Below are positions 1-50,537 of a stretch of DNA of 50,537 nucleotides, one piece after another. A program made the position numbers and the translations under genes. Every line of letters begins with the position of its first letter. Position 1 is the stretch's first letter. This DNA comes from Candidatus Nitrosopumilus sp. (GTDB lineage: Archaea; Thermoproteota; Nitrososphaeria; Nitrososphaerales; Nitrosopumilaceae): positions 1-50,537 of the forward strand of contig JAPFQF010000013.1 of assembly GCA_029255365.1 (NCBI GenBank), in the 5' to 3' direction. Under the pieces are notes generated by a model that was not told the DNA's origin, ran no database searches, and was given only the letters and a program-made list of their open reading frames with translations.

Positions 1-82
1 AGGTTCCATATTCGTTGATTTGTCGGACTTTGTTAAAAACTAATACAATTAGCTTTTAAGTGAGAATTTACGGAAAAAATTA

Positions 83-1651
83 TTGAATAAAATTTTCTTG
101 ATCCTGTCAGTCTCATTACTTTTAGTTGGTTTTGGAACCAACGCATTTGCTCAAGAAATTGGAATTAATAAAAATAACATGGTAAATCCTGTAGCTGTTT
201 TAGAAACCAACTCCGGAAACATTACGATAGAATTTTTTTATGACGATGCACCAAAACACGTTGAAAATTTTATCAAACTATCTCTATCTGGATTTTATGA
301 CGGGACTGTTTTTCATAGAATCATTCCTGGATTTATGATTCAGGGCGGCGATCCAAACACACTACATCCTGAGAATTCTACAAATGTTTGGGGACAAGGG
401 GGACCAGGATACAATATTGGCGCCGAATTTAATAATATTAAACATAATCGTGGAATTGTTTCAATGGCGAGAACAAATGATCCAAATGGTGCTGGTTCTC
501 AATTTTTCATAGTTCATCAAAGTGATGACAGTTATGAGTTATCTCTTGATGGTAAATATTCAGTATTTGGTAGAATTGTAACTGCAGAAAGTTTTGAAAC
601 TCTAGACAAAATTGCATTAGTTGACACCGAAAATAAAGGTATTAGAGACAATCCAATAAATCCTGAACAAGTAAAAATTGCAAAAATTACAATAGTCAAT
701 CGCTCAGACGTGCCGAATCTTCTTGAATTGCAGGAACCAGAACGTACCGAATCGACGGTAACCCCGTCAACCGGCAATCAAAAATATGAAAGCGCCGAGC
801 ACGAGATAGGATTTAGTGTGCCTGAGGGATGGTTGTTGCAGACACGGGACAAAACACAACAAAACTCCCCTGACGTTGTTGCAGTCGGACCTAAAATCGG
901 ACTGGTAAACCCTGTAATTTCCTTAACAGTGCAAGAAACCAATCAAAGAACACTTGATGATCTTATCTCTGAAAAAACTGAAACGCTAAAACCTGCAATA
1001 GGATCAGGGGACCTGAAAGTCATTTCACAGGAAAAAACAACTATCAATGAAAATGAGGCATATGTTATTTTGGCAGAAGGATCTTTTTCCGCAAACGGCG
1101 AAATTTTTGATGTTAAATTTAAAGAAATTATGATTTATGACACTGAGAAATTCTACACCTTTGCATATAGTAATGGATTTGATGATTTTGACTCTCAACT
1201 TCCGAGATTTGAAGAGACACTCGGTTCTTTTGAAATGTTATCACAAGACAAATCTATAGATGAATCAACTAATACATCGACTGAAGGAGGTGGGTGTCTA
1301 ATTGCAACTGCCACGTTTGGCTCAGAACTTGCACCACAAGTTCAACAACTTAGAGAGTTTAGAGATAATACAATTCTGTCAACTGAATCTGGAACCGCGT
1401 TCATGAGCGGATTTAACCAATTCTACTATTCCTTTTCGCCTGTAATTGCTGATTTGGAACGTGAAAACCCTCTTTTCAAAGAAGCTGTGAAACTCTCGAT
1501 TACTCCAATGCTGTCCACACTATCAATTCTAAATTATGTCGAAATTGATTCTGAAGAAGAAATGCTATCTTATGGGATTGGAATAATTTTGATGAATGTC
1601 GGAATGTATTTTGCAGCACCGGCAATTGTTATTTATAAAATTAGAAAATAA
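83..1651 (+). CDS. Secreted cyclophilin-type peptidyl-prolyl isomerase with PsbP-like and CFI-box C-terminal domains
   Basis: The 522-residue protein begins at TTG 83, about 26 bases after the TATA-like ttttaag at 54-60. It has a signal peptide (residues 1-24, ending AFAQ). Residues about 36-208 are a cyclophilin domain with the active-site run FHRIIPGFMIQGGDP and later FFIV, so it should isomerise proline bonds outside the membrane. Residues about 232-385 resemble the PsbP-like fold (FSVPEGW start). The C-terminus has a CFI-box (C405, CLIATATFG) and a final hydrophobic segment near residues 500-518 that may anchor it. The cyclophilin call is firm; the PsbP and CFI calls are by pattern. Confidence 0.9.
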   Translation: MNKIFLILSVSLLLVGFGTNAFAQEIGINKNNMVNPVAVLETNSGNITIEFFYDDAPKHVENFIKLSLSGFYDGTVFHRIIPGFMIQGGDPNTLHPENSTNVWGQGGPGYNIGAEFNNIKHNRGIVSMARTNDPNGAGSQFFIVHQSDDSYELSLDGKYSVFGRIVTAESFETLDKIALVDTENKGIRDNPINPEQVKIAKITIVNRSDVPNLLELQEPERTESTVTPSTGNQKYESAEHEIGFSVPEGWLLQTRDKTQQNSPDVVAVGPKIGLVNPVISLTVQETNQRTLDDLISEKTETLKPAIGSGDLKVISQEKTTINENEAYVILAEGSFSANGEIFDVKFKEIMIYDTEKFYTFAYSNGFDDFDSQLPRFEETLGSFEMLSQDKSIDESTNTSTEGGGCLIATATFGSELAPQVQQLREFRDNTILSTESGTAFMSGFNQFYYSFSPVIADLERENPLFKEAVKLSITPMLSTLSILNYVEIDSEEEMLSYGIGIILMNVGMYFAAPAIVIYKIRK

Positions 1652-1659
1652 CTTTCTTT

Positions 1660-3033
1660 TTACCAAACATCATCTACTTCGTCGAGTAGTTTGTATTCTT
1701 TCTCAGTCTCATGTTTCATTAGTTTTAGCCTTGAAATGTCTCTATCGAAGAACAAATCTATTGTCCAATCAAGAAATATGCGAGTTTTTTTATCAAACGT
1801 TGTGATTTTTGAGAGGTATATGTTTCTCCAAATCAGCCAAGCCCAAAATCCAGAGATGTTCATTCCCAAAAATGTGGCAATTCCTGATCTTTTTCCAATA
1901 ATTGCCATCTGTCCCTTAGAGTGGTAAACAAATTTTTCTTTTTCAGAATTTTTAATCAACGAGATTAGATTTTTAGCGGCAATTTTTGCTTGAGCTTCTG
2001 CAATTTGCGCGGTTGGAGGTATAGGTCTCTGTGTTTTTGGATCAATGTGCAATGCGCAATCGCCTATTGCAAACACTCCTGGAAATTCTGTAACCTCTAG
2101 ATAGTCATTTACTACAACTTTTCCTTTATCTGTCTTGAACATCGATCTCTTGATGGTGTTAACTGGAGTAACTCCTGCAGTCCAAATCAGTGTCTTTGTA
2201 ATTATTGAATCAATTTCAGATGAATCAATTGAATCCTTTGGATTTTCATCTAGTGATTTGATGGTAACCTCATTTCCATCAAAGCTTGTAACTGCAGTTT
2301 TCAGTCTGATTTCTATTCCTCTTTCCACCATCTTGTCTTTTGCAAAGTCTGCCAGTTTTTTGTTAAATCCGGGCAAAATCATCCCCAGAGCTTCTAGAAC
2401 GATTACTTTGAGATCCTCCTTGCGAATATTGGGATAGTGTTTTCTTGCATCCAAAATAAGGTCCATCAATTCTCCCGCGGTTTCAATTCCTGCAAATCCG
2501 CCTCCAACAACAACGAAATTCAAAAAGCTTTTTCGGAGAATGGGGTTGGTCTCGTTTTCAGCTTGCTCAAGCATATCGATAATTCTGTTTCTTAGAACTA
2601 CCGCGTCATTGAGCGTCTTCATCGTATATGCGTTTTTTTCAACATCTGCCATTCCAAAAAAGTTGGTTTCACTACCTAGCGCCACGACTAAAAAATCATA
2701 ATGCATTGAGATGCCTCTTTTATCCCTCGTTCCCCACAATGTGACTAATTTTCCATAGGGATCGATGTTTTTGACTCTGCCTTCATAAAATTTTGTTTTT
2801 TTACAGATGGTTCTGATTGGCAAAACAATGTGCCTAGTTTCAATCATTCCAGATGCCACCTGTGGCAACATCGGTGTAAACAACAGAAAATTATCTTCAC
2901 TTATCATTACTATCTCCGTTTCTGGGTCTTTCCCAAACTCCGATTCCAACTTCCTGGCACATTCCACCCCTGCAAATCCCCCACCCAAAATCACAATTTT
3001 CTTCTTATTTTTTGCCAAACGTGAACTCTTCAC
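1660..3033 (-). CDS. Type-II NADH dehydrogenase-like FAD/NAD(P) oxidoreductase
   Basis: A 457-residue pyridine-nucleotide disulfide oxidoreductase fold. An N-terminal FAD dinucleotide motif GGGFAG lies at 17-22, a second NAD(H) motif GGGFAG at 177-182, and the FAD-binding AIGDCA near 322-328. The C-terminus is hydrophobic/aromatic (FWAWLIWRNIYL), as in NDH-2 enzymes that sit on the inner membrane face and pass NADH electrons to quinone without pumping protons. No redox CxxxxC pair is visible near the first FAD motif, which argues against a disulfide reductase. Donor and acceptor cannot be fixed from sequence; sulfide:quinone oxidoreductase is a less likely alternative. Confidence 0.85.
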   Translation of the reverse strand: MKSSRLAKNKKKIVILGGGFAGVECARKLESEFGKDPETEIVMISEDNFLLFTPMLPQVASGMIETRHIVLPIRTICKKTKFYEGRVKNIDPYGKLVTLWGTRDKRGISMHYDFLVVALGSETNFFGMADVEKNAYTMKTLNDAVVLRNRIIDMLEQAENETNPILRKSFLNFVVVGGGFAGIETAGELMDLILDARKHYPNIRKEDLKVIVLEALGMILPGFNKKLADFAKDKMVERGIEIRLKTAVTSFDGNEVTIKSLDENPKDSIDSSEIDSIITKTLIWTAGVTPVNTIKRSMFKTDKGKVVVNDYLEVTEFPGVFAIGDCALHIDPKTQRPIPPTAQIAEAQAKIAAKNLISLIKNSEKEKFVYHSKGQMAIIGKRSGIATFLGMNISGFWAWLIWRNIYLSKITTFDKKTRIFLDWTIDLFFDRDISRLKLMKHETEKEYKLLDEVDDVW

Positions 3034-3087
3034 AGACTGGCTGAATATATGCTATAAGAACAATTTTCACCAAAATGGCTGGTATTC

Positions 3088-3753
3088 TCAGGCCCTCATA
3101 ATATCCGAATGCAGAATATCATAGGCCCTTGACGAATCCCTTTCATTCAGAATTATTATGATGCTATCTTGACTGAAAAACGCATTTACCAGCTCTATTC
3201 CATTTGCATGTAACACTTCGGCGACATAAGACACAACGTCTGTTTGATTTTGACCGCCTGGAATTGAAACCCTGATTTTTGCAAGACCTGTACTGAACAT
3301 GTCGTCTCTTGCCGAGACACTGCTGAAAATCTGCCTGATATCTTCCATATCCTCTGTAAGAAATCTAAACGAGTCAGAGAGTCGGAAGAACTCATAGTTA
3401 CTAGTTACCTTGGAGAATTTATCCAAGATTGCCATTGGATCCATTTGATTTGAATCCTTGATTGAAAACTTGACATCCATTATCCCATCAGTTAGTACCA
3501 ATCTTGCGTTTTTCAAAACCGATTCTTCCTTTACCTCATTTTTAATTTCAAACGAATCAGCAAATCTTTTGATTGCAACTACTACAGTGTTGAGGTTGAC
3601 AGAATTTCCTAGAATTTTTTCTATCTCTGGTTGAAGTTTTACTGCCAGAGCTGTATAGTTTATCAAATCCATTTTCATGCAATCATAGATTGAGCGATTT
3701 CTGGTGATGATTTCTTTTACGACTTCTGGAATGGATACACTTGAAAGCCTCAT
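3088..3753 (-). CDS. Conserved archaeal ACT-like domain protein
   Basis: A 221-residue soluble protein without signal peptide. The N-terminal third is helical with charged residues and resembles a small HTH-like segment (SIPEVVKEIITRNRSIYDCM). The last 70 residues have the alternating strand/helix pattern of an ACT-like fold (VVSYVAEVLHANGIELVNAFF followed by IIIILNERDSSRAYDIL), which usually binds small ligands such as amino acids. It is transcribed away from the Hsp20 gene and lies 54 bases upstream of the NADH dehydrogenase start. Ligand and function are unknown; the ACT assignment is by pattern. Confidence 0.7.
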   Translation of the reverse strand: MRLSSVSIPEVVKEIITRNRSIYDCMKMDLINYTALAVKLQPEIEKILGNSVNLNTVVVAIKRFADSFEIKNEVKEESVLKNARLVLTDGIMDVKFSIKDSNQMDPMAILDKFSKVTSNYEFFRLSDSFRFLTEDMEDIRQIFSSVSARDDMFSTGLAKIRVSIPGGQNQTDVVSYVAEVLHANGIELVNAFFSQDSIIIILNERDSSRAYDILHSDIMRA

Positions 3754-3826
3754 TAAGATTATTATAATATGTCAGTTATAATAGGATTATGTAAGAATTC
3801 AAATAATTATTCATAATATTTATATA

Positions 3827-3844
3827 ATGTAATATATATTACAT
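3827..3844. promoter_or_regulatory. 18-bp perfect palindrome over the Hsp20 TATA region
   Basis: ATGTAATATATATTACAT is its own reverse complement. Its centre is about 22 bases before the Hsp20 ATG at 3858, exactly where the TATA box of a leaderless archaeal gene sits. A homodimeric repressor bound here would block TBP, so this is a candidate heat-shock operator; an AT-rich chance palindrome is the alternative. Confidence 0.5.
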
Positions 3845-3857
3845 ATGATAGATAAAT

Positions 3858-4358
3858 ATGACAAACTTTTTTGATAGTGAATTTGATGGAATTTTCAAAA
3901 GAATGTCAAACTCGTTTTTTAACATAGATGATATTTTTGAAGAATTCAGGGGAAATGGTTCCGAATCTGGCCCATATTGTTACGGTTATACAATGACCGT
4001 TGGTCCTGACGGAAAACCTGTAGTAAAAGAATATGGAAACGCCAAACCTGGACTGCTTCCAACCTCTGATATACGAGAACCACTTGTCGACACAATTGTC
4101 GATGAAAAAGAAAAAGTAGTGAAACTCATAGCTGAGATGCCAGGAGTTGAAAAATCCGACGTCAAAATTGTTGTCGAAAACAAGACGGTCAATCTTTCAG
4201 CAGAACACAATGATAAAAAATACCATGTGAGAGTTCCTGTACAACACAAGGTTGATGAAAACTCTGCAAAAGCCTCTTACAAAAATGGAGTTTTGGAAAT
4301 AGTCTTCAAACTACTTGAAGAGGAAAAGCCAAAAGGCAAAACGGTGGAGGTTGAATAA
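3858..4358 (+). CDS. Hsp20/alpha-crystallin family small heat-shock protein
   Basis: A 166-residue protein. Residues about 70-160 form an alpha-crystallin domain with the signatures LIAEMPGVEKSDVKIVVENK and the closing ASYKNGVLEIVF. The N-terminal 65 residues are rich in Phe, Asn and Gly, as expected for the disordered oligomerisation arm. It should act as an ATP-independent holdase in the cytoplasm. It is followed after 25 bases by a stand-alone VAT-N domain gene, suggesting a proteostasis unit. The promoter carries an 18-bp palindrome over the TATA position, so regulation by a dimeric repressor is likely but not shown. Confidence 0.9.
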   Translation: MTNFFDSEFDGIFKRMSNSFFNIDDIFEEFRGNGSESGPYCYGYTMTVGPDGKPVVKEYGNAKPGLLPTSDIREPLVDTIVDEKEKVVKLIAEMPGVEKSDVKIVVENKTVNLSAEHNDKKYHVRVPVQHKVDENSAKASYKNGVLEIVFKLLEEEKPKGKTVEVE

Positions 4359-4383
4359 TCCCTCTGATTTTTGAGGTAATGAT

Positions 4384-4668
4384 ATGAGTGAAATAATTTT
4401 AAAAATAAATGAAATTCCACAACAGCATGTTGGAAGAGGTAGAGCAATCGTTGATCCCAAAATTATCGAGGATCAAAAATGGAATACGGGACAAATCCTA
4501 GAGCTAACGTACCACAAAAAAACACATGTAAAACTTTGGCCAGGCATGCCTGAAGAATACGGTTCGGGCATGATCAAAATTGATGGAATGACAAGATCTG
4601 ATCGATGCTGTGGGCAGGGTAAGGCCTCGAAAAAAAGAGGCACCACCTTGATCCATAAAATAGTCTAA
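4384..4668 (+). CDS. Stand-alone VAT/Cdc48 N-terminal domain protein
   Basis: The 94 residues match only the N-terminal double-psi barrel of the Cdc48/VAT AAA ATPase: a first half with VGRGRAIVDP and a second half with GMIKIDGMTRSDRCCGQGKA and the closing TTLIHKIV. No AAA+ module follows; the gene ends at 4668 and the next gene has its own promoter. A GAGGT ribosome-binding site precedes the ATG by seven bases, which is unusual here and fits translation from the hsp20 mRNA. It could bind Cdc48 substrates or adaptors in competition with the full-length ATPase. The domain call is by motif; the role is inferred. Confidence 0.75.
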   Translation: MSEIILKINEIPQQHVGRGRAIVDPKIIEDQKWNTGQILELTYHKKTHVKLWPGMPEEYGSGMIKIDGMTRSDRCCGQGKASKKRGTTLIHKIV

Positions 4669-4692
4669 ATACTAAGAAAAACGACGTGAATT

Positions 4693-4911
4693 ATGAAACT
4701 CTATCTTGACTTTGAACCGTGCAAAGAATGCAATACCATGATGAATGAATTAAGCAGTCCTGAAATGCTATTTGCAGATGATAAAACTAGAGCAGATGAA
4801 TCAGCAAAGTTTCTCAGACACCTAACGTACAATCACAACGAAGTAGTTCAAGCTGTTATGGAAGATCTTCCAAAACAGAAGAGAGATCAAGAACCTGATT
4901 TTTACAAATAA
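4693..4911 (+). CDS. Small CxxC protein of unknown function
   Basis: A 72-residue acidic protein with Cys10-x2-Cys13 near the start and His43 and His48 in a predicted helix (LRHLTYNHNE), a spacing that could hold a zinc ion in a C2H2-like way. A TATA-like ctaaatact ends about 18 bases before the ATG, so it may be transcribed separately although it lies just 24 bases behind the VAT-N gene. I recognise no family; the metal site is inference only. Confidence 0.6.
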   Translation: MKLYLDFEPCKECNTMMNELSSPEMLFADDKTRADESAKFLRHLTYNHNEVVQAVMEDLPKQKRDQEPDFYK

Positions 4912-4984
4912 TCTTTTTCATTATTAGAAATCAATAATCATGTTCAAATACAAAACTACTGTAATGTCTCTGTGAAACTATGAT

Positions 4985-5416
4985 ATGAAAACCAGTCTTA
5001 TTTTTGGCATGATTGCCCTGCTTGCATCTGTTGGTTTTTTACAAACCACGTTTGCCATTGAGACAGAGCCAGGACCGCCACAAATTCCAGAACCCAGCCC
5101 TGTCCCAGAACCAATTAGAACGCCAAATCCTCCACCTGCACCAGATCCTTTTCCAGGGGAATCTGAGTCAGATAAAGTAAAACGGTTAACTGAGGAAAAT
5201 GATAATTTAAAACAACAGAACAATAATTTGCAGAGCCAGATATCTTCTCTAAAAAATGAAAAGTCGAGATTACAAACAGAAATATCGGAACTAAGTAATT
5301 CCATACGGAATCTGAAGGAAATAACATTGGAGCAAATTCGAGTGATATTGGAACTGGCAAATCGACTAAAAGATACAGTATTTGAAAAAATATCTTCTCC
5401 TACAATTGCATTGTAG
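4985..5416 (+). CDS. Secreted proline-rich coiled-coil protein
   Basis: A 143-residue protein with a signal peptide (residues 1-24, ending TTFA). After it come about 35 residues of proline-rich linker with repeated EP/NP/PP units (about 27-58). Residues about 62-135 are a continuous coiled coil rich in Leu, Asn, Gln and Glu (LTEENDNLKQQNNNLQSQIS). It would stand outside the membrane, perhaps as a spacer or oligomeric stalk in the S-layer space. No enzyme motif is present and no family is recognised. Confidence 0.7.
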   Translation: MKTSLIFGMIALLASVGFLQTTFAIETEPGPPQIPEPSPVPEPIRTPNPPPAPDPFPGESESDKVKRLTEENDNLKQQNNNLQSQISSLKNEKSRLQTEISELSNSIRNLKEITLEQIRVILELANRLKDTVFEKISSPTIAL

Positions 5417-5433
5417 GATTTTTTTGGAATAAT

Positions 5434-6354
5434 CTACTCATCTAGCTTTAATGTTTTCTTGATCAGGACGACCCTGTTTCTGATTGTAACATCACTTACT
5501 CCAGATTCCGCTGCAAACTTTTTTTGACTGATTTTTTCCCCATTCGTAATGCATGAGATGTATAGTGATGCAGCAGCTTGTGCTACGGGGTGTTTTCCGG
5601 CAGTAATCTGTTCTTTTTCACAGAGGCTCAGTATTTTGAATGCGTCTCGTTTTGTCTTCTCTCTCAGATTCATGTTGTTTGATATTTTTGAGATAAACGA
5701 CGACGTGTCGTACTGATTAAGATTCAATTCAAGCTTTTTGATTATAGTTCTCAAGTCTCGGGAGAGCACCCTTCTTTCGACATTTCCAGCTTCTGCAATA
5801 TCGTCCAGCGTTCTGGGGATGTTGTTCTCTCTACATGCCGCATAAAGTGAGGCCGCAATCAGCGATGCCGTGGTTCTTCCCCTGGTTAATTTTGCACTAA
5901 CCACTTTTCTGTAAATATAGGCTGCATTTTCTACAACATTGTTTGATATTCCTAACTTGGTTTTCATTCCGTGAAGCAAAGTGAAGGCCTTGCTAAAACT
6001 TACAGTCTTTCTTGATTTACTTCTTTGATCCCAAGTTCGTAATCTGTTGAATTCGTATTTTGTTTTGCTAGACAGTGTTTTTCCAGTTGCATCTTTATTC
6101 ATACCAATCACAGTTGATAACCCCGTGTCATTCATTGTTAATGATGTGGCAGGACCCGTTCTTGATAGTTTCATAAAGTCTTCCGAGCTGTAACCGTTGT
6201 TTTCATATGATGCATCAGCCATATTTTGCAATAGGATAAGACCGCATCCCCCACAAACAATTTCCCCTCTTTCAGAATCTGTTATCGCAGGATAGGTTTC
6301 GCAAGCATCTAGTTGACACTTGACATCATAATCATTTGAATAATTTTCTATCAC
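5434..6354 (-). CDS. tfb: Transcription initiation factor TFB (TFIIB homologue)
   Basis: A 306-residue protein with an N-terminal zinc ribbon (Cys13, Cys18, Cys34, Cys37) and two cyclin-fold repeats, about 110-200 and 205-300, the second ending with the DNA-reading helix KKFAAESGVSDVTIRNR. It recruits RNA polymerase to TBP-bound promoters and recognises the BRE. The first ribbon pair is spaced C-x4-C rather than the usual C-x2-C. Organisms of this group carry several TFBs; whether this one is general or specialised cannot be read from the window. It converges with the secreted coiled-coil gene, leaving 17 bases between stops. Confidence 0.93.
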   Translation of the reverse strand: MIENYSNDYDVKCQLDACETYPAITDSERGEIVCGGCGLILLQNMADASYENNGYSSEDFMKLSRTGPATSLTMNDTGLSTVIGMNKDATGKTLSSKTKYEFNRLRTWDQRSKSRKTVSFSKAFTLLHGMKTKLGISNNVVENAAYIYRKVVSAKLTRGRTTASLIAASLYAACRENNIPRTLDDIAEAGNVERRVLSRDLRTIIKKLELNLNQYDTSSFISKISNNMNLREKTKRDAFKILSLCEKEQITAGKHPVAQAAASLYISCITNGEKISQKKFAAESGVSDVTIRNRVVLIKKTLKLDE

Positions 6355-6526
6355 TATTGACTATTATTGGTGATTAAAAGATAAAAACAATATGGTTTAG
6401 GTAATTTTGTAATCAAAACTAAACTCTGCAAACCAAAAGTTCCTAGAATTTTCTCAAAAATTAATTCTTAATTGAGGTATGACCCACATTGTAATAAACG
6501 TTAAAAATGAAAATAATTTTTTTAGT

Positions 6527-6718
6527 CTACTTTCTAATTGATTCTAAAGAATGTCCACGATTGGTAATCATTTGAGTAACAGCCTCAACGGTATAATCAA
6601 TTCCATGTTCTTCTTCAAAATGATTTCTTAGTTTTTCAATTGTAGCTATGGATTTTGCTTCGTCAATAACATATTCACATTCAAAACCATAGTCATCACA
6701 TCTCAACTTTAATGTCAT
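6527..6718 (-). CDS. DUF1059-type small zinc-finger-like protein
   Basis: 63 residues with the DUF1059 pattern: Cys7 and Cys14 in an N-terminal hairpin (LRCDDYGFECEYVI), then a helix with His33 and His39 (LRNHFEEEHG), consistent with a C2H2-like metal site. The family is small, cytoplasmic and of unknown function. It lies alone between TFB and the fluoride channel. The stretch 6355-6526 between TFB and this gene has no ORF of note; it holds only the AT-rich TFB promoter. Confidence 0.75.
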   Translation of the reverse strand: MTLKLRCDDYGFECEYVIDEAKSIATIEKLRNHFEEEHGIDYTVEAVTQMITNRGHSLESIRK

Positions 6719-6849
6719 TCAGTTTGGAAAAAATATCAAAGCTATAAAAACTGTGAATATACCTTTCTAAATTAAACCTGATCAGGCACAAATTACGCCT
6801 AAAATTATACAAATAGCACTAATAATGCCAATTAGTTTCAAATGATTGG

Positions 6850-7230
6850 ATGAAAGGTCTGGAATTTGTTTTTCTCGCAGTAGGCTCTGTACTTGGAGCA
6901 TATCTGAGACTCAAAATCATCGAATCTCCTTTACTTTTCAATACGATACCTGTCAATGTTTTGGCAGTCAATGTACTTGGGGCATTTGTCCTTGGTGCCT
7001 TCATTATAATGTCTCAACAATGGCACCTCGATGGAAAATATTCTCTTTTTGCTGCCATAGGATTCTGCGGTTCGCTTACCACGATGTCTGGTCTTGCACT
7101 AGAATCCAACACCCTCCTTGAACACAGTCATTATGTGACGTTTGCAATCAATTTGATAGCTAACATTGGCCTTTCAATTGCAGCATTGATTGGTGGAAAG
7201 TCATTAATGAGCGCGATTATTAATAATTAA
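6850..7230 (+). CDS. crcB: Fluoride ion channel CrcB/Fluc
   Basis: A 126-residue four-helix membrane protein. The Fluc family signatures are visible in order: GSVLGAYLRL (family GxxxGAxxRY), NVLGAFVLGAF (NxxGxFxLG), and GFCGSLTTMSGLALE (GfcGglTTfStf). Fluc forms antiparallel dimers that let fluoride leave the cell. A TATA-like ctaataatg lies about 26 bases upstream of the ATG, so the mRNA is probably leaderless, which leaves no room for a crcB-type fluoride riboswitch, and none is seen. A single gene is present, so a homodimer is expected. Confidence 0.9.
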   Translation: MKGLEFVFLAVGSVLGAYLRLKIIESPLLFNTIPVNVLAVNVLGAFVLGAFIIMSQQWHLDGKYSLFAAIGFCGSLTTMSGLALESNTLLEHSHYVTFAINLIANIGLSIAALIGGKSLMSAIINN

Positions 7231-7236
7231 TTAGAA

Positions 7237-7467
7237 ATGGTCTATTCGTATCAAGTTGTAAAGTTTCAAACAATCTCCTTTGTGCAGGGAACCCATTGGT
7301 CTCAATCGGTGGGAGACAAAGGCATTCTTTATAAATCACTTAAGGATCCATACTCAAAGCTCATTGTCCAATCTTCTAACGGCTCAAAAAAACTATACCA
7401 TGTTCCAAAAGACAGAACGGTTGTCGTAACAAACGACATTATACATTTCCTAGGCGAAATAGCCTGA
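7237..7467 (+). CDS. Hypothetical small protein
   Basis: A 76-residue soluble protein starting six bases after the crcB stop, so probably co-transcribed with it. It has beta-rich alternation (YSYQVVKFQTISFVQG; KLIVQSSNGSKKLYHV; RTVVVTNDIIHFLG) and no cysteine. I recognise no family. Its stop directly abuts the stop of the convergent gene at 7468. Confidence 0.55.
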   Translation: MVYSYQVVKFQTISFVQGTHWSQSVGDKGILYKSLKDPYSKLIVQSSNGSKKLYHVPKDRTVVVTNDIIHFLGEIA

Positions 7468-7740
7468 TTACTTGAAAAACTGATCGACTTGATCCCTGAA
7501 TTTGAGAGACATTTTTCCAAATTCTGTAAAATCATCCGCCACCGGGTATTTCATTTTCATTGCATACTGGTTGACAAATATTGATAGCGCACTTCCAATA
7601 ATTAGATTGTATACTCCGTCGGCAATATTGTTTGAATATGGAAATGCCACTCTGATAAACGGTAAATATGTCTCAGTTTGAGAAATCATTAATTTGATGT
7701 GTTTTTCAACAAACTCTTCTATGTCTTTAGGAATTGCCAT
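7468..7740 (-). CDS. Hypothetical conserved helical protein
   Basis: A 90-residue protein, mostly helical with one hydrophobic stretch (YNLIIGSALSIFVNQYAMKM) too polar at its edges for a confident membrane helix. It ends directly against the convergent gene, with no base between the two stop codons. No family is recognised. Confidence 0.6.
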   Translation of the reverse strand: MAIPKDIEEFVEKHIKLMISQTETYLPFIRVAFPYSNNIADGVYNLIIGSALSIFVNQYAMKMKYPVADDFTEFGKMSLKFRDQVDQFFK

Positions 7741-7794
7741 GACTATTCTTGTGTATTGATTTCTTATAAATAGGACTTTAATTCCTAGGCGTGG

Positions 7795-8004
7795 TTATAT
7801 TGCAATCTGGGCCAAGTATCTTTCTTTTCCTTTTCTGCTTCTTGGGAGACATCTGAGCTGTCTATTACAACACGGACAAATTATTCCCTCAAATTCTACA
7901 AACACTTCGCAGTGATTGCATCTTTTTTGTCCAGCAGCATATCTGCCAATCTCTGTCGGTTTTAGAGCCTTGTATTTTTTACATTCTCCAATGCAATAAG
8001 TCAT
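7795..8004 (-). CDS. Small multi-cysteine zinc-binding protein
   Basis: 69 residues with eight cysteines (4, 8, 29, 32, 43, 45, 46, 52) arranged as CxxxC, CxxC and CxCC...C, enough for two zinc sites. The C-terminus is basic (CLPRSRKGKERY), fitting nucleic-acid or ribosome binding. I know similar small cysteine-rich proteins from this lineage, but no function. Confidence 0.65.
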   Translation of the reverse strand: MTYCIGECKKYKALKPTEIGRYAAGQKRCNHCEVFVEFEGIICPCCNRQLRCLPRSRKGKERYLAQIAI

Positions 8005-8075
8005 GAAATACTAAGAAACTATCTAAAGATAAAACGTTTGATTGCACTGCACTCATATTTTCAAATTTGATTTAA

Positions 8076-8408
8076 ATGAAATTGAATTTATACCGCCAAT
8101 TTTACTTTTCATTGTTGCTTGAATTAGACAAGAAGATATTTGGAAGCATAACCACTAAAGAAATCATAGGCGCTGATCCGCCCGCATTCCCTGATACCAA
8201 GGAGAATCTTGAAAACGAACTTGCAACATTGCTTGCAGAGTTGGAATCAGTACCAAAAGTAAATCTTGAGAAACTCTTGGAAGAACAAAAAATTGCTGAA
8301 AACCATATCAACAGCAGACCAGGCGCCATGGCATTGGCCCAAAATAAAATTCAACTGTTCAACGAATATAACGAAAAATATGTTAAATCGATAAAGGAAA
8401 AATTATAA
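8076..8408 (+). CDS. Hypothetical helical protein
   Basis: A 110-residue protein. The first 25 residues are aromatic and amphipathic (LYRQFYFSLLLELDKKIFG), then comes a Pro-rich turn (IGADPPAFPDTKENL), then two long charged helices that could form a coiled coil. There is no signal peptide cleavage site or metal motif. Unrecognised family; codon pattern and length support a real gene. Confidence 0.55.
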   Translation: MKLNLYRQFYFSLLLELDKKIFGSITTKEIIGADPPAFPDTKENLENELATLLAELESVPKVNLEKLLEEQKIAENHINSRPGAMALAQNKIQLFNEYNEKYVKSIKEKL

Positions 8409-8426
8409 TTTAAAATTGCCTAGTTG

Positions 8427-8528
8427 TTAGTTGCTGTTATTTTTTGGTTTATCCGATTTTTCCTTAACAAATCCGCCCCAATGCCATCCTCTGCAGTGAT
8501 ATCCGATATTTTTTCTGCATGGAACCAT
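8427..8528 (-). CDS. Putative 33-residue Cys/His mini-protein
   Basis: A short ORF with Cys4, His11, Cys12 and His16 inside a Trp/Gly-rich core (YHCRGWHWGGF) and a Lys/Asn-rich tail. Its ATG is about 23-25 bases from the AT element at 8546-8555, which equally serves the hemerythrin gene on the other strand, so a leaderless transcript is plausible. The C/H spacing could bind a metal. No family is recognised; the evidence is promoter position and biased composition. Confidence 0.4.
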   Translation of the reverse strand: MVPCRKNIGYHCRGWHWGGFVKEKSDKPKNNSN

Positions 8529-8545
8529 CTTTAGGCTCTATGTGA

Positions 8546-8555
8546 TTTTTAAATA
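8546..8555. promoter_or_regulatory. Shared TATA element between divergent genes
   Basis: tttttaaata is centred about 25 bases before the hemerythrin ATG (8576) and about 22 bases before the ATG of the 33-residue ORF on the minus strand (8528). A single TBP site could fire both ways with leaderless mRNAs. Confidence 0.5.
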
Positions 8556-8575
8556 ACGTATTTCAACCAAGTATC

Positions 8576-9118
8576 ATGAGCGCCTCAGGTCAACTTCGTG
8601 CTGATCACGATCAAGTTAGGCGTTTAGAAAAAATAATATCAAAATGTGCGGCTGAACTATACAAAGGCACCGAAATTCCCTTTTCGGATCTGACAAAAAT
8701 TACCGTGGTCATTTCAGAATTTGTCGATACCATTCACCATGCAAGGGAAGAAGATTCGTATTTTCCATGCGTTGCAAGCTATGATACTCTGAAAGAAGAA
8801 ATTCGAAAATTTATGATTGAGCATGAATTTGGAAGGAATATTGCCAGACAAATATCACACCATCTAAAAAGATGGAGGAACGGGGAGGATGCACAAGAAC
8901 CTGTATCAAGATATCTGAGAACATATGCCGTATTTCTCAATGATCATCTCAACAAGGAAAACAAATTCTTTGACGTTGCAGAAGCCGAAGTTTTATCCAA
9001 GGAGGAAGAAATTGAAATGTATGAACAGTACAGATCAGTTTTTGCAATAGTAAAAAAAGTTAAGGAACTGATTGCGGATATTGATTATTTGGAAAATCAA
9101 CCTTGGGCTAAAAACTAA
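8576..9118 (+). CDS. Hemerythrin/HHE-domain protein
   Basis: A 180-residue four-helix bundle with the HHE metal ligands in order: His11 (RADHDQVRR), His54/His55 and Glu59 (HHAREEDSYFP), His83 (IEHEFGR), His124 and Glu128 (DHLNKENKFF). Such proteins hold a di-iron centre and bind O2 or NO, or act in oxidative/nitrosative stress and iron handling. In an ammonia oxidiser, NO sensing or scavenging would be reasonable but is inference. Start ATG is leaderless, 25 bases after a TATA element. Confidence 0.85.
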   Translation: MSASGQLRADHDQVRRLEKIISKCAAELYKGTEIPFSDLTKITVVISEFVDTIHHAREEDSYFPCVASYDTLKEEIRKFMIEHEFGRNIARQISHHLKRWRNGEDAQEPVSRYLRTYAVFLNDHLNKENKFFDVAEAEVLSKEEEIEMYEQYRSVFAIVKKVKELIADIDYLENQPWAKN

Positions 9119-9154
9119 CGTAAGCTCTTTATGGGTTATTCAGATATTTTACTT

Positions 9155-9670
9155 ATGAAACCTTTCATTCTTTGGATGACTGGTCTTCCTTGTTCAGGAA
9201 AGACTACGATTGTAAAAGATTTGCAAAAAGATATTCCAAATTTGGCAATGCTTGACGGTGATGAACTGAGAGAATGGTTCTCCCCAAAAGACTTTTCAAA
9301 AGCAGGACGCGATGAGCACAACAAAAAAGTTGCTCATTTGGCAAAGCTTTTGCTAAAACACGGCGTTTCAAGCGCAGTGTCACTCGTATCTCCGTATCTT
9401 GAGAATAGAGAAAGTGCTAGGGAAATTATCAATGCAGGTGATCAGTTTGCAGAATGTTATGTAAAATGTTCACTAGAAAAATGTGAAGAAAGAGATGTCA
9501 AAGGTATGTATGCCAAGGCTAGAAAAGGAGAAATCAAGGGATTTACAGGAATTGATGATCCTTATGAAGCTCCGGAAAAAGCAGATTTGGTTGTTGATAC
9601 AGAACATGATTCGCTTTCGGACAGCGCACAAAAAGTAAAGGACTTTCTTAAGGGAAGAAACCTACTTTAA
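9155..9670 (+). CDS. cysC: Adenylyl-sulfate (APS) kinase
   Basis: Phosphorylates APS to PAPS. The P-loop GLPCSGKTT and the DGDELREWFSP segment that carries the phosphoryl-transfer residues are clear, followed by CysC-type SLVSPYLENRESAREI and VKCSLEKCEERDVKGMY. I place the start at ATG 9155, which puts the P-loop eight residues in, as in other short CysC proteins; an ATG at 9131 would add eight unconserved residues. The gene runs into the convergent cysQ with a nine-base overlap. Sat and CysH are encoded 17 kb away, so PAPS is a side branch from APS here. Confidence 0.92.
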   Translation: MKPFILWMTGLPCSGKTTIVKDLQKDIPNLAMLDGDELREWFSPKDFSKAGRDEHNKKVAHLAKLLLKHGVSSAVSLVSPYLENRESAREIINAGDQFAECYVKCSLEKCEERDVKGMYAKARKGEIKGFTGIDDPYEAPEKADLVVDTEHDSLSDSAQKVKDFLKGRNLL

Positions 9671-10477
9671 TTTTTTAAATTCTTCAACTATTTTATTGTG
9701 AACTAACCCGTTTGTAACGAGAATCCCATTTTGATGATACACATCTCTGTTATTGTATGTGATGTCATTTCCTGACATGTCTGTCATTTTACCTCCGGCT
9801 TCTGAAATTATGCAGTATGAAGCGGCCGAATCCCACTCTTTCATTTTATTTGTAGTTGTAATGTATGCCTCAGCTTCGCCGGAGCTAATCTTTCCGACTT
9901 TTAACGAACTGCCAATACTTGTAAAATCCTCAATGCCTAATTTTTTAATAAATGATTTTTCCTTGTCTGACAAATGGTGTCTTGAACCCACAGTCCTGCA
10001 CTTCGGAACTTCTGAAATTTTTGTCACTGAAATTTTTTGCCATTCTTCATTTGAAAATCTAAATGCCCCGCTTCCTTTTTGGGCTGCAAACAATGTTTTT
10101 TCTGTGGGCCATCCGATTACTCCCAGAATTGGCTTTTTGTTTTTAATTAATGAAATCATAACTGTAAATTCACCTGTTTTGTCAATGAAATCAGAGGTTC
10201 CGTCAAGCGGATCTACAATCCAAATTGTCTCTTGTGACAATCTGCGCAGATCGTCTTTATCTTCTTCAGATAAAATCCAGTGTTTTGTTTGTGACAGAAT
10301 TTTTTTGATGACTTCGTTACTCTTCAAATCCGCATCTGTGATTGGGGAATTATCGTTTTTTGTAGATGTTTTGTAATCTTTCTGATAAATCTCTAGAATT
10401 GCTTTGCCAGCTTCGATTGCAGCCTTGATGGCAATATCTAGTTCGGGAATCTTGTCGGAAATGGGAATATCTTGCAA
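9662..10477 (-). CDS. cysQ: 3'(2'),5'-bisphosphate nucleotidase CysQ / inositol-monophosphatase family
   Basis: A 271-residue metal-dependent phosphatase. Ligand motifs are all present: ITDAD at 46-50, SEED (Glu71), VDPLDGTSDF (Asp89, Asp92) and KEWDSAAS (Asp215). CysQ removes the 3' phosphate of PAP, the toxic by-product of PAPS use. Its 3' end overlaps cysC, which makes PAPS, so PAP recycling is more likely than inositol phosphate hydrolysis, though family members can be promiscuous. Confidence 0.88.
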   Translation of the reverse strand: MQDIPISDKIPELDIAIKAAIEAGKAILEIYQKDYKTSTKNDNSPITDADLKSNEVIKKILSQTKHWILSEEDKDDLRRLSQETIWIVDPLDGTSDFIDKTGEFTVMISLIKNKKPILGVIGWPTEKTLFAAQKGSGAFRFSNEEWQKISVTKISEVPKCRTVGSRHHLSDKEKSFIKKLGIEDFTSIGSSLKVGKISSGEAEAYITTTNKMKEWDSAASYCIISEAGGKMTDMSGNDITYNNRDVYHQNGILVTNGLVHNKIVEEFKKLK

Positions 10478-10487
10478 CTGAAATTAC

Positions 10488-10694
10488 CTAGGTTGTAAGT
10501 TCTGGCTTTAACGTCCAAACAACCCCCAGCATGATGAATGGAATTGACATTACTCCGATGATGGCAAGTATAGTGTTGAATTGTGCCGTTGATATGTCTG
10601 GATTGTTTACTATCCATGGCAAAGGCAATGTTATGACAACCCAAATGATTCCTAAGAGTAGAATTAGTTTTGCTTTTGATTTTCTATCTTTCAT
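10488..10694 (-). CDS. Small two-helix membrane protein
   Basis: 68 residues with a basic N-terminus (MKDRKSKAK) and two hydrophobic segments, about 10-28 (LILLLGIIWVVITLPLPWIV) and 42-62, separated by a polar loop. Topology probably has both ends inside. It ends ten bases before the cysQ start and may share its transcript. No family recognised. Confidence 0.6.
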   Translation of the reverse strand: MKDRKSKAKLILLLGIIWVVITLPLPWIVNNPDISTAQFNTILAIIGVMSIPFIMLGVVWTLKPELTT

Positions 10695-10734
10695 CTCCTT
10701 TTCTCCTTTGGAGTTGTATTAAATTCATGTGAAT

Positions 10735-11478
10735 TCATTTTATTGATTCCCCTCCGTCCACAGTCAGTATTGCACCCGTGGTCCATGACGCATCATCTGA
10801 TGCAAAATATAGAACCGCTTTTCCTATTTCCTCAGGCTGCCCAATTCTTCCAATTGGATGCTCACTGTCCATGAATTCCTTGTCTTTCTCAGTTTTCAAA
10901 AACGGTTTTGTCATGTCAGTATCTACTACCCCAGGGCAAATACAGTTGACTCTAATTTTGTCTTTGGAGTATTCGAGAGCCCAGCATTTAGTTAGCAGAA
11001 TCAATGCGGCTTTTGATGCGGAATATGCATCTGCATTGAATCCTTGATATGCCTTTATTCCGGCATCCGATGAAATGTTAATTATTGAACCAGATGTTTT
11101 TTGCAAATGAGGTATGGCCTCCTTGGTAAATCTAAACTGGCCTGTAAGATTTACATCCAAAACCTCATTCCATTCATCTTCGTCAATTTCATGCAATTTT
11201 TTTATTTTTGGAAAAATTCCCGCATTGTTGACAAGAATATCCAGTTTACCAAATTTTTCAATTGTGTTGCTTACAACATTTTTTACATCATTTGTATTTC
11301 TAATGTCAGCTGCAATACCTGTCGCATTGGGAATTTCTTTTACTGCGTTTTCCAACCTTTTTTCATCTTTTGCAGTAATTACAACTGTAGCCCCGTTTTC
11401 TGATAGAATTTTTGCAGTCGCCAACCCTATCCCACGACTGCCGCCAGTTACTAATGCAATTTTGCCAGATAATCTCAA
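10735..11478 (-). CDS. Short-chain dehydrogenase/reductase
   Basis: A 247-residue classical SDR: NAD(P) motif TGGSRGIG at about 12-19, NNAG, the catalytic Ser of INISSDAG, and YSASK with catalytic Tyr and Lys. The C-terminal WTTGAILTVDGG is typical of FabG/glucose-dehydrogenase-like enzymes. Cofactor choice is uncertain. The substrate cannot be told from sequence, and neighbours give no hint. Confidence 0.85.
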   Translation of the reverse strand: MRLSGKIALVTGGSRGIGLATAKILSENGATVVITAKDEKRLENAVKEIPNATGIAADIRNTNDVKNVVSNTIEKFGKLDILVNNAGIFPKIKKLHEIDEDEWNEVLDVNLTGQFRFTKEAIPHLQKTSGSIINISSDAGIKAYQGFNADAYSASKAALILLTKCWALEYSKDKIRVNCICPGVVDTDMTKPFLKTEKDKEFMDSEHPIGRIGQPEEIGKAVLYFASDDASWTTGAILTVDGGESIK

Positions 11479-11580
11479 TAACTGTTTAGAGCAAATTTAG
11501 TAATTTATAGATCCATTAATTTATGACCAAGTATAAGAATTATATAAAAAATAATAATTTATTGTAAAATTTAATATTAA

Positions 11581-11590
11581 ATTTTAAATA
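11581..11590 (+). promoter_or_regulatory. TATA box of the candidate structured RNA
   Basis: attttaaata lies in an AT-rich promoter stretch on the plus strand. A start 25 bases downstream would fall near 11611, just ahead of the hairpin-rich segment. No plus-strand protein gene of normal size follows before the convergent gene at 11743. Confidence 0.5.
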
Positions 11591-11610
11591 CTTCAAGTTA
11601 CTATACTTAA

Positions 11611-11744
11611 CAATGTCGAAAGATGTAATTGCTATCGACTAAACATGCGTTGCCCCGCAGAACGAAAAATGTGTTCAGTTGTTTGACAACTGACTAAGAG
11701 AGGAAATCTCTCATTGTTCTGTAACAAAGGGGTACACGCCTTTT
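11611..11744 (+). ncRNA. Candidate structured non-coding RNA
   Basis: About 134 bases with strong self-pairing. A closing stem of three segments pairs 11647-11650 with 11736-11739 (GCGT/ACGC), 11652-11656 with 11729-11733 (GCCCC/GGGGT) and 11658-11663 with 11716-11721 (CAGAAC/GTTCTG). It encloses two hairpins: CAGTTGT/ACAACTG (11676-11682/11686-11692) and GAGAG/CTCTC (11698-11702/11708-11712). A 5' hairpin GTCGA/TCGAC (11615-11619/11635-11639) precedes it. A TATA box lies at the right distance and a T-rich run follows. It does not look like tRNA, 5S, SRP, RNase P, C/D or H/ACA RNA. Family unknown. Confidence 0.6.
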
Positions 11745-11750
11745 AATTTT
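11740..11750 (+). terminator. T-rich run after the candidate RNA
   Basis: The closing stem ends at 11739 and is followed at once by cttttaatttt. Archaeal RNA polymerase terminates on T tracts, so this fits the 3' end of the plus-strand RNA. It also covers the stop codon of the convergent gene, so the two transcripts would meet here. Confidence 0.4.
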
Positions 11751-12186
11751 CTAAGATATCCACAGACACAGATCCTAGTGTTTCCGTGTTTGGATTAATT
11801 GTAATTGAGAGTTCCTGCATTTCTAAAACAAAAATATTCTTCTGTCCGTCATAATCCCATGTAAAATACTCTGAGATTCCAGTTTGATGTGACGTTCCTA
11901 TCAGCTTAAAATCTTCAGAATAATCAAACGTATCTCCACTCAATGTAATTGATAAAATTTTTGGGCTGCTGCCGTTAGGAACAAATCTGAACAAATATTC
12001 TCCTTTCTCCAGAGTAAATTTTTCAGTATAAACACCATTGACGTATAGATCAGGATCTGCAAGTGTTATGTGAAATAAAATATTGGTCTTTTCGCCAGTT
12101 TCATTTGAAGAAAAACCCACCAAAACTATTACCAATATGACAACCATGGAAATCATGATTATTTTTTTATTCAATAAAATATTCAT
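11743..12186 (-). CDS. Membrane-anchored exported protein of unknown function
   Basis: 147 residues. A basic start followed by a strong hydrophobic segment (about residues 8-25, IIMISMVVILVIVLVG) acts as a signal anchor. The remainder is beta-rich with alternating polar/hydrophobic strands and aromatic residues (EYLFRFVPNG, EYFTWDYDGQ), like a small extracellular beta sandwich. No cysteine or enzyme motif is visible. No family recognised. Confidence 0.65.
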   Translation of the reverse strand: MNILLNKKIIMISMVVILVIVLVGFSSNETGEKTNILFHITLADPDLYVNGVYTEKFTLEKGEYLFRFVPNGSSPKILSITLSGDTFDYSEDFKLIGTSHQTGISEYFTWDYDGQKNIFVLEMQELSITINPNTETLGSVSVDILEN

Positions 12187-12256
12187 TAAATTCTATTATA
12201 AAAATAAATTTTCTATCAATACGCTTAATTTTGTAACAATTATACATTTTTTGTAA

Positions 12257-12547
12257 ATGGGTTTTACTTGTAAGAGATGCGATTCTATGTCTCATCTGGG
12301 AACAGACAGAGAGATAATTTGCGAAAATTGCAAGATTCATCTAGACCTGCTAGACCAACAGATGAGGGTCAATCAAAAAAGAATAGATAAACTTGAAGAG
12401 CATAAGAGATATGAATTGGAAAATCCCAAATCAGAAAATCCAGAAACGCGCTTAGAAACCATGAAGCGATTGGAGTATAATTTACAGCTAGAGTATAAGA
12501 AGCGCGACGGAATCATAAAAACAATGAATTTAAAATCTGCATTCTGA
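12257..12547 (+). CDS. Zinc-ribbon plus coiled-coil protein
   Basis: 96 residues. Cys5-x2-Cys8 and Cys22-x2-Cys25 form a compact N-terminal zinc ribbon. From about residue 30 the chain is a highly charged helix, probably a coiled coil (QKRIDKLEEHKRYELE). Such a layout suits a small adaptor or nucleic-acid binder. It lies upstream of the CdvB paralogue on the same strand but 188 bases away, so co-regulation is uncertain. Function unknown. Confidence 0.65.
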   Translation: MGFTCKRCDSMSHLGTDREIICENCKIHLDLLDQQMRVNQKRIDKLEEHKRYELENPKSENPETRLETMKRLEYNLQLEYKKRDGIIKTMNLKSAF

Positions 12548-12624
12548 ACCTTTCTGTCCTAATCTGAAACCATGCCTTTTTTTTGGAAAGACTCTTTCAG
12601 TATTTTCAAAGATTAGGTGGTGTT

Positions 12625-12693
12625 TTATTGCTCAGGAAGGAATGCTTGGAATGCTTTGTCTTGCTTAGTTATTTTTGATGTTCTGTAAACCAT
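12625..12693 (-). CDS. Putative 22-residue peptide divergent from the CdvB gene
   Basis: An ATG-initiated ORF on the minus strand (beginning MVYRTSKITKQDK, ending FLPEQ) in the 188-base gap before the CdvB paralogue. TATA-like sequence at about 12706-12725 could serve both directions. The peptide is basic at the start, with an AFQAF repeat-like core. Very short ORFs arise by chance, so this is tentative. Nothing else is seen in 12548-12735. Confidence 0.25.
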   Translation of the reverse strand: MVYRTSKITKQDKAFQAFLPEQ

Positions 12694-12735
12694 TTTTTAC
12701 ACCGGAAATTAAGTACGCATTTTAGAATTCAACTC

Positions 12736-13377
12736 ATGCCTGGTTTATCCGACAAATGGACAAAGCAATCAAAGCCCAGCATTGCTGAACAAATCAATGA
12801 CACTATCAAGCCTAAAGGTGCCTTGAAACCAAGAGTTCAGGAAGGAATCAAAAAGTTACAATTACAAATTAAAAAATTAGATACCATGCTATCAAGTTTA
12901 CAAGCACGCGATGCAAAACTATTCCAACGAATCGTAGTTGCGATACAAACACACGACAACCATACAGCCAAAGTTCTTGGAAATGAGCTAGGTGAAGTAA
13001 GAAAAGTGACAAAAATTCTAAGCAGTGCCAGAATTGCATTAGAACAAATAGAATTACGATTATCCACATGCAGTGATCTCGGAGATACCGTGGTAGCCAT
13101 GATGCCTACAATGGGATTGATGAGGAATCTCAAGTCATCCCTTGGAAAAGTTATGCCGGGAGCTGAGCAAGAAATTGGCCAGATGGCAGAAATGCTTGGA
13201 GGCTTTATGACGGAAAGTTTCTCAGGGGATGCGGCATTTGGAATGGATACGACAACCAACGCGGAATCTGAAAGTATACTGAAAGAAGCCGCTGCCGTTG
13301 CTGAAAGTTCAGTAGGACAAATGTTCCCTTCAGTTCCAACAGATACTCACCAAGCAACCAGCAGCAAATATTTTTAA
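12736..13377 (+). CDS. CdvB-family ESCRT-III-like protein (paralogue 1)
   Basis: A 213-residue Snf7/ESCRT-III fold: a basic helical hairpin (residues about 20-110, KPRVQEGIKKLQLQIKKLDT and helix 2 with RKVTKILSSARIALEQIELR), then acidic helices. ESCRT-III filaments constrict the membrane during division of these archaea with CdvA and the ATPase CdvC/Vps4. The C-terminal tail has FPSVP, also present in the paralogue at 37083, a possible MIM-like contact for the MIT domain of CdvC. It stands alone, away from any cdvA or cdvC gene in the window. Confidence 0.88.
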   Translation: MPGLSDKWTKQSKPSIAEQINDTIKPKGALKPRVQEGIKKLQLQIKKLDTMLSSLQARDAKLFQRIVVAIQTHDNHTAKVLGNELGEVRKVTKILSSARIALEQIELRLSTCSDLGDTVVAMMPTMGLMRNLKSSLGKVMPGAEQEIGQMAEMLGGFMTESFSGDAAFGMDTTTNAESESILKEAAAVAESSVGQMFPSVPTDTHQATSSKYF

Positions 13378-13387
13378 TTTAAATTCT

Positions 13388-13855
13388 TTATTCGTTGAAT
13401 GAATCTCTGGACTCTTTAATTTTCTTAACTCTACTACCTTCGTCATCAATTATTCTGTCAACACCAGAAAGTCTCTCTCTTAATGTGTTGATGATGGAAC
13501 CTACTTCATCTGCCTCGTTTTCTACACGCTGTCTCTTATTGGCAAGTTCTCCAATTCCTCTGCTTTCTTCCTCAATGTATTCGCTAACTTTCTGAAGCTT
13601 TTCTTTGAGATTTTTAATGTCAACTGACTCTTCCTCGATATCTTTTTCAAGCAAAGTTCTCTTATCCTTGAGATTCTTAATCATTAAACCGACATAATCT
13701 ATCGCTTCCTCCAATTTTGCCCGTTTACTCATCAGCTCCCCAATTCCAATTTGACTGGTAGACTCTATTGTAAAGTTGGATTCTTCAGTACTGGCACTCC
13801 CGCTTCTCTCTTTTACCATTTCTCCCCCCTCTTCATTTTTGAATTTATCAAACAT
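13388..13855 (-). CDS. Coiled-coil protein converging on the CdvB gene
   Basis: A 155-residue acidic, soluble protein. After a Ser/Thr/Glu-rich N-terminus, residues about 40-150 form a near-unbroken coiled coil with internal similarity: the segments ELMSKRAKLEEAIDYVGLMI and ELANKRQRVENEADEVGSII look like a duplicated unit about 65 residues apart. It ends ten bases from the CdvB stop. A filament or scaffold role is possible, but no family is recognised. Confidence 0.65.
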   Translation of the reverse strand: MFDKFKNEEGGEMVKERSGSASTEESNFTIESTSQIGIGELMSKRAKLEEAIDYVGLMIKNLKDKRTLLEKDIEEESVDIKNLKEKLQKVSEYIEEESRGIGELANKRQRVENEADEVGSIINTLRERLSGVDRIIDDEGSRVKKIKESRDSFNE

Positions 13856-13954
13856 TTTATGATTTACTTTTTAAAATGGGAATAAAAAGTTACTATGCAT
13901 CCCAAAGCTGACCTTGTGAATGATTTTTAGTCAATTAAAAAAAATGGCGATATT

Positions 13955-14506
13955 TCAGCAAATTGAATTTCTAAATAATTGGCTAAAACCAATTACATTT
14001 TCAGTATCTGCGGCCTGATCCCCGACATGCAGAATCTTGATATTTTGAGCCAACTCGAGATTTTTGATCATAAAACTCATCAATGAAATTACGACCTTGT
14101 TTTCTTCTGATTCCACATCGAATCCAGAAAATACGACTGTGAGGCTTAGTTCCGCATCTGAGAGATCCTCATTCATCACAACTTTCCATAGATTTTCTCC
14201 TAACTTTGACGCTTTTCCATCAAAAATGACGATTCCTGCATTATATGACTTGTAATTTACGTATCCCCAAGTCATCTGCTCGTCCATTGATAGGATTCTT
14301 TGCAAATCCCCTTCTGCAAGATCATTGGGCAAAGCATAATGGCTGACTTTTATTTTTCCGTCAACCATTTTTTCCGTTATAATTTCCCCAAGTTCTTCAG
14401 GATTGACCTCGTTTTGTGCAAATGCATTGGTAACAGACAGGGGCGAAGTCGCAAGCATCAGGAGGATGACTATTCCCTCAATATTGCGAATTTGGCATTT
14501 TACCAT
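13955..14506 (-). CDS. Secreted protein of unknown function
   Basis: A 183-residue protein from ATG 14506, which gives a proper signal peptide (MVKCQIRNIEGIVILLMLA...ending AFAQ). A start at 14545 would only add a hydrophilic leader. The mature part alternates beta strands and polar loops (SYNAGIVIFDGKA, DAELSLTVVFSGFDV, VVISLMSFMIKNLEL) with no metal or catalytic motif. Not recognised; it is probably a surface or periplasmic-like protein. Confidence 0.6.
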   Translation of the reverse strand: MVKCQIRNIEGIVILLMLATSPLSVTNAFAQNEVNPEELGEIITEKMVDGKIKVSHYALPNDLAEGDLQRILSMDEQMTWGYVNYKSYNAGIVIFDGKASKLGENLWKVVMNEDLSDAELSLTVVFSGFDVESEENKVVISLMSFMIKNLELAQNIKILHVGDQAADTENVIGFSQLFRNSIC

Positions 14507-14742
14507 GTTCAAGACTGTGTCCAAATGATAGATTAGGAACGGCAAGGAATCATCCTGTTCTTTATATGCTAAATTCAGTCAAAATTGCCAAAAATTTAGA
14601 AAGATAAGATTATTTTTCTGAAAATGTTTGAAAATGATATTTTTTAGGAAAATTTTATTTTTTTTGATTAATTCTCAGGCATAATTTTTTTCAGAATTTT
14701 TCAAAACTACCAAAAAGGGAGCATTTTTTTGGCAAAACCACT

Positions 14743-14762
14743 GTTCCGCTTTGCGTTCCGCT
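14743..14762. repeat. Direct repeat GTTCCGCT x2, period 12
   Basis: gttccgct occurs at 14743-14750 and 14755-14762, spaced by ttgc. It lies 50-70 bases upstream of the winged-helix regulator at 14812, in a 300-base stretch (14507-14811) otherwise without a supported gene and mostly AT-rich. The relatively GC-rich repeat could be an autoregulatory operator. Confidence 0.35.
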
Positions 14763-14811
14763 GTGAAGTTTCATGATGTCCCTGATAAACCACATTGTTC
14801 TATACTGGAGC

Positions 14812-15099
14812 ATGTCAAAACAACAATACAGGTCCGAAATGGGCATAATGGGTGATATCTTAGATGTGACCGCCAATGGCGGCCGTGGTGGAGTTATTGT
14901 ATCTGCTATCTCTCGCAAAGCCAACCTATCTCACTATGCAGTACTAGACAAATGTGAGAAATTGGTGGAAGCAGGCTTGGTAGAATCCGTCAAAAACGAC
15001 AGGAACCGAATCTTCTTGATTACTGAAAAAGGATTTCAGTTTTTCCAGGAATTCAAGAAATTTCAGGGACTCGTCGAAAGCATGAATCTAAGGTATTGA
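14812..15099 (+). CDS. ArnR1-like winged-helix (HTH_45) transcriptional regulator
   Basis: A 95-residue protein from ATG 14812 (an upstream ATG at 14773 adds 13 residues that do not fit the family). It carries an MGDILDVTANG first helix, recognition region VSAISRKANLSHYAVLDKCEKLV, and wing ending IFLITEKGFQFFQEF, which is the HTH_45 pattern abundant in this phylum. It should bind DNA as a dimer. It precedes a membrane-anchored winged-helix gene by four bases, suggesting a common operon and linked signalling. The ligand is unknown. Confidence 0.8.
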   Translation: MSKQQYRSEMGIMGDILDVTANGGRGGVIVSAISRKANLSHYAVLDKCEKLVEAGLVESVKNDRNRIFLITEKGFQFFQEFKKFQGLVESMNLRY

Positions 15100-15103
15100 G
15101 CAT

Positions 15104-16132
15104 ATGAATCCAGAAATCGTACCAACGCATAGGAAAGAGTCTCTTGGAGAAGATGGAATGCTTTTTGTAAGGACTGAGGGTATTGTCGATACAATGGTCA
15201 AAATACCTCTTTTGGTAGCTGGTATGATTATTGCAGCGGCCATGATGCCAATTCAGCCCTCATTCAGTTCTCCTAGAACCTTAGATCTAATCATTTATCC
15301 TGATGGATTAACACATGTTTCTACAGAAATTGATGTAGATCCGTTTGTTACTGATTATGAACTTGATCTGTTTGGAAGTACTATTGACAATTTTGTAGCT
15401 GTGGGCGAAAACGGATTTTTGTTAACTGCTGATGTTGTAGGAAATTTTGCATTAATTGAAACTTTTGGCTCATCTGTTATTTCTGTAGAATATGACATTC
15501 ATGATCTGGTATCCAAACAAGGCAGAGTTTGGACATTTTCTTTAGATGCCCCATCTGATTTTACACTACTTTTGCCAAAAAATTCTGCAATCGTCGGAAT
15601 GGCAAACCTTCCAATAAACATGGAAATCATTGATGACAAAAATCAACTAACTCTTTCCAACGGCCAGGCAGAGATCAATTATCTTTTTAGCACAAATTCA
15701 ATAATCCCTGGCCCTGAAGACCCACTCAATCCTGCATCCGCACCTGATTATCTTTCATATGCATTGATTGCCGGAGCTGTATCTGCTGCGGCAATAGGAA
15801 CTGCAGTAGTTATTCGCTCTAAACGAAAAATTGTAAAATCAATACAAGACAAACAGTCAACCCAAACAACACAAAAAACTGAAACAGTTGACGCTGAAAC
15901 AATCTTCAAACTAAACCCAGATATTCGCGAAGACGACAAAGAGATAGTGAAGTTTATCTCTGATAACGGAGGACAAGCACTTGAAAGTGAGTTGCGTAAA
16001 AAATTCCTACAACCAAGAACTACAATGTGGCGTGCAGTGAAGAGATTGGAGCGCAATGAAATTATTGAAATTGAAAAGAAGGATTTGCAAAACCTAGTAA
16101 AACTACGAAAGAATGTGGAGAAAGAAGAATGA
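15104..16132 (+). CDS. Membrane-anchored winged-helix protein with extracellular sensor region
   Basis: 342 residues, or 312 if ATG 15194 is the true start; that would begin directly with the signal sequence (IPLLVAGMIIAAAMM). Residues about 55-215 are extracellular, beta-rich and without cysteine. A transmembrane helix follows (about 222-242, YALIAGAVSAAAIGTAVVI), then basic RSKRK, a Thr/Gln linker, and a cytoplasmic winged helix (about 265-340, DKEIVKFISDNGGQALESEL...TMWRAVKRLERNEIIEIE). It reads as a one-component transmembrane regulator. The next gene overlaps it by ATGA, indicating coupled translation. Confidence 0.75.
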   Translation: MNPEIVPTHRKESLGEDGMLFVRTEGIVDTMVKIPLLVAGMIIAAAMMPIQPSFSSPRTLDLIIYPDGLTHVSTEIDVDPFVTDYELDLFGSTIDNFVAVGENGFLLTADVVGNFALIETFGSSVISVEYDIHDLVSKQGRVWTFSLDAPSDFTLLLPKNSAIVGMANLPINMEIIDDKNQLTLSNGQAEINYLFSTNSIIPGPEDPLNPASAPDYLSYALIAGAVSAAAIGTAVVIRSKRKIVKSIQDKQSTQTTQKTETVDAETIFKLNPDIREDDKEIVKFISDNGGQALESELRKKFLQPRTTMWRAVKRLERNEIIEIEKKDLQNLVKLRKNVEKEE

Positions 16133-16941
16133 AAACACTGGCATTGTTTACAATATTCGTATTAATTTTTGGAACGGCATCAGCATCGTTGGCTAATGAC
16201 GCATACGCACAAACCGATCCTAACATCCTACTACGCATTGCTGAACAAGCAGACAAGCAAATCTCAAAACAACTAGAAAGATCCTATGGGGATTCAATAC
16301 CCTCTGATATCCGATCCCTGTTTTTGCAAGGACATGCTGCAGTAGAATCATTGGAAAAGTCCCTGCCTGAAGATGTAGAGCAAGCAAGAAACGATTTCCT
16401 TACCGCAATGAAATCGTTTAAGCAAATTTCTAAAATGATTTCCGAACCGGTTGGAAAGGCGGCAGTATCCAAACTCACAAGCGTTGTTGATAGAGATCTA
16501 TCCAGCGAACTTGACAGGTTAGAAAAACATGTTGAAAACTTAAAAACCATATCTGAAAAACAAAATACCAAAATAACTTTTGAAGAGATTGATTATTTGA
16601 TAGGCGAAGCGCAAAATCAAATCAAAGATGGAACTGCCACTCCTGAGACAATCAACGAACTAAAACATCTTGTTGATTCCATACAAAAAGAAATTAGCAA
16701 ATCTTCCTCACACAGTGCATCTGATAGGATTAAGCAATTTGTAGAGAAACAACTTGAAATAATTGATAGAAAATTGACAAAAGCATCCGATGCTGGTGCA
16801 GATGTAACTCAAATTGACAATGCTCGTGATAAAATTTCTGAAATCAGATCCTTGATTGAAGAGAGCGACATTAGCAACGCCAAGATAGTTTTTAATCAAT
16901 TGAACAAACTGGTGAAAAATATCGAACGCTCGGTGCGCTAG
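16129..16941 (+). CDS. Secreted helical/coiled-coil protein coupled to the membrane regulator
   Basis: 270 residues with a signal peptide (1-28, ending DAYAQ). The rest is almost wholly helical with heptad patterns (SELDRLEKHVENLKTISEK; ERSVR at the end), like a lipid- or peptide-associating bundle. The start overlaps the stop of the membrane regulator by four bases, so stoichiometric production is likely. It may be the ligand or partner of the sensor region; that is inference. No family recognised. Confidence 0.7.
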   Translation: MKTLALFTIFVLIFGTASASLANDAYAQTDPNILLRIAEQADKQISKQLERSYGDSIPSDIRSLFLQGHAAVESLEKSLPEDVEQARNDFLTAMKSFKQISKMISEPVGKAAVSKLTSVVDRDLSSELDRLEKHVENLKTISEKQNTKITFEEIDYLIGEAQNQIKDGTATPETINELKHLVDSIQKEISKSSSHSASDRIKQFVEKQLEIIDRKLTKASDAGADVTQIDNARDKISEIRSLIEESDISNAKIVFNQLNKLVKNIERSVR

Positions 16942-16981
16942 ATAACATAAGCTTCATATACATTTTCTAAACAATTTGAAC

Positions 16982-17176
16982 ATGGCATCTAAAGCAATTA
17001 TTGTCGGCGTAGGTATTCCAATGATTATTGTCGGTGCCTTGATGGCTTGGCTATGGGCTCCACTTGAAGGGGATTTTCAAAATCAAGTAGAGCTTGTAGG
17101 AAGCACAATTGGAATTTTGGGAGTGATATTTTTCATCTCTGGATTATTTTATACAAAAGAGCCAGTAATGCATTAG
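16982..17176 (+). CDS. Small two-helix membrane protein
   Basis: 64 residues from ATG 16982, about 26 bases after the TATA-like catatac, so leaderless. There are two membrane helices, IVGVGIPMIIVGALMAWLW (about 5-25) and STIGILGVIFFISGLFY (about 40-56), with a short acidic loop between. It has its own promoter, separate from the preceding operon. Function unknown. Confidence 0.6.
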   Translation: MASKAIIVGVGIPMIIVGALMAWLWAPLEGDFQNQVELVGSTIGILGVIFFISGLFYTKEPVMH

Positions 17177-17217
17177 AAACTCACTGAATAAATAATGAAA
17201 AAAATCACGATTATTAC

Positions 17218-17931
17218 TTGAAAGTCAGATTATTTGAAATATTTACGTCAGTTGAGGGCGAGGGAATTCTTTACGGGACAAAGACACTCTTTGTTAGACT
17301 TGCAGGGTGCCCCTTTACCTGCTTTTACTGCGATACAAAAGAATCGCTTCCTCTTGATTCTGGAACGGAATACTCAATTGAGGATGCAAACAAGCTAATC
17401 GATTCCAATTTAAAAAAGCAAACCTACAAAGTCAATTTCACTGGTGGTGATCCACTGATTCAGCATGAGGCAGTGGCATTGCTTGCAAAACACATCCAGG
17501 AAAAGAAAATCCCCACATATCTTGAATCGTCATGTTTTGATGTTGACAGATTTGACCATGTTCTGCCGTTTATTGACATTGTTAAAATCGAATTTAAAAC
17601 AAAGGATTCTGATTTTGTTGATGCAAAACATTATGATAAGATGATTGGCCACACAATGAAATGCCTTCAGTCGTCTGTAAAATCAAAGAAAACAACATAC
17701 ATCAAGGTTGTAGTCAGCTCAAAGACCCAACCAAACGAATTTGCAAAATTGGTAAAAGAAATTTTTGACATCGTGTCCAAAGATGATCTTGACGGATTCA
17801 TCATTCAACCTACATATGGAATTTCAGAACCGTCGCTGGATCTTTTGCTGGAGTTGTACGATTTGGTATATCCTCATTACATCGATGTCAAGGTGGTACC
17901 TCAGCTGCACAAATTCATTGGCGCCCCGTAA
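17218..17931 (+). CDS. queE: 7-carboxy-7-deazaguanine synthase (radical SAM)
   Basis: 237 residues from TTG 17218. The N-terminal EIFTSVEGEG and the radical-SAM CxxxCxxC (Cys31, Cys35, Cys38, CPFTCFYC) with TGGDPL define QueE, which converts 6-carboxy-tetrahydropterin to 7-carboxy-7-deazaguanine. FolE follows 64 bases later and QueC lies 0.9 kb on, so three of four preQ0 enzymes are clustered; the QueD step is not seen here. The end product in archaea is archaeosine in the tRNA D-loop. Confidence 0.92.
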   Translation: MKVRLFEIFTSVEGEGILYGTKTLFVRLAGCPFTCFYCDTKESLPLDSGTEYSIEDANKLIDSNLKKQTYKVNFTGGDPLIQHEAVALLAKHIQEKKIPTYLESSCFDVDRFDHVLPFIDIVKIEFKTKDSDFVDAKHYDKMIGHTMKCLQSSVKSKKTTYIKVVVSSKTQPNEFAKLVKEIFDIVSKDDLDGFIIQPTYGISEPSLDLLLELYDLVYPHYIDVKVVPQLHKFIGAP

Positions 17932-17995
17932 TCTTGGCACCAGCCTAAAAACCAGATTAGGTTCAAATACTAGAAAAATTCTGTGAGAATATCTA

Positions 17996-18553
17996 ATGGA
18001 CCAAGAGCGTGTAAAAAAACTCGTGAGAGAATTAATCATTGAACTTGGCGAAGATCCCACACGCGAAGGGTTACGTGAAACTCCCGAAAGAATTGCAAAT
18101 ATGTACAAGGAAATCTTTGGTGGCTATGATTCCGATTCGGAACTATCGGTTCAGTTCTCAGAGGATTCTGACGTGGTAATTGCCCGCGATATTCAATTCT
18201 ATTCTATGTGTGAACACCACATGCTACCGTTTTATGGAAAAGTCCACATTGCATACTCGCCAAACGGACGGGTCTTTGGAATCTCAAAGCTTGTCAGATT
18301 GGTGGAAAAATATTCAAAAAGACTGCAAATTCAGGAACGACTCACCAAAAATATTGCCGACGAACTGCACTCTCAAGGAGTAAAAGGCGTGGTAGTCTTG
18401 GTAGATGCAGAACATCTGTGCATGAAAATGCGTGGAGTCAAAAACGATGCAACACTTTCTTCGTCAGCATTTAGAGGAATTTACGAAAACAAGGAAGACA
18501 AAACAGGCATAATGTCACTCATTAGGGAACGCGCCTCGAACTTATCCATTTAG
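17996..18553 (+). CDS. folE: GTP cyclohydrolase I
   Basis: 185 residues, type-IA. Zinc/catalytic residues are in MCEHHMLPF (Cys72, His74, His75) and AEHLCMKMRG (Cys142), with the usual EDPTREGLRETPERIA start. It makes 7,8-dihydroneopterin triphosphate from GTP, the first step toward preQ0. Its position between queE and queC points to archaeosine rather than folate. The N-terminal helices seem complete; start ATG 17996 lies about 30 bases after a TATA-like ttcaaatact. Confidence 0.93.
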   Translation: MDQERVKKLVRELIIELGEDPTREGLRETPERIANMYKEIFGGYDSDSELSVQFSEDSDVVIARDIQFYSMCEHHMLPFYGKVHIAYSPNGRVFGISKLVRLVEKYSKRLQIQERLTKNIADELHSQGVKGVVVLVDAEHLCMKMRGVKNDATLSSSAFRGIYENKEDKTGIMSLIRERASNLSI

Positions 18554-18596
18554 AGAATACTGAAAAATTAAATAATCACCGTTTTTGATCACATGC

Positions 18597-18848
18597 ATGG
18601 GAGCGAATCCGTACATCCACATTCCAAAAGAATCATGGCCTAACTGGACATGGTATGCAATCGAATGCATTATTGTAATTGCAATTTCGATGTTGAGTTC
18701 AAGCAAGATTACCGATTCCATCGAGGGACTTTCACCCGAAGTGCAAAACTATGTGTTTATGGGAATTGTCGGCGGCTTCTTTCTAGTTTGGTATATTGGC
18801 ATCAGAGGCCTGATTCTGAAAAAGAAAATTCTTAGAAACAGCCACTAG
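18597..18848 (+). CDS. Small membrane protein, two helices
   Basis: 83 residues from ATG 18597, about 26 bases after the TATA-like aaattaaataa, so leaderless (an upstream TTG would add four residues). Membrane segments are ESWPNWTWYAIECIIVIAIS region (about 15-35) and YVFMGIVGGFFLVWYIGIRG (about 51-70), then a basic tail KKKILRNSH. It sits between folE and the convergent queC, with only two bases before the queC stop. No family recognised. Confidence 0.6.
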   Translation: MGANPYIHIPKESWPNWTWYAIECIIVIAISMLSSSKITDSIEGLSPEVQNYVFMGIVGGFFLVWYIGIRGLILKKKILRNSH

Positions 18849-18850
18849 AA

Positions 18851-19525
18851 TCATTTCAGATACTTTGTCTTGTCTATAATTCCAGCTTTTGCAAATGCAG
18901 TTTTTCTGTTGTTGCAAGACTCACAAACTCCGCAATGGTATCTTTTGTTTGAATAGCAACTCCACGTTTTGAATATGGAGTCGCCCAGAATACTCATTCC
19001 AGATTTTAACAAATCACTTTTTGACAGTCCCACTCTGTATGGCGACCAGATTTCAATGTTTTTTCGCAGTTTTGATTTGATTCCGTCAATCTCACCTTGG
19101 TTGAACGCACTTTCCAGCTTTTTTGCAAAAATAGGCCTGCAATCGGGATAATTCTTGTCTCCAGTATGGGCACCATATGCTACCAGAGTGGCATTTAATG
19201 TAAAAGCCCATGCCGAGGCAATTGACAGAAAGACCGCATTTCTGATTGGCACCACAATCGAATATTCAAATTCACTTGGAATCTTCCTTTTGGAACTTGT
19301 CAAGACATTAGAATTTCCATACAGGTCTTTCATAAAGCCGATATCGATTATTTTATGCTGCTTTAATCCCAGCTTTTTTGCAAAGGATTTGGCAGCTGCA
19401 ATCTCACTATTTGCTTTTTGACCGTACGAAAACGTAATGCCGTACAGATCATATTTTGATTTCAAATATGAAACGGCACAAACAGAGTCTACTCCCCCAC
19501 TAAAGACAATGACCGCTTTCTTCAT
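18851..19525 (-). CDS. queC: 7-cyano-7-deazaguanine synthase
   Basis: 224 residues. The PP-loop SGGVDS (9-14) binds ATP, and the C-terminal cysteine cluster (CYSNKRYHCGVCESC, four cysteines, about residues 191-206) holds zinc. It turns the carboxylate made by QueE into the nitrile preQ0 using ammonium and ATP. It is on the strand opposite queE/folE but within 1 kb. The stop of the small membrane gene is two bases away. Confidence 0.92.
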   Translation of the reverse strand: MKKAVIVFSGGVDSVCAVSYLKSKYDLYGITFSYGQKANSEIAAAKSFAKKLGLKQHKIIDIGFMKDLYGNSNVLTSSKRKIPSEFEYSIVVPIRNAVFLSIASAWAFTLNATLVAYGAHTGDKNYPDCRPIFAKKLESAFNQGEIDGIKSKLRKNIEIWSPYRVGLSKSDLLKSGMSILGDSIFKTWSCYSNKRYHCGVCESCNNRKTAFAKAGIIDKTKYLK

Positions 19526-19536
19526 AACTCATTCAA

Positions 19537-20460
19537 CTATTTTCTCCTGTCTGCCGCACCCTTGCTTGGTTTACAAATCACTATCTGGCACTTTGTGTTT
19601 GCAGATGCGAATCCCTTTGCCATGGCCAAACCAATTTTTTTCAAATCCACTGAACTTTTTGAAAATGCAATTACGGAAGGTCCCGCACCGCTAATGGTAA
19701 CGCCCAGCGCCCCTGCCTTGATGGCGTTTTCCTTTACTTTGACAAATCCTGGAATCATATGCTGCCTGGCAGGTTCAACTACTACGTCTTTGATTGAGTT
19801 TCCGATAATCTCAGGATCTTTTCTCATAAATCCTGCCACAATTGCAGCAGCGTTTGACAGATTCAAGATGCTGTCTGACAGTTTGATTTTTTTTGGAATG
19901 ACGCCCCTTGATACCTTTGTTTTCTTTTTTGGAACGCTGATTGTTGGGACTGCTATACACATTCTAAGATTGGCCGGCGGCTCAATCCTGATTACATCCA
20001 GGGGGTTTGTTTTCACAATTACAAAGCCGCCTAAGACAGATGCTGCAACATTATCGTAATGAACCGTGCCTGCACTTGCCCTCTCCCCAGAACCGGCAAA
20101 CTCCACCAGCGAATTTCCGTTCAATTTCAATCCAAACAATTCATCAAATGCAACTGCAGTCGCAGCAGCTGATGCCGCACTGCTTCCCATTCCATATCCC
20201 GCAGGAATTCCCTTTTTGATTTTAATTTCGACGCCGTCCTTAATTTTGAATTTTTTCTTCATGTTTTTCACAACCAATCCCGCAGTATTTTTTTCAGGAC
20301 TTGTGGGAATATCATCATCTGTGATTATTTTAATTCCATTTCTTGTTTTGGTTAGTGTGACTGTGTCATAAAACGCATCTATTGCCAATCCAAACACGTC
20401 AAATCCTGGACCTAGATTTGCAGTAGATGACGGTGCCTTGACTGTGACTTTTGATACCAA
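19537..20460 (-). CDS. thrB: Homoserine kinase
   Basis: A 307-residue GHMP kinase: N-terminal KAPSSTANLGPGFDVFGLA, the ATP motif PAGYGMGSSAASAAA (about 88-102), and a C-terminal GVTISGAGPSVIAF loop. These details fit ThrB (homoserine to O-phosphohomoserine, threonine synthesis) better than mevalonate or shikimate kinase. Its start codon directly abuts the stop of the GPN GTPase upstream on the same strand, so the two are co-transcribed. Confidence 0.9.
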   Translation of the reverse strand: MVSKVTVKAPSSTANLGPGFDVFGLAIDAFYDTVTLTKTRNGIKIITDDDIPTSPEKNTAGLVVKNMKKKFKIKDGVEIKIKKGIPAGYGMGSSAASAAATAVAFDELFGLKLNGNSLVEFAGSGERASAGTVHYDNVAASVLGGFVIVKTNPLDVIRIEPPANLRMCIAVPTISVPKKKTKVSRGVIPKKIKLSDSILNLSNAAAIVAGFMRKDPEIIGNSIKDVVVEPARQHMIPGFVKVKENAIKAGALGVTISGAGPSVIAFSKSSVDLKKIGLAMAKGFASANTKCQIVICKPSKGAADRRK

Positions 20461-21219
20461 CTAGCCCTCTACCTCCTCGCCCAAATTGAGAATTCTGCTT
20501 AGAGCGCCTTCGAGATTTACAAAGCCGTCCTCTGTCACGTTTGATATCGGGATCAGTCCCTGTGCAAAGCCACCAAGGTTCAAACCTCGTAAGATGCTCA
20601 CGGTTAGCGTATACGTATCGCCATCAGTATCTTTTGCAATGGCATTCTCCAATGTTTTTAAATTTGTCGACCACTGCAGAATGTCTTTTAGCTTGTCCCC
20701 GATGAGATCTGTCTTTGTTAGAACATTGACTGTCGACAAGTTCAAACGCAGCCTGATTGATGTCGCAAGCAGTGCGATTGAAACAAAATTTACTGGCGAA
20801 GTGATGAGAGATCCGTCAAAGAGAAAGATATTTGTTTTTTCTTCAGATGAAATGTTGTCTACTATGTAACGTCCGCTGGAACGATATGCAAACAACTCGA
20901 TTTGGCCAGGCGTATCTACAATCAGATAATCCGGATTCACTTTGTATACGTCATTTTGAATATCGTCAATTTTTGATGCAATCAAATCGTTTGCCATGAC
21001 CATAGCGCCATTCGGACCGAGTTCATACTGTTGCATGATTGACACATAGTCGACATAGTCTCTAACATCAATGTCGCAAGTGTATGGCATGTTGTCTACG
21101 CCCGGATCCAAATTCAAAATTGCAGCAAACGCCCCGTTTTTTGAATAATAGTTCTGCAACTTTGACGAAAGCAGGGATTTTCCCGAACCTGCAGTACCTG
21201 AAACAAAAATTGTCTTCAA
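20461..21219 (-). CDS. GPN-loop GTPase
   Basis: 252 residues from TTG 21219, about 27 bases from a TATA-like gaaatataag. Motifs: G1 GTAGSGKS (8-15), the hallmark Gly-Pro-Asn at 68-70, G3 DTPGQIE, G4 TKTD. GPN GTPases are dimers; eukaryotic homologues assemble and import RNA polymerase II, and the archaeal role is thought to be related to large-complex assembly. It shares a transcript with thrB, without any obvious functional link. Confidence 0.92.
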   Translation of the reverse strand: MKTIFVSGTAGSGKSLLSSKLQNYYSKNGAFAAILNLDPGVDNMPYTCDIDVRDYVDYVSIMQQYELGPNGAMVMANDLIASKIDDIQNDVYKVNPDYLIVDTPGQIELFAYRSSGRYIVDNISSEEKTNIFLFDGSLITSPVNFVSIALLATSIRLRLNLSTVNVLTKTDLIGDKLKDILQWSTNLKTLENAIAKDTDGDTYTLTVSILRGLNLGGFAQGLIPISNVTEDGFVNLEGALSRILNLGEEVEG

Positions 21220-21273
21220 TCCGTCTAATTTTTACTGTTTGCTTATATTTCAAACTAGCTTGTTTTTGATATT

Positions 21274-21302
21274 ATTGCCATTGGAAATACCATATTGGCA
21301 AT
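21274..21302. repeat. Inverted repeat ATTGCCA...TGGCAAT
   Basis: Seven-base arms at 21274-21280 and 21296-21302 with 15 bases between, in the divergent region between the GPN GTPase and a 50-residue gene. It could be an operator dyad or a hairpin. Chance is possible for seven-base arms. Confidence 0.3.
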
Positions 21303-21357
21303 CAAAAGGATCAAAAATTTCCATGTTGTCTTTAACTGATTGGATTGTATTTCATTT

Positions 21358-21510
21358 GTGAGTCAAAGTATATCGGAAAAGGAGGATAATCTCAAAAACT
21401 TGGTAGTGAGACTACTTCAGGAAAGAAATCTTTCGGACTTTGAAATGCTGGATTCATTATTTTCAGAAGTAAAGCGGGAACTCCAAAATCAGTACAGACT
21501 CTCAGACTAA
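21358..21510 (+). CDS. Small 50-residue helical acidic protein
   Basis: A GTG-initiated ORF in the 380-base gap between divergent genes. The product begins MSQSISEKEDNLKNLVVRLL and continues as two amphipathic helices (FEMLDSLFSEVKRELQ). A TATA-like tttaac lies about 26 bases upstream of the GTG; a TTG at 21340 would lengthen it by six residues. Composition is like a real soluble protein: regular Leu spacing and balanced charge. Function and family unknown. Confidence 0.55.
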   Translation: MSQSISEKEDNLKNLVVRLLQERNLSDFEMLDSLFSEVKRELQNQYRLSD

Positions 21511-21601
21511 GCATACTTTTCATGCCTAGAATTAGGCGTGAATTTTCCCTGACTGGAGATTTACTCAACTTTCATATTTGACTCCTCAAAAAAATCATCA
21601 A

Positions 21602-22618
21602 ATGAACTGGAGACTAGCAGCCATTCCTGTCACGTTGATTCCCATTCTCATAATTGCAGTCCAATTTGATATTCAGATTGAGGACGTTCTGGCAATTGGG
21701 TTGCTTCCGTTTGTTGGGGCAATTGTCGCTATGATGATAAAGCTGGGACTTCAGGGAATCAAATTTGCATACATTACACGAAAATATCTCGGGCATTTTG
21801 ACTCGTTTTTCAAACTGGTCGGGGTCAGAATGGGCAGCGAGTTTATCAAATTCACAACCCCGATGTTCATTGGCGCAGAATTTGTTATAATTTACTATTT
21901 ACACAAAAAGGGAGCAAAGCCTGCAAAGGCTGCATGGATTGCAATTATGGATATGGTAACCGAGGTGCTTGCGGCAGGACTGTTATCCATCATGGCGGGA
22001 ATCATTGCACTACTAAGCGGGGCATATGTTGTCGGAGCGGTAATTTTGGTAACCAGCATTATCATTACGTCTTTGTGGATGGTGATGTTCTTCCTCTCAT
22101 CCAAGCACACATTCCAGGTTCCAAAGGTGTTGGAAAATCTTGCAAAGAGATTTGGAAAAGAAAAAGGTGCAGAGGCAATTGGGAAAACAAACACATGGAT
22201 GGAGGAAGTGTGCATGATGAGCAGAGAAAATCTGAAAACCTCGGAATCCAAAAAGATCTTTACGGTCTCATTTTTGTTCTCGCTTGCATCATGGTTCTTT
22301 TATGGAATTTCATTTATGATTATTGCCACTGGAACAGAATTTGTTATCAGTGCATTTGACTCTGTAATGGCAGTAATGGGCGCAAATGCCATTGGAAACC
22401 TTCCTATAACCATAGGCGGTTCGGGCTTGGCAGAATTTGGAATTATTGCGTATATCAATAATTTGGATCCCTTTGCCTTTGAAATTGTTGAGGGAATTGT
22501 AGCCTGGGATGCAGTAATCGGGTGGAGAATTGCAACATACTATGTTCCAATTGCAATTACGTGGCTGCTTTTGGTAAAACTGGCCTTGAGCAGAATATCC
22601 AAATCGCAGGCTAGATAG
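21602..22618 (+). CDS. LPG-synthase-TM/UPF0104-type integral membrane protein
   Basis: 338 residues from ATG 21602 (TATA-like catattt 26 bases upstream; an alternative TTG at 21578 adds eight polar residues). About seven to eight membrane helices; the family pattern is seen in VGVRMGSEFIKFTTPMFIGAEF, the D-xx-TE segment MDMVTEVLAAGLLS and the conserved NAIGNLPITIGGSGLAEFGI. Relatives are flippase-like domains attached to lysyl-PG synthases or stand alone in archaea, perhaps moving lipids. Substrate unknown. Confidence 0.8.
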   Translation: MNWRLAAIPVTLIPILIIAVQFDIQIEDVLAIGLLPFVGAIVAMMIKLGLQGIKFAYITRKYLGHFDSFFKLVGVRMGSEFIKFTTPMFIGAEFVIIYYLHKKGAKPAKAAWIAIMDMVTEVLAAGLLSIMAGIIALLSGAYVVGAVILVTSIIITSLWMVMFFLSSKHTFQVPKVLENLAKRFGKEKGAEAIGKTNTWMEEVCMMSRENLKTSESKKIFTVSFLFSLASWFFYGISFMIIATGTEFVISAFDSVMAVMGANAIGNLPITIGGSGLAEFGIIAYINNLDPFAFEIVEGIVAWDAVIGWRIATYYVPIAITWLLLVKLALSRISKSQAR

Positions 22619-22652
22619 AAAACACTTTATCTTTATGCAATTTTTTTGATTT

Positions 22653-23453
22653 GTGGATTTTAAAAACAAGGTCGTTCTAATTACAGGCGCATCGTCTGGA
22701 ATTGGCAGAGAATCTGCAACAGCGTTTGCAAAACTGGGTGCTGACATAATTTTAGTTTCAAGAACAAAAGAAAAGCTTGAACAGGTGGCAGACGAATTAA
22801 AGAAATTTAATGTAACTACATTGGTTTGCCAGTGCGATGTGTCTAAAAAAGATCAGGTAAAAGAAATGTCAAGAATAGTTTTAGAAAAATTCAATTCAGT
22901 TGATATTTTGGTAAATAATGCCGGTTTTGCAATTTATGGCTCTGTATCTGATCTTAGCATTGATGACATAGAATCTCAGATGGAGACAAATTATTTTGGA
23001 ATGGTATACTGCACAAAGTATTTTCTTCCGTCAATGCTGGATAAAAAATCCGGACATATTGTCAATGTGGCATCCGTTGCAGCAAGCTTTGGTTTGCCTG
23101 GAATTGCTCCATACTGTGCATCAAAATTTGCAATGCTGGGATTTTCAGAAGGTCTCAAACATGAATTAAAAAATTCTGGAGTTGGAATCACCGTTGTCAG
23201 TCCCATCATGGTCAGAACCAACTTCTTTGAACATCCGTCGTTTGAAAAAATGCCAAAGTTTTCTCCAACTTCACTCAGTTCCAAAACTGTAGCAAAAGCT
23301 ATTCTGAGGGCAGCAAATTCTCAAAGATTGGAAATTATTGTCCCGTCTCTAGTACGAGCTGCTGTCTGGATGAAAAACACATTTCCGTATTTTATCAATC
23401 CGATATTGGGGATGGCTTTCAAAAAACAACCAGGCTCTGCGAAGAAAGACTAG
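22653..23453 (+). CDS. Short-chain dehydrogenase/reductase
   Basis: 266 residues from GTG 22653. TGASSGIG cofactor motif (about 10-17), NNAG, catalytic Ser in VNVASVAA and YCASK with Tyr/Lys. The C-terminal third with a hydrophobic stretch and PYFINPILGMAFKKQ resembles the DltE/YqjQ-like SDR group that may sit near membranes. Cofactor choice is uncertain. The gene converges with the next, overlapping by four bases. Substrate unknown. Confidence 0.85.
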   Translation: MDFKNKVVLITGASSGIGRESATAFAKLGADIILVSRTKEKLEQVADELKKFNVTTLVCQCDVSKKDQVKEMSRIVLEKFNSVDILVNNAGFAIYGSVSDLSIDDIESQMETNYFGMVYCTKYFLPSMLDKKSGHIVNVASVAASFGLPGIAPYCASKFAMLGFSEGLKHELKNSGVGITVVSPIMVRTNFFEHPSFEKMPKFSPTSLSSKTVAKAILRAANSQRLEIIVPSLVRAAVWMKNTFPYFINPILGMAFKKQPGSAKKD

Positions 23454-23854
23454 TCCTCTTCCAAGTCTTCATTTGCAGGTTCCCTGGAGCCCACATCTAA
23501 CAATTCTAGAGATTTTAATTCGAATTGATAAATTGCCTTCATCTCGATCTCTTTTTCTTTTTCTAGAAATTCTGACACTTTTTTACTCAGCGGTGCTTTA
23601 TGTTGATCAAAAACAAACTCATAGATCTCGCCCTTTAGCAAATCGTCAATCTTGATACCTTTTGCTACGTCCATTGTCACAATGTGTCGTCCATCTTCCA
23701 CCGCATCATACAACTGGACATCTATTTTGTTATCGTCATAATAGAATTCTAGAATGTATCCTGACCCTTTTAGCTCTTCAGGTTTCTTAAATTTTGCATT
23801 CTGAATTTCATCGGTAACCCATTCGGGAATTTCATCTTCTTTCTTTTTTGCCAT
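23450..23854 (-). CDS. Conserved hypothetical acidic protein
   Basis: 134 residues, soluble, strongly acidic at both ends, with a beta-rich middle (GYILEFYYDDNKIDVQLYDA; EIYEFVFDQHK) and no cysteine. It begins six bases after the stop of the zinc-ribbon gene at 23861, so the pair is probably an operon. I do not recognise the family. Confidence 0.6.
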   Translation of the reverse strand: MAKKKEDEIPEWVTDEIQNAKFKKPEELKGSGYILEFYYDDNKIDVQLYDAVEDGRHIVTMDVAKGIKIDDLLKGEIYEFVFDQHKAPLSKKVSEFLEKEKEIEMKAIYQFELKSLELLDVGSREPANEDLEED

Positions 23855-23860
23855 GGTAAG

Positions 23861-24178
23861 CTACTCTACACTTTCTGCTTTTTCTTTTTTACTCTTTGAC
23901 CACCATTCCAGATAGTCGTCATGCTTGTCATCACGTGTTTTCTCTCTCTGGTTTAACTTGGATCTGATGTCTGTAACTTCCTCTCTTGTTGCGTATAATC
24001 CACACCGTTTGCAAATGAAATGTCTTCTGTTTTTTTCATCCATTTTCATTGGAATATCAATTTCATCAAATAATTTGAACAAGGCATCTCTGCTTCTGTC
24101 CTCCTCTGGGATATCTTCTAGATATTTTGCTTCTATTTTCTTTTTCTCTCGGAATGTACATTCAGGACAGTTAGGCAC
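23861..24178 (-). CDS. Zinc-ribbon protein of unknown function
   Basis: 105 residues. Cys4-x2-Cys7 at the N-terminus and Cys56-x2-Cys59 (FICKRCGLY) make one zinc site; a charged helix between (DRSRDALFKLFDEI) and a Lys/Asp-rich tail follow. The layout suggests binding to RNA or a multiprotein complex. A TATA-like cttttatgg about 29 bases upstream supports the ATG at 24178. It leads a two-gene unit with the acidic protein. Confidence 0.65.
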   Translation of the reverse strand: MPNCPECTFREKKKIEAKYLEDIPEEDRSRDALFKLFDEIDIPMKMDEKNRRHFICKRCGLYATREEVTDIRSKLNQREKTRDDKHDDYLEWWSKSKKEKAESVE

Positions 24179-24330
24179 TGTTGATTTGGCTCAATTTTTT
24201 CCATAAAAGCGTTCCCACAATCTCTATTGATCGATATTATCCGACACGCGGATTTTTTCATCATCCCTTGCGGTCCGTTCGCCCATCGAAATCCCGCGTG
24301 CCAGATGAGAAAAATCATCAAAATAATCTA

Positions 24331-25563
24331 TTATTTCTTTTCTTCCAATGTCTGAGCAGCAATTTTTGCTGAATTTTCTGCTCCATTGGGAACAAAGTTC
24401 TTTGAAAACTCATTCAAACTGTCCTGGAATCCTTCATAATTTTCCTTGATTTTGGCTATGCCCTTAGTTACTTGGTTTGTTTTGATGGCAAGCACGCCCA
24501 GATTCTTTTCCTCAGCCCATTTGATGTTATTCGTGTGCTCATCATAAATCGGGATTCCTATTATTGGCTTTGATTTTCCGCCCATTATCTCACCCATTAC
24601 AGTATGAGAGCCGTTGACAACTGCATATTTGCACAAGTCCAGAACTGTATCCTTTTCTTGCTCTGAGAGAAAACCAATGTCAATTTGTATCCAGTCAATT
24701 TTTTTATCCAAAGCTTCTGACACGGAATATTTTTTCCCATCTTTTCCTAATACTAAATCTATGTTTGAATCATTTCTTGCATGTGATACTATTCTTTTCT
24801 CATCCCTCATTTCATCCTGATGAAATACCTGCTCGTATCTCTGACCTGTTCCGTCATTGGTTGATTTGTTTCCAGTTCTCATCCAATAACCAAATTCGTT
24901 ACCCCTGACCAATTTCTCAAGATCTGAATCCTCTTTTTTGACTTGTTTGCTGTTTGTAAAATGTCCGACATATGTGATTTTTTCTTCTATGCCTTTGGTA
25001 AAATTCAGATTATACTCACACATTGTATATGGAGGTGGAGAATCTGCCACAAGAATTTTTGATGCCTTGGCAATCTGTTTTGCGACAAAAATCAATGAGG
25101 GATAAAGATATGATCTTGAATTGTACAGTTTCGGCCTGAACTGATTAGTTACAAACAAACTGGGAATATTTCTGTTTTTAGCTAGAATGTTTGAACCCAT
25201 GTCGCCGTCATTGATCACCAGATCAAATTTTTCTTTGTTGTAAAGTTTTCTCTCTTCTCTCAAATAATTTGCAATTTGCCTAACTAGTGGCGGGTTTTTT
25301 GAAACTGGTAGTAACAAATTCATCAATGACTTTGTGACACTTGGGCCAAACTTGCCGTCGATTGGCGTCGGCATCATAATTTCGTGGATTTTTTCTTTTT
25401 GGTCGGGGAATTTTTTCAATAATTTTTCATAAACATGATCTTTGCTGGAGAAATGAACCTCAAACTCTTCTCTGATATGATCTCCTAAAACATCGTTTAG
25501 CCTCATCATTCGCGAATAATGGCCGCTTCCCCACGGATAGATGAATTCTCCTATTTTGAGCAC
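24331..25563 (-). CDS. GT-B fold glycosyltransferase-like protein
   Basis: 410 residues resembling the MurG/MJ1255-type glycosyltransferases: N-terminal IYPWGSGHYSRMMRL (glycine-rich acceptor-side loop), DLVINDGDMGSNILAK, and C-terminal nucleotide-sugar site VVNGSHTVMGEIMGGKSKPIIGIP. An insert near residues 215-275 is rich in charged residues and may be a specific domain. Donor and acceptor sugars cannot be told; glycolipid or glycoprotein synthesis is the usual job of such enzymes in archaea. Confidence 0.75.
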   Translation of the reverse strand: MLKIGEFIYPWGSGHYSRMMRLNDVLGDHIREEFEVHFSSKDHVYEKLLKKFPDQKEKIHEIMMPTPIDGKFGPSVTKSLMNLLLPVSKNPPLVRQIANYLREERKLYNKEKFDLVINDGDMGSNILAKNRNIPSLFVTNQFRPKLYNSRSYLYPSLIFVAKQIAKASKILVADSPPPYTMCEYNLNFTKGIEEKITYVGHFTNSKQVKKEDSDLEKLVRGNEFGYWMRTGNKSTNDGTGQRYEQVFHQDEMRDEKRIVSHARNDSNIDLVLGKDGKKYSVSEALDKKIDWIQIDIGFLSEQEKDTVLDLCKYAVVNGSHTVMGEIMGGKSKPIIGIPIYDEHTNNIKWAEEKNLGVLAIKTNQVTKGIAKIKENYEGFQDSLNEFSKNFVPNGAENSAKIAAQTLEEKK

Positions 25564-25593
25564 AACATGAAACCAGATGTGCCGTTTAAATTC

Positions 25594-26706
25594 TCAGTGA
25601 TTCTCAAGTGAATCTAAAATATCGTGTACGTTATTGGGACCGACATGAACTGTGATGATTCTCTTTGTCTTTACTGCGGATTCAACCTCTTTTTTTGAAA
25701 AGGAGGGAATTTCATTCGTAGTCATTGTAACCATTTTTTCCAATTTCTTGATGTTTCTCTCCAATCCTATCTCTTTTGCCTCATCAAACAAACCCATGTC
25801 AACTCCAGTTAACGGCAGAACTGGAATTTTCTTTTTTGCAAATGCCAGTTTTAATGAATTGTCAATAAAATCTGAAGAGTAAATCAGAGGAGACAATGCC
25901 AATGACACACGGTTGTTAGAATATCGCAACAGTATCTCCAATATGGAATTCACATAAATCAAATAATTTTTTGCTCCGTTGGGACTGATTCTAATCTGCA
26001 AGAATTCAAGTTCAATTTTGTCTTGGACTAGCCTTGGAATGATCTGGTTGATTATTTTTGCAAGATTCATCAGTTCTGATTTTTGTCTATAGCAAACTAT
26101 TATCTTTGTGTCGTACCCCTGCTTGATTGTCTCATAGCAGGAAACCGCGGAGATTTCGTCATACACTGCACAGATGGTTTTCTGTTTTTGTGTTTGGTAT
26201 GGTATTCCCCCTTTGCCCTTGTCTGAAAAAATACAGACGTAAGCGTTGTTTTTTGTAAGATATGTGTATAGTAACTTGTCAAAATTTTCCTCTGTTCCTG
26301 GATGGGCGCCCAACTTTGCTTTCTTTTCTATGATGTTTGATGTTGCAGCAATTTCCACATCCTTGGTGACAAATCCTTTTGATGTTCCTTCCACTCTTAC
26401 CAGATATTTTTCTCCCTTTAGGAGCAGATTGCCGCCAATTGATGTAATTTCGGAAACAATGTTTCCAAAATCATTCTTTATCTGTCTTGCAATGGCTATT
26501 TTTTCAATTCCAAAAAGCAAATTGATTGCAGATGATGCAAAGACAGGATCGTTTGCGTCAACTAGAATTACATCCCCATCGCGTTTGACGGATTTGAATT
26601 CCTGATTTTTTATCTTGAGAATTTTCTTAATATTTGAAATTAGTCCTGGAATTTTATTTTTTGAAAATATATTTGGAAAAACTACAACATATGATATTTC
26701 ATCCAT
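25594..26706 (-). CDS. THUMP-domain ThiI-like protein lacking a PP-loop
   Basis: 370 residues from ATG 26706 (TATA-like tttataattt about 29 bases away; the longer frame would run into the cysH promoter). Residues about 15-135 show the ThiI-type ferredoxin-like plus THUMP RNA-binding unit (LKGEKYLVRVEGTSKG). The following region lines up with the ThiI ATPase core, but where SGGxDSP should stand the sequence is AVYDEISAV, so ATP pyrophosphatase activity is doubtful. It may bind tRNA only, or partner the active ThiI. The family match is by pattern. Confidence 0.7.
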   Translation of the reverse strand: MDEISYVVVFPNIFSKNKIPGLISNIKKILKIKNQEFKSVKRDGDVILVDANDPVFASSAINLLFGIEKIAIARQIKNDFGNIVSEITSIGGNLLLKGEKYLVRVEGTSKGFVTKDVEIAATSNIIEKKAKLGAHPGTEENFDKLLYTYLTKNNAYVCIFSDKGKGGIPYQTQKQKTICAVYDEISAVSCYETIKQGYDTKIIVCYRQKSELMNLAKIINQIIPRLVQDKIELEFLQIRISPNGAKNYLIYVNSILEILLRYSNNRVSLALSPLIYSSDFIDNSLKLAFAKKKIPVLPLTGVDMGLFDEAKEIGLERNIKKLEKMVTMTTNEIPSFSKKEVESAVKTKRIITVHVGPNNVHDILDSLENH

Positions 26707-26760
26707 ATTTTTTGTTTTGAATTCCACTTGTTTATAATTTAGGGCAGGACTCTGGGCAAT

Positions 26761-26771
26761 CAATATAAAAC
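26761..26771 (+). promoter_or_regulatory. TATA box of cysH
   Basis: caatataaaac is centred 25 bases before the GTG at 26791, an ideal leaderless spacing. This decides the cysH start and pushes the ThiI-like gene start on the other strand back to 26706. Confidence 0.55.
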
Positions 26772-26790
26772 AAATAACCCAAGTGAAAAT

Positions 26791-27504
26791 GTGACAAAAT
26801 TTACACAAGAGCAAGTAGATGAACTAAACTCAAAAATTAAAACTGCCAAGGAGGCATTAGAGTGGGTTTCAGAGAATCTTCATCCTAGGGTTGCCAAGGC
26901 ATCAAGCTTTGGCGCTGAAGACGCAGCAGTCATGGACATTATGCTAAAAATTAACCCGAAATTTCGATTCTTTACACTTGATACCGGACGATTACCTCAG
27001 GAGACCTATGATATCATTGACGTTGTTAGCAAAAAGTACGATATTGCAATTGAAGTTCTCTTTCCTGACACAAAAGAAGTCGAAGACATGGTACGCAACA
27101 AAGGAGTGAACCTGTTCTATGAGAGTGTAGATAACAGAAAACTCTGCTGTGAAATTCGCAAAGTGCACCCAATGAACAAGATGCTGAGCACCTTGGATGG
27201 CTGGATAACCGGACTAAGACGTGATCAGACTAAAAATCGTGAAAACGTTACAATCTTCCAACTGGACCACGGACATGGCGGAATTTTAAAAATAAATCCA
27301 ATTGTTGATTGGACATGGGATCAAGTTCAAGAATATATTAAAAAAAATAATCTGCCCTACAACAGTCTGCTTGACAAAGGCTTTCCAAGCATTGGATGCG
27401 AGCCATGTACCAGGGCAATAAAGCCTGGAGAAGATATTCGAGCAGGCAGATGGTGGTGGGAACAAGGCGGCAACAAAGAGTGTGGCCTTCATATAGACCC
27501 CTGA
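26791..27504 (+). CDS. cysH: Adenylyl-sulfate (APS) reductase, CysH family
   Basis: 237 residues. The PAPS-reductase fold is seen in [13 protein letters not shown] and [11 protein letters not shown]. Cys119-Cys120 and Cys203-x2-Cys206 are the four ligands of the 4Fe-4S cluster found in APS-using enzymes, and ECGLH (Cys231) is the catalytic thiol. So it should reduce APS directly to sulfite. Sat follows by 13 bases in the same operon. The cluster-type cysteines make PAPS a less likely substrate. Confidence 0.92.
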
Positions 27505-27517
27505 TAGAGAATTTATC

Positions 27518-28660
27518 ATGTCAGAAAACCATTCAATCAAGCCACACGGTGGAGTTCTAGTAAACAGAATTAACAAAATTGATCCTGCCGGATTATTCTC
27601 AGTTACAATCAGCGAAGATCTTGCAAATGATGTTGAAAACATTGCAGATGGAATTTTCAGTCCTCTGGAGGGATTTTTAGGACAGCGAGACTTTGAAAGT
27701 GTTGTATCGCGTGGAAGACTAGCCAATGACTTGGCCTGGACCATTCCAATTGTACTTGATGTGGATTCAGAAACTGCATCTAAAATGAAAGAAGCGGGAG
27801 ATGTCTTGCTAAAGAATCCAGATGGAACCGGAGTTGCAGTATTGCACGTTGATGAGACATTTACTTTTGATAAAGAGAAAGCAGCCCAGGGAGTCTATGG
27901 AACCAATGACTCGTCACATCCTGGAGTTGCATATACAATGTCAATGAAAGATTACTTGGTCGGCGGAAAAATTGACCTTATTCAGAGGCCAAATGACACT
28001 GAAATCCGAAAAAACAGACTAACGCCAATTCAGACACGAGAGGCTTTTGTCAAAGCGGGATGGAGGACCATCTGTGCGTTTCAGACCAGAAATCCGCCAC
28101 ACGTAGCGCACGAAATGCTACAAAAGACATCAATTACCACACGTGACGGGGTGTTTGTAAATCCGGTAATTGGCCAGAAAAAGTCCGGTGACTTTGTAGA
28201 CGAAGTAATTGTGAAATGCTATGAAACCATGATAAAATTATACTATCCAGAAAACAGATGCAAGCTTGGAACACTGCATACACAGATGAAGTATGCAGGC
28301 CCAAAAGAGGCAATTCACCATGCAATCATGAGACAAAACTACGGCTGTACCCATATCATAATCGGGCGAGACCATGCAGGTGTCGGAAAGTTCTATGATC
28401 CAATGGCTGCACAGAAAATCTTTGATGACTATCCGGAGCTGGAAATTTCCCCAGTGTTCTTCCCAGCGTTCTTCTACTGCAAGAAATGTCTGACATATAC
28501 GACTCCTAAAGCATGTCCGCATGGCGATGACGTCAAGGAGCAGATTAGCGGAACCGCACTGAGGGAAATGATTCAAAACGGCCAGGCGCCGTCTGAATTC
28601 ATCCTAAGACCGGAGGTTGCACAAGTAATTTTGGAGCATCCAAAGCCATTTGTTGATTAG
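27518..28660 (+). CDS. sat: Sulfate adenylyltransferase (ATP sulfurylase)
   Basis: 380 residues, single-domain form. Active-site motifs are [11 protein letters not shown] (from Gln189) and GRDHAGVG (from Gly283); a cysteine set [16 protein letters not shown] near residues 325-341 probably binds zinc, as in archaeal/thermophile enzymes. It makes APS from sulfate and ATP and passes it to CysH encoded 13 bases upstream, or to CysC encoded at 9.2 kb. No fused APS kinase domain is present. Confidence 0.94.
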
Positions 28661-28690
28661 ACTTTTATTCAATCAAATTTGCTCTAGCTT

Positions 28691-29359
28691 GTGAAGTATC
28701 TCTTTGCAGTAATTTTACTTTCAGGAATTTTTGCAACTTCAGCCTTTGCTCAAGAGCAAAAGAATCCATCACTAATTATTGATACGTTGGAAATCCCTTC
28801 AGATGAATTTAACACTGTACTACGTGAAGCGCCAATTAGAGTTTTAGATGAGGTTCATGCAGTTAGTTGGCAAGTAACAATTGATAACAATCTATTATAT
28901 GCAAATCCGGAGGGAAATGCAGTTTTAAGATTATATGATCAAGAGACACATGACGAATTCATTGAGGTTGGAATGGGGCCAGAACCTGACAATAAATTTT
29001 GGGTAGCTGTCCAAACTCCAAAAGAAGGATACATTGTAGTTCACAGTGATTTAGATAGAGGATGGTACCCGCAAGCAAAATCTATCGTATCTTACACTGA
29101 TAGAGCAGGACTAACAGTAAATAATGGTGCCAGAATTGTAGTTACAAATTTGGATATTGGTCAATTTGCCATTCACTCATATTCCGTTCATGGAATGGCA
29201 GGCTCTACTGATCCACCAGCAGTAAGTTCTGGTAGTATGATTATAGAATTTTTGTCAGGCGATCCTGCAAAGAACATCTTTGCATTATATCCATTTTACA
29301 TGGCAGCAGGTGTGGGGGCAATTGTTGGAATATTGTTTCTAACTAAGAAGCGTTCCTAG
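28691..29359 (+). CDS. Secreted beta-rich membrane-anchored protein
   Basis: 222 residues from GTG 28691. Signal peptide 1-20 (ending AFA), an extracellular beta-rich domain with many Asp/Glu (about 25-195), and a C-terminal membrane helix (FYMAAGVGAIVGILFLTKKRS). The pattern is of a surface-anchored sandwich domain with ends in the cytoplasm. The last 17 bases overlap the 3' end of the endonuclease III gene. No family recognised. Confidence 0.65.
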   Translation: MKYLFAVILLSGIFATSAFAQEQKNPSLIIDTLEIPSDEFNTVLREAPIRVLDEVHAVSWQVTIDNNLLYANPEGNAVLRLYDQETHDEFIEVGMGPEPDNKFWVAVQTPKEGYIVVHSDLDRGWYPQAKSIVSYTDRAGLTVNNGARIVVTNLDIGQFAIHSYSVHGMAGSTDPPAVSSGSMIIEFLSGDPAKNIFALYPFYMAAGVGAIVGILFLTKKRS

Positions 29360-29993
29360 ACCTGTAATATTTGCAACTCTTTCTAATCTGACATACGTCA
29401 CACATTGGCGAAATCGGCTTGCAGATGTTCTGACCGTACATTACAAAAGTATCGTTAATGTCAATCCAGAATTTTTTTGGTATTTTTTTCATTAGTTCCT
29501 GTTCTGTCTCCTCTGGATTTTTTGTATCGACCAGTCCCAACCTGTTTGATATTCTATGTACATGAACATCAACTGGTATGGCCGGCTTTTCAAACGCATA
29601 CACTAGAACGCAATTTGCAGTCTTTCTTCCAACACCTGGCAGCTGTACCAGGGTTTCCAGGTCATCTGGAACCATACCTTTGTATTTTGTGTGAATTATT
29701 TTTGCAACCTCTATGATTCTTTTGGATTTTACATGAAAGAATCCAATTGACTTTATTATTTTTTCAACATCCTTAACTTTTGCATTTGATAATTGTTTAG
29801 GATTCTTGTATATTGAAAATAATTCCTTAACTGCCTTTGTCGTGGCCTCATCCTTGGTTCTTGCAGATAGTATGGTTCCAATTAGAATGCTGAACGGACC
29901 AGTTTCTGCATCATGAAGATCTTGCAGTGCGGTAATTCTTGGGGGCTTTACTGCATTCATTGTCTTTGTCATCCCAGAAAGTATTTTTTGCAT
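29343..29993 (-). CDS. nth: Endonuclease III (DNA glycosylase/AP lyase)
   Basis: 216 residues from ATG 29993 (TATA-like ttataatac about 30 bases away; a start at 30017 is too close to that box). Helix-hairpin-helix LPGVGRKTANCVL with catalytic Lys, VDVHVHRISNRLG with catalytic Asp, and a 4Fe-4S loop C-x6-C-x2-C-x5-C at the end. It removes oxidised pyrimidines and nicks abasic sites. It works in base excision repair, as does endonuclease IV, encoded at 42 kb. Confidence 0.92.
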   Translation of the reverse strand: MQKILSGMTKTMNAVKPPRITALQDLHDAETGPFSILIGTILSARTKDEATTKAVKELFSIYKNPKQLSNAKVKDVEKIIKSIGFFHVKSKRIIEVAKIIHTKYKGMVPDDLETLVQLPGVGRKTANCVLVYAFEKPAIPVDVHVHRISNRLGLVDTKNPEETEQELMKKIPKKFWIDINDTFVMYGQNICKPISPMCDVCQIRKSCKYYRSRNAS

Positions 29994-30048
29994 TTCCAAC
30001 TGGAAAACTACATACAAGTATTATAACTGTAATAACAAAATAATCCTG

Positions 30049-31203
30049 TTGGAATTAACTAAAGAAGAAGAATCCGCACTAAAAGGTGAACACGGGGAAA
30101 TTATGCAAATGGCGTATAGGATTCTCGTTGCAACAGGTGAGGCAACTGATGCTGAGAAACTAGTTCCAATAGAATGGGCCCATCTCTCAGGTGTAAATTA
30201 CAATACAATTGGCGATGCGGGTGAGGAATTTCTGTCAGGGATTAGCAAACATGCACGAGTCAGGGTAAAGACAACTCTGAATCCCATGGGATTTGACATT
30301 GACAACGTATCAAACTATGGATTGGATGAAAATTTTATCTCAAGACAACTATCAATAAAAAATTCGTATGAAGCAATGGGGGTTATTCCCTCGTTTTCAT
30401 GCATTCCTTATGAAATATTTGATATTCCTAAAAATGGAACCCAAGTTGCATTTGCAGAAAGCAACGCTGCAATTCATGCAAACTCGTATGACAATTTAAA
30501 AACAAACAAAGAAAGTGCATTTAGTGCACTTGCAAGCGCACTTGTTGGAAAAAGCCCATACTCGTCAATAAGAAAAGAAGACAATCCAAACATTACAATC
30601 CGAATGAAAGTAAAAAATCCAAATGAACTGACATATGGAATGCTTGGATTTTTTGCAGGAAAAGTCGGAGATACGTCTGTAAACGTTTCTGGACTGGAAA
30701 AGATGGACAAGAGACAAACCAAAGCAATGTGCGGAGGGATGGGAACGTCTGGAACTTGTGCCAAGTTTATCTTCGGAGAGGGGGATTCTGACTGTGAAAA
30801 AATTGATTTTGATGAAAAAGAGATGCAAAATGTTCATGATGAACTAAACACTGCAGAAAAAGGCGATATTATCACACTTGGCAGTCCCCAATTGGGGTTG
30901 GATGAGATTTCTGATCTTGCCGGCAAACTAAAGGGCCGTTCTTTTCAGAAAAGATGCATGGTGTTTATGCCTCGTACCGTAAAGGAACAATCGACAAAAA
31001 TTGGATACACTGCCCAACTTGAACGTGCAGGCTGTGAAATCCTTTCTGACTGCTGTACATGTCTGTCTCCATTGATCAGTAAGGACAGCGTTGATGCAGT
31101 TACCACAAACAGCATCAAGGGCGCATTTTATCTCAAAAATTCTAATGGTGTCGGTGTCAATCTAAAACCACTGTTGCAAATAGTTGAGGACGAGACAAGA
31201 TGA
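30049..31203 (+). CDS. AcnX-type large subunit (phosphomevalonate dehydratase)
   Basis: 384 residues from TTG 30049. DUF521/aconitase-X features: EWAHLSGVNYNTIGDAG near the start, CGGMGTSGTCAKF and CCTCLSP with cluster/metal cysteines. With the DUF126 small subunit encoded next, overlapping by four bases, it matches the archaeal mevalonate pathway dehydratase that makes trans-anhydromevalonate 5-phosphate for isoprenoid lipids. A different AcnX substrate is possible but unlikely in archaea. Confidence 0.88.
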   Translation: MELTKEEESALKGEHGEIMQMAYRILVATGEATDAEKLVPIEWAHLSGVNYNTIGDAGEEFLSGISKHARVRVKTTLNPMGFDIDNVSNYGLDENFISRQLSIKNSYEAMGVIPSFSCIPYEIFDIPKNGTQVAFAESNAAIHANSYDNLKTNKESAFSALASALVGKSPYSSIRKEDNPNITIRMKVKNPNELTYGMLGFFAGKVGDTSVNVSGLEKMDKRQTKAMCGGMGTSGTCAKFIFGEGDSDCEKIDFDEKEMQNVHDELNTAEKGDIITLGSPQLGLDEISDLAGKLKGRSFQKRCMVFMPRTVKEQSTKIGYTAQLERAGCEILSDCCTCLSPLISKDSVDAVTTNSIKGAFYLKNSNGVGVNLKPLLQIVEDETR

Positions 31204-31586
31204 AAAAAGTTCTAGTTTCAGGAAAAGTGGAAGGAATTGTTTTAAAATCAGAAAAGCCAATTAATTTTTTGGGTACGGTTGATAAAAAAACTGGAATCAT
31301 CAGCGATGAAAATCATGATTTGTATCAAAAATCACTCAAAGACACTGTTCTTGTTTTCCCATCAGGCGTAGGGAGCAGTGTTGGGGCATATACAATTTAT
31401 TCAATAAAATCAAACCATACAGCACCTCTTGCAATGATTTGCCAAAAAGTTGATCTTACAGTAGCAACTGGATGTGCACTGGCAAACATTCCATTAATTA
31501 CAATCAGCGATGAAGAGTTCTCTTTGATTAAAAACGGAATGATGATTTCGTTTGATACTGAATCTAATCAAATTCATTATCAATGA
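31200..31586 (+). CDS. AcnX-type small subunit (DUF126, phosphomevalonate dehydratase)
   Basis: 128 residues overlapping the large-subunit gene by ATGA, a sign of coupled translation. The swivelling small domain has VFPSGVGSSVGAYTIYSIKS with the conserved serines and a LANIPLI segment near the end. It closes over the active site of the large subunit. The 3' end overlaps the NFACT gene by 23 bases. Confidence 0.88.
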   Translation: MKKVLVSGKVEGIVLKSEKPINFLGTVDKKTGIISDENHDLYQKSLKDTVLVFPSGVGSSVGAYTIYSIKSNHTAPLAMICQKVDLTVATGCALANIPLITISDEEFSLIKNGMMISFDTESNQIHYQ

Positions 31587-33510
31587 TATTTTTTTGGTGG
31601 GAATCACCCATACCTACTTTTACAATCTGAGTTGTACCTGCCGGTATTGCACGTACAAATTCATCTATGTGTATCTTTCTTGTAACATCTTCAAATATTT
31701 TGGAAAATTCTGTCTGTATTTTTTTGGCAGCTTCCGCCATTCCTGATCCACCTGGCTCAATTATTGCATAGCATAGAGATTTTTTTATGATTGGCTCTGG
31801 AGGACCGCACGTTAGCACGTAATCATCATCAATTGGCATGATTCCAACAGCTAGCCGAAGCGTTTCTGATTTGATAAAGTTTCTTTGCCCTTCTATGGTA
31901 AACGAGCCCTTTGGAAGAAATTCCCCGCTCGGTGCCGATTTTTTTACTTGCTCAGGATGAACCCAGAAAGCACTTACGCCATACAATCCCTCCCTCCAGG
32001 CCCGACTAAAACAGACTGTGGCATGTGCAATCTCATTCATGCTTCTATCAGGCACATTTTCGGCATCCTTGATGATAAAAAATGGCGAACCGAAAATATC
32101 CCCATGAAATATTTTGTCATTCTTTTCCAAATGTTTTCTGACTATGGCAGAATTTGACGCAGCATCTCTTCCGCCGATTGCAAGATATCCGTCAGACGTA
32201 AAGAACCACCTGTATCTCTCATACCAGTTTTTCTTTCTGATTTCTGTAATCACAATTAGATCTTTTTCCGCCTCTGTTTTGCTCTGGAACTTTTCTAGCT
32301 TCTTCTCTGTTTTCTCTTTGATTGATTGAATGGAAGCGATTGCACCTGATTGTTTTTTTGCCTCATTGAACAATACTGAGGCAATTGACTGAAGAGGGGA
32401 TTTGGTGTTTATCTTTATTTTTTCGTCTTGGATTACAATTAATGATATTCCTTTTTCACTGATTAGTTTTGCATTATTGTTTGCTAAAATTTCTTGGGCG
32501 GAATTATCCTCTATTGATACTATCCCCTTTGATACCATTTCAAAAAGGGAATTTGCAACATTTGTTATGTTTTTTGATCTTTCTTTTACAGTCTCAACAG
32601 CTTTTTCCTGCTCGGAGATTTGCGTTTGTAAATCTTTGATTTTTTTGTCTGAACCAGTTGATTGCACTGATTTTCCTTTTTTGATGATGTTTTCAGTAAA
32701 TATAGTATCCAACCCCTCGATGAAACTATTTACATCCGTTACCTCCCCTTCTAGATTCCCCAATTTTAGGGGAAGGACCTCTGCTGTTTCGTTTCTAACT
32801 ATCACTGCTTCATGGTTTCCTGACACCACATCTGAAACAATTTTTTTTACAGTCTCAAAAATTTTATTTATTTCTTCTATGGATAATAAATTTCCAATCC
32901 GCTTTCCGTTAATTCCTGCAATTTCAAAAACCCCTTCGACGTACTTTTTTGGTAAACCCAAAGTCCTTCCGAACCATTTTGCAGCTACAAGATCTGTCGT
33001 TTTAAGTTCATCAAAGTCTGACTCTTTCAAATTAAAAATATCCAGCCCACTGCTTGGTGGTTGGGCATACTCCAAACCCACGCTTAGTTTTCTGTGTCTG
33101 ACATCTATTGAATGCTGCAATGCAAGAATTTTCATCTCATTATTACAGAGTAGAATGTTGCCATCCCCAAAGAACTCACCTACCAAAACAAACTCTTTTC
33201 CAAATCCCTCAAAAGTAAAATACGCAATTCTTTCTGCACCGATTTGTTCTATTTTTTTTAACTTTAATCTGAGCAGATCGCTTCGCAGTCTTTTGACTAG
33301 TCTGTTTGGTTCCATTTGAGCTATCTTTACCGTGGTCAACCAGACACCTGATGTCGAAATCATCATGAAGAGATCACTCTTTTCTGTATGGTGAAGTTTG
33401 AAGAGAATGCTGTCTTTTGTAATTCCGTAAATGTTGCTGATATAGTACCCTTGAACCTGTTCTGTAATTGTATCGACTAGATATCGTAATTCTATCCCTG
33501 CCAGAGCCAT
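31564..33510 (-). CDS. NFACT/Rqc2-NEMF (RqcH) ribosome quality-control protein
   Basis: 648 residues from ATG 33510 (MALAGIELRYLV, the usual family start; a longer 673-residue frame adds non-family residues). NFACT-N domain about 1-210, HhH region, a long coiled coil (about 290-420), and NFACT-R with DGYLAIGGRDAASN. Homologues bind stalled large ribosomal subunits and recruit tRNA for C-terminal tailing of the nascent chain. Archaea encode one copy as a rule. Nothing in the neighbourhood is obviously linked. Confidence 0.9.
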   Translation of the reverse strand: MALAGIELRYLVDTITEQVQGYYISNIYGITKDSILFKLHHTEKSDLFMMISTSGVWLTTVKIAQMEPNRLVKRLRSDLLRLKLKKIEQIGAERIAYFTFEGFGKEFVLVGEFFGDGNILLCNNEMKILALQHSIDVRHRKLSVGLEYAQPPSSGLDIFNLKESDFDELKTTDLVAAKWFGRTLGLPKKYVEGVFEIAGINGKRIGNLLSIEEINKIFETVKKIVSDVVSGNHEAVIVRNETAEVLPLKLGNLEGEVTDVNSFIEGLDTIFTENIIKKGKSVQSTGSDKKIKDLQTQISEQEKAVETVKERSKNITNVANSLFEMVSKGIVSIEDNSAQEILANNNAKLISEKGISLIVIQDEKIKINTKSPLQSIASVLFNEAKKQSGAIASIQSIKEKTEKKLEKFQSKTEAEKDLIVITEIRKKNWYERYRWFFTSDGYLAIGGRDAASNSAIVRKHLEKNDKIFHGDIFGSPFFIIKDAENVPDRSMNEIAHATVCFSRAWREGLYGVSAFWVHPEQVKKSAPSGEFLPKGSFTIEGQRNFIKSETLRLAVGIMPIDDDYVLTCGPPEPIIKKSLCYAIIEPGGSGMAEAAKKIQTEFSKIFEDVTRKIHIDEFVRAIPAGTTQIVKVGMGDSHQKNIIDNEFD

Positions 33511-33615
33511 AACCAATCCTGTTTCTTGTCTAAAATTATACTCTTGCTTTGACATCCTCAAGCTTTGACCAAAGATATTAAACATGGTCTGCTTGAGTCA
33601 CGCTAGAAATTTACC

Positions 33616-34092
33616 TTGGCAAAATTCAAAAAGAAAATATCTGAACCTACGATTGGTCCCAATGATTCCAAAAAGGACTCTGTAGAAGTTTCAACACCCA
33701 CTCCGGAGATAGAAAATTCTGAATCTGTTTCAAATAATTCTTCAGGTGAACCGCCAGTAAGTGTTGCTGAGAAAAGTGAAAAAGACAAGAAATTAAATAC
33801 ATTATTTTGGATGCGTATTGCTTTGGCTATAATTGCAGGAACTGCCGCAACCTTCCTCTTTGAAGGCATTGAGGGTGAAGATAGAAGATGGGCATCAATT
33901 GGATTTATGATTGTTGTATTTTTTGGAAGTGTAATAGTTGCCAAAGGAATGAAAATGCAACTGCCTTCATCTGATAGAAAAAAAGTTGTCACACAAGCCA
34001 TTGGCAGCTATGTTTTCCTGTATTTGTTTTCATGGATTGTAAGTTGGACATTGATTCATTTAGGAAGTACATCTAATGCAATTAACATCTAG
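33616..34092 (+). CDS. Three-helix membrane protein, EMC6/Rab5ip-like
   Basis: 158 residues from TTG 33616. A 60-residue disordered Ser/Thr/Pro/Glu N-terminus is followed by three membrane helices (about 64-84, 92-112, 128-150), with the last, GSYVFLYLFSWIVSWTLIHL, resembling the C-terminal helix of archaeal EMC6/Rab5-interacting-family proteins. EMC6 is part of the membrane-protein insertase core. The match is by pattern and topology only; a lineage-specific membrane protein is the alternative. Confidence 0.55.
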   Translation: MAKFKKKISEPTIGPNDSKKDSVEVSTPTPEIENSESVSNNSSGEPPVSVAEKSEKDKKLNTLFWMRIALAIIAGTAATFLFEGIEGEDRRWASIGFMIVVFFGSVIVAKGMKMQLPSSDRKKVVTQAIGSYVFLYLFSWIVSWTLIHLGSTSNAINI

Positions 34093-34120
34093 TTTAGAAA
34101 TTATAAAGTGGTAATAGTAA

Positions 34121-34711
34121 ATGTGGAATTTTAAAACACCGGGCATTCCTGATGAAGAGTTTGAGAGAGCAGAAAAGGTTCCCATAACAAAAGAAGAAGT
34201 AAGAGTAATTCAAATTAGCAAAGCAAGATTAAAGCCAGGACAGATTGTTTATGACATTGGATGTGGGAGTGGCTCTGTCTCTATCGAAGCTGGACTGCAA
34301 ATAGAATCAACAGGCAAGGTGCTGGCAGTTGATTATGACGAAAATGCTATAGAATTGACAAAAAAGAATATTGAAAAATTTGGTCTGTCAAATATTTCTG
34401 TAATTCATGGCAATGCCAAAGAAAAAATTTTAGAACTTGAAAAAGCTGATACAATTTTCATTGGCGGAACGGGTGGTGATACCGGGGAAATAGTTGAGCT
34501 TTCCGAAAAAAAACTAAAGTCCGGAGGCAGAATTGTAATAGGAACAATCCTGATTGAGACACTGTACTCAGTCCTGCAGGTGTTAGAGAAATTACAGTTT
34601 GAATCAGTTGATATTACTCAAGTTACCATATCCAAGAGCAGAAAAACCAGTACCGGAACCATGATGCTTGCAAGAAATCCCGTAACCATCATATCTGCTA
34701 CTAGGATCTAA
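34121..34711 (+). CDS. cbiT: Cobalt-precorrin-6B C15-methyltransferase / decarboxylase subunit CbiT
   Basis: 196 residues: start GIPDEEFERAEKVPITKEEVR typical of CbiT, SAM motif YDIGCGSGSVSIEA and the later TGGDTGEIV. It methylates C15 and decarboxylates the C12 acetate of the corrin ring. It begins a run of three anaerobic cobalamin genes (cbiT, cbiL, cbiF) on the plus strand, in line with de novo B12 synthesis by marine members of this phylum. Other cbi genes are not in the window. Confidence 0.9.
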   Translation: MWNFKTPGIPDEEFERAEKVPITKEEVRVIQISKARLKPGQIVYDIGCGSGSVSIEAGLQIESTGKVLAVDYDENAIELTKKNIEKFGLSNISVIHGNAKEKILELEKADTIFIGGTGGDTGEIVELSEKKLKSGGRIVIGTILIETLYSVLQVLEKLQFESVDITQVTISKSRKTSTGTMMLARNPVTIISATRI

Positions 34712-34747
34712 TCTAGATTTTTAATCAGGAAGAAAGCCACATTTTTC

Positions 34748-35470
34748 ATGCCTGGTTTAATTGGAATAGGGGTAGGTCCTGGGGATGTCGAATTGCTTAC
34801 TGTAAAGGCAGTCAAGGCAATTCAGAATGCAGACATCATTATGTGTCCTGCCTCAAATGAGGACAGGCCAAGCATTGCGCTTGCTGTTGTTTCACCAATA
34901 ATTGACAAATCCAAAAATCAAAAAATTGTAAAGCTAATCTTTCCAATGACAAAGGACAAGGATGTTCTTGAAGCTACGTGGAAAAAAAATGCCAAAATAA
35001 TGGCTGAAACCGTATTGACTGGAAAGAACGTTGTCTATCTTACTGTAGGTGATCCTTTCTTGTACAGTACCTGGATATACATGCACAAAGATCTCAAAGC
35101 AAATTATCCTGACATGGAGATTAGTGTAATTCCTGGAATTGTTTCCATGTTTGCATTTGCAGCCAAAGTTGGTGTAAGTGTGGCCGAAGGCGCAGAAAAG
35201 GTTGCGATAATTCCATCTTGCTATGATTTATCAAGTGTCAAAGAGATTGCAAAACATTCTGAATCCATGATATTTCTTAAAGACGGGCGTTACTTTGACA
35301 AGGTTATTGAGGTTTTAAAAGAATCTGGATTTCCAGACAATTCTATCTTTGCAATTGGACAAGACTTGGGAACAGACCATGAAATTATCAGAACAATGAC
35401 ATTAGGTGAAGTAAATGATGAATCATTGACTACAAAATATTTTTCAATTCTGGTGGTAAAACGTGTCTGA
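34748..35470 (+). CDS. cbiL: Precorrin-2 C20-methyltransferase
   Basis: 240 residues of the tetrapyrrole-methyltransferase fold: IGIGVGPGDVELLTVKAVKAI start, LTVGDPFLYSTWIYM, and IPGIVSMFAFAAKVG. The MCPAS near residue 36 and the STW signature fit CbiL/CobI rather than other family members. It has its own TATA-like gatttttaat about 30 bases upstream, and its end overlaps cbiF by eight bases. Confidence 0.9.
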   Translation: MPGLIGIGVGPGDVELLTVKAVKAIQNADIIMCPASNEDRPSIALAVVSPIIDKSKNQKIVKLIFPMTKDKDVLEATWKKNAKIMAETVLTGKNVVYLTVGDPFLYSTWIYMHKDLKANYPDMEISVIPGIVSMFAFAAKVGVSVAEGAEKVAIIPSCYDLSSVKEIAKHSESMIFLKDGRYFDKVIEVLKESGFPDNSIFAIGQDLGTDHEIIRTMTLGEVNDESLTTKYFSILVVKRV

Positions 35471-36233
35471 TGTGTTCTTTGTCGGATGCGGCCCGGGCGA
35501 TCCTGAACTAATCACTGTTAAAGCTAAAAAATTAATCCAGAAAGCAGACGTTGTTGTATATTCAGGCTCTCTAATTCCTGAACCGATATTGAAGCTATGC
35601 AAAAAAGGAAAGTTACATGATGCAGCTGGACTGGTCAGAGAGGAGATTTTTGATTTATTATACAAAAATGCAAAAAAAGACAAACTTGTAGTACGATTAC
35701 ATGACGGTGATCCTTCAATTTATGGCGCCATCAAGGAACAGATTGATAATTTAGATAAAAAAGGAATAAAATCTGTTGTTGTGCCTGGCGTTACCGCATT
35801 TTTAGCCTCAGCTGCCGCACTTGGAATGCAGTTGACACTTCCTGGAGTAACGCAGACAATTATCGTTACAAGGGCCGAATCCAGAACAAAGGTTCCAAAG
35901 AGAGAAAAAATTTCAGAGCTTGCAAAACACAAAGCGACATTGATCTTTTATCTTAGCATTCAGCTAATTTCCAAGTTAGTAACTGAGGCAGTTGCAGGCG
36001 GATACAAAAAATCCACACCCGTTGCAGTAGTGTATAGAGCAAGCTGGCCTGATCAAAAGATTATCAAGGGAACACTGGGGGATATTGCCAAAAAAGTCAG
36101 GGATGAAAAAATTACCAGAACCGCAATTGTAATTGTTAGTGACGTGATAGATCCTGAAACATACGAATATTCTAAACTATATGATAAAAAATTCAGTCAT
36201 GGTTATAGAAAAGCTAAAAAGACAACTGACTAA
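35463..36233 (+). CDS. cbiF: Cobalt-precorrin-4 C11-methyltransferase
   Basis: 256 residues from GTG 35463, overlapping cbiL by eight bases. FVGCGPGDPELITVKAKKLI, then YSGSLIPEPIL and HDGDPSIYGAIKEQI, VPGVTAFLASAAAL: these features place it in CbiF/CobM. It methylates C11 in the anaerobic corrin path. The 3' end overlaps the racemase-like gene on the other strand by 20 bases. Confidence 0.9.
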   Translation: MSDVFFVGCGPGDPELITVKAKKLIQKADVVVYSGSLIPEPILKLCKKGKLHDAAGLVREEIFDLLYKNAKKDKLVVRLHDGDPSIYGAIKEQIDNLDKKGIKSVVVPGVTAFLASAAALGMQLTLPGVTQTIIVTRAESRTKVPKREKISELAKHKATLIFYLSIQLISKLVTEAVAGGYKKSTPVAVVYRASWPDQKIIKGTLGDIAKKVRDEKITRTAIVIVSDVIDPETYEYSKLYDKKFSHGYRKAKKTTD

Positions 36234-36978
36234 CTTTGTTTTTAATTCCAATTCTATTTAATTTTGTTTGAAATGTTCTAGTATCCCCTGTTGCAAAAAT
36301 TTTCAACGAATTTTTTCTTGATTGCTTGTTTTTAATTTTTAAAAATATTTTTTTTGCAACCATGTCTGCAGGATCTATAAAATTAATTCCTGGATACTGT
36401 TTTTTCAACAGTGGTAGTAAGAATGGCAGATGCGTGCTTGAAAGTGTAATTGTATCTATGTTGTTTTGAGACAATATTTTATCTAGCATGTTTTTAATTA
36501 TTTTTTGGCAATATTTTTTATTTGAAACAAATTTTCCAGATTCAACTATTTCAACAAGATCTGATGCGTTTATTTTAAAAATTTTAAAATCTTTTGTCAA
36601 GTTGCTTTTTTTAATATGTTGAGTTAAGCCTTTACTGTTGATTGCACTCTTTGTAGATAAAATTCCAATTTGTTTTGTTTTGGATTGCTTTCTGGCTTCT
36701 TTCAGGGGAGGTTTCACATCAACTATTTTCTTTGCCGTTACATCTAGCATAAGACTGGGCGTATTTGATGCCACAACTATTACATCTGGAGAAAATTTTT
36801 CCTGTAACAGCTTTATGGAATTCTGAATTATTTTAGATAATTGAGCCTGGGATTTTTCCCCGTAGGGAAAATTTTGCTGATCTGCAAAATAGATTATCTC
36901 TGACTTGCATATTTTTTGAATTGCTTTAATTACTGACAATGAGCCTAGACCTGAATCAAAAACTGCAATTCTAGCCAT
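36214..36978 (-). CDS. Glutamate-racemase-fold protein without catalytic cysteines
   Basis: 254 residues aligned over the whole MurI length: FDSGLGSLSV (family DSGxGGL), YFADQQNFPYGEKS (family GDxxxxPYG), ASNTPS and LSSTHLPFLLPLL. Both catalytic cysteines of the family (xCNTA and GCTHYP) are serine here: Ser71 (codon TCA) and Ser181 (AGC). Cofactor-independent racemisation needs the cysteine pair, so this is probably not a normal racemase; serine could support a different proton transfer or binding only. This phylum has no peptidoglycan needing D-Glu. Confidence 0.8.
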   Translation of the reverse strand: MARIAVFDSGLGSLSVIKAIQKICKSEIIYFADQQNFPYGEKSQAQLSKIIQNSIKLLQEKFSPDVIVVASNTPSLMLDVTAKKIVDVKPPLKEARKQSKTKQIGILSTKSAINSKGLTQHIKKSNLTKDFKIFKINASDLVEIVESGKFVSNKKYCQKIIKNMLDKILSQNNIDTITLSSTHLPFLLPLLKKQYPGINFIDPADMVAKKIFLKIKNKQSRKNSLKIFATGDTRTFQTKLNRIGIKNKVSQLSF

Positions 36979-37082
36979 GGTTTGTATTTAAAACTGAGAG
37001 TAATGTTTGTTAGCTAAATTTAATCTAAAACTGATCTAAATTTACACTTGTCCATTAAGACTAAATTTCTAAATTCACAACC

Positions 37083-37730
37083 ATGCCAAACTTCGACAGT
37101 ACATGGTCTAAACAAGAGACCCAAAGTGTAACTGGCAAAATACGTGATGCAGTAAAACCTCAAGGTGCATTAAAACCACGAATTTCAACTGCAGTAAACC
37201 AGCTACAAGTCCAGATTTCGAAAATGGACTCTATGTTGGGTAAACTGCGTGAAAGAGACGCGCATCTCTTTCAGAGAGTCGTGACTGCAATGCAGCAACA
37301 TGATACTAGCACAAGTAGAGTTTTGTCCAACGAATTAGCTGAAATTCGTAAAGTTACAAAGATGCTCGGCAACGCAAGAATGTCATTAGAACAAGTTCAA
37401 CTAAGACTGACAACTATTCATGATCTTGGTGATGCAATGGTAGCAATTGGACCGGCAATGGCGACAATGAAGGGATTGAAGTCATCGCTTGGAAAATTCA
37501 TGCCAGAAGCTGATTCAGAATTGAATAGCATGACCCAGACACTTAATGGACTTATGATGGACTCTCTTGCAGGAGACTCCTTTAACATGGAGTCTGATGC
37601 TTCAAGTGAAGAAACAGAAAAGATTCTTCAGGAAGCATCTGCAGTAGCTTCACAACAGATAGGAGACAAATTCCCATCTGTACCATCTTCAACTGGACTT
37701 TCGTCACAATCCTCTACTTCTACATATTAG
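37083..37730 (+). CDS. CdvB-family ESCRT-III-like protein (paralogue 2)
   Basis: 215 residues closely similar to the protein at 12736: shared KPQGALKPRIS start, VQISKMDSMLGKLRERDAHL core and RKVTKMLGNARMSLEQVQLR helix, and the same FPSVP motif in the tail. The mid-part (about 140-185) is more acidic. Expected to polymerise at the division site. It stands alone between the racemase-like gene and the glycosyltransferase, so expression is set by its own AT-rich promoter. Confidence 0.9.
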   Translation: MPNFDSTWSKQETQSVTGKIRDAVKPQGALKPRISTAVNQLQVQISKMDSMLGKLRERDAHLFQRVVTAMQQHDTSTSRVLSNELAEIRKVTKMLGNARMSLEQVQLRLTTIHDLGDAMVAIGPAMATMKGLKSSLGKFMPEADSELNSMTQTLNGLMMDSLAGDSFNMESDASSEETEKILQEASAVASQQIGDKFPSVPSSTGLSSQSSTSTY

Positions 37731-37779
37731 AAGCAAGGAAAGACGTAAGTCGGTTCTTTTTATTTTAATTTCTTTAAAA

Positions 37780-38952
37780 TTATTCTGTTATTTTTTCTTT
37801 AAACGTATACTTTTTGTTTAAAATGAAGTTTCCAAATGCTGCAGTCATTACTCCGAGAATCAAAGCCAACGGATATGCTAATTCTGCACCATCTACCAGG
37901 AAATACACCATTCCTAATTGGACTAGTGCACCAAGTGAGCTAAACATTGCAAACTTTCCATACTGAGAAACTGTCTTTTTTATCCTGAAATCTCTATCCC
38001 CAAACGTCCATGCTTTGTTTAAAATAAAATTAGTTGTAACTGATGCAATAATTCCAATTATGTTTGCATGTAAATACCACATGTCTGAAACCACTCCTGC
38101 AAATAACAATGAAACTAGATAGTTTACAGCAAATCCTGAAGCACCAACTGTGTAAAATCTAGCTGCTTTTGAAAGAAATTTTACTGATGAGCGTTTCTCT
38201 TGTATTTCTTGTGGTTTTCCATAACGGTATAATTTCCAAACTGACCTGTAATAGTCTAGTATGGTTTTAATTCCTAATTTACTATTTCCTAATTTTCTGT
38301 TCTGAAAAGTATATGGAATTTCTTTAATTCTTACACCTTTTGTCTTGACTAGAATCTCTAAAAGAATTTTGTAGCCTATTGCATCAATGTTTAATTCTTT
38401 GATGATATTTCTTTTAAATGCAAAAAATCCTGACATTGGATCCTTTGTATCTATTCCTAATCCTTTTTTTGCAATTAAAGTTGCAAACTTGCTCATTAAT
38501 TTTCTTTTTGCTGACCAACCTTGAATTTTTCCACCTTTGATGTATCGTGATGCAATTACAATGTCACATTGATATTTTTTAATTGATTCTATTAGTTTTG
38601 GAATTATTTGAGGAGGATGAGAAAAATCACTATCCATAACAACTATCATGTCACCCTTTGCCTGTTGAATTCCTTTTAGAATTGCAGAACCAAGACCATC
38701 CTTAGCTTTTCTATGAATTACTTCTATTGTATAATCTGCCACTTTCTTAAAATTTTTCAAATAATCATCCACAATTCTTCCAGTCCCATCTGGAGAATTA
38801 TCATCAACTACAATAGCCTGTGTGATAAAATTTTTTGGCAAGTTTTCTTTGATTGATTTTAGAATTTGTATGATGTTTTGGGACTCGTTATATGTCGGAA
38901 TTATTATTGAAACCTGCGTGTTATTTTGTTGTAGTGTATCCTCTGGCTGCAT
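37780..38952 (-). CDS. Dolichol-phosphate mannosyltransferase-like GT2 fused to GtrA domain
   Basis: 390 residues. GT2 domain about 1-240 with IIPTYNESQNI, VVDDNSPDGTG and DSDFSHPPQII, and DPMSGFFAFKR: close to Dpm1, which loads a polyprenyl phosphate with mannose or glucose. From about 262 a GtrA domain of four membrane helices (VGASGFAVNYLVSLLF; FGNFILNKKYTF) follows, which probably anchors the enzyme or flips the lipid sugar. Such fusions are usual in archaea. A role in surface glycosylation is inferred. Confidence 0.9.
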   Translation of the reverse strand: MQPEDTLQQNNTQVSIIIPTYNESQNIIQILKSIKENLPKNFITQAIVVDDNSPDGTGRIVDDYLKNFKKVADYTIEVIHRKAKDGLGSAILKGIQQAKGDMIVVMDSDFSHPPQIIPKLIESIKKYQCDIVIASRYIKGGKIQGWSAKRKLMSKFATLIAKKGLGIDTKDPMSGFFAFKRNIIKELNIDAIGYKILLEILVKTKGVRIKEIPYTFQNRKLGNSKLGIKTILDYYRSVWKLYRYGKPQEIQEKRSSVKFLSKAARFYTVGASGFAVNYLVSLLFAGVVSDMWYLHANIIGIIASVTTNFILNKAWTFGDRDFRIKKTVSQYGKFAMFSSLGALVQLGMVYFLVDGAELAYPLALILGVMTAAFGNFILNKKYTFKEKITE

Positions 38953-39088
38953 TTACACAACTCAAAATTGAATTGCTATTAAATTTTTAAGTTATTTTTT
39001 TGTCACTAATTCTTGTTTTTTCACCTTTGATCTTAGCATATGATCTCTTTTTAATTACAATTTTTGCCATAATTTTACCAAAAACCAA

Positions 39089-39490
39089 TTAACCAAAATT
39101 TACTAGTTTGGAACATTTTTGTGTTCTCAATAGAATCATCGCTAGGAGAGGTATACAAAATACCAAATATACAAAATGAAATTCTGGAAGAGATTTATCT
39201 GGAGAAATCATTGTTCCCCAACTTGATGGAGGTGGTATAGTAAAATTATTTTCTAATGTGATGTATTTGGGCCATGTTAGAACATAATTATCAGATTCAT
39301 ACACTGCAACATAAAATTGATATTCATTGCTTCGTCCAACTAAATCAACAGGAATCTTAAATTCATATGTAATGTGTGGCACTGTATTATATCTATCAGT
39401 ATTTGTTACGCCACTCTTTCCTTCAAATCCTGTTTCAAAAATTCTTTTAAAGTTTGATTTAACTATAGACGGTGAACCTCCTTGAAGGAA
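39089..39490 (-). pseudogene. 3' fragment of a surface-protein gene with PEF-type C-terminal anchor
   Basis: The frame is open from the stop at 39491-39493 down to 39089 with coding-like composition, but has no plausible start; the first GTG at 39382 lies inside a continuous reading (GKSGVTNTDRYNTVPHITYE). The end has a Pro-Glu-Phe (SLPEFHFVYL) followed by a hydrophobic helix and basic residues, resembling archaeosortase PEF-CTERM signals. It looks like the last 130 residues of a larger exported protein, cut at its 5' side. Region 38953-39088 holds only AT-rich promoter sequence of the Dpm1 gene. Confidence 0.5.
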
Positions 39491-40638
39491 CTACTGCATT
39501 TGCTCCACTCCCAGAAGACATACTACCAGAAATCTCAGAATCTTCTGTAAGAATATTTGACACTAAAATTCAGATCGGTAACGATACTAGAATTGATGCA
39601 ACAGAGTCAGAATTCCTATACATTGATGGTCAAGACATGAGAGTATCTGCAATTGTTGATAGCACTACACCACTAAAACGCGTAGAGTTAAGATTAATTA
39701 CTATGGGACAGGCAGATGACAAATTCATATCAGTTCTGATGGATGTAGAATCTTTGTATGTCTCAAACTCTACAAGCTTGGTTAGTGGAGAAATCCCATC
39801 ATTTTTCATGGCAGAACCTGGTGTGAAATATTGGCTACACATCACTGATGAGAATGGCAGTATATCTGAATCCACCCATTACAACATTGGTGTAAAGCCA
39901 ACTAGAACATCTGATGTTGCAATTGAAGTAGACATGCCAACAATTGTCCCATCTAGTTCAACCATCACACCAGAATTCTACATATTCAATGATGATTCCC
40001 CATCATATGGAATTGTCTCGCTGGTAGTTGACGGAAAAACAGTCTCAAAGAAATCTCAACTGTTTGGCACAGGACAGACTCAGGTGATATTCAACTGGAA
40101 TGTTCCAACATCTGATGGTCACATCACATATGACTTTGCAGGAAAAGTGGACTTGTATGATGCTACAATTTCCACAGAGTCTGCTCTGGTTTCCAGTTAT
40201 CCAAAAACTGTCTCAGTAGCAGCATCTGACATGCCTGCATTGCAAGTAATCACTAATGATGAGCAGATACTGGCTGATCCTGCATTAATTTATGCATCAA
40301 ATAGTAACTCTGAATTGAGATTCAAGGTAACTGATCCTCAGGGACAGTGTATCATTGGCAGTGAAGCGGAATGCCTGGTCAAGGACACCACTCTTGGCAA
40401 GCGCGGTGGATTGGAAAGTGTTCCGTACGGAGAACAGATACTGCGTGTAAAATACAGTGGCGCAGACAGTGCACTTGAGAGGTTCTCAATTACTTCAGTT
40501 GATCCAATCATTGGACAATGGAATGTATCCCTTGAAAGCGATGATGAGTTGTTCCAAGAAGCACATGCATCAGAGGATCCAATTGTGAAGATAAAATATA
40601 GATATCATTCTGAAACAGTCACTGTTAAATCACAATGA
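39472..40638 (+). CDS. Extracellular-type beta-rich protein, probably N-terminally truncated
   Basis: 388 residues from GTG 39472; the frame is closed upstream by TAG at 39466. The chain looks like a surface protein (repeated beta sandwich segments, Asp/Ser/Thr rich, a Cys pair in GQCIIGSEAECLV), yet it has no signal peptide or membrane helix. Its beginning abuts the cut end of the minus-strand fragment, so it may be the back half of a longer gene. A TATA-like ttttaaag at 39445 could still drive it. Family not recognised. Confidence 0.6.
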   Translation: MNLLEGTTAFAPLPEDILPEISESSVRIFDTKIQIGNDTRIDATESEFLYIDGQDMRVSAIVDSTTPLKRVELRLITMGQADDKFISVLMDVESLYVSNSTSLVSGEIPSFFMAEPGVKYWLHITDENGSISESTHYNIGVKPTRTSDVAIEVDMPTIVPSSSTITPEFYIFNDDSPSYGIVSLVVDGKTVSKKSQLFGTGQTQVIFNWNVPTSDGHITYDFAGKVDLYDATISTESALVSSYPKTVSVAASDMPALQVITNDEQILADPALIYASNSNSELRFKVTDPQGQCIIGSEAECLVKDTTLGKRGGLESVPYGEQILRVKYSGADSALERFSITSVDPIIGQWNVSLESDDELFQEAHASEDPIVKIKYRYHSETVTVKSQ

Positions 40639-40662
40639 TTATTTAATTTTAAAATAATATTA

Positions 40663-42132
40663 TCAAGGATAAGCAGTCGAATTTGACAATACAGTATCTA
40701 ATTCTGAAATGTTAATTCTGTTTTGTTCCATGGAATCCCTTTTTCTGATTGTTACTGTGTTATCCTCCAAAGTTTGGTGATCGACAGTAATTGCAAAGGG
40801 AGAGCCAATCTCATCTAACCTTCTGTACCGTCTTCCAATTGCACCGGAATGATCTAAAAATGCATCAAATTTTCTTTTTAGTTGGAGGTAAATCTCGTCA
40901 GTCTTCTCTTTGAGCCCGTCTTTTTTGACTAGGGATAAAATTCCCACATGTATCGGAGCAAGGTATGGCTTTAATGACAGTACAACTCTCTCATGCTCCT
41001 TGTCATCTTTCAGACTGTGCTCTAAAATTGTATACAGACTCCTGTCAATTCCCATTGATATCTCAAAGACATGTGGCAGAACCTTGTCATCGCCGTCCAT
41101 TATCTCAAATTTCTGCTTGCTCTTTTTTGCATGACTGGTCAAATCATAGTCAGATCTGTAGTTGCATGCAACAAGTTCCAGCCATCCGATTGTAGTCTCT
41201 ACCTCAAAATCAAACGCAACTTCGGCATAGAATGCCTTTTCCTTGTCCCCCAGTTTTCTGAACCTGCTTTTTGTAATGTCAATTCCAGTCTTTTCATAAA
41301 ATTCAGTTAAAATTCCCAGATAATACGCCACAAGCTTGTTGGGAACAACACCTGATTCTACTGCTTCTTTGCATGTCATGGGTGTAACATCTCCGTCTGT
41401 CTGAATTCTCAGAATTACATCTTGAATTTCAGAAAACTTTTCAATCTCTGACAGTCTGTTTGGGTTGCAAAATACCTCGATTTCTGCCTGATAGAATTCC
41501 CTTAGGCGAAGAAGGCTCTGCCTTGGCGCAATTTCATTTCTAAAACTTTTGCCAACCTGTGCTATTCCTAGAGGAAGTTTGCCCCTCATTGTCTTGTACA
41601 GTCTGGGAAAATCAACAAAGATTGATTGGCATGTCTCAGGTCGCAGATATGCCTCTTCTTCTTCAGGACCAATACCAACTTTGAACATCATGTTAAAGTT
41701 CTTTGTCTTGTCAAATTCCCCCTTGCACTTTGGACACTTGATATTATTTTGTAAAATCGCATTGTCAAATTCCTCCAGATCTGCACTTTCGGGAATTTCA
41801 ATCTGTGCAATCTCTGCAATGGTCCTGTCTGCCCTGAACGTTGCATTGCATTTTGTACATTTTATTATCGGATCCGCAAAATTCCCCAAATGACCTGATG
41901 CCTCAAAGACTGACTTTGACATTATCTGCGAGCCGTCAATCTCAAGCATTCCGTCCCTTCTGATCAGCTCTCTCCTCCACAGCTCAAGAAATTTGTTTTT
42001 TAGACTGACTCCGGACGGTCCGTACTCCCAAAATCCTGCCTGCGCATCTGCATAAACCTCACAGCTGGGAAAGTAAAATCCGCGCTCAAGTGCCAGTTTC
42101 ATTACTGATTCATAGTCCATTGTATCACTCAC
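40663..42132 (-). CDS. glyS: Glycyl-tRNA synthetase, dimeric type
   Basis: 489 residues of the alpha2 GlyRS class. Zinc-like CTKCNATF and CPKCKGEF pairs, motif 2 FRNEIAPRQSLLRLREF, the motif-3 segment with EISMGIDRSLYTI, and a C-terminal anticodon-binding domain (LAPIHVGILSL...). It charges tRNA-Gly; a tRNA-Gly(CCC) gene lies 7.5 kb downstream in the window. The N-terminal start MDYESVMKLALERGFYFPSCEVY fits the family, from the ATG four codons in; ATG 42132 adds three residues. Confidence 0.94.
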   Translation of the reverse strand: MSDTMDYESVMKLALERGFYFPSCEVYADAQAGFWEYGPSGVSLKNKFLELWRRELIRRDGMLEIDGSQIMSKSVFEASGHLGNFADPIIKCTKCNATFRADRTIAEIAQIEIPESADLEEFDNAILQNNIKCPKCKGEFDKTKNFNMMFKVGIGPEEEEAYLRPETCQSIFVDFPRLYKTMRGKLPLGIAQVGKSFRNEIAPRQSLLRLREFYQAEIEVFCNPNRLSEIEKFSEIQDVILRIQTDGDVTPMTCKEAVESGVVPNKLVAYYLGILTEFYEKTGIDITKSRFRKLGDKEKAFYAEVAFDFEVETTIGWLELVACNYRSDYDLTSHAKKSKQKFEIMDGDDKVLPHVFEISMGIDRSLYTILEHSLKDDKEHERVVLSLKPYLAPIHVGILSLVKKDGLKEKTDEIYLQLKRKFDAFLDHSGAIGRRYRRLDEIGSPFAITVDHQTLEDNTVTIRKRDSMEQNRINISELDTVLSNSTAYP

Positions 42133-42151
42133 TCATCCATGAAATAAATTT

Positions 42152-42991
42152 CTACGCAAACCCCTTTGCGACTTGCACGTTTTCAAAGTCATCTCGGTCA
42201 TCATCAATCGGGGTCTCAAGAATTATGGGAATTTTTTTCCTGTTGGCAAACTTTACAACGGCTGAAATTCCTTCCACTCCAATTCCGCCCAGTCCCAAAT
42301 GGTAATGTCTATCCAGATTGCAGCCAATTTCCCCCTTGGCATCATTGAGATGAATAATTTTTAAATTATCAATCCCCACATGTTTATCAAATTCAGAAAA
42401 GGTTTTCTTTACATTTTCTTCAGTTTTTAAATCATATCCCGAAACAAACGCATGGCAGGTATCAAGACAAACGCCAAACTTTTTTGCAGGCTTTAGCTGC
42501 TTGAAAATTTCTCCCAACTGTTCAAAGTCAGAACCTACTGAATTTTTTTGTCCTGCGGTATTTTCTAAAAGAATCATTACATCGTTTTTTGCCTTTCCTG
42601 CCTTTGTCAATCCTTCCACCAGCCGTTTAATTCCAGCTTCATCCCCGGTACCCAGATGACTTCCTAGATGTGTTACCAGATATGGGATTCCCAGCTGTGA
42701 GCATCTCTCAGATTCGTCAATCAAAGTTTTAACAGATTTTTCAAACCCGTCATCCTTGGGTGATGCAAGATTTGGTAAATATGGCATGTGCGCGCATGTT
42801 GCAAACCTGTCAATTTTACTTGCCTTTAGCTTTGATTTGAAATTGGCAATGTCTTCTTTTGTGAGTTCTTTTGCATGCCAGCCTCTTGGATTTCTTGTAA
42901 ATATTTGAAATGCGGAACACTCCCTCTCAACTGCGTTATCCACTGATTTGTCAATTGATCCAGATATTGAGACGTGACATCCGACTTGCAT
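42152..42991 (-). CDS. nfo: Endonuclease IV (AP endonuclease)
   Basis: 279 residues from ATG 42991 (MQVGCHVSISGS, the normal family start). The TATA-like taatttaaac at 43014-43023 is 27 bases away and rules against the longer frame from 43039. TIM barrel with metal residues in HMPYLPNLASP, THLGSHLGTG, ENTAGQKNSVGS, CLDTCHAF and IHLNDAKGE. It nicks DNA 5' of abasic sites in base excision repair. It ends 20 bases from the glyS start. Confidence 0.92.
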   Translation of the reverse strand: MQVGCHVSISGSIDKSVDNAVERECSAFQIFTRNPRGWHAKELTKEDIANFKSKLKASKIDRFATCAHMPYLPNLASPKDDGFEKSVKTLIDESERCSQLGIPYLVTHLGSHLGTGDEAGIKRLVEGLTKAGKAKNDVMILLENTAGQKNSVGSDFEQLGEIFKQLKPAKKFGVCLDTCHAFVSGYDLKTEENVKKTFSEFDKHVGIDNLKIIHLNDAKGEIGCNLDRHYHLGLGGIGVEGISAVVKFANRKKIPIILETPIDDDRDDFENVQVAKGFA

Positions 42992-43077
42992 ATGAAACAT
43001 TTTTCTTAAAACATAATTTAAACCAGCGTCAAAATTCAAAAAATCAGATTTTTAAGTAAACCCCGCAAATTACTTTC

Positions 43078-44103
43078 ATGCTTGCACTGGGACAAGATGA
43101 GATTGCAAAATATCCATTTCTGGCAGATGCCGGCCAATATCTGAAAGATCAAGGCTTTTCACTTGAGCAGTTTGGAACAGATCCTGACTTGAGGGATCTT
43201 ATCAGGAAGGCATATGACCGGATTCTGGTGGCAGCAGATGGGAAAATCTACAAGTCTGATCTTGACGGGGATCATGTCTCAAAGGAGGCCGCCCTTCCAC
43301 GGGAAGTCTTTTCGTTTCTGTTGGCTATAGTTCTGCTGAAGCTAAGCGGAATGCATACTCTGATCAAGAGATTTGCACTGGCTGAGGCAAGACGCGCGGA
43401 AAAATATCTGGAAAGAGACCTTGCAAACATCTCAGACGAATCAAAAAACCAGCTTGCAATCAGAGTTATTGATGATCTTTTTTCAGTCCAGGTGGAAAAA
43501 TCTGGCGATTATTTTGTAATTCCTATTTCTGATTATCTAAAACACTCTATTAATTTTCATGAAAGGGAATGGAAGCTAATCAACCGGCATGTGGAAAATG
43601 GCCAAGTTTTTCTTTCGCCACACGAGACAGTCAGATTGATAAGAAAGGAACTGGGAACATACATCAATTCTAAAATTATCAATGCAAGAACACCTACAAT
43701 GATTCCTGGATTTGAAGACTCTGTTAACAAGCTGGTTTTATTGTCAAAAAAGTTTGTAACATACACTGCAACTACCGGGGAATACCCGCCTTGCATAAAA
43801 CATGCAATTGAAATACTTGAAAAAGGCGAAAATCTCCCCCACTCTGGAAGATTCATGCTTGCATCTTTTCTCTTGTCAAAGGGACAGACAGTCCAACAGG
43901 TAGCACCGCTGTTCAAAAATGCACCAGATTACAACGAGCGTGTCACACTATACCAACTCAATCACCTGGCTGGAACATCTGGAAGCGGAACTCAATATTC
44001 TTGTCCTTCTTGTGAGAAACTAAAAACTCAAAGTCTATGCTTTGCCACATCTGAATGCGATAACATCATCAATCCATTACAGTTTGGAAGGAAGAAAAAA
44101 TAA
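43078..44103 (+). CDS. priL: DNA primase large subunit PriL
   Basis: 341 residues, helical N-terminal region then the 4Fe-4S domain with cysteines in EYPPCIKHAIE, CPSCEKLKTQSLC and SECDNIINPLQF. It binds and regulates the small subunit in primer start and length control. The stop codon shares one base with the ATG of priS, so the two subunits are translated together. Confidence 0.9.
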   Translation: MLALGQDEIAKYPFLADAGQYLKDQGFSLEQFGTDPDLRDLIRKAYDRILVAADGKIYKSDLDGDHVSKEAALPREVFSFLLAIVLLKLSGMHTLIKRFALAEARRAEKYLERDLANISDESKNQLAIRVIDDLFSVQVEKSGDYFVIPISDYLKHSINFHEREWKLINRHVENGQVFLSPHETVRLIRKELGTYINSKIINARTPTMIPGFEDSVNKLVLLSKKFVTYTATTGEYPPCIKHAIEILEKGENLPHSGRFMLASFLLSKGQTVQQVAPLFKNAPDYNERVTLYQLNHLAGTSGSGTQYSCPSCEKLKTQSLCFATSECDNIINPLQFGRKKK

Positions 44104-45224
44104 TGCAAGAAGCAGATATATCATTTTTAGAGGACTCGTTCAAAAAATATTACTTTAACCATTTTGATCTGATCAAAGTTCCAGAGAGAACATCTGAGAG
44201 AGAATTTGGATATCAGAAATTTAACTCAGGAATGACCCGCCACATTTCGCTCAAAGACGACAAGGAATTACATCTGTTGCTTATGCAGAATGTCCCGTCT
44301 GATGTCTACTGTTCAAACGCATACTACACATTTCCCAATTTACCAATGAACGAGAAAGATTGGAAGGAGGCAGATCTAATTTTTGACATTGATGCAAAGG
44401 ATCTAAATCTACCATGCAGAGAAAACCATACGGTATCAATTTGCAATGACTGCAATGACGTGTCAAAAAATCTCACACGGTGCTTAAAATGCAATTCTGC
44501 AAAGCTGGAAAAAAAATCCTTGCCGTGTAAAAACTGCATTGATGCATCTAAAATTGAGGTTGAAAAGTTATCAGAGGTTTTGATTAATGATCTTGCAATA
44601 GATGAAGAAAATATCCAGGTATATTTTTCAGGTAATGAGGGATTTCATGTCTATGTGTATGGTTCACAATTTCAAGAGATTGGATCCAGGGAGAGATCAG
44701 AGTTGACTGATTATATCTCATTGCGTGGGGCTATTCCTGAAACATTCGGGATGAGAAAACTCAAACAAGACCGTGCATCTTTTCCAGATTTTGACGAAAA
44801 TGGATGGCGGGGCAGATTCTCAAAACATGTTTTTGGTTCAAAATCAAAACGCTCAAAAATTATCACAGAACTGATTGCAAACGGCTATTCGTCTTTTCAA
44901 AAAACTCTGGATGATGCGTCAGAAAACATTGGCGTAAAGATTGATCCAAACGTGACCATGGACATTCACAGAATCTTTAGGCTGCCCGGTTCCATTAACA
45001 GCAAGAGCGGCCTTACAAAGATCCGCTGTGATGACCTGATAAAGTTTGATCCGTATGTGGAAGCGTCTTTTCTCAGCGATGACACGGTGGAAGTTTTTGC
45101 AAATTCCCCCATAGAGTTCAAATTGAAAAGCAAAAAGTTTGGCCCGTACCTGGGTGAAAAAGTAACAGTCCCGACATTTGCAGCAGCATACATGATCTGT
45201 AAAAAACTTGCTAGAATAGCTTGA
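44103..45224 (+). CDS. priS: DNA primase small (catalytic) subunit PriS
   Basis: 373 residues. Catalytic aspartates Asp95 and Asp97 (LIFDIDAKDL), nucleotide-binding SGNEGFHVYVYG, and a later DIHRIFRLPGS. A zinc knuckle insertion with cysteines CNDCNDVSKNLTRCLKCNS and CKNC follows the first motif. It makes RNA/DNA primers at replication forks with PriL. The start overlaps priL by one base. Confidence 0.93.
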   Translation: MQEADISFLEDSFKKYYFNHFDLIKVPERTSEREFGYQKFNSGMTRHISLKDDKELHLLLMQNVPSDVYCSNAYYTFPNLPMNEKDWKEADLIFDIDAKDLNLPCRENHTVSICNDCNDVSKNLTRCLKCNSAKLEKKSLPCKNCIDASKIEVEKLSEVLINDLAIDEENIQVYFSGNEGFHVYVYGSQFQEIGSRERSELTDYISLRGAIPETFGMRKLKQDRASFPDFDENGWRGRFSKHVFGSKSKRSKIITELIANGYSSFQKTLDDASENIGVKIDPNVTMDIHRIFRLPGSINSKSGLTKIRCDDLIKFDPYVEASFLSDDTVEVFANSPIEFKLKSKKFGPYLGEKVTVPTFAAAYMICKKLARIA

Positions 45225-45271
45225 TTTTGCTGGTAAGACATTAATTCACCAAATCTTAAGAAAATTCAGTT

Positions 45272-48127
45272 TTGTATAGCGCCTCCACTGACAAGCAAAC
45301 GCCACCTCCTGATGCTGGAAAATACATCAGATTAGGTATTGTTGCAATTATTGGAATTGTGATTTTCACCATGGTGGGAAATCAGGCAGTTATACTATCA
45401 ATGAATTTTACCGAGTTTGGCGATCAATTTACCAAGCCTCTCTACTATACGCTTGTTTCCGCAATAATTCTGTCTGCGATTGCCCTTATCAGGGTGAATA
45501 TTGTAGGAAGATCTTCAATTTTCTGGTATGCAATTAGTACTGGGATTGGATTTTTAGGAAGCGGAGGACAACAATTTGTCTCAAATGCACTGACAAGTTT
45601 TAAAGATTACAAGTTATCATCATTACAATTCATAGTCTGGCAAATTACAAAGATCCTGCTTTTCGGAGCTTTCTTTGCAAATATTATGTTTGGATTTGCA
45701 GCCATGTCATTTATTGACGGAAATACTTTGGGGCTGGAAAATATCCCGTCATTGTTTACCTTACCTTTTGTAACTCCTGACAACGATCCAAACTATGCGG
45801 CAGAAAATGTGGTTCCGATGATTCCGGCTTTGGTAATACTGATTCCCCCACTGCTTGCAGCGGTAGGACTCCGTCTGGTTTTGTATGTTGGAATTCACAG
45901 AATAATTAACGTAATCACCTCTTTTCTAAAAGATTCCAACGAAGGCAAACCACGATATCTAAACTATGTTTCAACCATTGAGGGAATAATCGGCATCGGC
46001 ATAATTTGGGTAGGCTTTAATCTATTTTTCACAGATCAGATTGACTATAACACACGGTATGTAATCGGAGGCACTCTTGTAATCGGCTTTGCTTTGATTG
46101 TATTCTCAGTTGTTGACAGAATTAGAGCGCGCGTTCTCACTCATATGTTTAAGAGAGACGTATACGTCAGATTTTTAACAATTATTGCAATTGCAATTGT
46201 TGTTGCAGGAGTTGTTTCAGTAAACAACAGCATTGCCGATGCAAAGAAAATTGAATTTTTAGGGCCGTACACTGCTCAACAAATTGGAGTAAATCGCTAT
46301 CTTGGGGAACTAAACGACGTAAAAGAAAATATCCATGATGTCCAGTTGACATCTGTTTCTGCAAATAACATTAAAAACTATGTAAGGCAAAACAGTGACG
46401 TTCTTGATGTGATTCGAGTATGGGATTGGGAGGCAGCTTTTGCCAAACTAAAGCCTGAGATAGGTTTGATTCCATATGTTGACTTTGAAGACAACGACAT
46501 TCTTCGCTTTAACAATACTTTATACTGGACTGCCTCAATGAAGCCAATTTTGCCTACATCTGTCAGCCTTGAAAACAAGTGGTACAACGAGCATCTTGTT
46601 TATACCCACGCACCTAATGGATTTCTTACCCTGGAGGCAACTGACGGACAGATTGTTGACAGCGGCAAATTTTTCAAACAAAGGGAAATCTACTACGGTG
46701 AAGGGGGACTGTTTGAGCAGACCTGGTCTGCTTATCCTAATTCAAGGGGGGGCAACAGTGCAGAACTTGGAGGGGCATTATATTCGGGTTTAGGCGGATT
46801 GGATGTCTCACCGCCTTTGAGTTGGATATTTGAGCCAAACTTTTTGCTGTCATTTCCAGGCGAGTCAGTACACATTATGAGATACAAAGACGTGCATGAC
46901 AGAATGGAAACTCTGTATCCCTATTTCCTATATGACTTGTTTGGAAAAGAACTGGACTCGGTCCCTGTAACTGATGGAGAAAATTCATACTGGCTAATTC
47001 CACTGATCATTGGATTTGATACGGGAGACGTTCCTTGGTCTGTTGGAAATCCATACTTGCGTTTAGTAGGCTATGCACTTGTTGATGCCTACAACGGTGA
47101 TATACAACTATTAAAAACTGGAGATGATTTCTTTACTGACATGTTTGCCAGTCAGTACAAAGAACAGTTCCAACCAATACCTGCATGGCTGGAAGAACAG
47201 ATACGATATCCAGTAGAGTTATTCAACTGGAAGACAGAGATGTATAATATTTACCATGTAACTGACGTTGAGACATTCATTCAGGCAAATGAATTCTATG
47301 AAATTCCACGCGGCCTTGAGACATATTTTGTTGAAGCAAAACCACCCGGATTTGAACAAACAGAATTCCTGGGATTGCTTTCGTTGGAGTTAAGGGGATC
47401 ACAGGGTAGAAACCTTGCAGGCTACATGATAGTGGAAAATGATCTTGACAGACTGGGGGACATGCAGTTCTATGAAGTCCCATTAAATTCTACAACCAAA
47501 CTAATTGGTCCTACGGCAGTCGGAGAAGCACTTGACAGAGATCCAGAATTTGCCCAACTAAAGACTCTGTTGAGAAACCCGAGAATCGGCGATAATATTT
47601 TGTATCGTGTAGGTGATCACGATGTATACTTTATTCCTGTATATACTGCAGGTGCTGGCGGTGTAGTTGCACAACTGGGAACTATCGCAGCAGTGGGTGC
47701 TGCATTTAACGGAGAATATTTCGTCGGATTGGGCCAAACCCAAGAAGAAGCATTTGAGGCATACTTGAAGAAAGTTTCAGGAGTGGCATTAACTACAACT
47801 ACCGCTGATGATGATTATGTTGAATTAGTCAGAAGTGACAGAATTGATATAATAAAATCGGTGTTTGAAACAAACGGAATTTCTGTTTCCGAACCTACAT
47901 CCATCCAGATACCATTATCGTTCAATGAGGGGGAACTCTTCTTCTTTACTGAAAGTGATCGAGCAGATGCTGAAAAGTTCCTATCTGAATTCATTGATGA
48001 CTTTGTAAAGCCACGCAGTGACAGAGTATTCATGTGGCAAGAGGATACCAATCTCAACATTGGATCTGTGTATGTAAAAGACGGACTTGCTGAGATACAC
48101 TATGTCTCAATTGAGGTAGGCAACTAG
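45272..48127 (+). CDS. UPF0182-family large membrane protein
   Basis: 951 residues from TTG 45272. Seven or so membrane helices in the first 330 residues (for example IRLGIVAIIGIVIFTMVG; VYVRFLTIIAIAIVVAGVVS), then a very long extracellular part (about 335-950) with the UPF0182 features IRVWDWEAAFAKL, PHA-type HAPNGFLTLE and FEQTEFLGL. The function of this family is unknown. It ends directly at the start of the amidotransferase gene. Confidence 0.88.
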   Translation: MYSASTDKQTPPPDAGKYIRLGIVAIIGIVIFTMVGNQAVILSMNFTEFGDQFTKPLYYTLVSAIILSAIALIRVNIVGRSSIFWYAISTGIGFLGSGGQQFVSNALTSFKDYKLSSLQFIVWQITKILLFGAFFANIMFGFAAMSFIDGNTLGLENIPSLFTLPFVTPDNDPNYAAENVVPMIPALVILIPPLLAAVGLRLVLYVGIHRIINVITSFLKDSNEGKPRYLNYVSTIEGIIGIGIIWVGFNLFFTDQIDYNTRYVIGGTLVIGFALIVFSVVDRIRARVLTHMFKRDVYVRFLTIIAIAIVVAGVVSVNNSIADAKKIEFLGPYTAQQIGVNRYLGELNDVKENIHDVQLTSVSANNIKNYVRQNSDVLDVIRVWDWEAAFAKLKPEIGLIPYVDFEDNDILRFNNTLYWTASMKPILPTSVSLENKWYNEHLVYTHAPNGFLTLEATDGQIVDSGKFFKQREIYYGEGGLFEQTWSAYPNSRGGNSAELGGALYSGLGGLDVSPPLSWIFEPNFLLSFPGESVHIMRYKDVHDRMETLYPYFLYDLFGKELDSVPVTDGENSYWLIPLIIGFDTGDVPWSVGNPYLRLVGYALVDAYNGDIQLLKTGDDFFTDMFASQYKEQFQPIPAWLEEQIRYPVELFNWKTEMYNIYHVTDVETFIQANEFYEIPRGLETYFVEAKPPGFEQTEFLGLLSLELRGSQGRNLAGYMIVENDLDRLGDMQFYEVPLNSTTKLIGPTAVGEALDRDPEFAQLKTLLRNPRIGDNILYRVGDHDVYFIPVYTAGAGGVVAQLGTIAAVGAAFNGEYFVGLGQTQEEAFEAYLKKVSGVALTTTTADDDYVELVRSDRIDIIKSVFETNGISVSEPTSIQIPLSFNEGELFFFTESDRADAEKFLSEFIDDFVKPRSDRVFMWQEDTNLNIGSVYVKDGLAEIHYVSIEVGN

Positions 48128-48670
48128 TTGCTTCTTGTTGTTGATAACGGCTCTATCTATACAAAACAGTTGACTGATTTTTTAAGTGACAAAAGTATTT
48201 CGTTTGAGATACAATCCCCACAGATTCTGAACTTGGATTCACTTTCAAACTATGATTCTTTCATACTTTCTGGAAGGAGAAAAAATGAAAAAAAGGTCAA
48301 TGAAATCAATTCCAAAATTATACGACATTGCATTAAAAATGATAAAAAGTTACTCGGAATTTGTTACGGTGCAGAAATTTTGGCACTCACTTTGGGTGGA
48401 ACAATTAAAAAAACCCTTCATCTGTACAGAGGAACTGAAACAGTTCAAACTTTAAAAAATACTCCAATATGCGGTGATTCTTTAGAAGTATTTGAAAGTC
48501 ATAGCTATGAGATATCCAAATTGCCCAGTGTTTTAGTTACTCTTGCTGAATCAAAAAACTGTAAAAATGAAATTATTCAATATGAGAAAAAACCAATTTT
48601 TGGAACTCAGTTTCATCCGGAAATGAGTCAGGATGGAAATAATCTGATTGAAAAATTCTGCTCTCTTTGA
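48128..48670 (+). CDS. Class-I glutamine amidotransferase domain protein
   Basis: 180 residues from TTG 48128, which directly follows the UPF0182 stop, so the two are one transcript. Catalytic triad: Cys79 (GICYGAE), His163 and Glu165 (TQFHPEMS). It is close to GuaA/TrpG amidotransferase chains, which give ammonia to a partner enzyme. No synthase partner is encoded next to it; it may serve the separate GMP synthase subunit elsewhere. The SGRR in place of a typical SGGP oxyanion loop near residue 48 is unusual. Confidence 0.85.
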   Translation: MLLVVDNGSIYTKQLTDFLSDKSISFEIQSPQILNLDSLSNYDSFILSGRRKNEKKVNEINSKIIRHCIKNDKKLLGICYGAEILALTLGGTIKKTLHLYRGTETVQTLKNTPICGDSLEVFESHSYEISKLPSVLVTLAESKNCKNEIIQYEKKPIFGTQFHPEMSQDGNNLIEKFCSL

Positions 48671-48704
48671 TTGATTTTAATAACTCTGAGAATTTCTTAA
48701 TTTT

Positions 48705-49667
48705 ATGGGGGAAGAAAACCATGAATTACTTTTGCCCCTTGTAGATGATGAAAATATTTGCCTTCCTTTGCCAATTAACGTGGTATCAAAATACTGGAAT
48801 GTTGATTTGCCTATGGAAGAAGCTATAGAATCTGCAAAAAAATATTCTGGATTTGATGGCAGCATCCTAATTGAGGGAATAGAATCTGCAGAAAGACATG
48901 GCTTGACATGCAAAATAGTTCATTCGTCTCTAAATGAACTAAAGAAAGTCATTGATTTGGGAATTCCGCCAATTGTCATCCTTCCAGGAATTCCTGAAAT
49001 CACGCAACATGCATCTGTAATTACCGGCTATGACCAGCAAGAAAAAACAATTCTACATTACATCCAAAAAGGCAATCAGGACGGGGAACAGCAGGAAGGA
49101 GCAATTCCTCAGGGTATTTTTGAGAAAGAATGGTCCGAAGAAGGAAAACTGCTGATCATTTTGGCCCCTTCGGATATTTTGTCATCTGTGAGCCTTGAAA
49201 ATGACTCTGGCGACAAATCAAACAGGCTATGTCTTGTATCTGAAAAACACAGTGTTTTAAAAAATACATCTGAGGCACTTGAATCGCTGAAACAAGCTAT
49301 GAATCTTGATGGAAACAATCCGACAGCTCTGAATCTGTTTGGTGCAATGCTCAATGCCCAAAACTCTCCTGACTGCGTGAAATATTATGAAAAATGTCTG
49401 CAAATCAACAGCAGATCATACCTGGCATATGCCGGCCTGGGAAATTTTTATCTTAAAGCAAACCAGTTTGAAAAAGCAGAAAATTATTACGCCAAGGCCA
49501 TTGAGATTAATTCAAAAAGATCCGCAAAAATTTACAAAAATCGTGCATATCTTAGGGAAAAACAAAACAATAATTCTGGAGCAAAAGATGATCTCAAAAA
49601 TTATTTAAAATATTACCCAAAAGCTCCTGACAGAGGAATTATAGAGCAGGCAATCAGAGAATTATAA
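48705..49667 (+). CDS. C39-like cysteine peptidase fold fused to TPR repeats
   Basis: 320 residues. About 1-150: a papain-like C39 pattern with Cys19 (DENICLPLPINVVSKYW; family CGPxxLxxVLxYW), later QHASVITGYD with the His. The usual glutamine before the cysteine is not clear, and Gly after it is Leu. About 180-310: three TPR units (ALNLFGAMLNAQ, AYAGLGNFYLKANQFEKAENYY, IYKNRAYLREKQNNNSGAKDDL). There is no signal peptide, so it is cytoplasmic. Peptidase activity is possible, not certain. Confidence 0.7.
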   Translation: MGEENHELLLPLVDDENICLPLPINVVSKYWNVDLPMEEAIESAKKYSGFDGSILIEGIESAERHGLTCKIVHSSLNELKKVIDLGIPPIVILPGIPEITQHASVITGYDQQEKTILHYIQKGNQDGEQQEGAIPQGIFEKEWSEEGKLLIILAPSDILSSVSLENDSGDKSNRLCLVSEKHSVLKNTSEALESLKQAMNLDGNNPTALNLFGAMLNAQNSPDCVKYYEKCLQINSRSYLAYAGLGNFYLKANQFEKAENYYAKAIEINSKRSAKIYKNRAYLREKQNNNSGAKDDLKNYLKYYPKAPDRGIIEQAIREL

Positions 49668-49741
49668 TGCGGAGTGCGGGATTTGAACCCGCGGCCTTCA
49701 GCTTGGGAAGCTGACATCTTACCAGGCTAGACAAACTCCGC
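49668..49741 (-). tRNA. tRNA-Gly (anticodon CCC)
   Basis: A full cloverleaf on the minus strand: acceptor GCGGAGT/ACTCCGC, anticodon stem TCAGC/GCTGA with loop TTCCCAA (anticodon CCC), T-arm GCGGGTTCAAATCCCGC, discriminator A. CCA is not encoded. There is no intron in the anticodon loop. The TATA-like element at 49764-49773 lies about 27 bases upstream. Confidence 0.95.
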
Positions 49742-49763
49742 CCAGATCATCTTCATCAATCAT

Positions 49764-49773
49764 GATTAAATAT
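49764..49773. promoter_or_regulatory. Shared TATA element, tRNA-Gly and zinc-ribbon gene
   Basis: gattaaatat is centred about 27 bases from the tRNA-Gly 5' end (49741) and 25 bases from the ATG at 49794 on the other strand. It can serve as TBP site in both directions. Confidence 0.5.
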
Positions 49774-49793
49774 CTTAATTGATATCCCAAAAC

Positions 49794-49967
49794 ATGGATG
49801 CAAGATGTCCCGAATGCGAGAAAGTTGCAATATTGGATGACGATATCACCAATGTGAAATGCCCTCATTGCAATTTTGAGGCAGATTATGAAACCTATAT
49901 TGAAATTATGAAAGATCAGGCAATCAACATGTCGTCAGAGTATATTCCAGACAGACCTGGAATCTAA
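49794..49967 (+). CDS. Mini zinc-ribbon protein
   Basis: 57 residues from ATG 49794, leaderless relative to the TATA at 49764-49773 (an upstream ATA/ATT would be needed for a longer form). Cys5-x2-Cys8 and Cys23-x2-Cys26 (CPHCNFEAD) make one zinc ribbon; an acidic helix follows. Similar mini-ribbons act with transcription or translation machinery. It ends against a second mini-ribbon gene on the other strand, with no base between the stops. Confidence 0.7.
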   Translation: MDARCPECEKVAILDDDITNVKCPHCNFEADYETYIEIMKDQAINMSSEYIPDRPGI

Positions 49968-50090
49968 CTACCAATAGTTTCCCTTATCAGAGCAATCCAA
50001 ATGAGCTCCGCAATTTGGACAAAACATATGGCATGCTTGCATGTCCACCATTTTACTATCGCATCTTGGACATCTTATCTCTTCAACCAT
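49968..50090 (-). CDS. Mini zinc-ribbon protein (40 residues)
   Basis: A 40-residue product from ATG 50090, beginning MVEEIRCPRCDSKM. Cys7-x2-Cys10 and Cys24-x2-Cys27 (CPNCGAHLDC) form a zinc ribbon, with extra Cys20 and Cys33. The TATA-like atttaaaaat at 50111-50120 sits 25 bases upstream, which selects this ATG over the one at 50099. Its stop abuts that of the mini-ribbon gene on the plus strand. Function unknown. Confidence 0.7.
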   Translation of the reverse strand: MVEEIRCPRCDSKMVDMQACHMFCPNCGAHLDCSDKGNYW

Positions 50091-50110
50091 GCCTACCATT
50101 GTTAATCTTG

Positions 50111-50120
50111 ATTTAAAAAT
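50111..50120 (-). promoter_or_regulatory. TATA box of the 40-residue zinc-ribbon gene
   Basis: The run atttaaaaat is centred 25 bases from the minus-strand ATG at 50090, which would give a leaderless mRNA. Confidence 0.45.
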
Positions 50121-50164
50121 AATGTCCAAAGGTTAATTAGTCGTTCAACTTTTTTTTGGAATAA

Positions 50165-50537
50165 TTGGCAAACTTTAAACTTACAATTTCTGACATAAAG
50201 GGAAAATCAGTTTCAAAAGAACTCAAAGACAGTGATGCCAATCCGTTAATAGGATTGCAGTTAGGAAATGAGACTGATGCATCAATTGTAGGATTGACTG
50301 GAAAATTAAGACTTACTGGAGGCAGTGACAAGTCTGGAGTTCCGATGAGAAGCGATCTTCATGGCGGAGCAAGAAAAAGAGTCTTGCTTGTCAAAGGTGT
50401 TGGTTTACAAGATGCAGAACATGGAACACGAAAAAGAAAACTAATGAGAGGAAATCTGGTATCAGAAGAAATCTATCAAGTAAATTGTAAATTTGATGGA
50501 GAATTACCAGTTGAAGCTCCTGCAGAAGAAAAAACTT
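50165..50537 (+). CDS. rps6e: 30S ribosomal protein S6e (5' part, runs off the window)
   Basis: From TTG 50165 the frame is open to the window end (124 codons): MANFKLTISDIKGKSV start, IGLQLGNETDASIVGL, TGGSDKSGVPMRSDL and the basic GGARKRVLLVKGVG, GTRKRKLMRGN segments of S6e. It is a small-subunit protein binding rRNA. The archaeal protein is about 125-135 residues, so the cut is near the stop. A TATA-like gttaattag is about 29 bases upstream. Confidence 0.92.
   Translation, partial: MANFKLTISDIKGKSVSKELKDSDANPLIGLQLGNETDASIVGLTGKLRLTGGSDKSGVPMRSDLHGGARKRVLLVKGVGLQDAEHGTRKRKLMRGNLVSEEIYQVNCKFDGELPVEAPAEEKT

Follow-up and report, generated by a model that had tools for sequence, protein, structure and literature searches.

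A block on the plus strand of the window, a 50,537-nucleotide stretch of DNA from Candidatus Nitrosopumilus sp., is, judged by its sequence, the gene of a stand-alone structured RNA with promoter-like and terminator-like signals. The folded RNA appears to be previously uncatalogued and would represent a new family, confined to Nitrosopumilaceae as far as sampled. We propose, with roughly an even chance of being right, that it exemplifies a new family of stand-alone, ribosome-engaged and dual-function-like structured RNAs, in which what matters would be the translation of a leaderless start-stop frame, and not the peptide that it encodes.

Locus and fold of the RNA

As the preliminary description of this DNA had stated, the block lies between an SDR gene (10735-11478, minus strand) and a convergent gene (11743..12186, minus strand). 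The latter encodes a 147-aa protein with a hydrophobic N-terminus and without a Pfam family, similar to the neighbour found at this locus, which we call locus A, in several other genera. The TATA box already placed ahead of the block reads TTTAAATA at 11583..11590 (plus strand), and an in-register T[AT]AAATA-like box is present in nearly all copies of the RNA. Among the copies, the commonest spacing between the first base of this box and the start codon of a mini-ORF is 29 nt. In archaea, transcription is expected to start at about this distance from the TATA box; since the AUG mostly falls on the expected start site, the transcript is predicted to be leaderless. The T run noted after the stem, TTTTAATTTT at 11741..11750 (plus strand), directly follows it and is the presumed terminator, with nearly all copies being U-rich at their 3' end; what had escaped attention is that the convergent gene overlaps this run by a few bases. 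The predicted transcript spans 11613-11746, about 134 nt.

The downstream gene, called mechanically at 137 loci, is convergent in 119 and a same-strand ORF in 18, an arrangement which argues that the RNA is not a leader: a cis-regulatory leader or riboswitch would be expected to precede a gene of the same orientation throughout. The suggestion of an independent RNA of about 134 nt is thus sustained by its own promoter-like and terminator-like signals, its convergent neighbour and its conservation in relatives. This picture was incomplete in that it overlooked the two or three paralogs per genome, the family-wide spread and the conserved mini-ORF, the last of which makes the RNA probably more than a plain non-coding one. 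In one subclade (L026, L033, L037, L042 and L148), the usual convergent gene is replaced by an ORF on the same strand, about 186 codons long, which follows the RNA within about 70 nt. In the window, the gene beyond the convergent one (12736-13377) has a weak Snf7 (ESCRT-III/CdvB-like) match below the Pfam cut-off; G036 and G112 have a similar gene close to locus A.

The predicted fold on the plus strand comprises helices P0 to P4. P0 (11615-11622 with 11632-11639) is located inside the mini-ORF and was missing from the earlier account, which was otherwise correct in outline. The closing stem (11647-11663 with 11716-11739), proposed there in three segments, is recovered in both the minimum-energy and the centroid fold. 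It consists of P1, with its 5' strand at 11647..11656 and its 3' strand, GGGG and ACGC, at 11729..11739, and of P2, with its 5' strand, GCAGAAC, at 11657..11663 and its 3' strand at 11716..11722. An A-rich single-stranded joint (11664..11674), GAAAAAGG in most sister copies, is nearly invariant within the genus, though not across genera. Both hairpins of the earlier account are present in the fold, the first (P3, 11675..11693) starting one base earlier than given and the second (P4, GAGAG-GAAAU-CUCUC, 11698..11712) exactly as given; P4 is the best conserved internal element. The 134-nt predicted transcript folds at -43.3 kcal/mol, as compared to -26.0 +/- 3.4 for its dinucleotide shuffles (z = -5.07; 0 of 200 as good). 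P4 may be likened to a Shine-Dalgarno sequence; a pattern search for the 16S 3' end gave no match. Pairing of the GAAAAAGG joint with a CCUUUU tail was considered and rejected, as no compensatory change could be seen by eye where the tail is CCAUUU.

The stems are kept in relatives, with compensatory changes in every helix from P0 to P4. In a 77-copy alignment, two-sided changes are seen in 29 of 36 pairs and amount to 205 cells, against 61 in shuffled alignments and 12-67 with slid partners. Under a tree-based null (our own implementation, in the manner of R-scape), nine pairs are significant in the diverse alignment A4, and all of them fall within the helices proposed here (P1, two pairs; P2, one; P3, four; P4, two). 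This diversity is needed for the signal, as the mainly within-genus alignment A3 is weak and gives two significant pairs, one of them in the structure. No P0 pair is significant under this null in A4, despite compensatory changes in all 8 of its pairs (alignments A2 and A3). Finally, G-U pairs outnumber A-C mismatches (225 versus 85 cells), which supports the plus strand as the transcribed one.

Distribution, paralogs and known RNA classes

A DNA search detects the RNA in nearly all genomes of the window's genus, often in two copies, and a first covariance model, built from 52 copies, extends it to 221 of 250 Nitrosopumilaceae genomes with 1-4 copies each. Restricting the count to good-quality genomes gives 125 of 131; of the 22 genera, 18 have the RNA. 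With a second covariance model the RNA is present in all 37 genomes of one distant genus, in up to four copies each; a second distant genus has it in 23 of 31 genomes. These counts are to be read with the incompleteness of many genomes, the rough E-values of home-made models and the relatedness of the copies in mind. Genomes sampled from the other families of this order and class gave no match, so that, within this sample, the distribution has a boundary. Among named relatives, those that have the exact core belong mostly to Nitrosopumilus, Nitrosarchaeum and Nitrosomarinus; a few pattern matches fall in bacteria, for example in Pseudomonas.

The source genome holds three paralogs: A, the window locus; B (G000:C49:19420-19555); and C, between aroC and aroA (L104:3970-4140, that is, about 105450-105620 of contig C41 of G000). 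Locus A is syntenic in several genera, with an SDR or another gene on one side and, on the other, the convergent gene, which encodes a small protein whose N-terminus is hydrophobic. Paralog C comes with a TATA box and a nine-codon frame of its own; its body is divergent, yet 14 of 23 searched genomes from the genus retain it. In the distant L120 genus, two copies about 8.5 kb apart lie in opposite orientation (for example G202:C1, 26949-27080 and 35556-35687). Several draft contigs (L003, L023, L025, L043 and L209) terminate inside or very near a copy, perhaps because paralogs break assemblies. A viral origin is disfavoured by the synteny of locus A; the two matches on viral contigs, which carry phage-like replication genes, lie in or beside coding genes and concern the search pattern only.

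The earlier claim that the RNA is unlike known classes holds against Rfam 15, none of whose families matches the window block or its divergent copies at the gathering cut-off. The sole sub-threshold match is GlsR10 on the opposite strand (E 1.3; 15.7 against 75 bits). Archaeal SRP RNA (RF01857) and RNase P RNA (RF00373) each have one strong match, at another place, in every one of six genomes, and ARAGORN, which covers tRNA and tmRNA, reports only a tRNA-Gly at 49668-49741. We found no description of this RNA, nor of a small RNA of this kind in Nitrosopumilaceae, in the open literature, a scope that leaves out most subscription papers and preprints, where an earlier description is possible.

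A conserved frame with a drifting peptide

The nine-codon ORF at the 5' end of the block (11613..11642, plus strand), which the preliminary description had passed over, reads ATG TCG AAA GAT GTA ATT GCT ATC GAC TAA (MSKDVIAID*) and is predicted to be leaderless. Of the 133 distinct copies, 132 have such a short frame, beginning where transcription is predicted to start. Exactly nine codons are found in 100 of these 132 frames and 8-10 in 129; under another start rule, some copies gave odd lengths. Start codons are ATG in 127, TTG in 3 and GTG in 2, stop codons TAA in 76, TAG in 35 and TGA in 21, and the stop codon mostly ends 3-4 nt 5' of the closing helix P1. When the frame is shifted by one or two, only 19 and 16 copies pass, respectively, and a null with shuffled interiors and the same search freedom gives a pass rate of 0.31 per copy; the search itself allows some freedom in start and stop position, and the copies are related to one another. 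When as many substitutions as were observed are simulated along the tree, 18.8 +/- 8.5 of 52 tips keep an intact frame (maximum 46 in 2000 runs) versus 52 of 52 observed; this null is somewhat generous to the ORF, since it ignores base pairing.

The frame also persists in class C, where P0 is weak: a script finds nine codons in 12 of 15 copies, and nine can be read by eye in the remaining three, in which the TATA box had escaped recognition or the start codon is GTG. Indels of whole codons occur. Substitutions are distributed 38/42/29 over the three codon positions, and this lack of a third-position excess argues that the peptide is not what is kept. Peptides are alike within classes (MSKDIIPID, MSLVVKSGD, MQNRVNYNE) and different between paralogs and genera. 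The family thus agrees with dual-function sRNAs in that a small ORF is conserved inside a stand-alone RNA with a defined fold, whereas the encoded peptide drifts.

Proposed mechanism and alternatives

We propose a model in which transcription would start at or beside the AUG, so that a ribosome could bind at the leaderless 5' end, open P0 and read the nine codons. It would then halt against or inside P1, and the engaged ribosome would gate how the P1-P4 body folds, how stable it is or how active; this body in turn may serve as a regulatory RNA that acts in trans and associates with ribosomes. Translation as such is likely to be what matters because start, length and stop are kept while the peptide drifts. 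Among the conceivable roles, that of a ribosome-associated regulator acting in trans seems the most likely. A more specific version, which we put forward tentatively, is that the leaderless frame of about nine codons purely serves to park or pass one ribosome, the translation state being read out through the folding of the trans-acting body. The constancy of the frame could be partly structural, since it overlaps a conserved hairpin.

This last point leads to the alternative of a plain trans-acting non-coding sRNA, whose body pairs with mRNAs or binds a protein. The mini-ORF would then arise incidentally, from an AUG that coincides with the start site, a 5' hairpin whose length is constant, and a linker containing UAR/UGA. 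The covariation of P0, the drift of a peptide whose third positions are no freer than the others and the good conservation of the A-rich joint and P4 within the genus are all consistent with this alternative. We nevertheless regard it as rather doubtful, given the contrast between 132 of 133 copies in frame and the 19 and 16 that pass with shifted frames, the use of all three stops and of TTG and GTG starts, the whole-codon indels, and the third paralog class, which retains nine codons with a weak P0. The converse possibility, a tiny mRNA whose product is the nine-residue peptide and whose folded 3' part acts as stabiliser and terminator, would account for the conserved start, stop and length and for the similarity of peptides within each class; it is improbable in view of the variation between paralogs and genera, the absence of a codon-position bias and a body more conserved than a terminator needs.

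The position of the stop codon 3-4 nt before P1, itself a terminator-like stem, recalls a translation-sensitive attenuator, in which the ribosome's position would set termination at P1 and the U tract, and read-through would produce an RNA antisense to the convergent neighbour. The T tract indeed overlaps the end of the convergent gene at locus A in several genera. Paralogs B and C, however, face unrelated genes, including aroA, and have the same frame and a related body, which makes such control unlikely, if slightly less so than the peptide-coding explanation. Least probable, and very unlikely, is that the block is nothing more than a terminator, or that it acts in cis as the leader (riboswitch or attenuator) of a gene downstream: a stem is followed by a U tract, and a same-strand ORF occurs within about 70-130 nt in some lineages (L026, L028, L033, L037, L042, L112), but the gene orientation described above (119 of 137 loci convergent), the TATA box of its own and covariation throughout the body all speak against it.

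The ribosome-engaged RNA that we favour has partial counterparts. Its layout, although no homology is claimed, recalls that of sRNA154 of Methanosarcina mazei, a proposed dual-function RNA with a leaderless 20-residue ORF highly conserved in Methanosarcina (PMC11456600): both are archaeal sRNAs with a leaderless (here predicted) small ORF at the 5' end, whereas the present family has about nine codons, a drifting peptide, several paralogs and another lineage. Haloferax volcanii has sRNAs with ribosome occupancy, most of them without evidence of coding potential (PMC12482152). These share with our RNA an archaeal origin and ribosome engagement (here a prediction), but were defined by Ribo-seq in another lineage, while ours is defined by a conserved fold and frame. 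Like the orphan structured RNA motifs of Weinberg et al. 2010 (PMC2864571), it is lineage-specific, supported by covariation, likely trans-acting and without an assigned function; it differs by its conserved mini-ORF, and neither Nitrosopumilus nor Cenarchaeum appears in the text of that paper. In leader-peptide attenuators, too, a short ORF stops just ahead of a terminator-like stem, but most loci here are without a downstream sense gene.

The combination of a conserved frame and a drifting peptide raises a concrete question, namely how translation is coupled to the folding of the RNA. In the ocean, Nitrosopumilaceae rank among the most abundant archaea and are central to nitrification, and the retention of the RNA in nearly all their good-quality genomes suggests that it is likely important to them. 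If a parked or passing ribosome does control the folding of the body, the RNA would allow the translation state to be sensed, for example during starvation of a slow-growing ammonia oxidizer.
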